In this document: one piece after another, positions 1 through 64,000 of the stretch | How positions within the stretch are numbered: position 1 is the stretch's first letter | Layout: every line of letters begins with the position of its first letter | DNA from: Methylocystis sp. ATCC 49242 | Lineage (GTDB): Bacteria; Pseudomonadota; Alphaproteobacteria; Rhizobiales; Beijerinckiaceae | Length of the DNA stretch: 64,000 nt | Direction: 5' to 3' | Assembly (NCBI RefSeq): GCF_000188155.2 | Contig: NZ_KE124774.1 | Coordinates: 2,114,356 to 2,178,355 of the forward strand | Notes under the pieces: generated by a model | What the model saw: the letters and a program-made list of their open reading frames with translations, nothing else | The model's database searches: none | What the model was told of the DNA's origin: nothing | Position numbers and translations under genes: made by a program

Positions 1-537
1 ACCAGGGCGTAGGCAGGCGTCCAGCCTGTGTTGCGGCCAACCGATTTCGATTTTTCGAGTGCGAGCAGAAAGGCCGAGGAGACGAATGGATTAAACCGCT
101 CTACGACTTCTTTCTGCGCGGTCGCGCCGGATGGATTGGCGCAGGCGTCCCAGGCCGAGGCGTCGACATCGCCAAGCGATGCAGCGAATCGGATCGTCAA
201 CTTTGCGTCGGACATTATCACCAGGCGACGGCGGAAGCCGCTTAGATAGTCCTTCTAACACGACTAAACGAAATTCCGCATCAAGGCCGAGTCGCCGCCT
301 CCAAGGACCTCATAGCAACGCTCAAGCTATCGGCTCCCCGAAAACTCTGCTCGCGTTTTTCAACGAACCGGTCAACGAGATTAAACCCGAAGAGAAGATC
401 GGACCGCGGCTATTTTTAGACATCACGTTTTTCGCCCGGCTGGCCGCAGCGACATTTCGACACATCAGCGTCGATAGCGGGCCACGAAATCGCATGTTAC
501 CGATTGCGGTATTAAGCATTTCAACACGAGGTCTGGA
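1..537. other. No recognisable gene
   Basis: Short overlapping reading frames exist on both strands here, but none shows a family motif, a convincing ribosome-binding site or clear coding bias. The stretch may hold the decayed end of a gene or mobile element that lies mostly outside the window. I see nothing I can name. Confidence 0.5.
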
Positions 538-804
538 ATGAACCATAAACATCGCGCAGCTTTGCATGCGCTATTCTCACATCCGATCAGCAGCAACATC
601 GACCCCAAGCTGGTGAAGTCAACCCTGGAGGAACTCGGCGCCGAGGTGGCGCATGGCGGTCACGGGCAGATGATAGTCAAACTGAACGGCTTGACGCACG
701 GATTTCATGAAAGCCAGCATAGCCTCTCCAATGACGAGGTGGCGGCGCTACGCAAGTTCCTTGTCGAAGCGGGCGTGGATCCGGAGAGAGATTATCCGCT
801 CTGA
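538..804 (+). CDS. HicA-like small protein (possible toxin)
   Basis: An 88-residue protein resembling the short HicA-like proteins that begin with an MN.KHR..L.ALF segment and end in a .FL..AGV motif. Family knowledge: HicA toxins are small double-stranded-RNA-binding-fold mRNA interferases with a glycine-rich turn next to a key histidine. Here a glycine-rich GGHGQ stretch (residues 41-45) precedes a strand, and several histidines are present. The start is supported by an AGGT purine stretch just upstream. No HicB-type antitoxin follows; the next gene is a transporter after a terminator. It could be an orphan HicA-fold protein with another role. Assignment is by overall resemblance, not by a unique motif. 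Confidence 0.5.
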   Translation: MNHKHRAALHALFSHPISSNIDPKLVKSTLEELGAEVAHGGHGQMIVKLNGLTHGFHESQHSLSNDEVAALRKFLVEAGVDPERDYPL

Positions 805-987
805 CATTGACGCCGGCGCCATGCCGCCGTCGAACCGGGGGTATGAACAAACCGACCATGATCGACATTGCTGTGAATGACCAGCTGGTTCGACAGCGGC
901 TGTTTGTATCGTTTGCGCCGACAAAAGTTATTGAAGGCCCGACTGGCGCGAAACCGCCAGAACCGCGGCGATTGGCTCGAACAAGGC

Positions 988-1019
988 GCTCGACCAGACT
1001 GGTCGGGCGTCTTTAATTT
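988..1019 (+). terminator. Intrinsic terminator
   Basis: A 9-bp stem (GCTCGACCA against TGGTCGGGC, with one T-G pair) closes a 3-nt loop and is followed by TCTTTAATTT. It would end transcription coming from the small HicA-like gene and insulate the transporter downstream. Confidence 0.7.
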
Positions 1020-1056
1020 AGTATGATCAAGCGTTTCGTGAGCCGGCAGGACAAAC

Positions 1057-2331
1057 ATGCAACAAGCTGTCTCTCACATTCGTCAGATTGCTGCTGCTGT
1101 GATCGGCAATGCTCTGGAGTGGTATGATTTCATCGTTTTCGGCTTCTTCACGACGATCATATCTCCGCTATTTTTCCCGAGCCATGATGCCCATGCGTCC
1201 CTTTTCCTGACAATGGCGACATTCGGCGCCGGCTTCTTCACGCGTCCAATGGGCGGCGTCGCGTTCGGTCTCTATTCTGATCGCAATGGCAGAAAGTCCG
1301 CGCTGCAACTTATTATTCTCCTGATGACGGTGGCTGTCGCATTGATCGCTTTTGCGCCTCCCTATTCCAGCATCGGCCTATTCGCTCCGTTGCTGATTAC
1401 ATCAGGGAGATTGCTGCAAGGATTCGCCACCGGCGGCGAATTCGCCAGCGCCACCACTTTCCTCGTCGAGGCGGCGCCGTCGACGAAACGCGGCCTCTAT
1501 GGATCGTTGCAAATGGTCGGCCAGGGCTTCTCCGCCATGCTCGGAACTCTCGCGGGCATCGTTGTCACCACCGTGCTGACGCCCACACAGATCACGGAAT
1601 GGGGCTGGAGAATTCCATTCCTGATCGGCCTCCTCATCGGTCCCATCGGGCTATATATTCGCAATCATCTCGATGAAACCGATGTCTTCGTCAGGCTGCA
1701 GCAAAGTGGCGCAGGCAGAGCAACGTTGCGCGGCCTGTTGCGCGAGCATCGCCGCGCTCTTTTTGTTTCATTCGGTTTGACAGTAAGCTCCACGATCTAC
1801 TTTTACGTTGTTCTTGTTTACATGCCGACATATGGCAAGACCGAACTCGGATTGGCGCTCGGCGACGCTTTCATCGCACAGGCAGCGGGGTTGCTTTTCC
1901 TGATCGTGCTGACGCCGGTGTTTGGCTCTCTTTCGGACCGGATTGGCCGGCGCCCACTCCTGATCGTCGCCAACGCATTGTTCCTGCTTACCTTATATCC
2001 CTTGTTTTCATGGGTGCAAAAGGAGCCGTCGCTGACAAGATTGACAATGATGCAGTTAATTTTCTGCAGCATGATCGCAATCGCAAGCGGGCCGATTTCG
2101 ACCGCGCTGGCCGAGCAGTTTCCAACACGTATACGTTCGACGGGGCTGGCGACAGGCTACAATTTGGCCGTGATGATCTTCGGCGGCTTCGCGCAACTGA
2201 TCGTCGCTTGGCTAATTGACGTTCTGAATACGCCAGTCGCGCCAGCCTTCTATGTGATGTTCGGCGCGTCCGTCGGATTGCTGGCCTCCTTTGTCCTAAC
2301 GGATCGCCGTAGAGTTTCATCGCTCGATTGA
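1057..2331 (+). CDS. MFS transporter, metabolite:H+ symporter (MHS) type
   Basis: A 424-residue inner-membrane protein with about twelve hydrophobic segments. It carries the MHS-family signatures: an N-terminal GNALEWYDF motif (residues 17-25), the loop-2 motif GLYSDRNGRK between segments 2 and 3, a GRLLQGFATGGE segment, and a repeated DRIGRR loop in the second half. MHS members (citrate, shikimate, proline/betaine, dicarboxylate carriers) import small carboxylates or zwitterions with protons; the substrate here cannot be read from sequence. Length is normal for the family. It stands alone, preceded by a terminator and followed by a transposase relic on the other strand. An AGGA element lies close upstream of the ATG. 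Confidence 0.88.
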   Translation: MQQAVSHIRQIAAAVIGNALEWYDFIVFGFFTTIISPLFFPSHDAHASLFLTMATFGAGFFTRPMGGVAFGLYSDRNGRKSALQLIILLMTVAVALIAFAPPYSSIGLFAPLLITSGRLLQGFATGGEFASATTFLVEAAPSTKRGLYGSLQMVGQGFSAMLGTLAGIVVTTVLTPTQITEWGWRIPFLIGLLIGPIGLYIRNHLDETDVFVRLQQSGAGRATLRGLLREHRRALFVSFGLTVSSTIYFYVVLVYMPTYGKTELGLALGDAFIAQAAGLLFLIVLTPVFGSLSDRIGRRPLLIVANALFLLTLYPLFSWVQKEPSLTRLTMMQLIFCSMIAIASGPISTALAEQFPTRIRSTGLATGYNLAVMIFGGFAQLIVAWLIDVLNTPVAPAFYVMFGASVGLLASFVLTDRRRVSSLD

Positions 2332-2349
2332 GCGAATCCTTGATTGCCG

Positions 2350-2690
2350 TTTCGGCGGATAGCCGGGATGACGAACAAATCCACCACAGCGATGTGCGGA
2401 GCGGGATTGCGCAGAAAGGCGCTCTACCCTGGCTCGGCGGTCCTCGCTGCCTGACCACGTGTTGGGGACGGTTCACAGAGAAACCTCAAACCCGAGCTTC
2501 AGCAGTTTGTTCGGAATGCTCGGCGCTCCCCACAGCGGGAGCTCGCCCCTCATTTGTCGTATCCCCGCCCTCCCGCTCGCCCTGAACCTCAGGTTGCCCG
2601 ACCCAGCCCCATGATTTACGATCCCAATAGCGGCGGAAGCCAGCCCGGTGCCAGCGCAATAGGGTCTCGCGACGGACGATCGTGGCGCTA
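2350..2690 (-). pseudogene. Relic of integrase-type transposase
   Basis: Translations from three minus-strand frames align in order with the integrase-core transposase better preserved at 10.4-11.4 kb: a RWHRAGFRRYW segment, then LWGAPSIPNKLLKLGFEVS, then RQRGPPSQG, then FLRNPAPHIAVVDLFVIP. Each step needs a frame change, so the gene has decayed through several indels and lost both ends. It is non-functional. Confidence 0.7.
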
Positions 2691-3034
2691 TCGAGGATCG
2701 ATGGCAACCATCGATCCGGCTGGACGAAAAATCCGGCAGTCGGCGTTCGTCAGCTCGGCGCGAGCGTGAACCTTACGCCACAAGATAATCAATTGTTTTC
2801 GGAGCGCGGCTTTATCTGCTTCAAGTCCGCTTCTTGAATTGACGGGTCAAGCCCGAATAGTCGGCAATAAGCGGATCAGCGCGATCAATTCGCCAGCTTG
2901 GCCGATTTCGTCGCCATATTAATGTGGATGAGATTTTCGACACATTCGGAGTTAGCATCCGCTGATAAACGCGCCGAACCGTCCTCCGTCGCCCTCGCGC
3001 CATATTTAGGCGTTGATCAACCGCAACCGATCGT

Positions 3035-5695
3035 TCATGAGATCTGCATGGCCACCATTGCGATGTCATCGCTTGGCGGCGTCTCGCCGCAAAAAACGCG
3101 AAGATTTTTCAGCAACTCTTTGATCAGCGCCTCGGGTGAAAGATCACGATACGCCTTGAAGGCGTCGCAGAGACGTGCGACGCCGTAGAACTCGCCTTCT
3201 CGATTCTGCGCCTCCGTGACTCCGTCGGTGTAGAATAGAAGCTTGTCGCCTACGCGCAGTTTGAGGCTGCGCTCCTCAAAGACCACGCCGCGCTTTACGC
3301 CGAGCACCAAGCCGTCCGCATCCAGCAGCGTGCAGCGTGTTTCCGACGACCGCAGCAGCACCGCCGAATTGTGGCCTGCATTGGCGAATTTCAGAATGTG
3401 GCGCTTGGGCAGGTAGCGGAAACAGAACATCGTGATGAACAGCTCGGCGCGCGTTAGGTCGGGATGCAGCAACTCGTTCAGGTCGCGCAACACATCTGCG
3501 GGACCGCTCCGCGCCGAAGCCCTCTTGCGGAGCTCGGCGCGCAGGGTGCTACGGACCTCTGTCATGATCAGCGCGGCCCCGACGCTGTGGCCCGATACAT
3601 CGGCGATGACGACGTCGACGACGCCGGAATTCTCGAAATAGTCGAAATAGTCCCCTCCTACATGAGTTGCGGGTAGGCAGACGCCCGCCAACTCCACGCC
3701 CGGGACATGCAGCGGGCCCGCCGGCAACAAGGAAAGCTGAATGTGCCGTGCGATCTCCAGTTCGTGCCGACTCTCCTCTGCCCTGCGCTTTTCGGTCACA
3801 TCCGTCAGCACGCCAATGAAATGCGTGATTTTTCCTGTGTCGTCCACGACTGGCGAAATGAGCAAATCATTCCAGAAGGCGCCGCCGTCCTTTCGGTAGT
3901 TCATCATCGTGACTTCGCAGATTTCGCCGGCGGCGAGGGCGTGACGAATTTGCTCCAATACAGCAGGGTCGGTTCCAGGCCCCTGCAGCATTCGCATGTT
4001 GCCGCCCAGAAGCTGCTCGCGCGTATAGCCAGTGATGTGGGAAAGCGCCGGATTGACATAAATGCATGGATTCCCAGGCGCCCGCGCATCAGATATTACT
4101 ATGCCGATCTGCACGGATTCGATCGCGCGATTGCGCACGCGCAATTCGTCCTCGAATTCCTTTCGCCGGGTAATGTCATGGTCCACGCCGCGCCACTTTA
4201 TAAGCCGGCCGGCGCCGTCGAAAATCGGCGCGCCAGTAGACTCGGTGAATATGTCTCTCCCGTCCTTGTGACGATAGTGATTGACGATCCGATGGAAAGG
4301 ACGCTGATTCCCAGCTTCCTGCGCGCGCAATCTCATAAACGAAAGGTTCTGATTATCCGGAAAGAACAGCTCCAAATAGCTCCTGTTGCGGATCTCATCG
4401 GGGGTCAGACCAAGTATGTCATGGACGGCGTCGCTGCTGTAAATGTAACGGCCGTCCGGATCCTGCTCCCATAGCCATTCACCCGCCATCGCTGCGACGT
4501 TGCGAAAACGCTCTTCGCTTTCGGCGAGGGCCTCCTTGTCACGCTTCTGCTCCGTTATATCCTGTTGGATCGCGAGATAATGCGTGATCTCTCCGTCAGC
4601 GTCACGCAGGGAGGTGATGGTCTCCTGCGCCCAGTATAGTTCGCCATTTTTTTTGCGATCCTGAATTTCGCCGCGCCATTCCTCACCGCTACGAATTGCA
4701 TCCCAGAGCCGACGATGCTGCTCCTTGCTCGTATGACCTGATTGCAGAATACGCGGATTTTTGCCGATGATCTCATTGGCTTCGTATCCCGTCAGGCGGG
4801 TGAAGCAGCTGTTTACATATTCGATGCAGCCATCCTTGTTTGAAATCATCACAGCGACGGGACTTTGGTCGACGGCTGCAGACAATGTCAGCAGCCGCTT
4901 TTCGGCCAGCTTCAGCCTGGTCAGATCATGTGTGACGCCAACAAAATATCGCGCGCCCTCAAGCCGGATTTCACCGACCGACAGATACATCGGGAAGGAA
5001 GAGCCGTCTTTGCGCTGGCCGGCGACCTCACGCCCCAGGCCAATGATCTTCCTGACGCCGGTTTCGCGATAGGACGAAAGATAGTCGTCATGCGCCTCAC
5101 GATAGGGCGAAGGCATCAGCATCTTCACGTTCTGGCCGAGCACCTCTTTTGCGGCGTAGCCGAACAGCTTCTCGGCCCCGGCGCTGAACAACTGAACCTT
5201 GCCGTATTCGTCGATCACGACCAGCGCATCCGGCATTGCGCCGAAGATAGCCTCGAGCTGCTCCTTCATATCATGAAGCGCGGCGCCTCCTCGCTCCTCG
5301 TCAGCGCGCTTGCGAAGCTTCAATAACATCGAGACTGCGCCGGGCGTCTCGAGCGCACGCAGGTAGCAGGTCAGACTTGCTGTCGTTCCATCCTTGCGAT
5401 GAAGCTGCGCAGGCGTCCATCGTTCACGCGGCCACAGCGACCAGTCGGCGGGATCGATCTCGCGGTTTCCGAATGTGAGCGCAAGTCTCTTCACGAATGG
5501 CTGGCCGGACAGTTCTTCCGTACGGTAGCCCGTCAGTTGCTCGGCCGCGCTGTTCATTTCGCATAGCGCTCCTGACGGGTCGAGCAGGCAAAGGCCTTCA
5601 TCGAAGGCGTCGATGATCGTGCGCGCAGACGGATGCAATTTCACAAGGTCTGCTCCCTGATCCGACAATCGGCGTCCGCTCGCTATCGGCTCCAT
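3035..5695 (-). CDS. Five-PAS SpoIIE/RsbU-type PP2C phosphatase
   Basis: An 886-residue soluble sensor phosphatase expected to dephosphorylate a STAS antagonist. PAS-like domains lie near residues 25-125, 145-260, 270-385, 395-515 and 520-640, followed by a PP2C/SpoIIE domain at about 645-886 with metal-binding motifs GGDYFDY (690-696), ADVSGH (698-703), TDGVTEA (823-829) and SDDIA (875-879). The second PAS is closely FixL-like: a PYREAHDDY segment with His202 and a GLGREV segment with Arg222 match in position and spacing the haem-ligand His and oxygen-sensing Arg of FixL. The fifth PAS is LOV-like (GGNMRMLQGPGTDP) but has Met where photoactive LOV domains have the adduct-forming Cys. No membrane segment is seen. 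It follows the glutamate dehydrogenase gene by 2 nt, in one operon with STAS and HATPase genes. Regulation by oxygen is inference. Confidence 0.9.
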   Translation of the reverse strand: MEPIASGRRLSDQGADLVKLHPSARTIIDAFDEGLCLLDPSGALCEMNSAAEQLTGYRTEELSGQPFVKRLALTFGNREIDPADWSLWPRERWTPAQLHRKDGTTASLTCYLRALETPGAVSMLLKLRKRADEERGGAALHDMKEQLEAIFGAMPDALVVIDEYGKVQLFSAGAEKLFGYAAKEVLGQNVKMLMPSPYREAHDDYLSSYRETGVRKIIGLGREVAGQRKDGSSFPMYLSVGEIRLEGARYFVGVTHDLTRLKLAEKRLLTLSAAVDQSPVAVMISNKDGCIEYVNSCFTRLTGYEANEIIGKNPRILQSGHTSKEQHRRLWDAIRSGEEWRGEIQDRKKNGELYWAQETITSLRDADGEITHYLAIQQDITEQKRDKEALAESEERFRNVAAMAGEWLWEQDPDGRYIYSSDAVHDILGLTPDEIRNRSYLELFFPDNQNLSFMRLRAQEAGNQRPFHRIVNHYRHKDGRDIFTESTGAPIFDGAGRLIKWRGVDHDITRRKEFEDELRVRNRAIESVQIGIVISDARAPGNPCIYVNPALSHITGYTREQLLGGNMRMLQGPGTDPAVLEQIRHALAAGEICEVTMMNYRKDGGAFWNDLLISPVVDDTGKITHFIGVLTDVTEKRRAEESRHELEIARHIQLSLLPAGPLHVPGVELAGVCLPATHVGGDYFDYFENSGVVDVVIADVSGHSVGAALIMTEVRSTLRAELRKRASARSGPADVLRDLNELLHPDLTRAELFITMFCFRYLPKRHILKFANAGHNSAVLLRSSETRCTLLDADGLVLGVKRGVVFEERSLKLRVGDKLLFYTDGVTEAQNREGEFYGVARLCDAFKAYRDLSPEALIKELLKNLRVFCGETPPSDDIAMVAMQIS

Positions 5696-5697
5696 TT

Positions 5698-8600
5698 CTA
5701 TCCTGCTCCCAGCGCGGCGTCTAACGCTGTGACGCCGGCGTCAATTAAGGTGTCCAGTTCCGCCACGAACGCCGCGAAGGGCGTGAGCGTAGTTGGTCCC
5801 GACTCGCAAAGCTCGGCGCGCAGTCGCTGAAGACACGAAACACGCGACTCCATGCCGAGCTCGGCGAAGAGCGACCCCAGTGTGCGCAATCCTTTGCGAA
5901 GTTGCATCGACACGATTCGTGCTGGAGCGGCGCGAAGGCGATCCTCGAGCGCGGACTGCAATCGTTGCTCCCAGGCCTCTCTCGGTTTCACATTGCCTAG
6001 CAGCGTTACGATCTGGCGCAATCCCAGCATATTCGCGATCTCCTCGGAAAGCTCCGCGATGACATGCATGCTTTCGTGCGACGCCTGCGCCAGTTCCACC
6101 AGAATCGGGAAGTCGCGCAGCCGCGTCAGGAATAATTGCCGAGAGGCTTCGGCGGCAATGAAGGTCAATTCGGCGAATTCTCCGTTCTCGCTGAACTGAT
6201 CGAGATATTCGCGCAGATAGGCCCGCCACATTTCGACTTCCTCGTCGCGTGGAAGCAGGCGGCGGCCATGCTGAATGGCCCATCGGCAAAGATGCGCCAA
6301 TGCGTTTTCCAGTTGCAGAAGATATTCATATTGAAGGCTCGCGGTCATCTTTCCGTCGAGCGCCAATATTGCTTCACGCCATCGATCGCCCTCCAGAATC
6401 CGATCAAAAGCGAGGTAAATACCTACCACCGCGAGCAAAGTGGTCGGCGCGAGAGACTCGCCAATCAGCAGGAACGATGCCCCCGCCTGATCGACTACTT
6501 TGTTGCAAATCATTGTCGCGACGATCTCCCACGCAAGCGAGTGCTCTGTCAGGCGATCCGCGTAGCGCGCTCGCACTGCCTCGGGGAAATAGGCGGCGAG
6601 CAGATCAAGGGTCCATTCCGCCTGCAGGAAATCCGGCGACTCCAGAGCCGTGCGCTTGAGCGCCAGTTTCGAATGGGCCATCAACGTCGCTAGTTCAGGC
6701 CTGGTCAACTGTTTCCTTGCGCGCGAAGAGACTTCCTTGTGCAGCGGGAAAGCGTCGATCGTCCGATCCAGAAATCCCGCATTCTCGAGTTGGTCAGCGA
6801 GGTCCATGAACGGCTTGGCGTCCTCGCCACAACGTTCGCATTCCAGCGAGAGGCAGAGGCTCTGGCGATAGTTGTTGCGCAGGACTGAGGCGCAGACGTC
6901 TTCGGTCAGCGCGGCGAGCAAGCGATTTCGTTCGCCCTCGGAGCGATCAGGCTGGCGGCCTTCCGACAGGCCGAGGAGGATCTTCAGATTGACCTCATGG
7001 TCGGAGAGATCGACCCCCGCGGAATTGTCTACGGCGTCGGCATTAATGCGGCCGCCGTTGAGGGCATATTCCACCCGCGCCTGATGGGTGAAAGCGAGAT
7101 TGGCGCCCTCTCCGACAACCTTGGCGCGAAGCTGGATCGCATCGACACGCGCGCCGTCGTTGACGCGATCGCCGACGCTTTCATTCGTCTCGAAGCTGGC
7201 TTTTACATACGTGCCGACGCCGCCCATCCACAACAGATCGACAGGCGCCGTCAGCAGCAGACGGATAAGGCCTTCGCCGTCGATCGAGTGTGTCCGGACG
7301 CCGAGCCATGCGCGCGCCTCCGCGCTCAGGCAAATGTCCTTGTCGTCGCGACGGAACACACCGCCGCCCTTGGAAATGAGCGTCTGATTATAGTCCTGCC
7401 AGGTTGAGTTTGGCGTTTCGAACAGGCGCTTGCGCTCCCCAAATGACAGATGCGGATCCGGCGCCGGATCCAGAAATATATGGTGGGAGCTGAATGCGGC
7501 AAGCAGACGAATATTGCTCGTGTGCAACATTCCGTTGCCGAACACGTCGCCGTCCATGGAGCCGACGCCGACGACGCTGAATGGCTGTTCGTCTATGTTG
7601 CGTCCAAATTCAAGAAAATGCCGTCTTACACAGATCCAGGCTCCGCGCGCGGTGATCCCGAGCTGCTTGTGGTGGTATCCGTTCAATCCGCCGGTTGCGA
7701 AAGCGTCGCCCAGCCAGAAGCCGTAAGATTTCGCGATCTCGTTGGCAACGTCCGACCAGCCCGCGGTACCCTTGTCGGCCGCTATGACCAGATAGGGATC
7801 GGCGTCGTCGTAAGTTACGAGTTCAGCAGGGTGGATCACTTGAGATCCCGCCAGATTATCTGTCAGATCCAGCAATCCCCGAATGAAATCCACATAGGCG
7901 TCCTTCGCAATGCGGTAGTTTTCGTAAGGCGTCCCGCCGGATATCTTGACCACGAATCCGCCTTTGGCGCCCTGAGCGACGATCAGGGCGTTCTTCACCA
8001 TTTGGGTCTGCATCAAGTCCAGTATCTCGGCGCGAAAGTCTTCCAGCCGATCCGACCAGCGGATCCCGCCGCGCGAGACTCTCGCCCCACGCAAATGAAC
8101 GCCTTCCATCGAGCGCGAATGGACGTAGATCTCCACCATGGGTTTCGGGCTCGGCATGTTGATGACGCCGAGACTGTTCATTTTGAATGCGATGGGATCA
8201 TCGTCACGTCGACCCTGCAGATATATGTTCGTGCGCAGGGTGGCGTCGATCAGATTGAAGAGATCGCGTAGCAAACGATCGTCGTTCACATCCGCAACCT
8301 TGTCAAATCCCTCGATCAGCTGAAGTCGGATGGATGTCAGAACATCGAGCTCGGCGTCATATCGCTCGCCTGCTTCGCCACTGGGCTCGAAGCGAGCCTT
8401 GAAATAGCGATACAGGAGACCGGCGACCTCGACATTGTTGACAAGCGACTGATATATTCGATTGCGATCGAAGCGTCCTCCGAGCTGGAGATAATAATTG
8501 CAATAGGCGCGAAGCAGATCTATCTCTTTCCAGTTCAATCCTGCTAGCAGGGTCAGCCGATTGAGAGAGTCGTCCTCCGCCCGCCCGGAGAGCAGGACGT

Positions 8601-9135
8601 CGAGCAATTGAAGGAGCGCCTTCTTTGAAGCCTGAAGGCTGCCGGCGCCCTTTGTCGTCGGCTCGACGATGAAATTTCGGATGAATCGGCGCTCGGCGCC
8701 GACGGTCACGTCGAACCGCATCTGATCGACGACGCGGAGCCCCAGGTTCTGCAGCACCGGCATGAGCTCGTCGAGTGTGTGTTCCTTTATGCAGTAGATT
8801 CTCAGTTCGTGGCGTGCGCCGTCGGGCAACTGCGGATGGAGATCCGCCACCTCGCGCCCACGGTCGGCCGCCGCTTCTAGCGACAGGAGGTCGCGGGCCG
8901 CACGCCACGGCGCAACCAGCAAACGATAGCTCGCCGGAAATACGCCTTCGACAGAACAGGCCGGCCGCTCCAGTCGAAATCTGCGGACTGCGCGATCAAG
9001 AAAGTTATGAAAGGCGGATTCCCAGTCCATTGCCTCATGACTATTGTGACGCCATCTGCCGCCTCGAATTCGCCCTGAGTTCGTCGCCTCGTCGCCGCTA
9101 CGGTCAGGCAAGACATTTGCGCATTTCGAGGACAT
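5698..9135 (-). CDS. NAD-specific glutamate dehydrogenase, short large-type form
   Basis: Catalyses oxidative deamination of glutamate to 2-oxoglutarate with NAD. The protein is up to 1145 residues and matches the catalytic and C-terminal parts of the large bacterial GDH family: GGIRWSDRLEDFR followed by VKNALIVAQGAKGG (catalytic lysine region), VGVGSMDGDVFGNGML in the nucleotide-binding part, and GEGANLAFT. Classic members are about 1600 residues; the N-terminal roughly 450 residues are missing, so this resembles the shorter class of about 115 kDa. Two starts are possible: position 9135, which overlaps the upstream HATPase gene by 32 nt, or Met36 at 9030. The residues before Met36 look unlike the family and are basic, so 9030 may be the true start. 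Lying between a HATPase and a phosphatase gene in one operon is unusual and suggests co-regulation with a stress or starvation switch. Confidence 0.85.
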   Translation of the reverse strand: MSSKCANVLPDRSGDEATNSGRIRGGRWRHNSHEAMDWESAFHNFLDRAVRRFRLERPACSVEGVFPASYRLLVAPWRAARDLLSLEAAADRGREVADLHPQLPDGARHELRIYCIKEHTLDELMPVLQNLGLRVVDQMRFDVTVGAERRFIRNFIVEPTTKGAGSLQASKKALLQLLDVLLSGRAEDDSLNRLTLLAGLNWKEIDLLRAYCNYYLQLGGRFDRNRIYQSLVNNVEVAGLLYRYFKARFEPSGEAGERYDAELDVLTSIRLQLIEGFDKVADVNDDRLLRDLFNLIDATLRTNIYLQGRRDDDPIAFKMNSLGVINMPSPKPMVEIYVHSRSMEGVHLRGARVSRGGIRWSDRLEDFRAEILDLMQTQMVKNALIVAQGAKGGFVVKISGGTPYENYRIAKDAYVDFIRGLLDLTDNLAGSQVIHPAELVTYDDADPYLVIAADKGTAGWSDVANEIAKSYGFWLGDAFATGGLNGYHHKQLGITARGAWICVRRHFLEFGRNIDEQPFSVVGVGSMDGDVFGNGMLHTSNIRLLAAFSSHHIFLDPAPDPHLSFGERKRLFETPNSTWQDYNQTLISKGGGVFRRDDKDICLSAEARAWLGVRTHSIDGEGLIRLLLTAPVDLLWMGGVGTYVKASFETNESVGDRVNDGARVDAIQLRAKVVGEGANLAFTHQARVEYALNGGRINADAVDNSAGVDLSDHEVNLKILLGLSEGRQPDRSEGERNRLLAALTEDVCASVLRNNYRQSLCLSLECERCGEDAKPFMDLADQLENAGFLDRTIDAFPLHKEVSSRARKQLTRPELATLMAHSKLALKRTALESPDFLQAEWTLDLLAAYFPEAVRARYADRLTEHSLAWEIVATMICNKVVDQAGASFLLIGESLAPTTLLAVVGIYLAFDRILEGDRWREAILALDGKMTASLQYEYLLQLENALAHLCRWAIQHGRRLLPRDEEVEMWRAYLREYLDQFSENGEFAELTFIAAEASRQLFLTRLRDFPILVELAQASHESMHVIAELSEEIANMLGLRQIVTLLGNVKPREAWEQRLQSALEDRLRAAPARIVSMQLRKGLRTLGSLFAELGMESRVSCLQRLRAELCESGPTTLTPFAAFVAELDTLIDAGVTALDAALGAG

Positions 9136-9535
9136 TTCCCGAATCCGTCTTGTGATACTCGACGGAATCCATCAGCGAGCGAATGAAAAAGATACCCCTG
9201 CCGCGCTCGTCGAGATGATCGACCGCGGTCGTCGGCACGGCCGAGAGATCGAATCCCTGTCCGTGGTCATAAACACGAACCCACAAATCCTTATTCTCGA
9301 CTGACAGCGATATTCTGACAGTGTCCTTTCCGCCCTTGTCGACTCCATATTGAATTGCATTCGCCATTGCCTCGGTAAGAACGAGGTTGAGATGATAGGC
9401 GAGATCGTCACGATCGCAGTTCGCCACCTCCAATTGCTTTGCCACCTGCTCGGCGATACTGCCAACCAGTCGTAGATAGCGGGTCTGGTTGGGGACGACG
9501 ATCTCGAGGTTCACGATCTCGGACATTTCGATCAC
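9104..9535 (-). CDS. RsbW-like anti-sigma-type HATPase kinase
   Basis: A 143-residue GHKL-fold protein. ATP-binding signatures are visible: N-box TEAMANA (residues 54-60), G1 box DHGQG (90-94) and G2 region GRGI (111-114). Family knowledge: RsbW/SpoIIAB-type kinases bind a sigma factor or other partner and phosphorylate a STAS antagonist on Ser/Thr. The gene follows the STAS gene with a 1-nt gap and overlaps the start of the GDH ORF. The first codon is GTG at 9535, with an ATG three codons in as an alternative. No sigma-factor gene is seen nearby, so the target of the switch is unknown. Confidence 0.88.
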   Translation of the reverse strand: MIEMSEIVNLEIVVPNQTRYLRLVGSIAEQVAKQLEVANCDRDDLAYHLNLVLTEAMANAIQYGVDKGGKDTVRISLSVENKDLWVRVYDHGQGFDLSAVPTTAVDHLDERGRGIFFIRSLMDSVEYHKTDSGNVLEMRKCLA

Positions 9536-9536
9536 T

Positions 9537-9881
9537 CTAGCCCACGCCCTGGTCTGCTATTGCATCCTGAAGATCCGGGTAGATGTCGAACACGCGATGC
9601 AGGCGGGTGAGTTCGAACATCGACCTGACACGCGGTTGTAGGCCAACCAGCGCAAAGGCGCTCGAACGCAGACTGGCGTTTTTGTATCCGGACAGAAGCG
9701 CTCCCAGACCCGAACTGTCGATAAACTGGACCTGACCGAGATCGATGATGAGATTGTGCACGCCGGCTTCGAGAATTTTGAGGATGCGTTCTTTCAACTC
9801 GCTGGAATTATGCGCGTCGAGTCGATCCTCCTGTACGCTGAGGACAGTCCGTCCTCCCTGCATTTCCGTCACGAGTTTCAT
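9537..9881 (-). CDS. STAS-domain anti-sigma factor antagonist (RsbV-like)
   Basis: A 114-residue single STAS domain. The phospho-acceptor motif VQFIDSSGLGALL (residues 51-63) is present, with the usual Ser at 56/57 after Asp55. Such proteins bind the HATPase kinase when unphosphorylated and release its partner; the linked PP2C phosphatase would reactivate them. First gene of the four-gene minus-strand operon, so the promoter should lie in 9882-10060, where I see no clear motif. Confidence 0.9.
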   Translation of the reverse strand: MKLVTEMQGGRTVLSVQEDRLDAHNSSELKERILKILEAGVHNLIIDLGQVQFIDSSGLGALLSGYKNASLRSSAFALVGLQPRVRSMFELTRLHRVFDIYPDLQDAIADQGVG

Positions 9882-10065
9882 TGTTCAGATCCCGCTTCGA
9901 AAAATTGATCACGCTGCCCGACGCGTCATAGGTAGGGCGGCAATTGAATATGTGAACTCGCTTAAAACGGGTTCGGTGTTTTCCGTTTCTGTTCTGGATT
10001 CCCGAATCGGCGAGAACATGGTTCCTTCATTGCGACAGCGATGGAGGCGGATATGACGCGCTTAC

Positions 10066-10414
10066 AGCTAGGATTTGCATGGTCGCGTGATTAACGCCGC
10101 GTTGGCTGGCGTCCCGGCTCGCCATGCGGCGGCAAGGCTTGGGATTGTCGACGCCACGGCGATTGTCTGGGTGCGGCAGGCGCGAGAGACCGGGAGCGGA
10201 CGGCGGGCAAACAGCGACAGCCTCGACGCTCGAACCTCGATCCATATCGGGATTATCTGCCGGGAATGACCGAGGCGACGCCGGACTCGACGATCAGCGA
10301 ACTCCTGGATCGGCTGCTTGCCGAGCACGGCGTGAGGCGCAGTTGCGCGACATTTTGGACGTTTCTCGACCGTTACTGTCTGACGTTCAAAAAAGACCAT
10401 GTCCTTGTCGGAAA
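10066..10414 (+). pseudogene. IS630-family transposase N-terminal relic
   Basis: The segment encodes a helix-turn-helix start (ALAGVPARHAAARLGI) with the IS630 N-terminal layout, then in another frame SELLDRLLAEHGVRRSCATF and LTFKKDHVL, typical of the linker before the DDE domain. At least one frameshift separates the parts and the DDE domain is absent. It abuts the integrase relic. Confidence 0.6.
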
Positions 10415-11443
10415 TTAAATCCGGACATATCGGTGGCGTAGTCCGCCGAGAATTGGTTTGGGAACAATGCGTCCGACGGCCTGAATGGCGCGCGGCATGG
10501 GTGCGTCTTTGTTCAATGAGAGGTGAGTCCGCGCATCATTGTAATAGGCCATGTAAGAAAGAAGCACGTGGCGCAGATGCCGCTCGCCGAATACGACGAC
10601 ATGATCAAGACACTCTCGTCGGATCGAGCCAATCAGCCGTTCCGCACAGCCCTTCTGCTAGGGCGAGCGCGGCGCGGTTGGACGGTCACGAATGCCCATG
10701 GCGCGAACGCGGCGTTTGAAGATCTCGCCATAGGCGCCGTCGCGGTCGCGAATGAGATATCTCGGCGCGGGATCCCAGCCGCAGGCCTCAGTGAGTTGCC
10801 GGGCAATCCACTCGGCGGTCGGATGCGGCGTCACGCCGAGCCATAGCAGCCGCCGTCGGCCGTGTCGTAAAATCAGTAGGCCATACAGTAACTTGAAGGA
10901 GACTGTCGGGACCACGAACAGGTCCATCGACGCAATGCCGTCGGCGTGGTTGCGGAGAAAGGTCTTCCAGCCTTGCGATGGCGGTTTCCTACGCTTCGCC
11001 ATGTACTTAGCCACCGAGGTTTGGCCAATATCGACGCCGAGCCTCAGCAATTCTCCATAGATCCGCGGCGCTCCCCACAGGGGATTGGCCAGGCTCATGT
11101 CGCGGATCAGTTACCGGAATTCCAGCGCCACTTTTGGCCTGCCGCTGCGAGGTTGCGACTTCCTCCGCCAGAACAAACCAAAGCCGGCGCGACGCCAACG
11201 AATAACCGTCTCGGGCGTTACGATCGCCAAAGCGTCAGTAAGCCGTGGCGCAGCCTGATAGAGCCCAGCAAAAATCAGACGATCGACGATGCTGAACGCC
11301 AGTCGCCTCGCCGATTTTCTGCGCAGGACGTTGAGTTGCTGGCGCAGCGCGACGATCTCCGTCTCCAGTGACGCTCTGGATCGGAACAGGTCGAGGATCG
11401 TCCACCACATTCGCTTGAACGCATCCGCCATGAGACGAAGCAT
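10415..11443 (-). pseudogene. Integrase-core transposase, frameshifted
   Basis: Nearly full-length DDE transposase of the group annotated as integrase-core domain proteins in rhizobia. The N-terminal part starts at 11443 and reads through LRQQLNVLRRK and TPETVIRWRRAGFG to a stop at 11111. The catalytic part (ANPLWGAPRIYGELLRLGVD, GIASMDLFVVPTVSF, RYLIRDRDGAYG) is in another frame (11098-10658). The C-terminal part (FGERHLRHVLLSYM, HLSLNKDAP, LGGLRHRYVRI and stop at 10415) is in a third. Two frameshifts inactivate it. Relics of the same lineage occur at 2.4-2.7 kb and 20.8 kb. Confidence 0.8.
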
Positions 11444-11599
11444 GCCCCAACTTTTAGTCGCATTCCAGTCGGATTGAATTTGCGGTAGGCACAGATCATA
11501 ACACACTGAAAAAATTGATGAGTTTTTTGCTGCTGCGGCCAAGCGTAAGTCCCTGCCCAAAAATTCAACCTCGGCAACAAAGTGTCCCCTTGTTTCTTT

Positions 11600-11905
11600 G
11601 TCCGCCAAACGCTCGACCGTCGAGGCTTTTCGTGCGGCGCGCCCATTTCGGCAGGATCGACGACGAATAGCGGATGCGCTCCTCGGCAATCGCCACCCCG
11701 CGATCCCGCGCCTGTGTGCGGGATCATGGCCGTGCCGAACAACGCGCTGGTGGCCGTCCAGCAAATTGCGATCGGGTGCAAGCCCGGCAAGGCCGCGAAT
11801 TCGGCCTCCACCGCCTGCTCGATCGGCCTCCTCGCCCTAGAGCGCAGGATTTCAGTGCTCGGATCGTCGATTTCGTCTTTATGACGGAAAGCGACAACTT
11901 TATTA
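11600..11905 (-). pseudogene. Probable IS256-family transposase N-terminal relic
   Basis: Minus-strand frames give DNKVVAFRHKDEIDDPSTEI and RSRARRPIEQAVEAEFAAL, then after a frameshift LLDGHQRVVRHGHDP. This order resembles the start of IS256/mutator-type transposases in alphaproteobacteria. No catalytic domain follows. Assignment rests on remembered resemblance. Confidence 0.5.
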
Positions 11906-12091
11906 TCGGTCGTGGTTTTGCGCTCCTTCGGGAGGTTCGGGCAGGTCTGGACGCCAACCCCGTCAAGCCCACCCGTTAAGCCGCGTTCCCCACGCCGTCA
12001 TCATCCACCCAGTTTCCCCGATAGCTCCTGAGGGCAAAACCATGGGATGCCGGTGTAGAGTCTCGCGATAAAATTCGGAACGGAAGCTTCG

Positions 12092-14578
12092 ATGAAATCC
12101 AAGCGGCAAAACTTGAACTCTGCGACCAAGCCGAACAAGGAGCCTAAACTCTCGCGCACCCACGCGCCCGCAGATCTTTCGCCGTTGGACTGGCAACGTG
12201 GCTTGCGCCGCCAGTTCGGCCGCGAGCAGGTCTTCGCGCTTGAAAATCTGAGCAGCGAACCTTTTTTCTCTGACTTTCGGGTCAGTAATCCTGTTTCGAA
12301 ATCCAGTTATCGCGTGGCGATTCGTGGCTTGGGGCCAGGTGGCAATTTCTGTTCATGCCCGGATTATTCCACCAGCGAGTTGGGCACATGCAAGCACATC
12401 GAATTTACGCTCGCGCAGCTGGAGAAAAAACGCGGCGCCAAGACGGCGTTTGCGCGGGGCTACCAGCCCGCATTTTCCGAACTGTATCTGCGCAATGACG
12501 GTAAACGGAGCGTGCATTTTAGGGCTGGAACGGATTGCCCGCCTGCATTGAGGAAGGCCGCAGCCGGTTTGTTCGACGCCGAACACGACGGGATGCTGCC
12601 CGACGAGCGCCTTGGCGGACTGGAGCATTTCATGGCCATGGCGTCTCAGTCCGGTCATGAGTTGCGCGCCTACGACGACGCTCTCGATTTCGTCGCCGGC
12701 CGGCGGGATGCCGACCGGCGAGTCGCGAAGCTCGCGCAGTTGTTCCCGCGCGGCGCCGCCGACCCGAAGCTGCGGGCGCTACTGAAGGCGCCGCTCTATC
12801 CCTATCAGGCGGAGGGCGCGCTGTTCGTGGTACGAGCTGGCCGGGCGCTGATCGGCGACGATATGGGCCTGGGCAAGACGATACAGGCGATCGCCGCGAC
12901 AGAAATACTGGCAAGACATTTTGGCGTCTCAAAAGTGTTGGTGGTCTGCCCGACCTCGCTCAAATACCAGTGGCAAAGCGAGATCATGCGATTCTCGGGT
13001 CGACAAGGCGAAAATGCGGCGCGCGTCATCAGCGGCGGTCGGGCGCAGCGGCAGAAGGACTATGCCCTGGATGATTTCTGCAAAATCACAAACTACGAGA
13101 AGCTCAGTCCGGATCTCGATCTGATCGCCGCCTGGGGCCCCGAACTGGTGATCGTCGATGAAGCACAAAGGGTGAAAAACTGGAACACCATTGCGGCGCG
13201 CGCTTTGAAACGGGTCGATAGCCCATACGCGATCGTGCTTACGGGGACGCCATTGGAAAACAAGCTGGAAGAGCTGATTTCAATTGTCCAGTTTGTCGAT
13301 CAGCATCGGCTTGGACCAACCTGGAAGCTGCTGCATGAGCATCAGGTCAGGGACGAAGCCGGGCGCGTCACCGGTTATACCGGGCTCGAGAAGATCGGCC
13401 AGACGCTAGCGCCGATCATGATCCGCCGGCGCAAATCCGAGGTGCTGAAGCAGTTGCCCAGCCGGACCGACCAAAATTTGCTGGTGCCGATGACCGAGAT
13501 GCAAATGCTCTATCATCAGGAAAACGCCGACGTGGTGGCGAGGATCGTCAACCGCTGGCGGAAGACCGGATTCTTGGCCGACAAGGATCAGCGGCGGCTA
13601 ACCTGTGCGCTGCAGAACATGCGCATGTCGTGCAACAGCACGTATCTTCTGGACCAGCAAACCGATCACGGCGTCAAGGCTGACGAATTGGCGGCGCTGT
13701 TCGAGGACTTGTTCGCCGAGCCCGAGGCCAAGGCGGTGGTGTTTTCGCAATGGACGCGGACCCACGATATTATCATCCGCCGCCTCGAAATGCGTAAGCT
13801 CGGCTATGTCAGTTTCCACGGCGGCGTGCCATCAGACAAGCGGCCGGAACTGGTTGAGCGGTTTCGCGACGATCCCGCCTGCCGCGTGTTCCTGTCCACC
13901 GATGCGGGCAGCACGGGCCTCAATCTGCAGCATGCTTCAACCCTGGTGAACATGGACTTGCCGTGGAACCCGGCAATCCTTGAACAGCGCATCGCCCGCA
14001 TTCATCGCATGGGCCAGATACGGCCCGTGCGGGTCATCAATTTCGTGGCAAAGGGCACCATTGAGGAGGGTATGCTTTCGGTGCTGGCGTTCAAACGCTC
14101 CTTATCGGCAGGAATTCTCGATGGCGGCACGGGCGAGATTTCGCTCGGCGGTTCGCGTCTCAACCGCTTCATGAAGGACGTAGAAAACGTCACCGGACGT
14201 ATGAGTGAGGGCGAGGCTGTGACGCCGGCTGAAGAAGTGAAGAATATCGCCGAAGGCCCCGGGGCCGGAGAAGATGTTAATGCGGATATGAATATTAGCG
14301 CTGGGAAGATGTTGGTCGCGCAGGCTGATGGGGCTGGAACATCGCCGCGTGATGCGGATTCCGATCCGTGGCAAGCCTTGGTGCAGGTCGGCGCGCAGTT
14401 TATTGCCGCTCTGGCGGCCGCCAACGATCCCAGCGCTCCGGCGCATCCATGGATTGAGCGGGATCCAGCCTCCGGCGGGCAAACCCTCAAGATGCCGCTC
14501 CCGCCGCCAGAAACCGCGAGACAACTTGCCAATGCGCTTTCGGCGCTCGCGGACAGTTTGCGGGGCAAGGTTGCATGA
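12092..14578 (+). CDS. SNF2-family helicase with N-terminal SWIM zinc finger
   Basis: An 828-residue protein. A SWIM-type Cys-x-Cys...Cys-x-His cluster is visible (C87, C89, C100, H102). The SNF2 ATPase core follows: Walker A GDDMGLGKT (255-263), DEAQ box (356-359), LTGTPLEN (383-390), then the C-terminal helicase half with STDAGSTGLNLQHAS and the arginine-finger motif QRIARIHRMGQ. A weakly conserved Ala-rich tail follows residue 690. Such proteins use ATP to translocate on duplex DNA and remodel bound proteins; bacterial SWIM/SNF2 proteins are linked to repair, transcription recycling or defence islands. It stands alone between transposase debris and a disrupted hydrolase gene, with no methylase or nuclease partner. 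Its specific role is unknown. Confidence 0.85.
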   Translation: MKSKRQNLNSATKPNKEPKLSRTHAPADLSPLDWQRGLRRQFGREQVFALENLSSEPFFSDFRVSNPVSKSSYRVAIRGLGPGGNFCSCPDYSTSELGTCKHIEFTLAQLEKKRGAKTAFARGYQPAFSELYLRNDGKRSVHFRAGTDCPPALRKAAAGLFDAEHDGMLPDERLGGLEHFMAMASQSGHELRAYDDALDFVAGRRDADRRVAKLAQLFPRGAADPKLRALLKAPLYPYQAEGALFVVRAGRALIGDDMGLGKTIQAIAATEILARHFGVSKVLVVCPTSLKYQWQSEIMRFSGRQGENAARVISGGRAQRQKDYALDDFCKITNYEKLSPDLDLIAAWGPELVIVDEAQRVKNWNTIAARALKRVDSPYAIVLTGTPLENKLEELISIVQFVDQHRLGPTWKLLHEHQVRDEAGRVTGYTGLEKIGQTLAPIMIRRRKSEVLKQLPSRTDQNLLVPMTEMQMLYHQENADVVARIVNRWRKTGFLADKDQRRLTCALQNMRMSCNSTYLLDQQTDHGVKADELAALFEDLFAEPEAKAVVFSQWTRTHDIIIRRLEMRKLGYVSFHGGVPSDKRPELVERFRDDPACRVFLSTDAGSTGLNLQHASTLVNMDLPWNPAILEQRIARIHRMGQIRPVRVINFVAKGTIEEGMLSVLAFKRSLSAGILDGGTGEISLGGSRLNRFMKDVENVTGRMSEGEAVTPAEEVKNIAEGPGAGEDVNADMNISAGKMLVAQADGAGTSPRDADSDPWQALVQVGAQFIAALAAANDPSAPAHPWIERDPASGGQTLKMPLPPPETARQLANALSALADSLRGKVA

Positions 14579-14922
14579 AGGACCGCGTTGGCTGAAGGGA
14601 CTGTCCTGAATTTATAGAATCGGCCGCCCTTCTGTCTGGCGTTGTAGGTTCGGCATGGGCGATGGTAACGACTTGCGATGCGCGAGGGTCATGGGCGGCG
14701 AGGAACGTGCTCGCGTTTGTCCAGCCGGTTGCCGGCTTCCGCAAAGCATTTCGAACCAAAAAGCGGCGAATAGAAATTGCGTCGGATTGCCGCGAAAGCC
14801 TAGCAAATGAAGGCATGCTTGTGTTTGAACATGGACGTTATCCAGAAAATCCCAGCAGAACTGTAGGGCGGACTTAAATGACCGACTCATTTTGAAATTA
14901 CTTCCTTATCAAAGATTTGTAT
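14579..14922. other. Non-coding stretch between helicase and hydrolase
   Basis: Short frames on both strands show no family motif. It should hold the promoter of the hydrolase gene starting at 14923, but I cannot point to a convincing element. Confidence 0.4.
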
Positions 14923-16027
14923 ATGATGCGGGAAAACACTGGCATTAGCTTGGACATATGGTGCGCGATACTATTTCCAATCTTTTTTCTCGCGCTTGTA
15001 GTCGCTTTGGACAAATGCAATCGCGCGCAGTCGAATCATGACGAAATCGATGAGAGGGAAGCTGATGGGGCCACCTTCGATGGGGCGGTCGTTACGCTCG
15101 TTCACGGGACTTGGGGGCGAGGTATGTTCTGCCCGTCGGGGGATGCTCCCTGGACAACTGAGGAGTCGACATTATGCAAATCGTTGAAAGCCCCTGAGCA
15201 TTTGGGGCCAAGCACGATCTTTCGGCGCTTTAGGTGGTCGGGTAAGAATAGGCATAAAGCGCGTTCTAGAGGGTGTTATGCACCTTGGATCATGAAATCT
15301 GCTGCGCACTTGAGCATGAGACATGCGAAGGCGACGACGTGGAGTCCTGCGAGGGTCTGAGCATAGCGCTCGTAGTCTTTGACGAGCCGCCTGCATCGCG
15401 TCGCCCAGGCGAATGAACGCTCGACCACCCAGCGCTTGGGCAGCAACACGAAGCCTTTTTTGGCCTCGGCGAGTTTGACGACGCACAGTTCGGCGCCTTG
15501 CGCCTTCGCCGCCTCGGACGCCTTTTCGCCGGTGTAGCCCTGATCGACATAAACGAGTTCGACGCTTTCGCCTGTCACATCCTGCACGGCTGCGATGAGC
15601 TTGCCGACCTCGGCGCGGTCATCGACATTCGCCGGCGTGACATGCAACGCCAGCAAATGGCCCAATGTGTCGACTGCCATGTGCAGCTTCGAGCCGCGCT
15701 TTCGCTTCGCGCCGTCATAGCCCGCTCGTGGGCCGCTCTCAGGGGTCGAGCGCAAGGTGCGGCTGTCGATGATCGCCGCCGTCGGCTCCGCCGCCCGCCC
15801 GGAAGCGACGCGCAACTGGGCGCGCAGATCCTGCGCAAGCGCCTCGAACACGCCCGCCGACAGCCAGCGCTGCGATTGCTGATACACGGCGAACCATGGC
15901 TATGAACAGCGGCGGCAAAGTGTACCACTGAACCGGCTTTGGGGGCTGCTTTGACGGCGGCGCAAAAGTGTACCGGTCCTGATAGGCCGAACTCGATGTC
16001 ATCGACTGGCATGGAGAGGCCGAAAGG

Positions 16028-17567
16028 ATGTTCACAGTGGAACTCTATGCCCGGGTGAGACGCGCGGTGATGGCGGAAGGGCTGAGCCGGCGGGAAGCGG
16101 CCAGGCGCTTCGGCGTGCACCGCAATACGATCACGAAGATGCTTCAATATTCGGTTCCGCCGGGGTATCGGCGTCGGGAGCGGCCGATCTCGAAGAAGCT
16201 GGGGCCGTATATGGCCTGGATCGACAAGGTCCTGGCGGATGATCGGCTTGTTCACGCCAAGCAGCGTCATACGGCACAGCGGATATTCGAACGGCTGCGG
16301 GACGAAGAAGGGTTTTCCGGCGGTTACACGATCGTCCGGGAATATGTCGCGCAGGCGCAGTTGCGGTCGCGCGAGATGTTTATTCCACTCAGCCATCGAC
16401 CGGGGAATGCGCAGGCGGATTTTGGCGAGGCGGACGCCTATATCGCCGGCAGGAAGGTCCGCTTTCATTATTTTTGCATGGACCTGCCGCATTCGGACGG
16501 CTGCTTCGTCAAGGCCTATCCGGCGGAGACGGCGGAAGCCTTCTGCGACGGCCATGTCGCGGCCTTCGCCTTCTTTGGCGGCGTCCCCCAGTCCATTCTT
16601 TACGACAATACGCGTCTCGCGGTCGCCAGGATCGTGAAGGGTGGAGAGCGTCTGCGTTCGCAAATGTTTGCGGAACTCCAGAGCCATTACCTTTTTGCTG
16701 ATCGCTTTGGCCGGCCCGGCAAGGGGAATGACAAGGGCAAGGTCGAGGGGCTTGTCGGCTATGTCCGGCGCAACTTCATGACGCCACTGCCCGTGGCGGA
16801 GAGTTTCGAGGCGCTGAACGCGAGGTTCCTGGACGCCTGCACGAAACGACGGCGGGCGATCCTGCGCGGCCAGTCGACGCCGATCGGCGAACGCATGCAG
16901 GCGGATATGGCGGCATTCCTGCCGGCGCCGCCGGCTCCCTATGACGCCTGTCACAAGGTCGCGACGCGCGTGTCGTCGATGGCGCTGGTGCGCTACCGCA
17001 ACAACGATTACTCGGTCCCGACGCGCTTCGGCCATCGGGAGGCGCTGGCCAAGGGCTATGTCGATCGGGTCGAGATTGTCTGCGGCGGGGAGACCATCGC
17101 CGTGCATGCGCGCAGCTACGGCAAGGCCGAGTTCATCTACAACCCGCTGCATTATCTCGCCCTGCTCGAACACAAGAGCCGCGCGCTCGATCAGGCCGCG
17201 CCGCTCGACGACTGGCGGCTTGCCGACTGCGTGCATCGTCTGCGGCGGCTGATGGAGGCGCGCAATGGGGAATAGCGGGCGCCGCGAGTTCATCCAGGTG
17301 CTGCGGCTGATGGAGGACTTTCATCAGCATCAGGTCGAACAGGCGGTCGCGGAGGCGCTGCGTCTTGGCGCGATCAGCTTTGACGCAGTGAAGATGCTGC
17401 TGCTGGCCAGGCTGGAGAACCGGCCCGCGCGGCTCGATCTGACATTCTACCCCTACCTGCCGGCGGCTACGGTCGGCGCGACGGATCCGCGCGCCTATCT
17501 CGGGCTCGTCGCCGGCGCGAGCGTCATCGCGGGCGTCATGGACTCGAACGCGGGGGGGCCGGCATGA
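16028..17567 (+). pseudogene. istA: IS21 transposase IstA, frameshifted
   Basis: Matches the intact 512-residue IstA at 36348-37886: HTH start (EGLSRREAARRFGVHRNTI), DDE core with ADFGEADAYIAGRK and PQSILYDNTRLAV. An extra A in GCGCAATGGGG (17264-17265) shifts the frame, so translation ends at 17275 after 415 residues. The remaining C-terminal portion reads on in a second frame to 17567. Confidence 0.9.
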
Positions 17568-18407
17568 CCATCTCGCATGAGCCAGGTTCGCAGACGATCG
17601 TCGCGCCGCAGGTGCTGCTGGGTAATCATCTCAAGGCGCTGAAGCTTCCCACCTTCGCGCGCGAATATGAGAAGGTGGCGCTGGAGTCGGCGCAGGACCG
17701 CGCCGATTACCCGCGCTATCTGCTACGCCTGTGCGAACTGGAGCGCATTGATCGCGAGCGGCGCAATGTCGAGCGCCGCATCCGGCTGGCGCGCTTTACG
17801 CAGGTCAAAAGCCTCGACACATTTGACTTTACCGCCCAGCCTTCACTCAACAAGCCAGCTCGTGCTGGAGCTGGCGCGGTGCGAATGGATCGAGAAGCGA
17901 CAGAACTGCATCGCCCTTGGGCCAAGCGGAACGGGGAAGACCCACGTCGCGCTCGCCCTGGGGCTCGCCGCCTGTCAGAAGGGGTTCAGCGTCGCGTTCA
18001 CGACCGCCGCGGCTCTTGTGCACGAACTGATGGAGGCGCGCGACGAGCGCCGCCTGCGCGCGCTGCAAAAGCATCTCAACACCGTCAAACTGCTGATCGT
18101 CGACGAACTGGGCTATGTGCCGTTCACGGCGGTCGGCTCAGAGCTGCTCTTCGAGGTCTTCAGCCAGCGCTATGAACGCGGTGCGACGCTGGTGACCAGC
18201 AATCTGCCCTTTGATGAATGGACGTCGGTGTTTGGCTCCGAGCGTCTCACCGGCGCATTGCTCGACCGGCTCACCCATCATGTCCACATTCTGGAAATGA
18301 ACGGCGAGAGCTATCGGCTGGCGACCGCAAAGAAAGCGCAACGGCGAAACCGCGATCTCCCCGACGCGCCCGCAATCGACAAAGGAGGCGCCGACACGAC
18401 GAACTGA
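17564..18407 (+). pseudogene. istB: IS21 helper ATPase IstB, frameshifted
   Basis: Same protein as the intact IstB at 35509-36351, but an extra A in CAAGCCAGCTCG (17857) shifts the frame just before the Walker A segment. The N-terminal part reads from 17564; the AAA+ part (GPSGTGKTHVALALG, LLIVDELGYVPF) reads in the next frame to 18407. Confidence 0.9.
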
Positions 18408-19221
18408 TCGCCGTCGCGCGCGTTGAACCGCGCTGCGCTACGCTCCGCGCGCCTCAACGCCCGCGACAACTAAACTACAAGGGCCGTGCGGCCCTTTTCT
18501 CGAAACCAGACCGGTACACTTTTACCCCGCCTTCATGCACATTTTGTCCCCGCCATTGACAATGGCGGCAGATCGTTGGGCATGGCGCGCCAGGCGATGC
18601 CGTAGCGCAGCACGTAACGCAGGCCGTTGAACAGCTCGCGCAGCGAATGTTGACGCTGCGGCGCGCCTTCGTCCATGAGCGTCAGATAAGGCGCAACCAG
18701 CGACCATTCTTCGTCGCTGACGTCAGACGGATAAGGTTTGCGAATCGGAGACATCCGATTCTACTAAGACAATCAATCACCAAAGTACATAACACCCTCT
18801 AAGGCGGCAAACGAACTCCATGATTATCTCGCAAGAAACTTTAATAGCTGGCCCAAGGCCAAACATTTTGTTGTTGCTCACAGTCATGGCGGCAATGTTG
18901 CGCTATGCGCAATGAATGATGCAAATTTAAGAGAAAAGATCGCCGGCGTTGTTTGTCTGGCGACACCCTTCATATTGGTAAGGGAAAGAGATTGGGGAGG
19001 ATATCGCATGGCAGTAATTTTTACGACCGTTCTTCTCCCGGTTCTCGTTGTGGCAATGTTCAACCCAGTGGGTATGTTACTTTTGCGTTTTGGATTGGAA
19101 TTGCCTGAGAAAATCGGAGCGGCACTCAGCATTATGATTATAAGACTCGCCATTGGTTTATTGACACTTTGGAGTCTTGGAAGGGTGCGCATATTTTCTG
19201 ACAAACTACAGCAGGAGCTTA

Positions 19222-20156
19222 GTGTCCGTCCTGAAAGATGTTGAATCGAATGAATCTGTTGTGATGGATGGGAGGCGGTCTGATTCGTAGGAGGCCGTCG
19301 ATGTGGACGAAGGCAAACCGGGCGAAATACAATCGCGACAGGTTACGTTATCCGAGTGATGTGACGGACGAGGAGTGGGGGCATGTGGCGCCGCTTATTC
19401 CTCCGGCCAAGCGTGGCGGGCGCAAGCGTGAAGTGGACATGCGGGCGGTGTTCAACGCCATCATGTATGTGCTGAGCACGGGATGCCAATGGCGGTACAT
19501 TCCCAAGGATTTTCCCCCGAAGAGCACAGTGTATCGTTATTTTTGCGATTGGGCCTGGTGCGGCGTTCTGGATCGCATGCACGACGCGCTCTACGTCATG
19601 TGTCGCGAACGAGCGGAACGAGAGGCGAGCCCCACCGCGGCGATCATCGATAGTCAGAGCGTGAAGAGCGCGGAAAAAGGGGGGCGCGCATTGATCCGCA
19701 TGGCTATGACGCCGGCAAAAAGATCAAAGGCAAGAAACGCCACGTACTCGTCGATACGCAAGGTTTGTTGATGGGCGCCGTCGTTCACGGCGCCGACATT
19801 CAGGACCGAGACGGCGGCGTCTTGCTGCTTTCGACGTTGCATGGGCGGTTTCCCTTTCTTGAAAAGCTGTTGGCTGACAGCGCCTATCAGGGACCGATCT
19901 TCGCCGACGCAACGGGCAAAATCCTACCGTGTCTCAAAATCGAGATTATAAAACGATCCGATCAGGCGAAGGGCTTCGTGAAATTGCCCATGCGCTGGAT
20001 CGTCGAAAGATCAATCGCCTGGCTAAACCGCTGTAGAAGACTGGCCAAGGATTGGGAAAACCTCAATATCACAGCGCTCGTGTTCCTGCGTTTCGCGTCG
20101 ATTCGGCTCATGCTACGAAAGCTCTGCAATTGTTGACTAACTTCTGGGACGGACTC
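19222..20156 (+). mobile_element. IS5-family element, 935 bp, copy A
   Basis: Ends GTGTCCGTCC and GGACGGACTC, flanked by TTA on both sides (19219-19221, 20157-20159). It appears the same as the copies at 38592-39526 and 43664-44598. Inserted in the second part of the hydrolase gene. Confidence 0.93.
19301..20136 (+). CDS. IS5-family transposase (two overlapping frames)
   Basis: The first frame starts at the ATG at 19301, with GGAGG 7 nt upstream, and encodes the N-terminal half (YPSDVTDEEWGHVAPLI) and first catalytic Asp (AAIIDSQSVKS). The second frame, at -1 relative to the first, encodes KKRHVLVDTQGLLMG, the middle Asp region and the final VERSIAWLNRCRRLAKD motif. The switch point is an A5G6 run (19674-19684). 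Because the three copies in this window all keep the run, a programmed -1 frameshift making one fused transposase of about 277 residues is more likely than damage. Confidence 0.85.
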
Positions 20157-20828
20157 TTACGCCGCTGCTGCCGACGCCGGATCGGGTTTTAATTGTTCGT
20201 TCTCCAGCTGATGAAGCGTCCGGTTTTCTCGATGTCTTCCAATTTCTTGCGCAGATGATTGTGAGAATCTCGCTTTATCCACAGGTCTTAAGCGCGCGGC
20301 ACGAACATCTTATTGGTGAATTGCGTCCCCATAAATGGGTGCTCAGTATTGCATTGGCTGGATGTGTAATGTTAGCTAAGCAAGGCTTTGATATTGCCAC
20401 GTCTCCGAATCAACCATTGCATGTTTTAATCGAATGCATATCAGGCATAATTGGGATTATATTAATCCCAACAGTTATACTAATTATGCTCCCTCTGTGG
20501 GGTGTATGGGATACGACGATCGTGGTCCGATTTATTGCCAATCTTTGCGTTTTGCTAGCGACTGCAATTCTGTTGTTACTAATGATACCGGTCGGACTGG
20601 ACTGGGATTTGATGCCGACTGCGTTTTTTCTGGATGTAACGGTAGACGCGACTCCAATAGGCTCTTGGGGAGCTCACCTTTTTAACGCTCCCACAGCTGC
20701 GGAGTATCCGAGCCCAATGCCTCCGATGGCGCACATGACATACGAGAACCCTCGGGTCATCGAAAAATTGGGGGAGTGGATGAAGCGACGCTGGTTGGTG
20801 CACGATGTGAATTAAGAAGGGCTGTGTG

Positions 20829-20895
20829 TGCCAAAAATTACATCCGGGCATAATGGTGATGAAGTCCGCCGAGGAACGCGCGAGATTTGACGGCT
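20829..20895 (-). pseudogene. C-terminal relic of integrase-type transposase
   Basis: The minus strand reads FLGGLHHHYARM and a stop, matching the extreme C-terminus of the integrase-core transposase at 10.4-11.4 kb (LGGLRHRYVRI). Nothing upstream of it is preserved. Confidence 0.65.
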
Positions 20896-20931
20896 CCAAT
20901 CCGCTGAACGGCGCGAGAGTGCGACCGTGGC

Positions 20932-20959
20932 ACCCAAAATCTCATCGCGGATTTTGGGT
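20932..20959. terminator. Perfect 10-bp hairpin, terminator-like
   Basis: ACCCAAAATC and its exact inverse GATTTTGGGT enclose an 8-nt loop. There is no long T-run after it. It lies downstream of the hydrolase gene and could stop transcription on either strand, or be a mobile-element end. Confidence 0.45.
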
Positions 20960-21117
20960 CTCAAAATCGAGTGGACTTCCTCGGCATAGTACGCATTGCT
21001 GTCGACATCAGGAGGCAGAGCCAGAGCCGCCGAGGACAGGGCTCGCCTCGCGGATTGCGGGGCATTGGGCAGTGCGAGCGTCGATCCTGGCGCCGCAAAC
21101 CAACGGAGCCCGAGACA

Positions 21118-21483
21118 ATGTCATCGACAGCCGCTATCAACCCCGCCACAGAATCCAAACGCAAGGCAGCAGCCCGAGGCGCGACCGGCGCAAAGCCGAA
21201 AGCGCCACGACAAGTGAGACCGGCGGCCGCCGCCGAAGATCCGAAGCTGACCGGATCGCAACATGACCAGCGCGTCACCAAGCGGGAACGAGTGCTCACG
21301 CTGCTGAGCCGGCCCGAGGGCGCCAGCATCGCGGAAATGATGCAGGCGACGAACTGGCGACAGCACAGCGTGCGCGGCTTCCTGGCAGGCACGGTGAAGA
21401 AAAGGCTCGGCTTCGTGCTGACCAGTTCGATAGCGGCCGGCGATGTCCGGCGTTACCACATCAAGGCGCGGCGTGGTCGCTGA
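21118..21483 (+). CDS. DUF3489 domain protein
   Basis: A 121-residue protein: a low-complexity Ala/Lys-rich head, then a compact C-terminal domain (KRERVLTLLSRPEGASIAEM, then QHSVRGFLAGTVKKRLG) typical of DUF3489. That domain looks like a winged-helix module. The ATG at 21118 has GGAG upstream; the longer upstream frame is not family-like. In alphaproteobacteria this family is found with DUF2924 and a serine recombinase, as here, in mobile cassettes. Function unknown; a DNA-binding accessory role is inference. Confidence 0.75.
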   Translation: MSSTAAINPATESKRKAAARGATGAKPKAPRQVRPAAAAEDPKLTGSQHDQRVTKRERVLTLLSRPEGASIAEMMQATNWRQHSVRGFLAGTVKKRLGFVLTSSIAAGDVRRYHIKARRGR

Positions 21484-21484
21484 G

Positions 21485-21970
21485 ATGGACAAGTCGCCGA
21501 TCGATATCGCGGCGGAGCTCGTTCAGCTCGAAGCCTTGACGCTTTTCGAGCTGAAGGGCGAATGGCGACGGCTTCATCGCATGGCGCCGCCCAAGCGGGT
21601 GTCGCGCGATCTGTTGATGCGCGGGATAACCTACAAGATCCAGGAGAGGCGGCTTGGCGGCCTCTCCCCCTCCACCTTACGTAAACTGGCGCCCCTCAGC
21701 GCCGCTGAGGACGCAGTCCTCCAGCAAAAGGCCGTTCCGCCCATTACCCTGAAAGCCGGATCAAGGCTCGTCCGGGAGTGGCGCGGCGTCACGCATGGCG
21801 TGCTCGTCCTCGACAATGGCTTCAAATGGCGAGGCGAGCGCTACGCGTCACTGTCGACGGTCGCTGAAGAGATCACGGGCGCGCACTGGTCGGGACCGCG
21901 ATTCTTCGGCTTGAGAAAATCGTCCAGTCGGCCGCCGGCCAAAGCGGAGCCTGCTGGTGCGAAAGACTGA
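21485..21970 (+). CDS. DUF2924 domain protein
   Basis: A 161-residue protein with the DUF2924 layout: LFELKGEWRRLH near the start, RDLLMRGITYKIQER, then KAGSRLVREWRGVTHGVLVL and a FKWRGERYASLSTVAEEITG segment that resembles a small chromatin- or DNA-associated fold. It starts 1 nt after the DUF3489 stop and its end overlaps the recombinase start by 14 nt, so the three are translationally linked. Confidence 0.8.
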   Translation: MDKSPIDIAAELVQLEALTLFELKGEWRRLHRMAPPKRVSRDLLMRGITYKIQERRLGGLSPSTLRKLAPLSAAEDAVLQQKAVPPITLKAGSRLVREWRGVTHGVLVLDNGFKWRGERYASLSTVAEEITGAHWSGPRFFGLRKSSSRPPAKAEPAGAKD

Positions 21971-23692
21971 TCGACCCGCGTCCAGCGCCATCGTCCGTTG
22001 CGCCATCTACACACGCAAATCTTCCGAAGAAGGACTCGAGCAGAAGTTAAACTCCCTCGACGCGCAGCGCGAGGCCTGCGAGGCCTATGTCGTCAGTCAG
22101 CGTCACGCCAGCTGGAAGGCGCTGCCGGACATGTATGGCGACGCCGGCCACTCCGGCGGCACGATAGAGCGGCCCGCCTTGCAGCGCCTGCTGGCCGACG
22201 TCAAAGCCCGCAAGGTCCAGATCATCGTCGTTTACAAGGTCGACCGGCTCACCCGCTCCCTCGCCGATTTCGCCAAGATCGTCGATGTGCTCGACGCTCA
22301 TAACGCCTCTTTCGTCTCGGTGACGCAGCAGTTCAGCACGACGACCTCGATGGGTCGGCTGACGCTCAATATGCTGCTTTCCTTCGCTCAGTTCGAACGC
22401 GAGATCGCCGGCGAACGCATTCGCGACAAGATCGCCGCGTCGAAGGCCAAAGGCATGTGGATGGGCGGAACCGTGCCGCTGGGCTACGACGTCAGGGACC
22501 GCAAGCTGATTGTGAACGCGTCGGAGGCGTCGACCGTTCGCATGATCTTCAAGCGCTACGCCGAGCTTGGCTCGCTCGGGTTGCTGAAAGCGGAACTCGA
22601 TGCAAAGGGCGTCGTGAGCAAAGTCCGCTCGGGCGTCGGCGGCGTGCGCCTCTCGGGCGGCAACGCTTTCATGCGAGGCCCGCTTTATCTGATGCTACAA
22701 AACCGGCTCTACCGGGGCGAGGTCGCGCATCGAGGCAACGTCTATCCCGGCCAACACGAAGCGATCGTCGATGAAGAACTCTGGCAAGTTGTGCAGGACA
22801 GGCTCGCCGCTAACCGGCGGGCGCGCTCACTGGGAATTGGCGCCGACGAGCCGAGCCTGCTGACAGGGCTGATCTTCGACGCCGACAATAATCGCCTGTC
22901 TCCCAGCCACGCCGTCAAGAAGGGAAAGCGCTATCGCTATTACGTTTCCAGCACTCTGATCAAAGGCCGTCGGTCGGCCCACCGCGCCGGGCAACGCATC
23001 CCCGCGGGCGACATCTAGGCGCTGGTGCTGGACCGGATTCGCGCGCTTTTTCAGTCTGAGCTCGTGGCAAGCGACGCTCTCGCGCCATTTTGCCTTTACG
23101 CGGCGCGCCAAAAGGCAGCGCTCGGCCGATTGGCGGAGCTCGCGGCCGAGTGCTCGAAGCTGCCTCGCTCGAACTGCGGGAAATCGTGCGCACGGTCGTC
23201 CAGCGCGTGGAGGCGGGAGGCGATCGCATCGTCGTGAGCGTCAATCGACCCGCAATCCTTTCGATCGCAACGTCCAGCACCGCGCCGGAAATCGCGCCGG
23301 ACGCCACCCCAGACGATGCGCCCTTGACGCTGACAATCGCCGCAAAGCTGCGCCGCGCCGGCAAGGGCGTGCGTCTGGTCATTGGCGGCGGCTCCGCCGA
23401 CCGGATCGATCACGGGCTCGTGTCGCTCCTTGGTCGCGCGATGGCGACGCGCTGCAGGTTTCTTTCGGGCCGGGAGGACAGCGTCGACTCAATGGCCTCG
23501 CGACTCAGCCTGAGGCGAGATTATCTTTCCGTCCTCTTGCGCCTTTCCTGCCTCTCGCCCGAGATCGTTCGGGCGATCCTGGCCGGTCGACATTCCGTCG
23601 AGCTGACCCCGACGCGCCTGATCGAATTATCGAAAAATCTGCCGCACGACTGGCGCGAGCAAAGTCGGGTTTTGGGATTTTCGCCCGCCTGA
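21957..23692 (+). pseudogene. Large serine recombinase, broken
   Basis: GTG start at 21957. The N-terminal resolvase domain is intact: YTRKSSEEGLEQ with the catalytic Ser at 22/23, then VYKVDRLTRSLADF and AQFEREIAGERIRDK. The recombinase domain follows. A TAG at 23016-23018 truncates it after 353 residues, where relatives read a sense codon (PAGDIEALVL is expected). The reading frame continues past the stop to about 23160, then a frameshift moves the C-terminal tail (ASLELREIVRTVVQRVEAGG to 23692) into another frame. The nonsense mutation plus frameshift indicate a pseudogene; the first 353 residues could still be made. Confidence 0.85.
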
Positions 23693-23909
23693 AGGCTCTG
23701 CAGCTACACTTCGACCGGGCATCGCCGCTCGACATCTGACGGTCCGAAAACCGGCCCGAGAGACTTTCCGCCCCCTGGCGCGCCGGAAGTCCCTGATTTT
23801 CGTCTCTGGGGAGCCAATGTTGCGACGCCGGCTCTGTAACCGGCGGAGTTGTCGGGAGGTTTCGACCGCGCCCGAAAATTATAAATGCGTGCAAACTCAA
23901 TAGGTCAGC

Positions 23910-23984
23910 TGGCTGGGGCGGGAGGATTCGAACCTCCGTATGGCGGAATCAAAATCCGCTGCCTTACCACTTGGCGACGCCCCA
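23910..23984 (-). tRNA. tRNA-Gln (TTG)
   Basis: The minus strand folds as a full cloverleaf: acceptor TGGGGCG/CGCCCCA, T-arm GTTCGAATC, anticodon TTG (complement of 23950-23952) and an encoded 3' CCA. It lies about 220 bp after the broken serine recombinase cassette. Confidence 0.95.
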
Positions 23985-24335
23985 GTGCGCCGCTCTCCTT
24001 AATGCCGGCTGAGCGTCTCCGCAACCCGCGTTCCCTGGAATTGCGTCTGCCGCGGGGGACGGGCAGGAGACGCCTCGGGCACAGCGGTCATGCGGATCGC
24101 GCGCGGCGGCAAGACTGTCGATCTCAAAAAGCAACGCTAAACTAAAGATCAAATAATCCATCACGGCTAAAAGCAACGCTTACGTTTTCTGTCAGAACCC
24201 GAAATAAATTCGTTCAATTTTCGATGGATGTATATGCTCTTGTCCGACATGACATATTTGCATGGGCGCCGTGGGGTGCTTTTCGTCAATCCATTTCAGA
24301 CCGCGCGGCCAGTTTGAAGCATAGGGGGTCAAGCA
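23985..24335. other. Intergenic region upstream of secreted protein gene
   Basis: No gene recognised. The AT-rich part from about 24120 to 24260 probably holds the promoter of the plus-strand secreted-protein gene and the promoter of the minus-strand tRNA-Gln. Confidence 0.4.
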
Positions 24336-26078
24336 ATGGCGGGGATCTTGAAATCGTTCTCAACCGCAAAGCGACATCGGCAGGCAAGGGCCCGCTCCGG
24401 CGCCGCCTGTCTCGGACTGAGCCTTTTGTTGGCGCCGACATTGGCGTCGGCTGAGGAAGGGCCGTCCTCCCGAGCCGGAGAACGACTGCAGGTTCAGGCG
24501 GCCGATTCCTCGGAGTCCGGCACAGCGGCTGTCGGTCGCGCAGCGGAGCGTGCGAGCAAGTTGCAAGTGGGTCTAATAAAGGCCGACCTGGAGGCGAAAG
24601 GGGCCGCGGACAGGGCCCGCAGCGCTGCCGAGGGAACGGCGGGACGGGCTTCTTTGGACGAAACGGCCCGGGCGACGGTCGGCAATGCGTTGACGGGACC
24701 CGCGAATCCGTCCGTCGTCGGCGGACTCAATTTTGCCGGGTTGACGGACAATACGGGCTCCCCGCCGGACACGACGGGCGCAATCGGCACAACCAGATTC
24801 GTCCAACTCGTCAATCGCAGGGCGGGCATTTTCAACCGCACAACCGGGGCGCTGATCAGCTCCGGAACCCTGAACCAGCTGGCGGGCGTCGCCTCGACGG
24901 TCAACAGCTTCGATCCGCAGATCATCTGGGATCCGACGACAAATCGCTTCTATTACACGATGGCGTCGATCCATTCGCCGTTGTCGGACTCGCGGCTCTC
25001 TTTCGGCTTCAGCAGAACTGGCAGCCCTCTCAACGTGACAACGGACTGGTGCCATTATCAGATCAGGTTCGGCAGGCGTTTTCCGGACTATCCCAAGCTC
25101 GGCGACAGCCAGTTCTTCCTGATCATAGGGGTCAACAGCTTCGATCTCGTGACCGATAACTTCATTGCGTCGGACCTCATCGGGATCAGCAAGCCAGTAA
25201 CGGGCACGACCTGCCCGGCAGCCAGCACATTCAAGGTCGGCAGGAAGTTGAATCTGTTGAATTCCTCCGGTTCCCAGGTTTTTACGCCGGTTCCCGCCAA
25301 TCAGATCGACACCGCCGCCACGGGCTATGTCGTCGCGCGAAATTTGAGCCTGCCCTCGAACAGGCTTTGGTTCTATAGCGTGGCGCGCAATTCCTCGACC
25401 GGCTTCCCGATTTTCGGCGGCCCGAGAGGAGCGACAGTCGCCGCCTATGCGTCCCCCCCGAACGCCACGCAGCCGAACTTTCCGGGCGGCGTCGTAGCGC
25501 CGACGCTCGACACGCTGGACGCGCGTCCGACACAGGCCGTGCAGGCGATCGACCCGCGGCTCAGGACCTTCTCCTTCTGGACCCAGCATACGATCGCCAA
25601 TGGATCGACAGGCTCTGCGGTGCGTTGGTACGAAATCAACCCGGTTCCCGCGACGCCGGTCGTCCAGCGGCAGGCGAACATCGCCTCGCCGAATGTTTTC
25701 TATTTCAATGCGGCGATTTCGCCAGACCGGAGAGTCGATGGCGCGACGCGGACCTTCGGGAATAATTTCGTTATCGAATACAATGTTTCGAGCAGGGCGG
25801 CCAACGTCAGTCCGCGCATCGTGGCAGGCTCCAGCGTCAACGGCGCAGCCTTGACCTTCCTGCTGGTGCGAAATGGCGTCGGCCCTTACCGCGATTTCAC
25901 TTGCACAACCGCCAGCAGCGTGTGCCGCTGGGGCGATTACTCCGGCGCGACGCCCGATCCGCGGCCGACATTGGCCGGCCGTGGCCAAGTCTGGGGCACG
26001 AACCAGTTTTCTGGAATTCTCAACCCGCCTGTCAATGGCGTGAACTGGCGCACCCGGATTTTCAATCTGGCGCCGTGA
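24336..26078 (+). CDS. Secreted protein, probable beta-propeller fold
   Basis: A 580-residue protein with a twin-basic N-terminus, a hydrophobic core (GLSLLLAPTL) and a signal-peptidase-like ASA-EE site, so it is predicted to be exported. Residues about 45-125 are Ala/Glu-rich and helical. The rest alternates short beta segments with repeated FDPQIIWDPTTNRFYYTM-type and YVVARNLSLPSNRLWFYSVA-type blades, typical of six- or seven-bladed propellers. Four cysteines in the mature part could form disulfides. No catalytic motif is recognised. It converges on pyk, from which it is separated by a hairpin. Function unknown. Confidence 0.75.
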   Translation: MAGILKSFSTAKRHRQARARSGAACLGLSLLLAPTLASAEEGPSSRAGERLQVQAADSSESGTAAVGRAAERASKLQVGLIKADLEAKGAADRARSAAEGTAGRASLDETARATVGNALTGPANPSVVGGLNFAGLTDNTGSPPDTTGAIGTTRFVQLVNRRAGIFNRTTGALISSGTLNQLAGVASTVNSFDPQIIWDPTTNRFYYTMASIHSPLSDSRLSFGFSRTGSPLNVTTDWCHYQIRFGRRFPDYPKLGDSQFFLIIGVNSFDLVTDNFIASDLIGISKPVTGTTCPAASTFKVGRKLNLLNSSGSQVFTPVPANQIDTAATGYVVARNLSLPSNRLWFYSVARNSSTGFPIFGGPRGATVAAYASPPNATQPNFPGGVVAPTLDTLDARPTQAVQAIDPRLRTFSFWTQHTIANGSTGSAVRWYEINPVPATPVVQRQANIASPNVFYFNAAISPDRRVDGATRTFGNNFVIEYNVSSRAANVSPRIVAGSSVNGAALTFLLVRNGVGPYRDFTCTTASSVCRWGDYSGATPDPRPTLAGRGQVWGTNQFSGILNPPVNGVNWRTRIFNLAP

Positions 26079-26100
26079 CGGTCTGAATTCACAACACTTC

Positions 26101-26124
26101 AGGGGTCCGCTTGAGCGGGCCCCT
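26101..26124. terminator. Hairpin between convergent genes
   Basis: AGGGGTCCGC and GCGGGCCCCT pair around a TTGA loop (one G-T pair). It lies between the converging secreted-protein and pyruvate-kinase genes; the T-tract is weak, but the position fits a bidirectional terminator. Confidence 0.6.
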
Positions 26125-26197
26125 GCGTCCGAGAAAATGCGTCCGCAATATCGGGACATAGCCGCGGTCAGCGCGTGCGCGAATTCACTGGGCCGCG

Positions 26198-27691
26198 CTA
26201 ATTCCGGCTCCATGCGCGGAGTTCCGCATAGCGCGAGAATTTTTTCACCTGATGGCGCGACATGCGCGCAAGAACGTCGCGCAGGAAAGCGACGCCCCCG
26301 ACAAGAAACGGCCCCTTGTTCAGCATCACGCAATCCGCCCGCTGCGACATGGCGGCGTCCGTCGTTTCCGGGCGGCTCGCGACTCCCTCCTTGACGAATT
26401 GATCCAGCACCTGCGTGGCCCAGATCACGGGAATGTGCGCCGCCTCGCACAGCCAGAGGATTTCTTCCTGAACTTCCGAGAGCCGCGCGAAACCCAGTTC
26501 GACGGCGAGGTCGCCGCGCGCCACCATCACCGCCGTCGGATGCTGCCGCGCGGAATGGAGCATCAGTCGCGGCAGATTGCGCACGGCGAGCGGCGTCTCG
26601 ATCTTGAGAACCAGCGTCTGCGGGGGCGCGTCGCCGCGCCGGGCGGCGAGATGATCCTGCAGCAATTCGATGTCCGCCGGCCGTTGAACGAATGAGAAGC
26701 CGACGAGGTCCGCATGGCGGGCGACAATATCGAGATCGGCGAAATCCTTGCGCGTCAGCGGCGAAAGGTTGAGTTCGGTTGTCGGCAGATTTACGCCCTT
26801 GCCGGGCTTCAGGCGCACGCCCTTGGCGCGTGCGAAGAGAATTTCGACATCGGCGCGGCCGTCGGATTTCTCGACGACATGTCCGCCCGCCTTGCCATCG
26901 TCGATACAGACCTCGTCGCCCACGACGAGTTGATCGATCACCGAAGGCGCGTTCAGCGTCACCGCGACGTCGCCTTTGCGGCCATTGTCGAAACCCGACA
27001 GCAGTTGCAGACGTTCGCCGGGAACCAGCCGGTATTTCTCGGGCGCGCGCACCCCTTCGACGCGCAGTTTCGGGCCTGCGATGTCCATCATGATCCGGCA
27101 CGGGAGGTTGCGGCCGCGCTCCGCTGCGCGAATGTTCTCGATCATTTTCAGCCACGCGTCGGCATCGTCATGCGCGCAATTGATCCGCGCGCAATCCATG
27201 CCAGCCTCGATCAGCCGCGCGACAAGGCCGGGGTCCGTCGCGGCGTCGCTCGGCAGCGTCGCCATCACGCGCGTCCGGCGCGGCGTGGCGTCGGCTCCGA
27301 AGATCCTTGCGCAGGCGGCGGCGAGCGCGTCATCCCCCGCCTGCATCTCGGCGCGGGACGGATAATGGGCGTTTGTCTCGCCGCATAGACGGCGCAGAGT
27401 GGCAAGCAGCGCATCGAGCGCCGCCGCGACCTTTGCCTCGCTGCGGCCCAGGGACGAGAGGCCGAAGGCGGAAAGCCGCAATTGCAGGGCACTGAGATCA
27501 TGTCGGCGCAGCGCGACATAATGGGCCAGATTGATCGCGGCGTCTTCGGGACGCAGAGTCCTGGGGTCGACGCCCCATTCACGCAGCAGCGCAGCGCCTT
27601 CCCGCGTCACCGACTCGCGCAACGCCGCAGTCTCGTCGAGGAGGCTGCGCAATTCGATCGATTCGCTGTCGATGGTTACGTCTTCACACAT
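26198..27691 (-). CDS. pyk: Pyruvate kinase-like protein, atypical form
   Basis: Transfers phosphate from phosphoenolpyruvate to ADP. The 497-residue protein has a pyruvate-kinase barrel from about residue 140: MATLPSDAATDPGLVARLIE, MMDIAGPKLRVEG, catalytic LKIET (equivalent of the AKIE lysine motif), VMVARGDLAVELGF and WATQVLDQFVKEG. It differs from standard enzymes in two ways: a helical N-terminal extension of about 130 residues, and loss of the C-terminal regulatory domain, with the chain ending shortly after DAAMSQRADCVMLNKG. The start was set at the ATG at 27691; the longer frame upstream is not family-like. It lies 85 nt downstream of rpe, near Calvin-cycle genes. Confidence 0.82.
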   Translation of the reverse strand: MCEDVTIDSESIELRSLLDETAALRESVTREGAALLREWGVDPRTLRPEDAAINLAHYVALRRHDLSALQLRLSAFGLSSLGRSEAKVAAALDALLATLRRLCGETNAHYPSRAEMQAGDDALAAACARIFGADATPRRTRVMATLPSDAATDPGLVARLIEAGMDCARINCAHDDADAWLKMIENIRAAERGRNLPCRIMMDIAGPKLRVEGVRAPEKYRLVPGERLQLLSGFDNGRKGDVAVTLNAPSVIDQLVVGDEVCIDDGKAGGHVVEKSDGRADVEILFARAKGVRLKPGKGVNLPTTELNLSPLTRKDFADLDIVARHADLVGFSFVQRPADIELLQDHLAARRGDAPPQTLVLKIETPLAVRNLPRLMLHSARQHPTAVMVARGDLAVELGFARLSEVQEEILWLCEAAHIPVIWATQVLDQFVKEGVASRPETTDAAMSQRADCVMLNKGPFLVGGVAFLRDVLARMSRHQVKKFSRYAELRAWSRN

Positions 27692-27776
27692 GTCGCTGTC
27701 GCCTCGCGGTCGTTCGCCGCCCGGTCTTTCCCAGCAACATGACAAGGCTGTTACAGCGTGCGGGGAAACCCTGCGG

Positions 27777-28457
27777 CTAAATGCTCACCGCTCCGGCGTT
27801 CGCCGCCGCCTGACGCAATGCGGCGATGTTGCCGGCGTAGGCCGAAGGGCCGCCACGGAACGCCGCGGAACCCGCGACGAGCGCGTCGGCGCCGGCCTCG
27901 ACGATCGCAGTCGCCGTCTGCGGCGTCACGCCTCCGTCGACTTCGAGGCGGATCGGACGCCGGCCGATCATCTCGCGAATGGCGCGGATTTTTTCGAGCT
28001 GGGACGGAATGAAGCTCTGACCGCCGAAGCCGGGGTTGACGCTCATCACCAGCACGAGGTCGATCTCGTCCAGCACATATTGCAGCGCGCTTTCATGCGT
28101 CGCCGGATTGAGCGACACTCCCGCCTTCTTCCCGCGCGCGCGTATCGCCTGCAGCGATCGGTGCAGATGCGGCCCCCCTTCGGCATGCACCGTGATGATG
28201 TCGGCGCCGGCGTCGGCGAAGGCGCCGATATAGGGGTCGATCGGCGAGATCATCAGATGCACGTCGAGCGACAGGGTCGTATGCGGACGCAGCGCCGCGA
28301 CGACGGCGGGCCCAAAGGTGATGTTGGGCACGAAATGTCCGTCCATCACGTCGAGGTGGATCCAGTCCGCCCCCGCGGCCTCCATCGCGCGCGTTTCTTC
28401 TCCGAGCTTCGCGAAGTCGGCGGAAAGGATGGAAGGGGCGATGAGGATGTCGGACAT
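27777..28457 (-). CDS. rpe: Ribulose-phosphate 3-epimerase
   Basis: Interconverts ribulose 5-phosphate and xylulose 5-phosphate in the Calvin and pentose-phosphate pathways. The 226-residue protein has the expected family length and TIM-barrel motifs: [30 protein letters not shown] (metal and catalytic Asp), [26 protein letters not shown] and ADALVAGSA. It is divergent from the peptidase gene at 28599 and probably co-transcribed with pyk. Confidence 0.95.
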
Positions 28458-28598
28458 GGGGACTCGGGCGTCGATCGGCAGGATTGTTATCTGGCGATGA
28501 TGAATCCATCAACCATAAGAATGACACGGATTCTGTTCAGATTGACTGTAGCGGGGGCATGCGGACAAGCTACAGGCTGTTTACGGGAGGGGAACCTT

Positions 28599-30167
28599 TT
28601 GAAAATGCTGAGACGTCGTTTTTCCATCGCGTCATGCGCCCTGTTCATGGCGGCGGCGATGCTGGTCACCGGCGCGGCGCGCGCGCAAAGCGCCGCCCGA
28701 ACTCTCGAGGGGCGCCTTTCCGTCCTCTGGGCGGATCCGCGCCCGGGTCTTCCGGGCGGCGCCATACGCTTCAATCTTACGATGGCGGACGGCTCCAACG
28801 TTCCGTTGAGCGTGGCGTCCGTCGACCAGCTCGCCGCCATTCGCGCCTTTGGCAAGCGCGTGCGGATCGAAGGCCATGACGTGGGTCGGGCAGCGCCCCA
28901 AAAGGCGGGCGCCGCGCCGATCGCTGTCGACAAGATCTCCGTTCTGGACGCCGATGCCGCGCCCCGCGCGGCGGCCGCCGTCCCGACGACCAAACGCGTT
29001 CTCTTTATCCTGCTCAAATACAAGGGCGACACACAGACCCCCCATACCCCGACGTTTTACTCAGCGCTGACAAACCCGCTGACGCCCAATACAACCTTGA
29101 AGATACCGGCGACAATCAACGGTTTCTTCACTGCGACGTCATGGAACAATCTCAAATGGCGCGCGGATATCGCCGGGGTCGGCGGATTGAACCCGACGCA
29201 ATGGCTGACCTTGCCGAAAACGAAATCCGGCTATGCGAATTGTGGCTGGAGCAGCGCCTGCGCCGACGTGTTTCAGCTCGCAAATGACGCCATGGCGCTG
29301 GCCAGGGCGCAGGGTGTGAACGTCGCTCTCTACGACAACATCAACTTCGTCGTGAACAACGATCTCGATTGCTGCGCCTGGGGCGGCGGCTTCGTGTATC
29401 AAAGCAAACTCTACGGGGTGACATGGGAGCCGCCGTGGGGCCAGGACGCGAGCATTTATGTCCACGAAATGGGCCATAGTCTCGGCCTGCCGCATTCGGG
29501 CTGGAGGTATCATGCGTATGACAGTCCATGGGACGAGATGAGCCGGGGCTCTCGGGCGCAGCAGGTTTCCTGCGGCACCTACCGCTCGGCCAACAGCGGC
29601 GGAGCGCTGGATACGCTCTATTGCTCTGAGCCCGGCGGCGGTTACATCGCGCCCTACAAGGATAAATTGGCCTGGATTCCCGCCGCGAACAAAGTCGTCG
29701 TGAATAGCATATCGACGCGGACAGTGACGCTGGAAGCCGATTCGACGCCGCTCGGCGCGAACCCCAAGATGATCAAGATCTGTCTGGTCAATCGGGCGTG
29801 CGACGGCTCGACGGCGCAATATCTGACGGTTGAGGCGCGGGTAAAAACGGTTGCTTACGACAAGGGGCTGCCGGGCGAAGGCGTGATCGTCCATGATTTC
29901 AAAGCCAACCGAACCCCTGTCGGCGCGGGCAACGCCTGCTTCTTCAATACCCAAAGCGGATGGGCGATGCCGATCGACGCGACTCCCGGGGACTATCGCG
30001 GCGCGCCCTATTGCGACAGCGGCGGCCGGCCCTACCCGAACTACGCGCTCAACAATGCGCAATATACGGTGGGAAAAACCTATCTGTCCTCAACACTCGG
30101 CATCAAGATCGAAGTATTGAGTCGCGTTGGCTCGACCTTCAGGGTTCGCGTCACGCGTTCCAAATAA
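28599..30167 (+). CDS. Secreted metzincin-type metallopeptidase (M6-like)
   Basis: A secreted protease-like protein of about 520 residues. The signal peptide is MLRRRFSIASCALFMAAAM followed by LVTGAARAQ. The zinc-binding motif HEMGHSLGLPH fits HExxHxxGxxH, and a downstream Met-containing turn is present (PWDEMSRGS). Other features resemble M6/immune-inhibitor-type or gametolysin-type peptidases, with many cysteines and a C-terminal beta-rich region. The start is either ATG at 28605 or TTG at 28599; GGAGGGG upstream is better spaced for the TTG. A much longer in-frame extension upstream runs antisense through rpe and is rejected. The substrate is unknown. Confidence 0.8.
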   Translation: MKMLRRRFSIASCALFMAAAMLVTGAARAQSAARTLEGRLSVLWADPRPGLPGGAIRFNLTMADGSNVPLSVASVDQLAAIRAFGKRVRIEGHDVGRAAPQKAGAAPIAVDKISVLDADAAPRAAAAVPTTKRVLFILLKYKGDTQTPHTPTFYSALTNPLTPNTTLKIPATINGFFTATSWNNLKWRADIAGVGGLNPTQWLTLPKTKSGYANCGWSSACADVFQLANDAMALARAQGVNVALYDNINFVVNNDLDCCAWGGGFVYQSKLYGVTWEPPWGQDASIYVHEMGHSLGLPHSGWRYHAYDSPWDEMSRGSRAQQVSCGTYRSANSGGALDTLYCSEPGGGYIAPYKDKLAWIPAANKVVVNSISTRTVTLEADSTPLGANPKMIKICLVNRACDGSTAQYLTVEARVKTVAYDKGLPGEGVIVHDFKANRTPVGAGNACFFNTQSGWAMPIDATPGDYRGAPYCDSGGRPYPNYALNNAQYTVGKTYLSSTLGIKIEVLSRVGSTFRVRVTRSK

Positions 30168-30171
30168 AGGA

Positions 30172-30216
30172 GCAGGCCCGGTCCTCCCGGATTATTACCG
30201 CGAGGCCCGGGCCTGC
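30172..30216. terminator. Strong hairpin between convergent peptidase and cbbA genes
   Basis: GCAGGCCCGG (30172-30181) and its exact inverse CCGGGCCTGC (30207-30216) form a 10-bp GC stem with a 25-nt loop. It lies 5 nt after the peptidase stop and 13 nt before the cbbA stop, so it can serve both strands. Confidence 0.7.
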
Positions 30217-30229
30217 CCTCTCCTGATCC

Positions 30230-31312
30230 TTACTCCGCAGCCTTCTTGCTCGCGAATTGCGGGTCGAGCGCCCCGCTCGCATAGCGCTTGGCCATTTCCG
30301 CCATGGGAATCGGCTTGATCTTCGACGCCTGGCCGGCTGTGCCGAATTCCTCGTATCGCTGCCTGCAAACCTTGACCATCGCCTCCTGCGCGGGCTTCAG
30401 ATATTTGCGCGGATCGAATTCGCCCTTGTTCTTGCCCAGCGTCGCGCGGATTGCCGCCGTCATGGCGATGCGGCAGTCGGTGTCGATGTTGATCTTGCGC
30501 ACGCCGAATTTGATGCCGTGCTGGATCTCCGAAACCGGCACGCCCCAGGTCTGCGGCATCTCGCCGCCGGCCGCGTTGAAGGCGTCCTGCAACTCCTGCG
30601 GCACGGAGGACGAGCCATGCATCACGAGATGGGTGTTGGGCAGGCGACGGTGGATTTCCTCCACGACATGCATCGCGAGAATGGCGCCGTCCGGTTTGCG
30701 GGTGAACTTGTAGGCGCCATGCGAGGTGCCCATGGCGATGGCGAGCGCGTCGACCTTGGTGCGGGCGACGAAGTCCTCGGCCTGCGCCGGATCGGTCAGC
30801 AACTGGTCGTGCGAGAGCTTGCCCTCGGCGCCGTGCCCGTCTTCCTTCTCGCCTTCGCCGGTCTCCAGCGAGCCGAGCACGCCGAGTTCGCCCTCGACCG
30901 AGGCGCCAACCCAATGGGCGAGGTCGACGACGCGGCGGGTGACGTCGACGTTATACTGATAATCCGCAGGCGTCTTGCCATCGGCCTTGAGCGAGCCGTC
31001 CATCATCACCGACGAAAAGCCGAAGCGGATCGCGCTGGCGCAGGTCGATTCGCTGTTGCCGTGGTCCTGATGCATCACGATCGGAATGTCGGGATACATG
31101 GTGATGAGCGCCTCGATCATCTTGGCGAGCATGATGTCGTTGGCGTAGCTGCGCGCGCCGCGCGAGGCCTGGATGATGACCGGCGCATCCACGGAGGAGG
31201 CCGCCTCGAGAACCGCGAGGCCCTGCTCCATGTTGTTGATGTTGAAGGCGGGCACGCCATAGTCGTGCTCGGCGGCGTGGTCGAGCAGTTGCCGAAGTGT
31301 AATGAGAGCCAT
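30230..31312 (-). CDS. cbbA: Class II fructose-bisphosphate aldolase, Calvin type
   Basis: Condenses dihydroxyacetone phosphate with glyceraldehyde 3-phosphate (or erythrose 4-phosphate) in carbon fixation. The 360-residue protein is typical of the zinc-dependent class: [11 protein letters not shown] near the start, zinc ligand region [32 protein letters not shown] and HGSSSVPQE. It follows cbbT by 18 nt, the last gene of the cbbP-cbbT-cbbA operon, and ends at a terminator. Confidence 0.96.
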
Positions 31313-31330
31313 TGTCGCCTCCGCTGAATC

Positions 31331-33325
31331 TCAAGCCTTAAGTAGGGTGATGGCCGCGTCGGCGACTGCCTCCGCGGTGATGCCGAAACGTTTGTAAAGT
31401 TCGGCCGCCGGCGCGCTGGCCCCGAAGCCTGACATGCCGATGAACATGCTGCGCTCGCCGAGCCAGCGGTCCCAGCCGAGCCGCACGGCGGCCTCGACGC
31501 CGACGCGCGGGGCCGCTCCAAGCACCCTGGCGCGATAGTCCGCCGGCTGCGCCTCGAAAAGCTCCCAGCAGGGCATGGAGACGACAGCCGCCTTCACGCC
31601 CTGCCCCGCCAGCGCGTCGGCGCCGGCGAGCGCGATCTCGACCTCCGAACCCGTGGCGAGAATCGTCACGTCGCGGCCGCCCGCGGGCTCGCGCAGCACA
31701 TAGGCGCCCTTCGCCGAGAGATTCTCGTCAACCGGGCGATCGAGCGTCGGCAGGTTCTGGCGCGACAGGCTCAGCACCGACGGCGTGTGACGGGCGCCGA
31801 GCGCCAGCTCCCAGCACTCCGCCGTCTCGATGGCGTCGGCGGGCCGGAAGACATGGAGATTCGGCATGGCGCGCAGGGACGCGAGATGCTCCACCGGCTG
31901 ATGCGTCGGGCCATCCTCGCCGAGGCCGATGGAGTCATGGGTGAGAACGTAGATCACCCGCAGGCCCATCAGCGCCGACAGACGGATCGCCCCGCGCGCA
32001 TAGTCCGAAAAGACGAGGAAGGTGCCGCCATAGGGGACGAAGCCGCCATGCAGCGCAATGCCGTTCATCGCCGCGGCCATGCCGAATTCGCGCACGCCGT
32101 AATGGATATAGCGGCCTGAGAAGTCGTCGGGCGCGACCTCGCCCATCCCCTTGGTGATGGTGAAATTGGAGTGGGTCAGATCGGCCGAACCGCCGATCGT
32201 CGCCTGCGTCGCGTCATTGATGACGCCGAGCGTCATCTCGGAGGACTTGCGGGTGGCCACCTTGGGCTTTTCCGTGGCGAGCGAACTACGAAAGGCCGCG
32301 AGCGGCGCAGCGACCTCGACGGCTGCATCGCCCTTCAGGAAGCTTTCGAAGGCGTCGCCCTTTGCGGAGGCGGCGCGCCGCGCCTCCCAGGCCTTGCGCG
32401 CAGAGGCGCCGCGGCCGCCGGCCGCCCGCCAGAGGCTCATCACTTCCTCCGGCACGTCGAAGGGAACATGCGGCCATTCGAGGGCTTCCCGCGCGGCGGT
32501 GATCTCGCCCGCGCCGAGCGGCGCGCCGTGGCTGGACTCCTTGCCCTGCTTGCCGGGCGAGCCATAGCCGATGAGCGTGCGGCAGGCGATCATGGACGGG
32601 CGCGGATCAGCCCTGGCCGCCTCGATGGCCCGCGCCACCGCTTCCGGATCGTGGCCGTCGACTCGCGCCGTGGACCAGCCGGCGGCGGCGAAGCGCGCGA
32701 GTTGATCCATGGAGGTCGCGAGGCTCGTTGGGCCGTCGATGGAGATCGAATTGTCGTCCCACAGGACGATCAGCCTGGAGAGCTTCAGATGTCCGGCGAG
32801 ATCGATCGCCTCGTGGCTCAGCCCTTCCATGAGACAGCCGTCGCCGGCGATGACGTAGGTGTGGTGATCGACGAGTTCGTCGCCGAAGCGCGCGGCTGCG
32901 AGCCGCTCGGCGATCGCCATGCCGACCGCCGTGGCGAGTCCCTGGCCGAGCGGGCCGGTCGTCGTCTCGACGCCCGGCGCATGGCCATATTCCGGGTGCC
33001 CTGCCGTCGGCGCGCCGAACTGGCGGAAGTTTTCGAGATCGGCCTTCGTCATCCCCGGATAGCCGAGGAGGTAATGCAGGGCGTAAAGCAGCATCGAGCC
33101 ATGGCCGGCGGAGAGCACGAAGCGGTCGCGGTCCGGCCAGTCTGGCTGCGAGGCGTCGAATTTCATGAAGCGCTGAAACAGCACGGTCGCGACGTCCGCC
33201 ATGCCCATCGGCATGCCGGGATGGCCGGATTTCGCCTTCTCCACGGCGTCCATGGCCAGCGCGCGAATGGCGTTGGCGCAGCGGCGCGTCTCTGTTGCGG
33301 CGGGCGGATCGAGTGCTTCGGACAT
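31331..33325 (-). CDS. cbbT: Transketolase
   Basis: Thiamine-diphosphate enzyme moving two-carbon units in the regenerative phase of the Calvin cycle. The 664-residue protein shows GHPGMPMG, the ThDP motif [13 protein letters not shown] through [25 protein letters not shown], and the C-terminal domain ending with [16 protein letters not shown]. The ATG at 33325 was chosen; an in-frame TTG at 33340 overlaps the end of cbbP and would add five residues. Confidence 0.96.
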
Positions 33326-33336
33326 TGTCGGTTCTT

Positions 33337-34212
33337 TCAAGACGCGCTCTTCTTGCGTTTCACGAGTTCGAGAATCCTCGGCGTGAGGATGAGTTGCATG
33401 GCGAGATCGAGCTTGTTGCCCGGAATCACGATCGAATTGGCGCGCGACATCCAGCTCCCGGCGATCATAGCGACGAGATAGGGGAAGTCGACGTCACGGG
33501 GATCGCGAAAGCGAATCACGACGATCGACTCGTCGGGCGTCGGAATGGAGCGCGCCACGAAGGGATTGGAGGTGTCGACCGTCGGCGCGCGCTGGAAATT
33601 GATGTCCGTCTCCGAAAACTGCGGGCAGATGTAATGCACATAATCGTGCATCCGCCGCAAAATGGTCTCGGTCACGGCTTCCGTCGTGTAGCCGCGGGAG
33701 TTGCGGTCGCGGTGGAGCTTCTGCGTCCATTCGAGATTGATGACCGGCACGACCCCGATCTTGAGGTCCGCATAACGGGCCACATTGACCTCGTCCGTCA
33801 CGACGGCGCCATGCAGGCCCTCATAGAACAGCACGTCCGTATTGGGCGGCAGCTCCTCCCAGTCGGTGAAGGAGCCAGGTGGCACGCCCAGCAGAGCCGC
33901 CTCGTTCTCGTCATGCGCGTAGTGGCGATAGCGGCCGGAGCCCGTCTCGCCATATTCGCGAAACAGGTTTTCGAGCTCCGCGAGCAGGTTGGCTCCCGGA
34001 CCGAAATGGCTGAAATGGTAATTGCCGCCCGCCTGGGCCTCGGCCATCCTGGCCTTCATCTCCTCGCGGTCGTAGCGGTGGAAGCTGTCGCCCTCGACAT
34101 AGGCGACCTCGATCCTCTCGCGACGGAAGATCTGCTCGAAGGTCGCCTTGACCGAGCTGGTTCCGGCGCCGGAGGAGCCGGTGATCGAGATGATGGGGTG
34201 TTTGACCGACAT
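33337..34212 (-). CDS. cbbP: Phosphoribulokinase, proteobacterial type
   Basis: Phosphorylates ribulose 5-phosphate to ribulose 1,5-bisphosphate, the substrate of RuBisCO. The 291 residues match the short octameric bacterial class: P-loop [50 protein letters not shown] and [20 protein letters not shown]. The ATG at 34212 fits the conserved start; the in-frame extension upstream (to 34527) lacks homology and is ignored. First gene of the cbbP-T-A unit. cbbL, cbbS, cbbF and cbbR are not in the window. Confidence 0.96.
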
Positions 34213-34537
34213 GGGCGCTTTACCCAGTGAGTTCCTCGTCGAGCATGGCCGGCGACCCCGCCCGCAGGCTCCCCGCGCCCGGCTTGTCGCACGGCCGCAC
34301 GGCAAAGGAAAGACTGAAGGACCAACTCGCGGCGCAGGATCGGGTTTCGGGGCGCGCGGCGGCTCCGGCCGCTGCGAAGGGAAGGAAACGCCTGTCGTCT
34401 CGCAGACTCCCCTGAAGCTGGACGCTCCAGTCGCCTGCGGCGCGCTTTTGCCCCGACGCGTCGACCTCCTGTCTTGACTTGCCGCCATCCGGCGACCTAT
34501 ATCCCTCCCCGCTGAAGGCTGCTTCAAGACAGCCCGG
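34213..34537. other. Intergenic region between cbbP and tRNA-Met
   Basis: GC-rich, no recognisable gene. It must hold the minus-strand promoter of the cbbP operon; I cannot identify a CbbR site (no clear T-N11-A repeat stands out). Confidence 0.4.
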
Positions 34538-34614
34538 GGCGGAGTAGCTCAGTTGGCTAGAGCAGAGGAATCATAATCCTTGTGTCGGGGGTTCGAATCC
34601 CTCCTCCGCTACCA
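34538..34614 (+). tRNA. tRNA-Met (CAT), elongator type
   Basis: Complete cloverleaf with acceptor GGCGGAG/CTCCGCT, D-arm AGCTCAGTTGGCTAGAGC, anticodon loop ATCATAA, T-arm GGTTCGAATCC and encoded CCA. The sequence resembles alphaproteobacterial elongator tRNA-Met. A CAT anticodon could also mean lysidine-modified tRNA-Ile, which I consider less likely. Confidence 0.9.
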
Positions 34615-34855
34615 TCTTACCCCACGGACCCGGTTAGGGTACGCGTTTTCCCCGAGCAGCGCCGTTAAGCGGCCAGAAACCTCTACCTGGACGCCCCCTG
34701 CTCGGGAGGCATCCGGGAACACTGTGACTGTCTCGACCAAGTCCCGGATCGCCTCAGAACACTTAGAGCATTTCCCTGTATTTCTGAATCGGGAGGGATT
34801 CCTGTTTTAGCAGGAGTGTGATTCAAGATGCTGGCTGGGCGGAGGCCAGCATCCA

Positions 34856-35354
34856 ATGGTTCGACCTCTCTCCAATGATCTTCGAGAGCGTGTGGTTGCG
34901 TCGGTTTTGGCTGGCGAGAGTTGCCGCGCCGTGGCGTTGCGCTTTGGCGTGGCCGTGTCATCGGTCGTGAAGTGGTCGCAGCGCCAGCGCGAGACGGGCT
35001 CGGTCGCGCCGGCGAAAATGGGCGGCTATCGCAAGCGCGTGCTGGAGCCGCATCGCGCTTTCATTGTCGAGCGTCTGGCGCAGACGCCGCATTTGACGTT
35101 GCATGGCCTCAAGGACGAGCTGCTGGCGCGCGGGGTCAAGGTTTCGCACAACGCCATTTGGATGTTCCTGCGCCGCGAGGGGCTGCGGTTCAAAAAAAAC
35201 GCTGCTGGCGCTCGAACAAGGCCGCGCTGACATTGCGCGACGGCGCAAGCGCTGGCAATCGCTGCAAGCGCGCCTCGATCCCAGGCGGCTGGTCTTCATC
35301 GACGAGACCTGGATCAAGACGAACATGACGCCGCTGCGCGGCTGGGGCCCCAAG
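34856..35354 (+). pseudogene. IS630-family transposase, 3' end cut by IS21
   Basis: Starts with MVRPLSNDLRERVVASVLAG and an HTH (CRAVALRFGVAVSSVVKW), followed by LTLHGLKDELLARGVKV. At an A8 run (35192-35199) the coding frame moves to LLALEQGRADIARRRKRWQ and RRLVFIDETWIKTNM (first catalytic Asp). A frameshift at an A-run is common in IS630 elements. The gene stops at 35354, exactly at the end of the IS21 copy; the remaining DDE part is not found on the other side. Confidence 0.85.
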
Positions 35355-35508
35355 TGTCAATGGCGGGGACAAAATGTGCATGAAGGCGGGGTAAAAGTGT
35401 ACCGGTCTGGTTTCGAGAAAAGGGCCGCACGGCCCTTGTAGTTTAGTTGTCGCGGGCGTTGAGGCGCGCGGAGCGTAGCGCAGCGCGGTTCAACGCGCGC
35501 GACGGCGA

Positions 35509-36351
35509 TCAGTTCGTCGTGTCGGCGCCTCCTTTGTCGATTGCGGGCGCGTCGGGGAGATCGCGGTTTCGCCGTTGCGCTTTCTTTGCGGTCGAGAGCC
35601 GATAGCTCTCGCCGTTCATTTCCAGAATGTGGACATGATGGGTGAGCCGGTCGAGCAATGCGCCGGTGAGACGCTCGGAGCCAAACACCGACGTCCATTC
35701 ATCAAAGGGCAGATTGCTGGTCACCAGCGTCGCACCGCGTTCATAGCGCTGGCTGAAGACCTCGAAGAGCAGCTCTGAGCCGACCGCCGTGAACGGCACA
35801 TAGCCCAGTTCGTCGACGATCAGCAGTTTGACGGTGTTGAGATGCTTTTGCAGCGCGCGCAGGCGGCGCTCGTCGCGCGCCTCCATCAGTTCGTGCACAA
35901 GAGCCGCGGCGGTCGTGAACGCGACGCTGAACCCCTTCTGGCAGGCGGCGAGCCCCAGGGCGAGCGCGACGTGGGTCTTCCCCGTTCCGCTTGGCCCAAG
36001 GGCGATGCAGTTCTGTCGCTTCTCGATCCATTCGCACCGCGCCAGCTCCAGCACGAGCGGCTTGTTGAGTGAAGGCTGGGCGGTAAAGTCAAATGTGTCG
36101 AGGCTTTTGACCTGCGTAAAGCGCGCCAGCCGGATGCGGCGCTCGACATTGCGCCGCTCGCGATCAATGCGCTCCAGTTCGCACAGGCGTAGCAGATAGC
36201 GCGGGTAATCGGCGCGGTCCTGCGCCGACTCCAGCGCCACCTTCTCATATTCGCGCGCGAAGGTGGGAAGCTTCAGCGCCTTGAGATGATTACCCAGCAG
36301 CACCTGCGGCGCGACGATCGTCTGCGAACCTGGCTCATGCGAGATGGTCAT
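35509..36351 (-). CDS. istB: IS21 transposition helper ATPase IstB
   Basis: A 280-residue AAA+ ATPase that assists IstA with target choice and strand transfer. Walker A GPSGTGKTHVALALG and Walker B LLIVDELGYVPF are present, as is the N-terminal helical domain beginning at APQVLLGNHLKALKLPTFA. Its start overlaps the istA stop by 4 nt. The long C-terminal tail after the sensor region is rich in Arg and may be partly non-native. Confidence 0.95.
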   Translation of the reverse strand: MTISHEPGSQTIVAPQVLLGNHLKALKLPTFAREYEKVALESAQDRADYPRYLLRLCELERIDRERRNVERRIRLARFTQVKSLDTFDFTAQPSLNKPLVLELARCEWIEKRQNCIALGPSGTGKTHVALALGLAACQKGFSVAFTTAAALVHELMEARDERRLRALQKHLNTVKLLIVDELGYVPFTAVGSELLFEVFSQRYERGATLVTSNLPFDEWTSVFGSERLTGALLDRLTHHVHILEMNGESYRLSTAKKAQRRNRDLPDAPAIDKGGADTTN

Positions 36352-37886
36352 GCCGGCCCCCCCGCGTTCGAGTCCATGACGCCCGCGATGACGCTCGCGC
36401 CGGCGACGAGCCCGAGATAGGCGCGCGGATCCGTCGCGCCGACCGTAGCCGCCGGCAGGTAGGGGTAGAATGTCAGATCGAGCCGCGCGGGCCGGTTCTC
36501 CAGCCTGGCCAGCAGCAGCATCTTCACTGCGTCAAAGCTGATCGCGCCAAGACGCAGCGCCTCCGCGACCGCCTGTTCGACCTGATGCTGATGAAAGTCC
36601 TCCATCAGCCGCAGCACCTGGATGAACTCGCGGCGCCCGCTATTCCCCATGCGCGCCTCCATCAGCCGCCGCAGACGATGCACGCAGTCGGCAAGCCGCC
36701 AGTCGTCGAGCGGCGCGGCCTGATCGAGCGCGCGGCTCTTGTGTTCGAGTAAAGCGAGATAATGCAGCGGGTTGTAGATGAACTCGGCCTTGCCGTAGCT
36801 GCGCGCATGCACGGCGATGGTCTCCCCGCCGCAGACAATCTCGACCCGATCGACATAGCCCTTGGCCAGCACCTCCCGATGGCCGAAGCGCATCGGGACC
36901 GAGTAATCGTTGTTGCGGTAGCGCACCAGCGCCATCGACGACACGCGCGTCGCGACCTTGTGACAGGCGTCATAGGGAGCCGGCGGCGCCGGCAGGAATG
37001 CCGCCATATCCGCCTGCATGCGTTCGCCGATCGGCGTCGACTGGCCGCGCAGGATCGCCCGCCGTCGTTTCGTGCAGGCGTCCAGGAACCTCGCGTTCAG
37101 CGCCTCGAAACTCTCCGCCACGGGCAGTGGCGTCATGAAGTTGCGCCGGACATAGCCGACAAGCCCCTCGACCTTGCCCTTGTCATTCCCCTTGCCGGGC
37201 CGGCCAAAGCGATCAGCAAAAAGGTAATGGCTCTGGAGTTCCGCAAACATTTGCGAACGCAGACGCTCTCCACCCTTCACGATCCTGGCGACCGCGAGAC
37301 GCGTATTGTCGTAAAGAATGGACTGGGGGACGCCGCCAAAGAAGGCGAAGGCCGCGACATGGCCGTCGCAGAAGGCTTCCGCCGTCTCCGCCGGATAGGC
37401 CTTGACGAAGCAGCCGTCCGAATGCGGCAGGTCCATGCAAAAATAATGAAAGCGGACCTTCCTGCCGGCGATATAGGCGTCCGCCTCGCCAAAATCCGCC
37501 TGCGCATTCCCCGGTCGATGGCTGAGCGGAATAAACATCTCGCGCGACCGCAACTGCGCCTGCGCGACATATTCCCGGACGATCGTGTAACCGCCGGAAA
37601 ACCCTTCTTCGTCCCGCAGCCGTTCGAATATCCGCCGTGCCGTATGACGCTGCTTGGCGTGAACAAGCCGATCATCCGCCAGGACCTTGTCGATCCAGGC
37701 CATATACGGCCCCAGCTTCTTCGAGATCGGCCGCTCCCGACGCCGATACCCCGGCGGAACCGAATATTGAAGCATCTTCGTGATCGTATTGCGGTGCACG
37801 CCGAAGCGCCTGGCCGCTTCCCGCCGGCTCAGCCCTTCCGCCATCACCGCGCGTCTCACCCGGGCATAGAGTTCCACTGTGAACAT
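36348..37886 (-). CDS. istA: IS21 transposase IstA
   Basis: A 512-residue DDE transposase. An N-terminal helix-turn-helix (SRREAARRFGVHRNTITKML) binds the IS ends; the catalytic core includes QADFGEADAY, FHYFCMDLPHSDG and FGGVPQSILYDNTRLAV; a C-terminal domain follows. Intact here, unlike the copy at 16-17.6 kb. Confidence 0.95.
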   Translation of the reverse strand: MFTVELYARVRRAVMAEGLSRREAARRFGVHRNTITKMLQYSVPPGYRRRERPISKKLGPYMAWIDKVLADDRLVHAKQRHTARRIFERLRDEEGFSGGYTIVREYVAQAQLRSREMFIPLSHRPGNAQADFGEADAYIAGRKVRFHYFCMDLPHSDGCFVKAYPAETAEAFCDGHVAAFAFFGGVPQSILYDNTRLAVARIVKGGERLRSQMFAELQSHYLFADRFGRPGKGNDKGKVEGLVGYVRRNFMTPLPVAESFEALNARFLDACTKRRRAILRGQSTPIGERMQADMAAFLPAPPAPYDACHKVATRVSSMALVRYRNNDYSVPMRFGHREVLAKGYVDRVEIVCGGETIAVHARSYGKAEFIYNPLHYLALLEHKSRALDQAAPLDDWRLADCVHRLRRLMEARMGNSGRREFIQVLRLMEDFHQHQVEQAVAEALRLGAISFDAVKMLLLARLENRPARLDLTFYPYLPAATVGATDPRAYLGLVAGASVIAGVMDSNAGGPA

Positions 37887-38123
37887 CCTTTCGGCCTCTC
37901 CATGCCAGTCGATGACATCGAGTTCGGCCTATCAGGACCGGTACACTTTTGCGCCGCCGTCACAGCAGCCCGCAAAGCCGCTTCAGTGGTACACTTTGCC
38001 GCCGCTGTTCATAGGCTAAGCTCTCATACACGTCCATCGCGGAGTTTCCTTATCGTTTCCTTGGCGGTTCACGACCAGAAATTTCGTCGGTGGACTCCAG
38101 TAAACGTCAAACTCCTACTGGCG

Positions 38124-38141
38124 CCCCCGCAAAGCCGGGGG
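38124..38141 (-). terminator. Hairpin at the end of the glycan operon
   Basis: CCCCCG and CGGGGG pair around a CAAAGC loop, 5 nt after the stop of the last (split) glycosyltransferase gene on the minus strand. The short T-tract is weak. Confidence 0.55.
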
Positions 38142-38591
38142 GACTCTCACTGCGCTTTAGAAAGAGCATAATGAAGGCGGATATCTGGATCAGGTCGGTA
38201 GGGTTTCAGCGGGGGTAAAATTGGTTCATCTTTCGCGAGACTTAACATCTCCGCAAATTTGGCTGGCGCATGATAAAGGGAAAAGTAGCGTCGGGCTGCG
38301 TCGGATTGATATTTCCAAGAGACTTCGTCGAAACCGCCAATCAAACTATTGAGGTCTTTCAAGGTTCGCCACGACAGCGCCTCCGGATAGGCTAGGTCGC
38401 GACCACTCCACAAACGATCGGCGCCGTTCTCGTGGATCAGGACGGGCACCCCCGCCGACATCGCCTCGATTATGCCCTTGCCTCCACCCTGCGGCATAGT
38501 CGGGAAATACAAGTCTATCTCCAAACAATGCAAAATGTCTGCAAGCTGGGGAGCCGACCCGACATGGATGAAGTGGGCGGGATCGATATTA

Positions 38592-39526
38592 GTGTCCGTC
38601 CTGAAAGATGTTGAATCGAATGAATCTGTTGTGATGGATGGGAGGCGGTCTGATTCGTAGGAGGCCGTCGATGTGGACGAAGGCAAACCGGGCGAAATAC
38701 AATCGCGACAGGTTACGTTATCCGAGTGATGTGACGGACGAGGAGTGGGGGCATGTGGCGCCGCTTATTCCTCCGGCCAAGCGTGGCGGGCGCAAGCGTG
38801 AAGTGGACATGCGGGCGGTGTTCAACGCCATCATGTATGTGCTGAGCACGGGATGCCAATGGCGGTACATTCCCAAGGATTTTCCCCCGAAGAGCACAGT
38901 GTATCGTTATTTTTGCGATTGGGCCTGGTGCGGCGTTCTGGATCGCATGCACGACGCGCTCTACGTCATGTGTCGCGAACGAGCGGAACGAGAGGCGAGC
39001 CCCACCGCGGCGATCATCGATAGTCAGAGCGTGAAGAGCGCGGAAAAAGGGGGGCGCGCATTGATCCGCATGGCTATGACGCCGGCAAAAAGATCAAAGG
39101 CAAGAAACGCCACGTACTCGTCGATACGCAAGGTTTGTTGATGGGCGCCGTCGTTCACGGCGCCGACATTCAGGACCGAGACGGCGGCGTCTTGCTGCTT
39201 TCGACGTTGCATGGGCGGTTTCCCTTTCTTGAAAAGCTGTTGGCTGACAGCGCCTATCAGGGACCGATCTTCGCCGACGCAACGGGCAAAATCCTACCGT
39301 GTCTCAAAATCGAGATTATAAAACGATCCGATCAGGCGAAGGGCTTCGTGAAATTGCCCATGCGCTGGATCGTCGAAAGATCAATCGCCTGGCTAAACCG
39401 CTGTAGAAGACTGGCCAAGGATTGGGAAAACCTCAATATCACAGCGCTCGTGTTCCTGCGTTTCGCGTCGATTCGGCTCATGCTACGAAAGCTCTGCAAT
39501 TGTTGACTAACTTCTGGGACGGACTC
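38592..39526 (+). mobile_element. IS5-family element, 935 bp, copy B
   Basis: Same ends and length as copy A; TTA duplications at 38589-38591 and 39527-39529. Interrupts the glycosyltransferase gene. Confidence 0.93.
38671..39506 (+). CDS. IS5-family transposase (two overlapping frames)
   Basis: Encodes the same two overlapping products as copy A, with the same A5G6 switch point. See the entry at 19301. Confidence 0.85.
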
Positions 39527-40478
39527 TTAGCGTCGGCCAGCTTCCTTTGCACGGTGGCGATAAGTCCTTTCGACAATGGTCCGATATGGTGGTGGCGACC
39601 TTGGCCAATCCGCAAAATTTCAACTACCAGATCCGCGTAGCCAATCGGATAGCTGGGGCTGTGAATCTTATGCTCGCCCCCGCACGAGGCGGTCTTAAAA
39701 AAAGGCGAGGCGAACCGCGCCGGCGCCCGGACTTTGCCGCCCCTAGCGGTCAGGCAGAGATAACGATTGCTTGCAATGCCGTCATCATGGCGGCAACGGT
39801 GGTAGGAGAGGTTGTGCAGATCGACATGCACGACATTTTCTAGGTGACAGCCCAGCGCAGGAGTGTGGTCGCAGTGATGCAGGAAGTAGACCGGCGCGCT
39901 CAGATCGCGAGTGGCGGCAGCGTTGGCGATCGCATCATGGCCGTGATGAAGCATGAAAATGCGTCGAACCGACGGTCGAACAAGCCGTTGCTGGATGTCT
40001 CGCAGGCGGTCCAACGCGGTCTTGCCTTCGGCGATTTCTATTCCGAGGATGTTGGGATCCGTCAGATAGTCCCCTAGGATTGGAATCTTCAATTCATGGA
40101 GGTTGGTTGCAACAACCAGCACCGGCAGGTCATTAAGCGCTGCAATGTCTTTAACGATTTCACCGTGGCCCCCATGGCAGTTCAAATTGGTGATCAGGAT
40201 AACGTCATGGGGCTCCGGGACGGGTTTACATGAGGCGCCGAATAAAGCGTAGCAGGAGGCCTCCCCAATATCCTGACAAAGATGGTCGAACGCAGGAATA
40301 TTGAGGCTTTTCCCGAGCAAGGACGGCGAGTTCTGGAGCGTCAGAAATACAGCAGAGAGCTCGTTCAACGCCGAATTGAGATGCCCCAATCCAACAATTT
40401 TTTTGATCTTCTCGATCTGGCCGCTTATCGATTCCATGTCTCACGCCTCATCGCGATTGCATTGAGTTCCTCAAACCA

Positions 40479-41372
40479 CTAACGCATGCCCTGCCACCCG
40501 AACTCCACCGCCCAGGGCTGGAGAAGCTCAACAACTATATCCCACTCTTGTTCGCTTAGATGTCGGCTGATTCTGTTCTCTTTCTCAGCGTAATAGCGGT
40601 TCATCACGTTGATCACGGCTTCCATCCCGTCATCGTCCATCAGAGGCAGATCGCATCTGCGAAAGATTTTCTGCATTGTTTGTGTTGGGTTGTCGACCAA
40701 ATCCTCAAGCTTGATTTCGATGAACCGCGGATCGGCCAAAAGCCGCCGGCGCCGCTTGGCCAAGGCCGCGCATCGACCCTCGAAATCAACCAGCGAGGCG
40801 ACCAAGTTATTGGAAAGCCAACCCTTCTCCCGCAACGAGTAGTAAACGTCGAGTGGATTTCTTATCATATGAATGAAATAGCAGTCAGGAAAAAGCTCCC
40901 GGAGAAAGTCAAATCGCCAAATATTGGCGGGGGTCTTTTCAACCCAGCATTTTTTATTGGATATTGCGGCGGTATAGTCGAACGTTTCTTGGACAAAAGC
41001 CCGCACCGCTGAAATCAGCGGCTCGCGCTCGGGGAAGTACCTCTTTCTTAATACCACGCCCACGAAGCGGTCCAATGCATCGTTATATGAGGGGAAGATA
41101 TGATGTGAATATTGGTGGAGATCCCCGTATTTGCTCGGGACCTCGCCGGTCACTTCCGCTCTCATCTGACGCGTAAATCGCGTATAAGCCGTCATTGATG
41201 CGGGCGGTGAGAAGCGGATGGTCATGGCGTCGACCAGATCCGCGAACCCATCCTCTTCAACCAGGAACTTGGTTTCAATAGGAACCGCGAAGCAGTCCGG
41301 ATGATGGTAAAATATTTTGAGAGCAATCGTCGTCCCTGATCGGCCGAGACCGCCAATAAATATTCTTTTCAT
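40479..41372 (-). CDS. Sulfotransferase family protein
   Basis: A 297-residue cytosolic-type sulfotransferase that would move sulfate from PAPS to a sugar or lipid acceptor. The 5'-phosphosulfate-binding loop IGGLGRSGTT (residues 6-15) is clear, and a 3'-phosphate-binding region follows (FIHMIRNPLDVYYSLREKG, with the R.P.D.. pattern). Start overlaps the end of the preceding gene by 4 nt. It sits in a glycan operon, so a sulfated polysaccharide or glycolipid is a reasonable inference. Confidence 0.82.
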   Translation of the reverse strand: MKRIFIGGLGRSGTTIALKIFYHHPDCFAVPIETKFLVEEDGFADLVDAMTIRFSPPASMTAYTRFTRQMRAEVTGEVPSKYGDLHQYSHHIFPSYNDALDRFVGVVLRKRYFPEREPLISAVRAFVQETFDYTAAISNKKCWVEKTPANIWRFDFLRELFPDCYFIHMIRNPLDVYYSLREKGWLSNNLVASLVDFEGRCAALAKRRRRLLADPRFIEIKLEDLVDNPTQTMQKIFRRCDLPLMDDDGMEAVINVMNRYYAEKENRISRHLSEQEWDIVVELLQPWAVEFGWQGMR

Positions 41373-42364
41373 TGTGATCTCCAGTTTTGAAGAACGCCGC
41401 GGGCAGCCTCTACTGACAATTCGTAGTAGTCATGGCAAACGGCGCGAGCGCCGAATCCCTCCTTGAACTCGATCAAGCCGATATTGAGATAGAGACCCTG
41501 CCGCTCGTTCGAAACCCCAAAGTCGAACCAGCGACGTTTCGCGCAATATCTGCTGATCAAGTCGGAAAACAATAAATCCAGGGCTCCGGCCTTCAGGCCT
41601 TCGTCGCACCCAGCGATGTATTGGGCGTGTGCTACTCTTCCCGTGTCATAGATGACCGTTCCAGCAAGCACGTCCCCGGATGGCCCCGCCACGCAGTAGA
41701 GCCTTATCTGTTCGGGAAATCTGGCGGCAAGCAATGACATCTCCGAGAGGCTATGGACAGCGTGAGTCTCATATCGATCGGACAACCGGGCGTTCAGCAC
41801 CTCCCAGAAACCGGCCCAATTATCTGAATGAATTGCGCGTAAACCGGAGTTCGTCGCCTTGCGAGCGCCGCGACGGCGGCGTTCCTGAAACGGCGGGTAA
41901 TCACCAGGATCCAAGACGCTCAGCACGTCGCGCCGCACAAGGCTCGCGCCGGCCCTGAACAGAGCGTATCTGTCGTCCTCGGCGGGATGGCTGTGATAAA
42001 TACTGGGTACGGTCTTGTAATGCCATTTCGAAATCCCCGCATCGCTCATCCAAGCGAGGCAAGCGTTGAAACAATCCAAAATCAGTGGCGTCGTCATGGA
42101 AGCGCCAGTCACGAACCCGCCATAACTTAAACCGCCATGCGATATAAGTTGTTCATCACGCCGATTTGCCGGTAGTAGCGCGACGACCTGCCCCTCGCGC
42201 TGCACCAATAAGGAGCAATCCTGGAACCGATCCGAATGGTAATCCATATAGCCGCGGTTAAACAGGAAGGTCCCGTTACGGCTTTGGGCTACGAATTCAT
42301 TCCATAGAGGAGCCTGCGAGGACTGGAACGGTAGGACTTCGAGCTGTGAGGACAAACAGATCAC
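41369..42364 (-). CDS. FemAB/GNAT-like acyltransferase
   Basis: A 331-residue protein with the layout of the FemAB-like (BioF2/Acetyltransf_6) GNAT group: N-terminal RNGTFLFNRGYMDYHSDRF, HYKTVPSIYHSHPAEDDRYA, a basic RRRRGARKATNSGLR segment, and a second GNAT half with LAGTVIYDTGRVAHAQYIAG and WFDFGVSNERQGLYLNIGL. Members are common in polysaccharide clusters and transfer acyl or aminoacyl groups to sugars. Overlaps both neighbours by 4 nt. Confidence 0.78.
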   Translation of the reverse strand: MICLSSQLEVLPFQSSQAPLWNEFVAQSRNGTFLFNRGYMDYHSDRFQDCSLLVQREGQVVALLPANRRDEQLISHGGLSYGGFVTGASMTTPLILDCFNACLAWMSDAGISKWHYKTVPSIYHSHPAEDDRYALFRAGASLVRRDVLSVLDPGDYPPFQERRRRGARKATNSGLRAIHSDNWAGFWEVLNARLSDRYETHAVHSLSEMSLLAARFPEQIRLYCVAGPSGDVLAGTVIYDTGRVAHAQYIAGCDEGLKAGALDLLFSDLISRYCAKRRWFDFGVSNERQGLYLNIGLIEFKEGFGARAVCHDYYELSVEAARGVLQNWRSQ

Positions 42365-43278
42365 TCCTTCTCCAGCACAGCAACGCCAAATCCCGTAGCT
42401 CCATGTGAGTTTCCATTGTAGAACAGATATCTGCCGCCAGACGCATCAATTACGCAGGGGTAGCAAATCATTTCCTGATCCCAGCCATCCTCGGATCGCA
42501 TCAACTGCATGCGATGATCCTGGCGAGCCCAGCTCACGCCATCCTCACTTTCCGCATATCCCAAACGATATGGTTCGGTTCGGGATCGGATTGAATACCA
42601 CATCTTGTATAGGCTTCCGTCTTTGATGACCCAGGGACGCCCGAATCCGAACTCCGAAGGATTGGAGAAATTGATGGCGATCACGCTATCGCGCGACCAG
42701 TTGAGCCCGTCGTCTGAGCGGGTCGTGCGTATTATATATTCTGGGTATTGCTTCTCTCCGACATACCCCCAACGGTGCGCGGAGACGTACCAGCAGCGGT
42801 AACTGCCATCGGGTTCGCGTAAAATCGTGGTAGCCGAGCGAACGAAAGGCTCCGTCTCGGTGCGATCCAGGATCGGAGTTCGTCGTAGCCGCTGAAAGAC
42901 GCCGTCCTCGCCCCGCCGGGCCACTCCGGCGAACAACATGTAGGGCACGCGCTCGCATCTCTGCCAGCCGATGTAATACATAACCGCGCCGACCTCGCTC
43001 TGCACGAGCGCGGATGGATTGACGCCACTGTCGTCGAAACAGCCCAACTCGCCAATATCCAGAACAGGATCGGGCCGGTCGTGTAGAATGTGGGTCGGGT
43101 TCCGCGCGTCCAGTTCGAGGACGCCGATGCGGCCGTTACGCTCCTCATCGATCGAAGCGTAGTAAACACGTAACCGGTCGTCATCGACCAGCTCCGCTGT
43201 CGGAATAATGGCATAGGATCTTGCCCAGCGCCGGCTTCCATCTGGGGCAAAGATCCGGCCCAGTTTCCGCCACTTCAT
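42361..43278 (-). CDS. Five-bladed propeller, glycosidase-like protein
   Basis: A 305-residue soluble protein resembling the GH43/GH130-like five-bladed propeller superfamily. Blade signatures recur: RVYYASIDEERNGRIGVLEL, AVMYYIGWQRCERVPYMLFA, SYRCWYVSAHRWG, YKMWYSIRSR, YRLGYAESEDGVSW and YLFYNGNSHGATGFGVA. No signal peptide is seen, so it acts in the cytoplasm, perhaps trimming or transferring on a precursor. Catalytic residues cannot be assigned with confidence. Overlaps the acyltransferase genes on both sides by 4 nt. Confidence 0.72.
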   Translation of the reverse strand: MKWRKLGRIFAPDGSRRWARSYAIIPTAELVDDDRLRVYYASIDEERNGRIGVLELDARNPTHILHDRPDPVLDIGELGCFDDSGVNPSALVQSEVGAVMYYIGWQRCERVPYMLFAGVARRGEDGVFQRLRRTPILDRTETEPFVRSATTILREPDGSYRCWYVSAHRWGYVGEKQYPEYIIRTTRSDDGLNWSRDSVIAINFSNPSEFGFGRPWVIKDGSLYKMWYSIRSRTEPYRLGYAESEDGVSWARQDHRMQLMRSEDGWDQEMICYPCVIDASGGRYLFYNGNSHGATGFGVAVLEKE

Positions 43279-43663
43279 GTTCCTACTCGCACCTTGAAAA
43301 ACCGTAGGGCCGATACTTTCGACGGTTCTTCGCTCTTGGCCGGGTAGAGTGCCGCGGGCTCGGTGTCGTTCATAAGCGTGACGCCAGGACCGGTCCAGTT
43401 ATCGTCGCCCACAGTTACGTTATTGGCTAACGTCGTATTGACGCCGAGGAAGGTGTTGCGCCCGATTTTACAAAAACCTGAAACAACAACATGCGAAGAC
43501 AGGAAAACGTTTTCTCCAATCGTCGAGTGATGCCCAATGTGGTTTCCTGACCACATGATGACGTTGCTTCCGACTTTAACGAAAGGCTGAACAACATTGT
43601 TCTCCATGATGAAACAATGCTCTCCAAGTTCGACATTGCGCCAAACGAAGGCCTTGCTGCTTA

Positions 43664-44598
43664 GTGTCCGTCCTGAAAGATGTTGAATCGAATGAATCTG
43701 TTGTGATGGATGGGAGGCGGTCTGATTCGTAGGAGGCCGTCGATGTGGACGAAGGCAAACCGGGCGAAATACAATCGCGACAGGTTACGTTATCCGAGTG
43801 ATGTGACGGACGAGGAGTGGGGGCATGTGGCGCCGCTTATTCCTCCGGCCAAGCGTGGCGGGCGCAAGCGTGAAGTGGACATGCGGGCGGTGTTCAACGC
43901 CATCATGTATGTGCTGAGCACGGGATGCCAATGGCGGTACATTCCCAAGGATTTTCCCCCGAAGAGCACAGTGTATCGTTATTTTTGCGATTGGGCCTGG
44001 TGCGGCGTTCTGGATCGCATGCACGACGCGCTCTACGTCATGTGTCGCGAACGAGCGGAACGAGAGGCGAGCCCCACCGCGGCGATCATCGATAGTCAGA
44101 GCGTGAAGAGCGCGGAAAAAGGGGGGCGCGCATTGATCCGCATGGCTATGACGCCGGCAAAAAGATCAAAGGCAAGAAACGCCACGTACTCGTCGATACG
44201 CAAGGTTTGTTGATGGGCGCCGTCGTTCACGGCGCCGACATTCAGGACCGAGACGGCGGCGTCTTGCTGCTTTCGACGTTGCATGGGCGGTTTCCCTTTC
44301 TTGAAAAGCTGTTGGCTGACAGCGCCTATCAGGGACCGATCTTCGCCGACGCAACGGGCAAAATCCTACCGTGTCTCAAAATCGAGATTATAAAACGATC
44401 CGATCAGGCGAAGGGCTTCGTGAAATTGCCCATGCGCTGGATCGTCGAAAGATCAATCGCCTGGCTAAACCGCTGTAGAAGACTGGCCAAGGATTGGGAA
44501 AACCTCAATATCACAGCGCTCGTGTTCCTGCGTTTCGCGTCGATTCGGCTCATGCTACGAAAGCTCTGCAATTGTTGACTAACTTCTGGGACGGACTC
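43664..44598 (+). mobile_element. IS5-family element, 935 bp, copy C
   Basis: Same ends and length as copies A and B; TTA duplications at 43661-43663 and 44599-44601. Interrupts the PglD-like acyltransferase gene. Confidence 0.93.
43743..44578 (+). CDS. IS5-family transposase (two overlapping frames)
   Basis: Encodes the same two overlapping products as copies A and B. See the entry at 19301 for the frame structure. Confidence 0.85.
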
Positions 44599-44901
44599 TT
44601 ATATAGCTCGCCGCTGAGTAACCTCGGCTTTTGACTTCATCCAGCAGCCGTCGTCGCAGGCGGTTGAGCTGGCCGTAGGTGATCGCCACAAAGACATGAT
44701 GCTCCGCAGGATCGTAGAGATCCGCCAATTGTTCAAAAGCAACGACCGGCAAATCGAGCAGTCGTTCACGACGCAGGAACGCTTTTTCCACTGCGAAGGC
44801 GACCGGCTCATAGGCCGAATCATACTTGAAATATTCATAAGCGATTTCCGCGAACGCGCTGTCGCCAACAATGACTAAACGACGTTTTCCAGCGTCATTC
44901 A

Positions 44902-45684
44902 TTACGGCCTCCTGATCAAGATGTCTTCCCGACGGTTCGCCATTGGAAGCTCAGCGGGTTGAGGCAAGACAAACGCGTCGAAGCCTGCTGTTCGGGCCCG
45001 CTCCACCAAGCCCAGAACGACAGCGTCCGTGATCCGTCCATGCTCGATCTGATCTATTTTCACCTCAGGCAAACCGTTGGTGCGCAGGTATGCTCTGTGA
45101 TAGGCGACGCCGGCATCGCTTGAGAGGAAGCGGTGCCGTTTCGACACGTTGGGAATATCACCAAGCAACAAGCAGCCGTTCGGTCGTAGCAGCGCCATTA
45201 ATGAATCCAAGAAGACAAATGGATTGGCTTCCAGAAACACATGCTGGAGCACACTATAGACAATGATAGCGTCGAACCCATCCCTGATGTGGGACGTTAG
45301 TCCGTCGCAATCGTCAGGAAACCGGCCCGCGATTTTGGTGGCGCATCTTTCGTCAGGGAGCATGTCGAGCATCTCTCGGGCGTCGAGCAGAACAAGTTCA
45401 TGCTCACGTTCTACGCAATGCCGGATGATCATTCGCGGTAATTCGCTACACCCCGGACCCACATCCAGGACACGTTTACGGGACCTGGTCAGAGTGCCTA
45501 CCTTCGTCAAGATATCCGAAAAGATCCTTCCCTCGTGTCCCTCACGAAACTCCTTCGGGAATCCAATTTTTTCGTAGATATTGAGAGAGGAATCTTCGGC
45601 CATGCGACGAAAGTCCTCAAATCGCAACCCTCCGAAGCGAGCGGTTTCCGTGTTGCCATCCACCTTGGTGGGATCTGAGGTCAT
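44902..45684 (-). CDS. Class I SAM-dependent methyltransferase
   Basis: A 260-residue Rossmann-fold methyltransferase. Motif I is RVLDVGPGCSELPRM, followed by ELVLLDAREMLDMLPD, DAIIVYSVLQHVFLE (motif IV region) and LRPNGCLLLGDIPN. The ATG at 45684 is preferred, with GGGAG upstream; an in-frame TTG at 45702 would add six residues. Its stop shares one base with the start of the PglD-like gene. The acceptor, probably a sugar or sugar nucleotide, is unknown. Confidence 0.82.
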   Translation of the reverse strand: MTSDPTKVDGNTETARFGGLRFEDFRRMAEDSSLNIYEKIGFPKEFREGHEGRIFSDILTKVGTLTRSRKRVLDVGPGCSELPRMIIRHCVEREHELVLLDAREMLDMLPDERCATKIAGRFPDDCDGLTSHIRDGFDAIIVYSVLQHVFLEANPFVFLDSLMALLRPNGCLLLGDIPNVSKRHRFLSSDAGVAYHRAYLRTNGLPEVKIDQIEHGRITDAVVLGLVERARTAGFDAFVLPQPAELPMANRREDILIRRP

Positions 45685-45777
45685 CTTACTTAACTCTCCC
45701 AAAACGACATGCAGCGAAGTCGCTTCCGTATTCGTTTACGTAAGTCGAGGTCTTTAATCCTTTTCCCTAACCACACG

Positions 45778-46602
45778 CTAAACCGATAGCTTTCGTTGCA
45801 GATGCTCTCGACGCCATTGAATTACCGAATCAGCGGTCTGCCATCGATACCCGAGCAATCCTGAGAGGAATGGGTCGTCGGCAAACCGACCGCCCATCAT
45901 TCGGGAGAAATTGATTTGCTGTTGGATGAGGGGAACCGTATAGAGGTTATTGATCGCGCGACGGATGGAATTTGACCGGTTTACGCCCGCGCGATGATAG
46001 GCCAATGCGTCGAAAATTACTGTGTCTCCAGGCTCGCATATGATCTGCACTTCATGCTTGTGAACGTATTCTTCGGACGGGAACATCTCATGCAGATGTG
46101 ACCCAGGGATGAAGAACGTGCCGCCGGTTACTTCATTAAAGGGTTCGATTGCGAAGAGTGTCTGCAACGCGATGGGCCGAGAAATCGTGAAATGCTGGTA
46201 TTGAAGCTCACGATGCCAAGCCGTCTGATAAAGCTCGCCTGATGGCGGATTGAGGATCCCTACCTGCGAAGATAGGCTGAGGTTATTGCCTATAACCCGC
46301 TTGACAATTTCCAGCAGGCATTCATTGCAAGCAATGCGGTGCAGGAAGAAGTCGTCAAATGCGAGCATTGATCGGACAATGTGCCGATCGTGGATCAATC
46401 CGATGTTATCCTCGCCGAACTCTTGAACCTGGGCTCCGTAAATTTCGTCGAGACGCCGACTGGCATAGTCGACCTCTTCCTTCAGAAGGCATCCGCGGAC
46501 CAGAGAAAAACCGTCTCTTGTCAATTCCTCGATGATCCGGTCTTGTTCCGAGTTATTGATATGACGCTCGGTTACGCCATGAGTCTTGATTTCCTGGTTC
46601 AT
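45778..46602 (-). CDS. PhyH-type Fe(II)/2-oxoglutarate dioxygenase
   Basis: A 274-residue member of the phytanoyl-CoA dioxygenase family. The facial triad region is visible as TAWHRELQYQH (first metal His) and a distal YHRAGVNRS with the second His, plus Arg for 2-oxoglutarate; the usual acidic residue after the first His appears as Glu. Family members in glycan or natural-product clusters hydroxylate or desaturate small substrates. The ATG at 46602 was chosen; the longer frame overlaps the GT61 gene and is basic and unlike the family. Confidence 0.78.
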   Translation of the reverse strand: MNQEIKTHGVTERHINNSEQDRIIEELTRDGFSLVRGCLLKEEVDYASRRLDEIYGAQVQEFGEDNIGLIHDRHIVRSMLAFDDFFLHRIACNECLLEIVKRVIGNNLSLSSQVGILNPPSGELYQTAWHRELQYQHFTISRPIALQTLFAIEPFNEVTGGTFFIPGSHLHEMFPSEEYVHKHEVQIICEPGDTVIFDALAYHRAGVNRSNSIRRAINNLYTVPLIQQQINFSRMMGGRFADDPFLSGLLGYRWQTADSVIQWRREHLQRKLSV

Positions 46603-46688
46603 TGTCGGGGCCCTGAATTTTAGCTGATGCTGCTGCCTGAGATTTCTGTCGATGGATCGCGAAGAAGCTGTACGCCGCCGCTTCCCCT

Positions 46689-48581
46689 TTACGACAACGC
46701 AACATCGCTCTCGGTCGCCATACTCAGATTTTCTTCCATTCCTAGCCGCTCCATGCATTGCTGCACCTCTCCCAGATGCGCAATCATGTCATCCTGAACG
46801 GCCAACTCATGCGTTCCCTCGAGGCGCAAGCACTCGATCAGTCGCATTTTCAAGTCCAGCAGGTGGCCGAACTGCATCAGGTAGTAGTAATTGCTGTACT
46901 CACTGCCGTTCACCAAAACACAGACGGTTGCACCCGGCTGACAGAAGACAAGATTGGCCAAAGCCGCCCCTGCCTCGCTGACGATGTAACGCGCGTTCGA
47001 AAATGCCTGAACTTGCTGTGCGAAGCTCGCTGCTCCCGGATCGAAGGAAATAAAGCCCTGTTTTTTCAACTGGAACTCTAAAGCTTCGCGATTTATGAGA
47101 CGTCGAAAATCCACATTTTGCCGCGCGATATACACTCGCTCAAACTGCTTTATGTTACGTCGCAGCAGGGGCTCGGCCAGACGTCGTAGAAGCTGAACAG
47201 CCGTGGGCGATATAAGAATGTCGTGACGCTCCGGGTGGTGGCGCGTATGAACCTCGTTGTGACAGATGTCGGTCACATAATGGAGCTTGCTGACTTCGAC
47301 ATTACACCCACTCCCTACTCTAATTAGAGCAGGCTGTCTGCCAACCGCCAATTCCAATATTTCCCTCATCTGTGGAGCGATCCGGTCATGCACGAGAAGC
47401 GGGAGGTCGCCAACAAGTCCTTGTTCGCGTGCAAGTAACAGACGGGGTAGCACTTCAAGCAACCAATGGAAATAATTATGCCCGTGATCGTGAAGTAGCG
47501 AAAATGCCTCGTCTACGCGCGCAATCGTTGGGAAGCTGCGAATAGCACAGTTCCCGTTAGCCTCGTGCAATATGACAGGCGATTTGATCTCGGCCGTTCG
47601 CTCACCAGGGACGTCGAGATAATCGTAAAGATAGTCATGGACGCCAACACGGATCAACGAGGTTTCTCCCATTACCGCAACGTCATTGAGCTGCACGTAA
47701 TGAACTGTTGGAAGATCGCACCATTCATCAGGACGAGGGTCGGGAGATCGATTAGGAAAAATCGGAGTTGGCGCCAGAACTCTTTCCGCGGCCGGCAAAG
47801 GCGTCTGACAAATCTCATTGCGCAAGGCATAATCGACGACCTTTTTGATACGGCCTGTCTCGATAACCATGCCGTTTGCATTTCCGAGCTGAGGCAGAGG
47901 GAAATAATAATTGAAGAAAAAGTTGTAAGCGGTCTTCGCTACGAGTAGCCAATTGCTGGCCAGAGCCATAACGGCCAAGATAATCCAGAAATTGTTTCGG
48001 AAAGAGCGACGCTTTAAACCTAGGAAGGTCGACGTTTGCCAGTAGCGTTCTATATTTTCACTGTCGTGTGGAATCAGAAATGTGGCCTGCCGTTCCAATC
48101 CGTCCTTCCATTCGATGCCCAGGAAGGTCGCCTGACTCCGGGCGAAATCCTCATCATCCATGTTCTTCATCAAATTATACGGAACCCGCATTTCTGAAAT
48201 TCCGCACCGGACGAAATGTTCGACCTTGTTCGTCACGCTGTTGAGATCGGGATAGATCGCTGCATAGTCAGCTTCATCAAAGCCGATGACAGACAGGACT
48301 CCGTCGCGATTGCGATCGCAATCGAGCGCGCAAGGGACCCTCCCTTCATATATGCCATTCCTGATGAAGTGGTCGAACGGGTCGATGCCTGCGTTTGCGA
48401 CGTCGATATAGGCATCGCAATAATAGAGCTCGTCAAATGCCAGCATTGTCTTGAAAAATGCCAATTCCTCAGCTGACACATTCGCAAGGTCGATTTTTGC
48501 GAAAGCGCCCGCGAAGTAATCGCGTTTCCTTGGCTCGGTCATTGCGCGTCTGCCCAAAGCGGTAGCAGTCCTTGGCAACAC
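46689..48581 (-). CDS. GT61-family glycosyltransferase
   Basis: A 630-residue protein. The C-terminal half matches GT61/DUF563: HDHGHNYFHWLLEVLPRLLL, then ERVYIARQNVDFRRLINREA and IVSEAGAALANLVFCQPGAT. The N-terminal region has two copies of a FDE..Y....YID......DP..HF...G..E.R repeat found in front of some glycosyltransferases, then a hydrophobic segment (FWIILAVMALASNWLLVAK). The start is taken as TTG at 48581 because GAGAGGA lies six bases upstream; an ATG at 48542 is the alternative. Sits between the aminotransferase and dioxygenase genes. Confidence 0.82.
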   Translation of the reverse strand: MLPRTATALGRRAMTEPRKRDYFAGAFAKIDLANVSAEELAFFKTMLAFDELYYCDAYIDVANAGIDPFDHFIRNGIYEGRVPCALDCDRNRDGVLSVIGFDEADYAAIYPDLNSVTNKVEHFVRCGISEMRVPYNLMKNMDDEDFARSQATFLGIEWKDGLERQATFLIPHDSENIERYWQTSTFLGLKRRSFRNNFWIILAVMALASNWLLVAKTAYNFFFNYYFPLPQLGNANGMVIETGRIKKVVDYALRNEICQTPLPAAERVLAPTPIFPNRSPDPRPDEWCDLPTVHYVQLNDVAVMGETSLIRVGVHDYLYDYLDVPGERTAEIKSPVILHEANGNCAIRSFPTIARVDEAFSLLHDHGHNYFHWLLEVLPRLLLAREQGLVGDLPLLVHDRIAPQMREILELAVGRQPALIRVGSGCNVEVSKLHYVTDICHNEVHTRHHPERHDILISPTAVQLLRRLAEPLLRRNIKQFERVYIARQNVDFRRLINREALEFQLKKQGFISFDPGAASFAQQVQAFSNARYIVSEAGAALANLVFCQPGATVCVLVNGSEYSNYYYLMQFGHLLDLKMRLIECLRLEGTHELAVQDDMIAHLGEVQQCMERLGMEENLSMATESDVALS

Positions 48582-48680
48582 GAGTCCTCTCGAACGGTGC
48601 GACTGCTGTCGTCAGGCAAAATGTTTTGATGCTGCACTCGGGACTCTCTCTTCGTAATCTTAGCTTGAGACGTAGATTCT

Positions 48681-49787
48681 CTACTCGTCGAAGGTAGCGA
48701 TGGCTTCCGTCACCGTTTTCGCGAATGCATGAGGCATTTGCGGCCAGAAGGGCAGGCTCATGACCTCTGCCGCCAGCGCCTCTGCGAGCGGGAATGCGCC
48801 TTCCGGCAGGGCCAGGGAAGCATATGCGGCTTGCCTGTGCGGGGGGCAGGGATAATGCACCAAGGTCTGAACGCCATTGATTCGCAAATGTTCAATTAGC
48901 CGGTCTCGGCCCTTGGGCACGCGCACGACGTATAGATGCCATACGCTCTCCACGCCCTGCGCTACCGAAGGCCGCTTCACATGCCGGGAATTCGCGAGGA
49001 GATGCGAGTAATATGACGCCAGGTGTTGACGCTGGTGGTTCCAGGCCGGCAACCGCCGAAGCTTCACACGCAAGACAGCAGCCTGAAGCTCGTCAAGACG
49101 CGAGTTGACGCCCAAAATCTCATGCCGGTATTTCACCGTGGAGCCATAGTTGCGGAGTAGCCGCAACCGCCGTGCTAGGTGCTCGTCGTTCGTTACGACC
49201 GCGCCACCATCGCCCAAAGCTCCGAGATTCTTGGTGGGGTAAAAGCTGAAAGCTCCAATCGTCCCCAAGCCTCCCACAGGTCGGCCAGCAATAGTCGCCC
49301 CGTGGGCCTGGGCCGAGTCCTCAAGCACCGCCAGACCATGACGTGCGGCGATCGCGTTGATGGACCCCATGTCGGCCGGTTGCCCGTAAAGGTGCACGGG
49401 GATTATGCAGCGCGTGCGTGACGTGATGGCTGCTTCTATCCTTGAGGGGTCGATATTCAACGTAATCGGATCGGGCTCTGCGCCAACCGGCGTGGCGCCC
49501 GTGGCGGAGACGGCTAGCCACGTCGCGATGAAGGTGTTAGTCGGGACGATCACCTCGTCGCCAACGCCAACGTCAAGGGCCTTTAGAGCGAGCGTCAATG
49601 CGGATAGTCCGTCCGATACGCCAACGCAGTAGCGCGCCTCACAGAACGCGGCGAATTCAGCCTCGAACGCCTCGAGCTGAGGCCCCAGGATTAAGTGGCC
49701 TCCATCCACCACAGTAGCGACGACGGCATCAATCGCTTCGCGAATCTCGCGATGGCCATCCGACAGATCATAGAAGGGTATCGTCAT
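48681..49787 (-). CDS. DegT/DnrJ/EryC1-type sugar aminotransferase
   Basis: A 368-residue PLP enzyme that would aminate a keto-sugar nucleotide. Motifs: GVSDGLSALTLALKALDVG, DEVIVPTNTFIATW, PVHLYGQPADM, LEDSAQAHGA and SFYPTKNLGALGDGG with the PLP-binding Lys186. Its ATG overlaps the stop of the ketoisomerase gene (ATGA), which fits the FdtA-FdtB or QdtA-QdtB pairing that makes dTDP-3-amino-3,6-dideoxyhexoses. The exact sugar cannot be deduced. Confidence 0.9.
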   Translation of the reverse strand: MTIPFYDLSDGHREIREAIDAVVATVVDGGHLILGPQLEAFEAEFAAFCEARYCVGVSDGLSALTLALKALDVGVGDEVIVPTNTFIATWLAVSATGATPVGAEPDPITLNIDPSRIEAAITSRTRCIIPVHLYGQPADMGSINAIAARHGLAVLEDSAQAHGATIAGRPVGGLGTIGAFSFYPTKNLGALGDGGAVVTNDEHLARRLRLLRNYGSTVKYRHEILGVNSRLDELQAAVLRVKLRRLPAWNHQRQHLASYYSHLLANSRHVKRPSVAQGVESVWHLYVVRVPKGRDRLIEHLRINGVQTLVHYPCPPHRQAAYASLALPEGAFPLAEALAAEVMSLPFWPQMPHAFAKTVTEAIATFDE

Positions 49788-49920
49788 CCGACTCGCTCGC
49801 GGCGAGCTTCAAGGACGAAGGTTTCATAGTCGCGTATGTAGTCCGACTCGTCATAATTATGGGACGCCAAGACAAGACAGCAGGCACCCGAGGAAAAATT
49901 GCGCAGCTCTCTCCATACTA

Positions 49921-50785
49921 GAGGGTGTTATGCACCTTGGATCATGAAATCTGCTGCGCGCTTGAGCATGAGACATGCGAAGGCGACGACGTGGAGTCCT
50001 GCGAGGGTCTGAGCATAGCGCTCGTAGTCTTTGACGAGCCGCCTGCATCGCGTCGCCCAGGCGAATGAACGCTCGACCACCCAGCGCTTGGGCAGCAACA
50101 CGAAGCCTTTTTTGGCCTCGGCGAGTTTGACGACGCAAAGCTCGGCGCCCTGCGCCTTTGCGGCCTCGGACGCCTTTTCGCCGGTGTAGCCCTGATCGAC
50201 ATAAACGAGTTCGACGCTTTCGCCTGTCACATCCTGCACGGCTGCGATGAGCTTGCCGACCTCGGCGCGGTCATCGACATTCGCCGGCGTGACATGCAAC
50301 GCCAGCAAATGGCCCAATGTGTCGACTGCCATGTGCAGCTTCGAGCCGCGCTTTCGCTTCGCGCCGTCATAGCCCGCTCGTGGGCCGCTCTCAGGGGTCG
50401 AGCGCAAGGTGCGGCTGTCGATGATCGCCGCCGTCGGCTCCGCCGCCCGCCCGGAAGCGACGCGCAACTGGGCGCGCAGATCCTGCGCAAGCGCCTCGAA
50501 CACGCCCGCCGACAGCCAGCGCTGCGATTGCTGATACACGGCGAACCATGGCGGCAGATCGTTGGGCATGGCGCGCCAGGCGATGCCGTAGCGCAGCACG
50601 TAACGCAGGCCGTTGAACAGCTCGCGCAGCGAATGTTGACGCTGCGGCGCGCCTTCGTCCATGAGCGTCAGATAAGGCGCAACCAGCGACCATTCTTCGT
50701 CGCTGACGTCAGACGGATAAGGTTTGCGAATCGGAGACATCCGATTCTACTAAGACAATCAATCACCAAAGTACATAACACCCTC
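49921..50785 (-). mobile_element. IS5-family element, 865 bp, intact copy
   Basis: Terminal GAGGGTGTTATG and its inverse; TA duplications at 49919-49920 and 50786-50787. Same element as the IS21-disrupted copy at 15269-18799. Confidence 0.93.
49928..50740 (-). CDS. IS5-family transposase
   Basis: A 270-residue single-frame DDE transposase: SDVSDEEWSLVAPYL, AAIIDSRTLRSTPESGPRAG (first Asp), KRKRGSKLHMAVDTLGHLLA, YVDQGYTGEKAS (second Asp) and VVERSFAWATRCRRLVKDYE (final Glu). Intact, so it can be the source for mobilising the disrupted copy. Confidence 0.93.
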   Translation of the reverse strand: MSPIRKPYPSDVSDEEWSLVAPYLTLMDEGAPQRQHSLRELFNGLRYVLRYGIAWRAMPNDLPPWFAVYQQSQRWLSAGVFEALAQDLRAQLRVASGRAAEPTAAIIDSRTLRSTPESGPRAGYDGAKRKRGSKLHMAVDTLGHLLALHVTPANVDDRAEVGKLIAAVQDVTGESVELVYVDQGYTGEKASEAAKAQGAELCVVKLAEAKKGFVLLPKRWVVERSFAWATRCRRLVKDYERYAQTLAGLHVVAFACLMLKRAADFMIQGA

Positions 50786-51067
50786 TAGATTTTTCAAATA
50801 GAGTCCGTAGTAGGATCTATTTAGCGATACCACCTCGCTGCGCCGTCCGTCACTCAGATGAACATCAAAACTTCCGCTTACCGCGATCACGACTTGCTCC
50901 AACTCTTTATGGGCATGACCACCGCGAAACGATCCGCCAGGTACGTCGTAGAGATAATATACGCGGCTGATTCCAAACGAGATATTCCGAGATCCTTCGA
51001 TAAAGGTAAGGTTCCCGCGACGGTCGTTGACGATCGGAAAACGCAACAATTCCCACGAGCCAGACAT

Positions 51068-51791
51068 CGTCTTTCCTAATCGTCTTCATTCCTCAAGAAT
51101 CTCACGTGATCCGATCTCGGAGAGGAGACCAATCTAGACCCCGGAAAGGCTGAACCAATGTGAGTAAATCAGCGTGAACCCCAGGGATATTTCCAGCAAG
51201 TGGTAGGACTCCTCCACACCACGTTGGCCGGCGGCCCTGGCGACGACGAATCGGAAACGACTGTAAAGCGAACAATTGTTGCGAGGCACGGTCGTCTCCT
51301 CCACGGCACGCACTAAAGATACTTAACTGAATATCAAAGCTTGAGACGGCTGCAAATGTAAATCACTTGTTACCCATCCCCATTTTTGCGACTCGGGTCT
51401 TTGCGCGCTGGAACCGGGGTGTCGAGGTTTGTCTGGAAAGGGTTTGCGCCGATGAACCTCGCGATGTCGACAGTCGTGTGCACAATTGATTTGGCCTGTG
51501 CTGCCTAAATGGCACGGTATCTGTTGGCTGCTTTTCGCCGGATTACACAGGGCCTCAGCTTTCATTCAGAGCCATTGCTGGGAGCGTTGATCTCGCCGGG
51601 TTGATCGCAAAAGATCAGATGCGGTTCTCGCGCGCAGGCTGTTTCGGCTTGCGGCTGATGGGCCGGGCGGCATCCTCTCGCCACACCTAGAATATCCGTG
51701 AGTTGCCAATCGAGCGCGGACTTTTTGTTGGCGACGGTCGCAGCCTTGAAAGTGGCGATGTCTGCGGCCAGATCGGATGTGAACTGATGGG
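51068..51791. other. Region upstream of glycan operon
   Basis: No gene recognised. The part near 51070-51300 should contain the operon promoter on the minus strand. From about 51340 onward the sequence has the look of old mobile-element ends, including TGTAAATCACTTG and ATTTTTGCGACTCGGGTC-like stretches, but no open transposase. Confidence 0.4.
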
Positions 51792-51865
51792 GTGGATGCC
51801 CCCTCCACCCAGCATTGTGTGATGCTGGGTCGGCGCCGGGAGGCGCAGTTATGGAGGACGTGCAT

Positions 51866-52880
51866 ATGTCTGAAGTTCATGTTTTGGCGATCGATTTGGC
51901 GAAACGCAGTTTTCAGCTTTGCGGGACGGATCGCGGTGGGGCGGTTCTGTTCAATCGGACCGTGTCTCGTTCGAAACTCGAGCAAATCCTCCGGGCGCAG
52001 CCGCCCTGCATCGTCGCGATGGAAGCCTGCGCGACGAGCCATTACTGGGGCCGAATGGGAGTTGCTTGTGGACACGAGGTTCGTCTGATCCCGCCGATCT
52101 ACGTCAAGCCGTTCGTGAAGCGTCAGAAGAATGACGCCGCGGATGCTGCGGCGATCGCCGAGGCCGCTTTGCGGCCGAACATGCATTGCGTGGCGGTCAA
52201 GAGCGCCGAACATCAGGCGCGGGCCGTCGCCTTCCGCGCCCATCAATGCTTCGTCGGACAACGCACGCAATTGATCAACGCGCTTCGCGGTCACCTGGCG
52301 GAGTTCGGACTGGTCGTCGCGAAAGGCCCCGCGAATTTGAAGTCACTCGTCGACATGATGAAGGATGAAAGCGTCGATGTCCCAGAAGCAGTGCGGGACG
52401 TCGTCCAGCTCTTCCTCGATCAGATCGAAGCGATTACTTCCAAGATCGAGGATCTGGCTCTGCGGCTCAAAAAAAGCGACGAAGGAAAACGACGAGATGC
52501 GGCGTCTTTGCACTGTCCCGGACGTTGGCCCTGTGACCGCCGGAGCCGTGCTCGCCTTCGCTCCGGACTTGCGGGCTTTTTCGAGCGGCAGAAATTTCGC
52601 CGCCTGGCTCGGCCTTGTGCCACGCCAGCATTCGACAGGCGGGAAAACCCGACTGGGGGCGGTCAGCAAGATGGGGCAGAACGATATCCGCCGGTTGCTG
52701 ATCGTCGGCGCCATGAGCAGGATCCGCTGGATCGTGCGCAAGGGCGTATTGCCCGACAATTGGCTTGGCCGCATTCTCGGCCGCAAGCCGAGGATGGTCG
52801 CAGCCGTCGCCCTCGCGAACAAAATGGCGCGCATCATCTGGGCCATGATGACCAGGGAACAGAATTACCGAATGGCGTGA
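51866..52880 (+). pseudogene. IS110-family transposase with A7 frameshift
   Basis: The N-terminal DEDD part (HVLAIDLAKRSFQLCGTD, CIVAMEACATSHYWGR, RQKNDAADAAAIAEAA) reads from 51866. At A7 (52469-52475) the coding frame changes, and the transposase_20 part (LCTVPDVGPVTAGAVLAFAP, NFAAWLGLVPRQHSTGGKTR) continues to 52880. With one A fewer the frame would be continuous (LKKATKENDEMRRL). It may be dead or rescued by slippage. A truncated inverted piece of the same element lies at 61880-62030. Confidence 0.82.
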
Positions 52881-53144
52881 TCCGCGAAAGCCCAACCGGG
52901 CGCGAAGCGGAAAAGCGCTGACAGGGCCGGCGTAGCGCCGGTTCCGGCGAGGAGATCGACCGACGACATATGCGGCAAGGACTTCAATGTTCAGAATGGG
53001 GAAAGCCGGTCCCGGGGCTCGAGCCAACCAAGCTCTCTGGTAAGGCCGTATGTCCGCTTCTGCGACTGAGGTAGCTCGCTCTACGCTGTGCGAGCGAGGG
53101 TTGCTCGGTGTTCCGAGCCGAGCCTCAGCGCAGGAGAGCGAGCC

Positions 53145-54254
53145 ATGGAGCGGTCTACAGAAATTTTTGTTGGGATCGACGTTTCGAAGGCGCGCAATGC
53201 GATTGCCGTCGTCACGGAGGGACGCAGCGGCGAGGTGCGTTATGTCGGTGAAGTTGACTCCTCCGTCGACAGTATGCGTCGCTTGATCAAGCGCATTACC
53301 GCCAAACACCCGCAGGCACATTTTTGTTATGAAGCCGGACCGACCGGCTACGGCCTGCACCGGCTCATCATTTCCATGGGGTTCGCTTGCTCCGTCGTGG
53401 CGCCCTCGCTCATTCCGCGCAAGCCAGGCGATCGGGTCAAGACCAACCGGCGCGACGCCGTTGCGCTCGCCAAGTTGCTTCGAGCCGGGGAATTGACTGC
53501 TGTGTGGGCGCCGGACGAAAGCCATGAAGCGATGCGCGATCTGGTGCGCGCTCGATCCGCCGCGGTTGAAACACTGCGTGTGCATCGTCAGCAGGTGAGC
53601 GCATTCATGCTCCGTCACGGTCGGATTTTTCCGCGCAAAACGACTTGGGGCGCTCGTCATCTTCGTTGGCTGCAAGAACAAAAGTTTGATCATCCAGCCC
53701 ATCAGATCGCGCTGCAGGAGATGGTCGAAGCCGTGAGAATCTCCAAGGAGCGCGCGGAGCGGCTCGAGGCGGCGATCAAAGAGTTCATACCCCAATGGTC
53801 GCTGGCGCCTGTGGTCCGGGCGCTCCTGACATTACGCGGGATTGATCTGCTTGTGGCAGTCACCTGCGCCACGGAGCTCGGCGATTTAAGCCGTTTCGAT
53901 AATCCGCGTCAGCTTATGGGCTATCTCGGCTTGACCCCGAGTGAACGCTCGACGGGTGACACGGTTCGTCGCGGCGGCATCACCAAGGCCGGCAACGGAC
54001 GTGTCCGGCATCTGCTGATTGAAAGCGCCTGGACCTACCGTCATCCGCCAAGGGTCGGAAAAGAGAAGCTCTACAAAATTGAAGCCGCGCCGCCGCGCGT
54101 AAGAGAGATCGCGTGGAAAGCGCAGAGTCGCCTTACAGCTCGCTATCGCGCACTCAGCGCACGCGGCAAAAAGACAACCGTCGTCTGCGTTGCAATTGCG
54201 CGGGAACTCGTTGGCTTCATGTGGTGCATCGCAAAGGAGGCGCAAGTCGCCTAA
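53145..54254 (+). CDS. IS110-family transposase (DEDD recombinase)
   Basis: A 369-residue protein. The DEDD RuvC-like domain shows EIFVGIDVSKARNAIAVV, CYEAGPTGYGLHRLI, and TNRRDAVALAKLLRAGEL (the two clustered Asp region); the C-terminal transposase_20 domain shows LLTLRGIDLLVAVTCATELG, LMGYLGLTPSERSTGDTVRR with a catalytic-type Ser. The start was set at MERSTEIF, as in related copies; a further 19 codons upstream are open. The enzyme cuts and joins DNA guided by an element-encoded RNA in studied IS110 members. Confidence 0.92.
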   Translation: MERSTEIFVGIDVSKARNAIAVVTEGRSGEVRYVGEVDSSVDSMRRLIKRITAKHPQAHFCYEAGPTGYGLHRLIISMGFACSVVAPSLIPRKPGDRVKTNRRDAVALAKLLRAGELTAVWAPDESHEAMRDLVRARSAAVETLRVHRQQVSAFMLRHGRIFPRKTTWGARHLRWLQEQKFDHPAHQIALQEMVEAVRISKERAERLEAAIKEFIPQWSLAPVVRALLTLRGIDLLVAVTCATELGDLSRFDNPRQLMGYLGLTPSERSTGDTVRRGGITKAGNGRVRHLLIESAWTYRHPPRVGKEKLYKIEAAPPRVREIAWKAQSRLTARYRALSARGKKTTVVCVAIARELVGFMWCIAKEAQVA

Positions 54255-54256
54255 GC

Positions 54257-54526
54257 GACGGTTGATTGTCCGCTCGCGCATGGGCGGGGACTGGATCACG
54301 GCAGGGGAATACCCGTCAGACGCTTTGTGGCCGGCGACAGCCGACGCCCGATGTAAGATAGGGAAAGCCCCAGACGCATTTTCGGGAATGCGGTAACCAA
54401 CCCGCGCATAAGAGCTTGATCACCGACGTCTTTCAGATCCAGTCCCTACCCCTGCGCGATAACCTTCCCTTGACGCTGCTGCCCGTGGCGCGAAGTCGCT
54501 CGTCAAAATTGTTGACTGCGGACATA
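54257..54526 (+). ncRNA. Candidate IS110 bridge-RNA region
   Basis: The 270-bp non-coding end of this IS110 unit follows the transposase stop. In characterised IS110 elements a non-coding end is transcribed into a bridge RNA; for the IS1111 subgroup this is the 3' end. Here an internal stretch CATAAGAGCTTGATC (54407-54421) matches 14 of 15 positions with the junction CATAAGAGCGTGATC (54523-54537), which combines the IS end and the IS66 tip. That is what a guide loop would look like. No folding was computed. The same region in copy 2 is 58954-59223 on the minus strand. Confidence 0.4.
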
Positions 54527-55423
54527 AGAGCGTGATCGGACGACCGCGTGTTGCTATGCGGCGACGGCTTGCGACATTTCACGCCGCCATTTCCACGGAA
54601 GGAGATCGTCGATCTGGTTGATCGGGTGATCGGCGATGCGAGCGATGACGTCAGCGAGCCAGGCCTCCGGATTGACGTCGTTGAAGCGCGCGGTTTCGAT
54701 CAGCGTATACATGATCGCCGCCCTTCGCCCGCCTTCGTCGGAGCCAGCGAACAGATAGTTTTTTCTGCCCAATGTAAGAGGCCTGACGGCGCGTTCAGCG
54801 GCGTTGTTTGTCATCTCGAGACACCCGTCATCCACATAGCGGGTCAAGGCCGCCCAGCGAGAGGTCGCGTAGCGGATGGCCTTGGCGAAGTCGCTCTTGC
54901 CGCTGATTTTGACCAGCGTCGCGTCGAGGAATGCGCGTCGCTCATCCAGAATGGGGTTCGCCCGCTCGCGGCGCGCGGCGACGCGCTCGGCCGGCGGTTT
55001 GCCTTTGACACCCGCTTCGATGGCAAAGAGCCGCGCGATCATTTCGAGCGCCTCGCCCGCCGCCGGTGATTTCGTTTCGATATGCACGTCGTAAATCTTG
55101 CGCCTTGCATGCGCCCAGCAGGCGACCTCCTTCAGCGGCGCCGGCGCGCCGGTTTTCAGATCGGCCTCGTAAAGGCCGCCGAAGCCCGTATAGCCGTCGG
55201 CATGGAGATGGCCGCGACAGCCCTTCAGCAAGGCATGGGCGTGCTCGGAGGCGCGGTCAGCCGAGTAGAGGTAGAAGGCAGCCGGCGGCGCCGTCGACCC
55301 ATAGGGTCTTTCATCGCGCACCGCGGTCCACAATCGGCCGGTCTTCGTCCTGCCGCGCCCAGGATCGAGCACGGGAACCGTCGGGCGAGTAGACCGAGGG
55401 GTTTTCACCCTCGGCCTCTCCCA

Positions 55424-55457
55424 GAACCGGGCGTGAGACTCTCGCCTCACCCGGCTC
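55424..55457 (-). ncRNA. Group II intron domain V
   Basis: The 34-nt segment starts GAGCCGGGTGAGGC, turns in a GAGA-type tetraloop and closes with CACGCCCGGTTC, the standard domain V shape with its AGC-like catalytic base. It lies 3 nt after the maturase stop codon. Confidence 0.85.
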
Positions 55458-55460
55458 CCA

Positions 55461-56714
55461 TCAGGCCAGCCTGCCACTTGCGCCGAGTCGCCAATGCACG
55501 AACAATCGGGGGTTTTCGCACGCGATCTTTTCGAGAAAAGCACGGGCGCGGCCCAATCGGTGGTGGAAGCGCTTGAACTTGCGCTTGATCCAGACGGCAA
55601 GCGTCTGATCGATATAACGAACCAGGGGATAGAGCGCCGAACGCGTGTATTGCCCATAGTAAGCGATCCAGCCCCGAGTGATCGGGTTCAGCTCGCGAGC
55701 GATATCGTCCAGCGTCACCTGTGTTCGTTTGCGCAACTTCAAACCTCGGATCGTGGATCGCATCGCGTTCAGCGCAGGCTTGCTCACCGCTGGCGTGAAC
55801 CCACAGAACAGAGTCTGCGAGCGTGGGCCTCTCACGGTTCGCGGCCTAAAGCAGTAGCCGAGAAAGTCAAAGGCGACATTCTCGAAATTGGCTTTTCGCC
55901 GATCATCCTTGCAATAGACGATCTTCGTCTTCGTGGGATGTAGCTCCAAGCGGCACTCCGCCATCCGAGACGCCAGCGCTTCCCATACGATCCGTGCCTC
56001 CCTCTCGGACCGGCAGTGCACCAGCCCGTCATCTGCATACCGACACCACCTCAGGTGCGGGAACGTCCGCGCCATCCAGAGATCAAACGTGTAGTGCATG
56101 AAGAGGTTAGCCAAGACCGGGCTGACGACGCCTCCTTGCGGAGTGCCGCGCGTTCGCTCAATCAATGTTCCATCCTCTTGCATCATCGGGGCCGTCAACC
56201 ATCGTTCGATGTAGAGCAGCGCCCAAGGGCACGCGACGTGTTTCCGGACAGCCCGCATCAACAGCGTGTGATCGATATTGTCGAACAGACCTTTGATGTC
56301 GAACTCTAGAACCCAATCGAATTTCCAGCATCGCTCGCGCGTGACACCGACAGCATCAAGCGCCGATTTGTCGGGCCGATAGCCGTAGGAATCCGCTAGA
56401 AAGATCGCGTCCAGAGCCGGCTCAATGATCTCCTTGACAACCGTTTGCGCCACGCGGTCGGCTACGGTCGGGACTCCAAGGATTCTCTGCCCTCCACTCT
56501 TCTTGGGAATGGAAACAGCACGCACTGGCGGCGGGAAGTATGCGCCAGAGCTCATTCGATTCCAGATTTTGTAGAGGTTGCCCTTCAAATCCTTCTCGAA
56601 CTGCTCGATCGTCACGCCATCGACGCCGCCCGCGCCCTCCTTGGACCGCACCTCCAGATATGCTTCGTATACTTGATGCTTGTCGATCAAGAACGGCTTG
56701 CTTGGCGGGTTCAT
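55461..56714 (-). CDS. ltrA: Group II intron reverse transcriptase/maturase
   Basis: A 417-residue LtrA-type protein. RT blocks are in order: GAGGVDGVTIEQFEKDL, PPVRAVSIPKKSGGQRILGV (RT1-2), DSYGYRPDKSALDAV, WVLEFDIKGLFDNIDH (RT3), RGTPQGGVVSPVLANL (RT4), RWCRYADDGLVHC with the catalytic YADD, and ELHPTKTKIVYC. The maturase (X) domain follows, with NPITRGWIAYYGQY. No C-terminal HNH endonuclease is seen, so it belongs to the endonuclease-lacking kind. It promotes splicing and retrohoming of its own intron. Confidence 0.95.
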   Translation of the reverse strand: MNPPSKPFLIDKHQVYEAYLEVRSKEGAGGVDGVTIEQFEKDLKGNLYKIWNRMSSGAYFPPPVRAVSIPKKSGGQRILGVPTVADRVAQTVVKEIIEPALDAIFLADSYGYRPDKSALDAVGVTRERCWKFDWVLEFDIKGLFDNIDHTLLMRAVRKHVACPWALLYIERWLTAPMMQEDGTLIERTRGTPQGGVVSPVLANLFMHYTFDLWMARTFPHLRWCRYADDGLVHCRSEREARIVWEALASRMAECRLELHPTKTKIVYCKDDRRKANFENVAFDFLGYCFRPRTVRGPRSQTLFCGFTPAVSKPALNAMRSTIRGLKLRKRTQVTLDDIARELNPITRGWIAYYGQYTRSALYPLVRYIDQTLAVWIKRKFKRFHHRLGRARAFLEKIACENPRLFVHWRLGASGRLA

Positions 56715-58071
56715 CGACGTCCTCCTGTCGCCAGTTGCGTCAACGATCCGCCGACCTGATCCGACCCCTTTGCTCCGGCCCCGTTACGGGCGTTCATCGC
56801 TACTACGAGCCGGTCCGTCCCAGCGCTCCGCGTCGGTACTCTCGCCTCGCGGTTTTCTCCGCTTGTGCTTCTCCCTTTGCATCGGAGCGGCTGGTTCCTG
56901 CAGTTCCACGGCAACGCCTGCATCCGCTTCACGCCCCCTCAACGCCGGTCGTCGCTCGCCCAGTCATCAGGCATCCGGCGAGCTGATCCCAGAGGGACGA
57001 CACACCCCTGGTTTTGACGACGCCTTCCACGTCACGACGCTTCATCGGTGGGTTCATTTTCATTCGTCTCTCGGACGCATACCTGTTCAAGGTGCTCCTT
57101 GAACTTTGGCTCCAACGCTCACGACCACGCCTCTTTAACGCAGCCGCTTGGAGTGGTTTGAGACCCGCTCCTGAAAGCCGATCCCGAGGGGCCGTCCCTC
57201 ATCGTTACCGCAGCTTCAGCGCACAGAAGTTCAGACCATGACGATCATCCTTTCTGCGTGCCTCTGCAGCACACTATCGTCCGCGTGAACGGCGCAGCCG
57301 GCGCGCACATGACGCGCGATGCGCTGGGCCAACGGCTCCAGCAGCGCCGCCATATGGCCGACCCAGCCGGCCATGACCGAGCGGTCGATCGTCACGCCCT
57401 CGCGAGCGTAAATGCCGGATTGGCGATGCAGCGGAAGATGATCGCAATATTTGGAGACGATCACATGAGCAAGCAACGCCGGCCCCGGCCGTCCCTTCTC
57501 GATTGGCAGCGTCGGCATGGGCGCCTGAACGATCGTCTCGCAGGCGCGGCAGCTCATCTTCGGCCGCACATGCATCACGCGCTTGAAGTGCGAGGCGACG
57601 TATTCCAGCACGTCCCGCTCGTCGGCGCCTACCGGTCCGAATTTGTTCCCGCCGCAGGTCGGGCAGACGCAGGGCGCGTCGTGGACGATCGTCTCGAGCG
57701 GGAGATGATCGGGCAGAGGAACGCGAACGGACGGCTTCTTCTTCGGCGTCGATGACGAACCGCCGCTCTCGACCGCTTCGCTCCTCGCCTGCCGCTCGGC
57801 GTCGCTCTCTTCCATGTCGCCGATCAGCAGTTCGAGCTGTTCGATATCCCGATCGAGCTTTTCCGACGAACGCCCGAAGCGTGCGCGCCGCAACACGGCG
57901 AGCTGCATTTTCAGCTTCTCGATCAGCAGTGTTTTGGCGTGAACTTCCGCGGCGAGCGCCTCCGCGAAACGCCGCAGTTCGGCGGGGTCTTCGGGCAAAT
58001 CGGCAGCGGCGCGCGACATGGTTTCATCTATCACGAAACACGTGACGGCGCAGCTCAATAATGAATGGATT

Positions 58072-58428
58072 CTACAGGAAGGCCGGGCGCTCCGGCGCTT
58101 CTGGCGCAACCGTCCGCCGCCAGTCGATCCCTTCGATCAGCAAGGCCAGCTGCGCCGCCGTCAACTGCAGCGCACCCTCGACGATCGGCGGCCAGACGAA
58201 CTTTCCCTTCTCCAGCCGCTTGGCGAAGAGACACAGGCCTGACCCGTCCCAGGTCAAAATCTTCACGTAGTCGCCGCGCTTGCTGCGGAACACGAAGGCC
58301 GCGCCAGAAAAAGGATCGTTACGCAGCACCTGCGCCACGTCGGCGGCGAGCCCATCGAAGCCGCGCCGCATGTCGACGGGCTTCAACGCCAGATAGACCT
58401 TCATCCCCGGTGCGAACTGAAGCATCAA
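58072..58428 (-). CDS. tnpB: IS66 accessory protein TnpB
   Basis: A 118-residue protein of the IS66 Orf2 family, with the conserved MLQFAPGMKVYLALKPVDMR start, GFDGLAADV, GAAFVFRSKRGDYVKILTWD and GLCLFAKRLEKGKFVWP. It is required with TnpA for IS66 transposition. Overlaps tnpA by 4 nt and precedes tnpC. Confidence 0.95.
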   Translation of the reverse strand: MMLQFAPGMKVYLALKPVDMRRGFDGLAADVAQVLRNDPFSGAAFVFRSKRGDYVKILTWDGSGLCLFAKRLEKGKFVWPPIVEGALQLTAAQLALLIEGIDWRRTVAPEAPERPAFL

Positions 58429-58874
58429 AGATCACCCAGCGCAGACAACACGCGGCGCAGAGCGTCCGTATCCACATCCGCGTCGAGCGACAAGCGGGCG
58501 CCATTCGGCAGGCTGACTTCCATCACACCGCGCCGCACGCTCTTGCGCGCCCCCCTCGCTGGCGTGGCGGCCATCTTCGCAACCGGTAACGACGACGGCG
58601 CCAGAGCCGGGCTCACCAGAGTTGGCTTCAACTCCAGAACCTCCACGGGAACGAAGGTTTGTGCGGCTGCGGTCTCTTTCGCCGGCGCGCGCCGACGATC
58701 CAGCCAGCCTTCGCGCGAACGCCGTAGCCATTTGAAAATCAGATTGGCGTTCAATCCGTGCCGCCGCGCAACCGCCGCTACGGACGCGCCAGACGTCAAC
58801 GCCTCCGTGACAATCCGCTGCCGTTCTTCAGGGCTCCACGTGCGCCGCTTGACGCCATCCTTCGCCGCCGACAT
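58425..58874 (-). CDS. tnpA: IS66 accessory protein TnpA
   Basis: A 149-residue protein of the IS66 Orf1 family with a helix-turn-helix: KRRTWSPEERQRIVTEALT, GASVAAVARRHGLNANLIFK and WLRRSREG, followed by a variable linker and a small C-terminal domain ending at LSLDADVDTDALRRVLSALG. First gene of the IS66 operon. Confidence 0.93.
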   Translation of the reverse strand: MSAAKDGVKRRTWSPEERQRIVTEALTSGASVAAVARRHGLNANLIFKWLRRSREGWLDRRRAPAKETAAAQTFVPVEVLELKPTLVSPALAPSSLPVAKMAATPARGARKSVRRGVMEVSLPNGARLSLDADVDTDALRRVLSALGDL

Positions 58875-58949
58875 TAGGTGTCCACCTCTTCAATGGTGGA
58901 CACCTAACCAACTCCATATGCGTTCCGGTAGGCGGTCGTCACATCACGC

Positions 58950-60440
58950 CTCTTATGTCCGCAGTCAACAATTTTGACGAGCGACTTCGCGCCACGGGCA
59001 GCAGCGTCAAGGGAAGGTTATCGCGCAGGGGTAGGGACTGGATCTGAAAGACGTCGGTGATCAAGCTCTTATGCGCGGGTTGGTTACCGCATTCCCGAAA
59101 ATGCGTCTGGGGCTTTCCCTATCTTACATCGGGCGTCGGCTGTCGCCGGCCACAAAGCGTCTGACGGGTATTCCCCTGCCGTGATCCAGTCCCCGCCCAT
59201 GCGCGAGCGGACAATCAACCGTCGCTTAGGCGACTTGCGCCTCCTTTGCGATGCACCACATGAAGCCAACGAGTTCCCGCGCAATTGCAACGCAGACGAC
59301 GGTTGTCTTTTTGCCGCGTGCGCTGAGTGCGCGATAGCGAGCTGTAAGGCGACTCTGCGCTTTCCACGCGATCTCTCTTACGCGCGGCGGCGCGGCTTCA
59401 ATTTTGTAGAGCTTCTCTTTTCCGACCCTTGGCGGATGACGGTAGGTCCAGGCGCTTTCAATCAGCAGATGCCGGACACGTCCGTTGCCGGCCTTGGTGA
59501 TGCCGCCGCGACGAACCGTGTCACCCGTCGAGCGTTCACTCGGGGTCAAGCCGAGATAGCCCATAAGCTGACGCGGATTATCGAAACGGCTTAAATCGCC
59601 GAGCTCCGTGGCGCAGGTGACTGCCACAAGCAGATCAATCCCGCGTAATGTCAGGAGCGCCCGGACCACAGGCGCCAGCGACCATTGGGGTATGAACTCT
59701 TTGATCGCCGCCTCGAGCCGCTCCGCGCGCTCCTTGGAGATTCTCACGGCTTCGACCATCTCCTGCAGCGCGATCTGATGGGCTGGATGATCAAACTTTT
59801 GTTCTTGCAGCCAACGAAGATGACGAGCGCCCCAAGTCGTTTTGCGCGGAAAAATCCGACCGTGACGGAGCATGAATGCGCTCACCTGCTGACGATGCAC
59901 ACGCAGTGTTTCAACCGCGGCGGATCGAGCGCGCACCAGATCGCGCATCGCTTCATGGCTTTCGTCCGGCGCCCACACAGCAGTCAATTCCCCGGCTCGA
60001 AGCAACTTGGCGAGCGCAACGGCGTCGCGCCGGTTGGTCTTGACCCGATCGCCTGGCTTGCGCGGAATGAGCGAGGGCGCCACGACGGAGCAAGCGAACC
60101 CCATGGAAATGATGAGCCGGTGCAGGCCGTAGCCGGTCGGTCCGGCTTCATAACAAAAATGTGCCTGCGGGTGTTTGGCGGTAATGCGCTTGATCAAGCG
60201 ACGCATACTGTCGACGGAGGAGTCAACTTCACCGACATAACGCACCTCGCCGCTGCGTCCCTCCGTGACGACGGCAATCGCATTGCGCGCCTTCGAAACG
60301 TCGATCCCAACAAAAATTTCTGTAGACCGCTCCATGGCTCGCTCTCCTGCGCTGAGGCTCGGCTCGGAACACCGAGCAACCCTCGCTCGCACAGCGTAGA
60401 GCGAGCTACCTCAGTCGCAGAAGCGGACATACGGCCTTAC
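58950..60440 (-). mobile_element. IS110-family unit, copy 2 of inverted pair
   Basis: Matches copy 1 at 53040-54530 in reverse complement over 1,491 bp. Its right (non-coding) end abuts the other IS66 tip. The outer flank, GCCGAAGA, does not match the outer flank of copy 1 (GCTCTCTG), so no 8-bp IS66 target duplication is recognisable. Confidence 0.88.
59226..60335 (-). CDS. IS110-family transposase (DEDD recombinase), copy 2
   Basis: The same 369-residue protein as at 53145-54254, intact. See that entry for motifs. Confidence 0.92.
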   Translation of the reverse strand: MERSTEIFVGIDVSKARNAIAVVTEGRSGEVRYVGEVDSSVDSMRRLIKRITAKHPQAHFCYEAGPTGYGLHRLIISMGFACSVVAPSLIPRKPGDRVKTNRRDAVALAKLLRAGELTAVWAPDESHEAMRDLVRARSAAVETLRVHRQQVSAFMLRHGRIFPRKTTWGARHLRWLQEQKFDHPAHQIALQEMVEAVRISKERAERLEAAIKEFIPQWSLAPVVRALLTLRGIDLLVAVTCATELGDLSRFDNPRQLMGYLGLTPSERSTGDTVRRGGITKAGNGRVRHLLIESAWTYRHPPRVGKEKLYKIEAAPPRVREIAWKAQSRLTARYRALSARGKKTTVVCVAIARELVGFMWCIAKEAQVA

Positions 60441-60539
60441 GCCGAAGAATCACCTTGCCAAAACGGGGGCAATGGTATGGACCCCGCCCTTGGCCTAGGC
60501 TGGGATGTCGAACTGTCACTCGCAGAGCAGGAGACGACC

Positions 60540-61571
60540 ATGCACATCGTCCGTATCGGCCTCGATCTCGCGAAATATGTTTTCCATCTTCACGGTGTTG
60601 ACGAACGCGGCAAAGTCGTTTTGCGTAAGACTTTACGCCGCCCGGCCGTTGCGCTCTTCTTCGCGAATCTTCCGCCCTGCATTGTTGGAATGGAAGCCTC
60701 GAACGGCGCGCATTATTGGGCCAAGACGTTCTCCGAGCTTGGGCATGACGTTCGATTGATCAGCCCGCAGTTCGTCACGCCATACGTAAAATCCAACAAG
60801 AATGATCGGAATGACGCCGAGGCGATCTGTGAAGCAGTCGGCCGTCCGAACATGCGGTTCGTTCCGGTCAAATCCGCCGAACAGCTGGCGATCCAGGCTA
60901 TTCATCGGATTCGCAGTCGTCTAGTCGCCAATAGGGTTAGACTTGTGAACCAGATCCGCGGCCTACTCGGCGAGCACGGCGTCGTTATTGCGCAGACCAT
61001 CGGCAATCTTCGGCGCGCTTTGCCGCGGATCGTCGACGAGGAAAGCAACGGTCTGAACAGCATTGTTCGGGAGTTGATCGGCGAATTGCGGGAGGAATTG
61101 ATCGACCTTGATAGGCGGGTCGCAATTTACGATCGCAAAATCCGGGAATTGTATCGAACAAGCGCAGCATGTCAGCGCCTCGGCATGGTCGAAGGAATTG
61201 GACCTATTACTGCGACAGCGCTGGTCGCAGCGGCTGGCGATGCAAAATGCTTCAAGAATGGACGGCAGTTCGCGGCATGGATCGGACTTGTCCCGAGACA
61301 ACGATCGAGTGGCGGCCGATCGCGGCTGCTCGGCATCAGCAAACGCGGCGACCGATATCTTCGTACCTTGCTTATCCACGGCGCACGCGCCGCCTTGGGC
61401 CGGATACGAGGGAAGCAGGATCCGAGAAGCCTTTGGCTGCTCAAAGCGCGCGAACGCCATCATCCAAATGTCGTCGCCGTCGCGCTCGCCAACAAGAACG
61501 CGCGGATCGCATGGAGCTTGCTCGCCAGCGGCATGAGCTACGATCAGCGTCTAACCGTCAGCTCGGCCTAA
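60540..61571 (+). CDS. IS110-family transposase, different lineage, intact
   Basis: A 343-residue DEDD recombinase: VRIGLDLAKYVFHLHGVDE, CIVGMEASNGAHYWAKTF, KSNKNDRNDAEAICEAVGR, then the transposase_20 part with LGMVEGIGPITATALVAAAG and FAAWIGLVPRQRSSGGRSR. The ATG at 60540 fits relatives; a longer frame upstream is an extension from the antisense of the neighbouring copy. Closer to the element at 51866 than to the 53145 type. It lies 100 bp from the outer end of IS110 copy 2. Confidence 0.92.
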   Translation: MHIVRIGLDLAKYVFHLHGVDERGKVVLRKTLRRPAVALFFANLPPCIVGMEASNGAHYWAKTFSELGHDVRLISPQFVTPYVKSNKNDRNDAEAICEAVGRPNMRFVPVKSAEQLAIQAIHRIRSRLVANRVRLVNQIRGLLGEHGVVIAQTIGNLRRALPRIVDEESNGLNSIVRELIGELREELIDLDRRVAIYDRKIRELYRTSAACQRLGMVEGIGPITATALVAAAGDAKCFKNGRQFAAWIGLVPRQRSSGGRSRLLGISKRGDRYLRTLLIHGARAALGRIRGKQDPRSLWLLKARERHHPNVVAVALANKNARIAWSLLASGMSYDQRLTVSSA

Positions 61572-61879
61572 CCGCAGCTAAGCATCCGGGAAACAGACAA
61601 CCAACGAGATTCCCACCAGCAATTGCAACGATTGGCAGTGATGGCGAAACGGTCACTCCGTCGATTCCCGAACCTGATGTGTGGACCGGCATGGCGAGAG
61701 CCAATGCCTTGGGGGCATTGAGGTGGAAGCGCGCGAAAATCCATCGAGGCTCGCGGCAAGAACTTTTTCGGCCGCATCATGAAGCCGGATATACGTCAGC
61801 AGTTGTGACCGAAAGTCGGAACTGTCAAAGCCGTTGCAATCGGGCGGGGTCCATATACATCCACACACGACCCGCCGCG

Positions 61880-62030
61880 ATCCGTCCCGCAAAGCTGAAA
61901 ACTGCGTTTCGCCAAATCGATCGCCAAAACATGAACTTCAGACATATGCACGTCCTCCATAACTGCGCCTCCCGGCGCCGACCCAGCATCACACAATGCT
62001 GGGTGGAGGGGGCATCCACCCCATCAGTTC
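61880..62030 (-). pseudogene. Inverted 5' fragment of the 51.9-kb IS110 element
   Basis: Reverse complement matches about 51785-51935: upstream leader plus the first 24 codons (HVLAIDLAKRSFQLCGTD). The match ends abruptly at both sides, directly against the next IS110 fragment on one side. Confidence 0.85.
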
Positions 62031-62487
62031 AGTTCCCCAGCCCGCAAAAGCTTGCCCAAGGCGATGGCGTCGCGGCGGTTTGTCTTGACCCGATCGCCAG
62101 GCTTTCTGGGAATCAATGACGGCGCACCGACGAGGCAGGAATAGCCAAGGGCCGAGATGACCCAATGCAGACCGTAGCCGGTCGGCCCGGCTTCATAGCA
62201 AAAGTGAACGTGCTTGTGCTTTGCGGCGATCCGCTTCACGAGGCGGCGCATGCTCTCCTCGGATGAATCGACTTCTCCGAGATAGCGCGCCTCGCCCCCG
62301 CGCTCGCCCTCGGCAATAGCGACTGCGTTCCGAGTCTTGGCGACGTCGATGCCGACAAAAACTTCTGTATAATGGTCCACGGCTCGCCCTCCTGCGTGAG
62401 GCTCGGTTCGGCCTACCCGAGCAACCCTCGGATGCGCAGATTAGGGTGAGCCACCACCTTCGCAGAAACGGACATACGGACTTACAG
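62024..62487 (-). pseudogene. IS110 transposase N-terminal fragment
   Basis: Encodes the first 118 residues (start 62380, EVFVGIDVAKTRNAVAIAEG, CYEAGPTGYGLH, TNRRDAIALGKLLRAGEL) of a relative of the 53145 transposase, then stops at the junction with the fragment above. Its left end, TAAGTCCGTATGTCC, lies against the truncated IS630 gene and again has GTAAG at the border. Confidence 0.85.
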
Positions 62488-63418
62488 ATGTTCTCCTGGG
62501 GGTTCAACTCGGGACATTTGGCCGGTAGCGGCAGGATCGTGACGTTGTGCGGAACGTCGAGCTTGTTCGTCATGTGCCATCCGGCCTGATCGAGCATCAG
62601 CACGGCATGGTTCCCGGGCGCGACGTGTCTGGCGATTTCGGCCAGGTGCAGGTTCATCGCATATGTGTCGCATTTGGGCAGGACGAGCGCCACGCCCTTG
62701 CCCTCCTTCGGCGCGATCGCGCCGAAAATATAGGTCGACGCCGTGCGCTGATCTTTCGGGGCGCTGGGGCGCGAGCCGCGCTTCGCCCAGCGCCGCGTAA
62801 TCTTGTTTTTCTGGCCGATGCGGGCTTCGTCGGCGAACCAGATTTCTATGCGGTCGGCGTCGACGCCTCTTTCGCGGCCGATCTCCTCCAGCCGCGCGGG
62901 GAAATTTTTTTGAACGCCTCGATCGCCCCGTCCTGTTGCGCGTGATGGCGCGGACGCGCCGAGAGCTTGCGATAACCCATTTTGCGCAGTTCGCGGCTCA
63001 TGGTCGTTTCGGAGACAGACAGCCGGAACTCGTCGAACAGCCATTGGCAGAGATCGACGATCCGCCAGCGCACGACGCCATGGACAGCAGCGATCGGCCC
63101 GTCTTCGACGATGCGCGCCAGAGCGGTCCGGTGCGCGTCCTGCATCAGCGACGCCGGCCCCGGCGCCTTGCGGTCGAGGAGGCCATCTGGCCCATGAGCG
63201 TTGAAGCGCAAGACCCAGTCTCGCACGATTTGCAGCGTCACGCCGCCGATCCTGGCGGCTTCGCTGCGCGGCGCCCCCTCGTAGATCGCCGCCAACGCCA
63301 GTAGCCGTCGCGCCTGCGGCCCGTCTTTCGCGCCGCGGGCCAGCACCCGAAGCCGATTCGCATCGAAATCGCCCCGCAACCGCACCGCCGCAGCCATGAC
63401 GAACCTCCATCGGTCCAT
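62488..63418 (-). pseudogene. IS630-family transposase, frameshifted and 3'-truncated
   Basis: The N-terminal HTH part starts at 63418 or the Met at 63397 (ARRLLALAAIYEGAPRSEAA, VRDWVLRFNAHGPDGLLDRK). At a run of seven A on this strand (62905-62911) the frame changes to the DDE part: IEIWFADEARIGQKNKITR, APGNHAVLMLDQAGWH and KCPELNPQENI. Sequence stops there at the IS110 border, lacking about 50 C-terminal residues. The A-run shift could be programmed, but the truncation inactivates the gene. Confidence 0.85.
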
Positions 63419-63486
63419 CGCACAGATTCAGATATTTCCCGATTTGGGAACAGGCAGTGAGTGACGCCTCGCGCCGCTTGGTATCA

Positions 63487-63668
63487 GCCCATCAACCATC
63501 ACTGCGCGTCTTAGCCGGGCATAAAGTTGCAATGTGAACATCCTTTCGGCCTCTCCATGCCCGTCGATGACATCGAGTCGCGCCTATCAGGACCGGCACA
63601 CTTTTACGCCGTCGTCACAGCGGCCCACAAAGCCGGTTCAGTGACACACTTTGCCGCCGCTAGTCATA
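63487..63668 (-). pseudogene. IS21 left-end relic
   Basis: Aligns with about 37833-38013 of the intact IS21 copy at roughly 80-85 percent by eye: the istA start region (MFTLQLYARLRRAVM), the ATG-flanking leader, the GTGTNCC subterminal repeats and the terminal TCATA. A diverged, older member of the family with the rest deleted. Confidence 0.75.
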
Positions 63669-64000
63669 AAGCAGTTTGATAGCCACGTCGCGCCCATGTT
63701 GACAACGATGGCTGGACGGCTCTACGGACGACGCCCTACTTGATCGTTACTTTTGTGCGTTGCAGTAAATTAGGCGGGTCGATTTCTCCTACGTGGGCGC
63801 CACTGGAAGCAACCATACTGGATTGAGCGTAGCGCATTGCCTGATGTAGACAATCCTATTTTCCGTTCTGGCGAAATTCATCGACATTTTGTCTCAGGGC
63901 TCTATCGCAGCCATCAGACTATCATTTAATGAAAAGGGGGGAGGAAAGGTCATTGCTTCAGAAGGTTGAGAAACGCCGGTTGACCAACCGCGACAGAGTG
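63669..64000. other. No recognisable gene
   Basis: The minus strand shows short open segments (for example LRQNVDEFRQNGK before a stop) without a known motif. It could be the end of a gene that extends outside the window. Confidence 0.4.

What the first reader, a model, noticed from the sequence alone, without database searches (positions are those of the whole stretch)
53040..60440. Mirror-image IS110 copies at both tips of an IS66 element
Two 1,491-bp IS110-type units lie as an inverted pair with their non-coding ends directly against the two IS66 tips (CGTGATSNGACGACCGC), and GTAAG sits on the outer side of each. IS66 terminal repeats commonly begin GTAA, so the simplest reading is that a site-specific IS110 inserted into both terminal repeats; since those repeats are inverted, the copies are too. 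IS1111-subgroup elements such as IS4321/IS5075 are known to target Tn21-family terminal repeats, but I know of no described IS66-tip specialist. A third IS110 fragment (62487) also has GTAAG at its border. Against a single simple event, the outer flanks lack a matching 8-bp duplication.
Basis: partly seen in the sequence, partly recalled or inferred. Interest (0 to 1): 0.75.

Follow-up and report, generated by a model that had tools for sequence, protein, structure and literature searches.

The report
RNA-guided insertion sequence targeting IS66 tips
A small jumping gene in a bacterium related to methane-eating Methylocystis seems to carry a short guide RNA that steers it into the very ends of another kind of jumping gene (IS66), which would explain why two mirror-image copies sit at the two tips of one IS66 and how one mobile element may break another.

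Summary
In detail: two identical IS110-family (IS1111-group) copies lie inverted inside the two terminal repeats of one IS66 (53040-60440). Two more IS66 copies of this genome, one of a different type, show the same. Empty IS66 copies begin GTAAG or GTAAA and carry 8-bp duplications; at four distinct sites in relatives one tip is filled and the duplication is intact, so GTAAG is the IS66's own end. Of 36 distinct left junctions (60% identity or more, own copies included) 33 read GTAAG; 20 of 27 non-own members with the GTAAG guide have IS66 genes on the inner side, against 5 of 45 with other guides. The non-coding region holds a seekRNA-like block with guides GTAAG and (A)CGCTT, the two strands of GTAAGCG; across the family guides track targets (0 of 10,000 shuffles as good), though within the GTAAG group only weakly. 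The guide marks one branch of the tree. A related group has a guide for the tips of an IS5-like element. Relative to three intact copies of its target the window pair lacks 107 bp, which accounts for its missing duplication. The kind is known (IS4321/IS5075 at Tn21 tips); ten paper searches found no IS66-tip specialist.

The parts
53043..54528 (+). Left copy of the IS1111-group element (1,486 bp, transposase on +)
   Evidence: Exact inverted repeat of the right copy; ends set from empty IS66 tips and the sub-terminal repeat ATGTCCGC/GCGGACAT
58952..60437 (-). Right copy of the same element, inverted
   Evidence: 100% identical
53145..54254 (+). Transposase, 369 aa, DEDD type
   Evidence: NF033542 IS110 family RNA-guided transposase, 262 bits; PF01548, PF02371
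59226..60335 (-). Transposase of the right copy
54300..54432 (+). Predicted seekRNA/bridge-RNA block in the downstream non-coding region (bounds approximate; mirrored at 59048-59180)
   Evidence: Conserved in relatives; RNAalifold on 74 sequences, z -9.3 against 50 column shuffles; on the 33 GTAAG-guided sequences alone z -3.0 and a different, weaker fold
54316..54325 (+). 5' target guide TCAGACGCTT (its 3' part pairs with AAGCGT of the top strand; mirrored 59155-59164)
54351..54357 (+). 3' target guide ATGTAAG (pairs with the bottom strand of GTAAG; mirrored 59123-59129)
54407..54414 (+). Donor-end-like segment CATAAGAG, same letters as the element's right end
   Evidence: The 3-nt extension equals the element's own right end at 54 of 62 distinct sites of the family (0.87; shuffled 0.29)
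53040..53044 (+). Outermost 5 bp of the IS66 tip (TnpC side), GTAAG
   Evidence: Empty tips GTAAGCGTGATC
60436..60440 (-). Outermost 5 bp of the IS66 tip (TnpA side), GTAAG on the minus strand
54531..58949 (-). IS66 interior (tnpA 58425-58874, tnpB 58072-58428, tnpC in two parts)
   Evidence: ORFs; TnpB and TnpC families were scored on the intron-less sister copy B; tnpA named by position and by similarity to annotated TnpA genes
55384..57274 (-). Group II intron in tnpC, with its reverse transcriptase/maturase 55461-56714 (ends approximate)
   Evidence: RF01999 and RF00029; TIGR04416, 410 bits; absent from sister copy B
62029..62485 (-). Decayed left end of a relative with GTAAG at its border, in an IS630-like gene (named by eye)

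Best explanation
This is an IS1111-group insertion sequence whose guide RNA is written for the tip of IS66 elements. The non-coding region behind the transposase gene carries two short guides: a 5' guide ...(A)CGCUU that pairs with AAGCG(T) of the top strand, and a 3' guide GUAAG that pairs with the bottom strand of GTAAG. Together they read GTAAGCG, the outermost bases of many IS66 tips. The transposase inserts the element after GTA, with the AG core on both sides, in one fixed orientation relative to the tip. Because the two IS66 tips are inverted repeats, filling both gives mirror-image copies. Each insertion leaves 5 bp of the tip outside and the rest inside, which should stop the IS66 from moving. 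Shown here: positions, orientation, empty sites, and guide-target match and covariation by sequence. Inferred: that the RNA is made and acts as in ISEc11 and its relatives, that IS66 is immobilised, and that the second tip was filled from the first (the two copies of pair D share four substitutions that separate them from pair A) or homogenised by gene conversion.
For: Three inverted pairs in the own genome, A (window), B and D, D around a different IS66; the six copies found (five whole, one in two pieces) are all in IS66 tips. Empty IS66 copies with perfect 8-bp duplications: C (L185, one tip GTAAAC, one GTAAGC) and L188 (GTAAGCGG both) in the own genome, L191 and L192 (GTAAGCGTGATC both) in Methylocystis iwaonis. 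Single-tip insertions with the duplication intact at four distinct sites: CTTTCGAC (L038), GTCGATCC (L152/L173), GTACGTAG (L159), TCTTGACA (L180/L181). Left junction GTAAG at 33 of 36 distinct sites, own copies included. Right flank starts CG in 30 of 32 resolved rows, duplicates included. Inner-side IS66 genes in 20 of 27 non-own GTAAG-guided members against 5 of 45 other-guided (Fisher 7e-8) and against 3 of 27 on the outer side. Guide-target coupling at 62 distinct sites (68 of 122 hits kept): 5' guide, n=53, mean contiguous pairs beyond the core 2.74 against 0.75 shuffled, 0 of 10,000; one site per distinct guide, n=31, 3.19 against 0.60, 0 of 10,000; 3' guide, n=59, 2.27 against 0.99, 0 of 10,000. 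The order of the guides (top-strand match 5' of bottom-strand match) is that of IS1111 seekRNAs (PMC11187229, section 9). The GTAAG guide falls in one branch of the tree, SH-aLRT 99, with one exception.
Against: The guides account for only 7-8 bp, which by simple arithmetic (2 x 4.73 Mb / 4^7, equal base use assumed) should occur some 580 times in the genome, so something beyond the guides, or selection, must restrict insertion; not tested. Empty IS66 copies with a matching GTAAGCG tip exist in the own genome (L188, one tip of C) and at L038 and L180. Seven of 27 non-own GTAAG-guided members have no detectable IS66 gene inside (L049, L151, L157, L165, L167, L168, L172); L151 sits at AGAAG/CGTCATGG and L168 beside a hairpin. 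Within the GTAAG group the 5' guide tracks the target only weakly (n=21, 2.33 against 1.99, 31 of 10,000 shuffles as good) and the 3' guide, nearly constant there, not at all (9,645 of 10,000); in the non-GTAAG rows the 3' guide signal is modest (n=37, 1.97 against 1.49, 4 of 10,000). The window's guide mismatches the tips of pair D at the third base. Neither B nor D has an 8-bp duplication and no empty site was found for them (the right flank of B was not searched). The TnpA-side junction of A and B, and that of L156, carries one extra G. The fold that presents the guides was found on the mixed set only. No transcript or activity data.
Confidence: 0.92

Rival explanations
1. The target is simply any GTAAGCG heptamer; IS66 tips are hit because they carry it in many copies, or because insertions elsewhere are lost by selection.
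For: The guide match is only 7-8 bp; tips of quite different IS66 are used as long as they read GTAAGCG; two GTAAG-guided members sit at sites that do not look like IS66 (L151, L168).
Against: Six of six copies in the own genome and 20 of 27 non-own members with enough flank are at IS66, though the heptamer is expected hundreds of times per genome (arithmetic, not a call).
Confidence: 0.3
2. One insertion followed by an inverted duplication or gene conversion made the pair, without targeting of the second tip.
For: Copies within each pair are identical where compared, and the two copies of pair D share four substitutions, so copying or homogenisation within a pair is likely.
Against: The junctions fall at the same point of different tip sequences in three IS66, and single-tip insertions occur elsewhere; duplication alone does not put the copy at the homologous base of the other tip.
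Confidence: 0.05
3. The IS110-IS66-IS110 unit is a composite transposon that moves as one piece.
For: A and B contain the same IS66 with the same extra G at the TnpA-side junction, as if one doubly occupied unit had been copied; no 8-bp duplication; A lacks 107 bp of its target.
Against: Single-tip insertions keep the IS66 duplication; both outer ends are left ends of the IS110-type copies, which is not, to my knowledge, a substrate for IS1111 transposition (recalled); D has a different IS66.
Confidence: 0.08

Closest known systems
IS4321 / IS5075 (IS1111 group)
   Same: IS1111-group elements that target the terminal repeats of another transposon (Tn21 family); title and citations seen
   Different: Here the target is IS66 tips (GTAAGCG); the original paper was not held, so their guides were not compared
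ISEc11, ISKpn4, ISPst6, ISPa11 (IS1111 group with measured seekRNA; PMC11187229)
   Same: Downstream non-coding region, sub-terminal repeats with 7-bp and 3-bp extensions, two guides in the same order
   Different: Their targets are a short linear site, attC sites and REP sequences; here IS66 tips, and no RNA was measured
IS621 bridge RNA (IS110 group; PMC11208160)
   Same: Guide RNA with target and donor segments; CT core (AG as read here)
   Different: RNA lies mostly in the left end in the IS110 group, in the right end in IS1111 and here; a text search of that paper finds no mention of IS66

Membership tests
IS1111 group of the IS110 family | DEDD transposase with Transposase_20 domain | tested here: met
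   NF033542 262 bits (cut-off 140); PF01548, PF02371
IS1111 group of the IS110 family | Sub-terminal inverted repeats with 7-bp left and 3-bp right extensions | tested here: met
   ATGTCCGC / GCGGACAT with those extensions; rule from PMC11187229
IS1111 group of the IS110 family | Long non-coding region downstream of the transposase gene | tested here: met
   About 275 bp behind the stop against about 100 bp in front
IS1111 group of the IS110 family | seekRNA with a top-strand match 5' of a bottom-strand match of the target | tested here: met
   By sequence and covariation only; the RNA itself was not measured
IS1111 group of the IS110 family | Insertion without added bases at the target | tested here: inconclusive
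   TnpC-side tip of A and the filled tip of L038 agree with empty tips; one extra G at the TnpA-side tips of A and B and at L156
IS1111 group of the IS110 family | Circular intermediate | not testable with these tools
   Needs reads or PCR
IS4321/IS5075 subgroup | Targets Tn21-family terminal repeats | tested here: not met
   Targets are IS66 tips
IS66 (the host element) | tnpA, tnpB, tnpC genes; GTAA tips | tested here: met
IS66 (the host element) | 8-bp target duplication | tested here: inconclusive
   Perfect in four empty copies and at four single-tip sites; absent from A, B and D; at A 107 bp of the target are missing

The most novel reading that the evidence does not exclude
The guide RNA gives only a 7-8 bp address, so the element may recognise IS66 tips in a special state, for example tips bound and paired by the IS66 transposase or joined in an excised circle, so that both tips are filled in one episode. 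The clade would then be a natural RNA-guided silencer of IS66, with a related group doing the same to an IS5-like element (L075 has both tips filled).
Probability: 0.15. Interest if true: 0.75.

Novelty: new member of a known kind. Interest (0 to 1): 0.5.

Why it matters
It adds IS66 to the mobile elements that are hit at their ends by guide-RNA-carrying insertion sequences (the Tn21 case is the one I know of), and gives a set of natural guide-target pairs within one family that shows how such guides are rewritten in evolution. It predicts that the element breaks IS66 terminal repeats, and poses a sharp question: how a 7-8 bp guide leads so often to IS66 tips.

Tried and rejected
First guide reading: I took GATCACCG in the non-coding region as a guide for CGTGATC; relatives with other tips carry the same letters, so it was dropped. 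The first guide-extraction script mis-anchored the guides and compared the donor segment one base off; one search replaces it. In one search, 54 of 122 hits were dropped (no non-coding anchor, or ends not found); some kept rows look mis-registered (L153, L156, L157, L170, L054, L084, L079) and stayed in the counts. RNAalifold gave z -3.0 on the 33 GTAAG-guided and z -3.0 on the 41 other sequences, z -9.3 on all 74. I tried to explain the missing duplications by exchange of outer flanks between the three pairs: by eye no two of the six outer 8-mers match in either orientation, and for A the flanks occur together elsewhere. Empty sites for B (left flank searched) and D were not found. TSD search on L173 by script missed it because of a strict repeat threshold; the duplication was then seen. 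No Rfam family matched the guide-RNA block at gathering thresholds in 51000-64000. Full-text paper searches. Seen: PMC11187229 abstract, outline, find passages, sections 9 and 13; find passages of PMC11208160, PMC5001619, PMC12708576, PMC9208149; the rest only as listings. None of what I saw describes an IS66-tip specialist. The library lacks most subscription papers.
Full report
What is there. Window 53040-54530 and 58950-60440 form a 1,491-nt perfect inverted repeat. Each arm holds a 369-aa DEDD transposase of the IS110 family (NF033542, PF01548, PF02371). Sub-terminal inverted repeats ATGTCCGC/GCGGACAT with 7- and 3-bp extensions and about 275 bp of non-coding sequence behind the gene put it in the IS1111 group as described in PMC11187229 (passages). 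Between the arms is an IS66 (TnpB and TnpC families scored on sister copy B) whose tnpC is split by a group II intron, about 55384-57274.

Same genome. A search with the arm finds three inverted pairs, all head-out: A (window), B at C6:2066923-2075096, whose right copy is interrupted by 2,660 bp, and D at C6:3750378-3755315. B encloses the same IS66 without the intron, D a different IS66. All six copies lie in IS66 tips. The two D copies are identical to each other and differ from A at four positions. Of eight IS66 tnpB loci over the family cut-off, three are doubly occupied; C (L185) and L188 are empty with perfect 8-bp duplications; the tips of the other three were not resolved.

Empty and half-filled IS66. 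Empty tips read GTAAGCGTGATC in Methylocystis iwaonis (L191, L192; both tips), GTAAGCGG in L188 (both), and GTAAAC and GTAAGC in C. So GTAAG at the outer border belongs to IS66, and the element sits after GTA with AG on both sides. At four distinct sites the element fills one tip only and the IS66 duplication is intact around the whole: L038, L152/L173, L159 and L180/L181. One search examined 22 loci and found the duplication in four of them (L152, L159, L180, L181); the other 18 gave no hit and I did not establish why for each. In L152 and L159 the unfilled tip begins GTAAC, not GTAAG; in L038 and L180 it begins GTAAGCG and is unfilled all the same.

Relatives. One scan of genome contigs gave 80 loci (129 relatives, best 80 kept); genome searches covered 248 (family), 397 (order) and 385 (class) genomes, some shared between draws, with a strict limit; 689 plasmid records matched, of whose 60 listed I fetched 21. 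Among hits at 60% identity or more, 33 of 36 distinct left junctions are GTAAG, the others TTAAG (L040), AGAAG (L151), ATAAG (L160). Right flanks begin CG in 30 of 32 resolved rows, duplicates included; the other two are L156 (one extra G) and L157 (end not resolved). Counting distinct flanks of at least 900 bp, IS66 genes lie on the inner side in 20 of 27 non-own GTAAG-guided members, 5 of 45 other-guided and 1 of 18 unclassified, and on the outer side in 3 of 27, 0 of 36 and 2 of 30. In the own genome it is 4 of 4 distinct inner and 0 of 5 outer. Of the seven members without an IS66 gene inside, L172 and L049 still have an IS66-like tip by eye; L151 and L168 do not.

The guide RNA. PMC11187229 (section 9) reports that IS1111 seekRNAs carry a top-strand match 5' of a bottom-strand match. 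The non-coding region here has, in that order...(A)CGCTT and GTAAG. On the mixed set of 74 sequences the two segments face each other in a loop closed by a GGG/CCC stem and a second stem with C-G/T-A exchanges (z -9.3); on the GTAAG-guided set alone the predicted fold is different and weaker (z -3.0). Relatives at 53-58% identity carry other guides that match their own targets: L127 ATGCTCTA with TAGAGCAT, L130 ATCCACTA with TAGTGGAT, L047 CCTAACTA with TAGTTAGG, L053 CTAGACTA with TAGTCTAG. Over 62 distinct sites the 5' guide pairs over 2.74 bases beyond the core against 0.75 when guides are shuffled among sites (n=53), and 3.19 against 0.60 with one site per distinct guide (n=31); the 3' guide 2.27 against 0.99 (n=59); a third segment equals the element's own right extension at 0.87 of sites against 0.29 (n=62); none of 10,000 shuffles reached these. 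Shuffling does not remove relatedness; the one-per-guide count reduces it. Inside the GTAAG group the guide varies little and the signal is weak for the 5' guide (n=21, 2.33 against 1.99, 31 of 10,000) and absent for the 3' guide (9,645 of 10,000). In a tree of 91 transposases the 27 rows with the GTAAG guide fall in one branch of 32 rows (SH-aLRT 99) together with four unclassified rows and L169, which has another guide; two changes suffice if unclassified rows are left out. The branch includes Hyphomicrobiales, Sphingomonadales and a Roseomonas.

A second tip specialist. Fifteen rows with the guide CCTG(T/C)T(A/T) lie in one branch of 18 (two changes). In 10 of 13 such loci examined, the element's right end is followed by A(G/A)CAGG...CTGAA or TTGAA, a tip-like sequence. 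An IS5-like transposase gene behind it was seen in three of them (L067, L075, L077) and scored in two: NF033581, 187 bits in L067 (cut-off 140) and 96 bits, below the cut-off, for the broken frame in L077. In L075 two copies, 1,497 of 1,500 bases alike, face each other at both tips of such an element: the architecture of the window on another IS family.

The missing duplication. In the own genome the 400 bp left of the pair and the 400 bp right of it occur together at three more places, 107 bp apart (sequence read at one). Compared with these, site A carries the unit and lacks the 107 bp. An IS66-made deletion next to one end before the IS1111 elements arrived is the simplest account (inference). 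B and D remain unexplained. A and B share an extra G at the TnpA-side junction, so they may descend from one occupied copy.

What remains open. The guides specify 7-8 bp, too little for the observed preference by simple arithmetic; extra recognition or selection is needed. No RNA, circle or transposition was measured. The statement that no IS66-tip specialist was found in print rests on the ten full-text searches listed and on an open-licence library only.

Noticed in passing
window 55384-57274; L187: A group II intron splits tnpC of the IS66 in pair A but not in pair B; a 95% similar stretch lies in the tnpC of another IS66 (C6:3605882-3608083).
   Followed up: partly
L075 (and L052, L067, L068, L070, L072, L074, L077, L084, L088): A related IS110-family group sits at tip-like sequences, in three loci with an IS5-like transposase behind, in L075 at both tips as an inverted pair.
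   Followed up: partly
window 58949-58950; L190; L156: One extra G between the element's right end and the IS66 tip at the TnpA-side junction of A and B, and at L156.
   Followed up: no
window 51815-52921 and 60540-61571; L213: The pair interrupts a repeat (four places in the genome) that carries two different IS110-family genes side by side; in L213 the second gene runs into what looks by eye like the end of an IS66 tnpC.
   Followed up: partly
window 51775-51943 and 61868-62036: 169-nt inverted repeat, 98% alike, outside the finding.
   Followed up: no
L151, L168: GTAAG-guided members at sites that do not look like IS66 (AGAAG/CGTCATGGCCCGG; a hairpin), possible off-targets.
   Followed up: no
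L164 3420-3440: An IS66 tip joined directly to a truncated left end of the element in Methylocystis parvus.
   Followed up: no
L113 6001-8285: Two related IS110-family genes tail to tail about 130 bp apart in Leisingera aquimarina.
   Followed up: no
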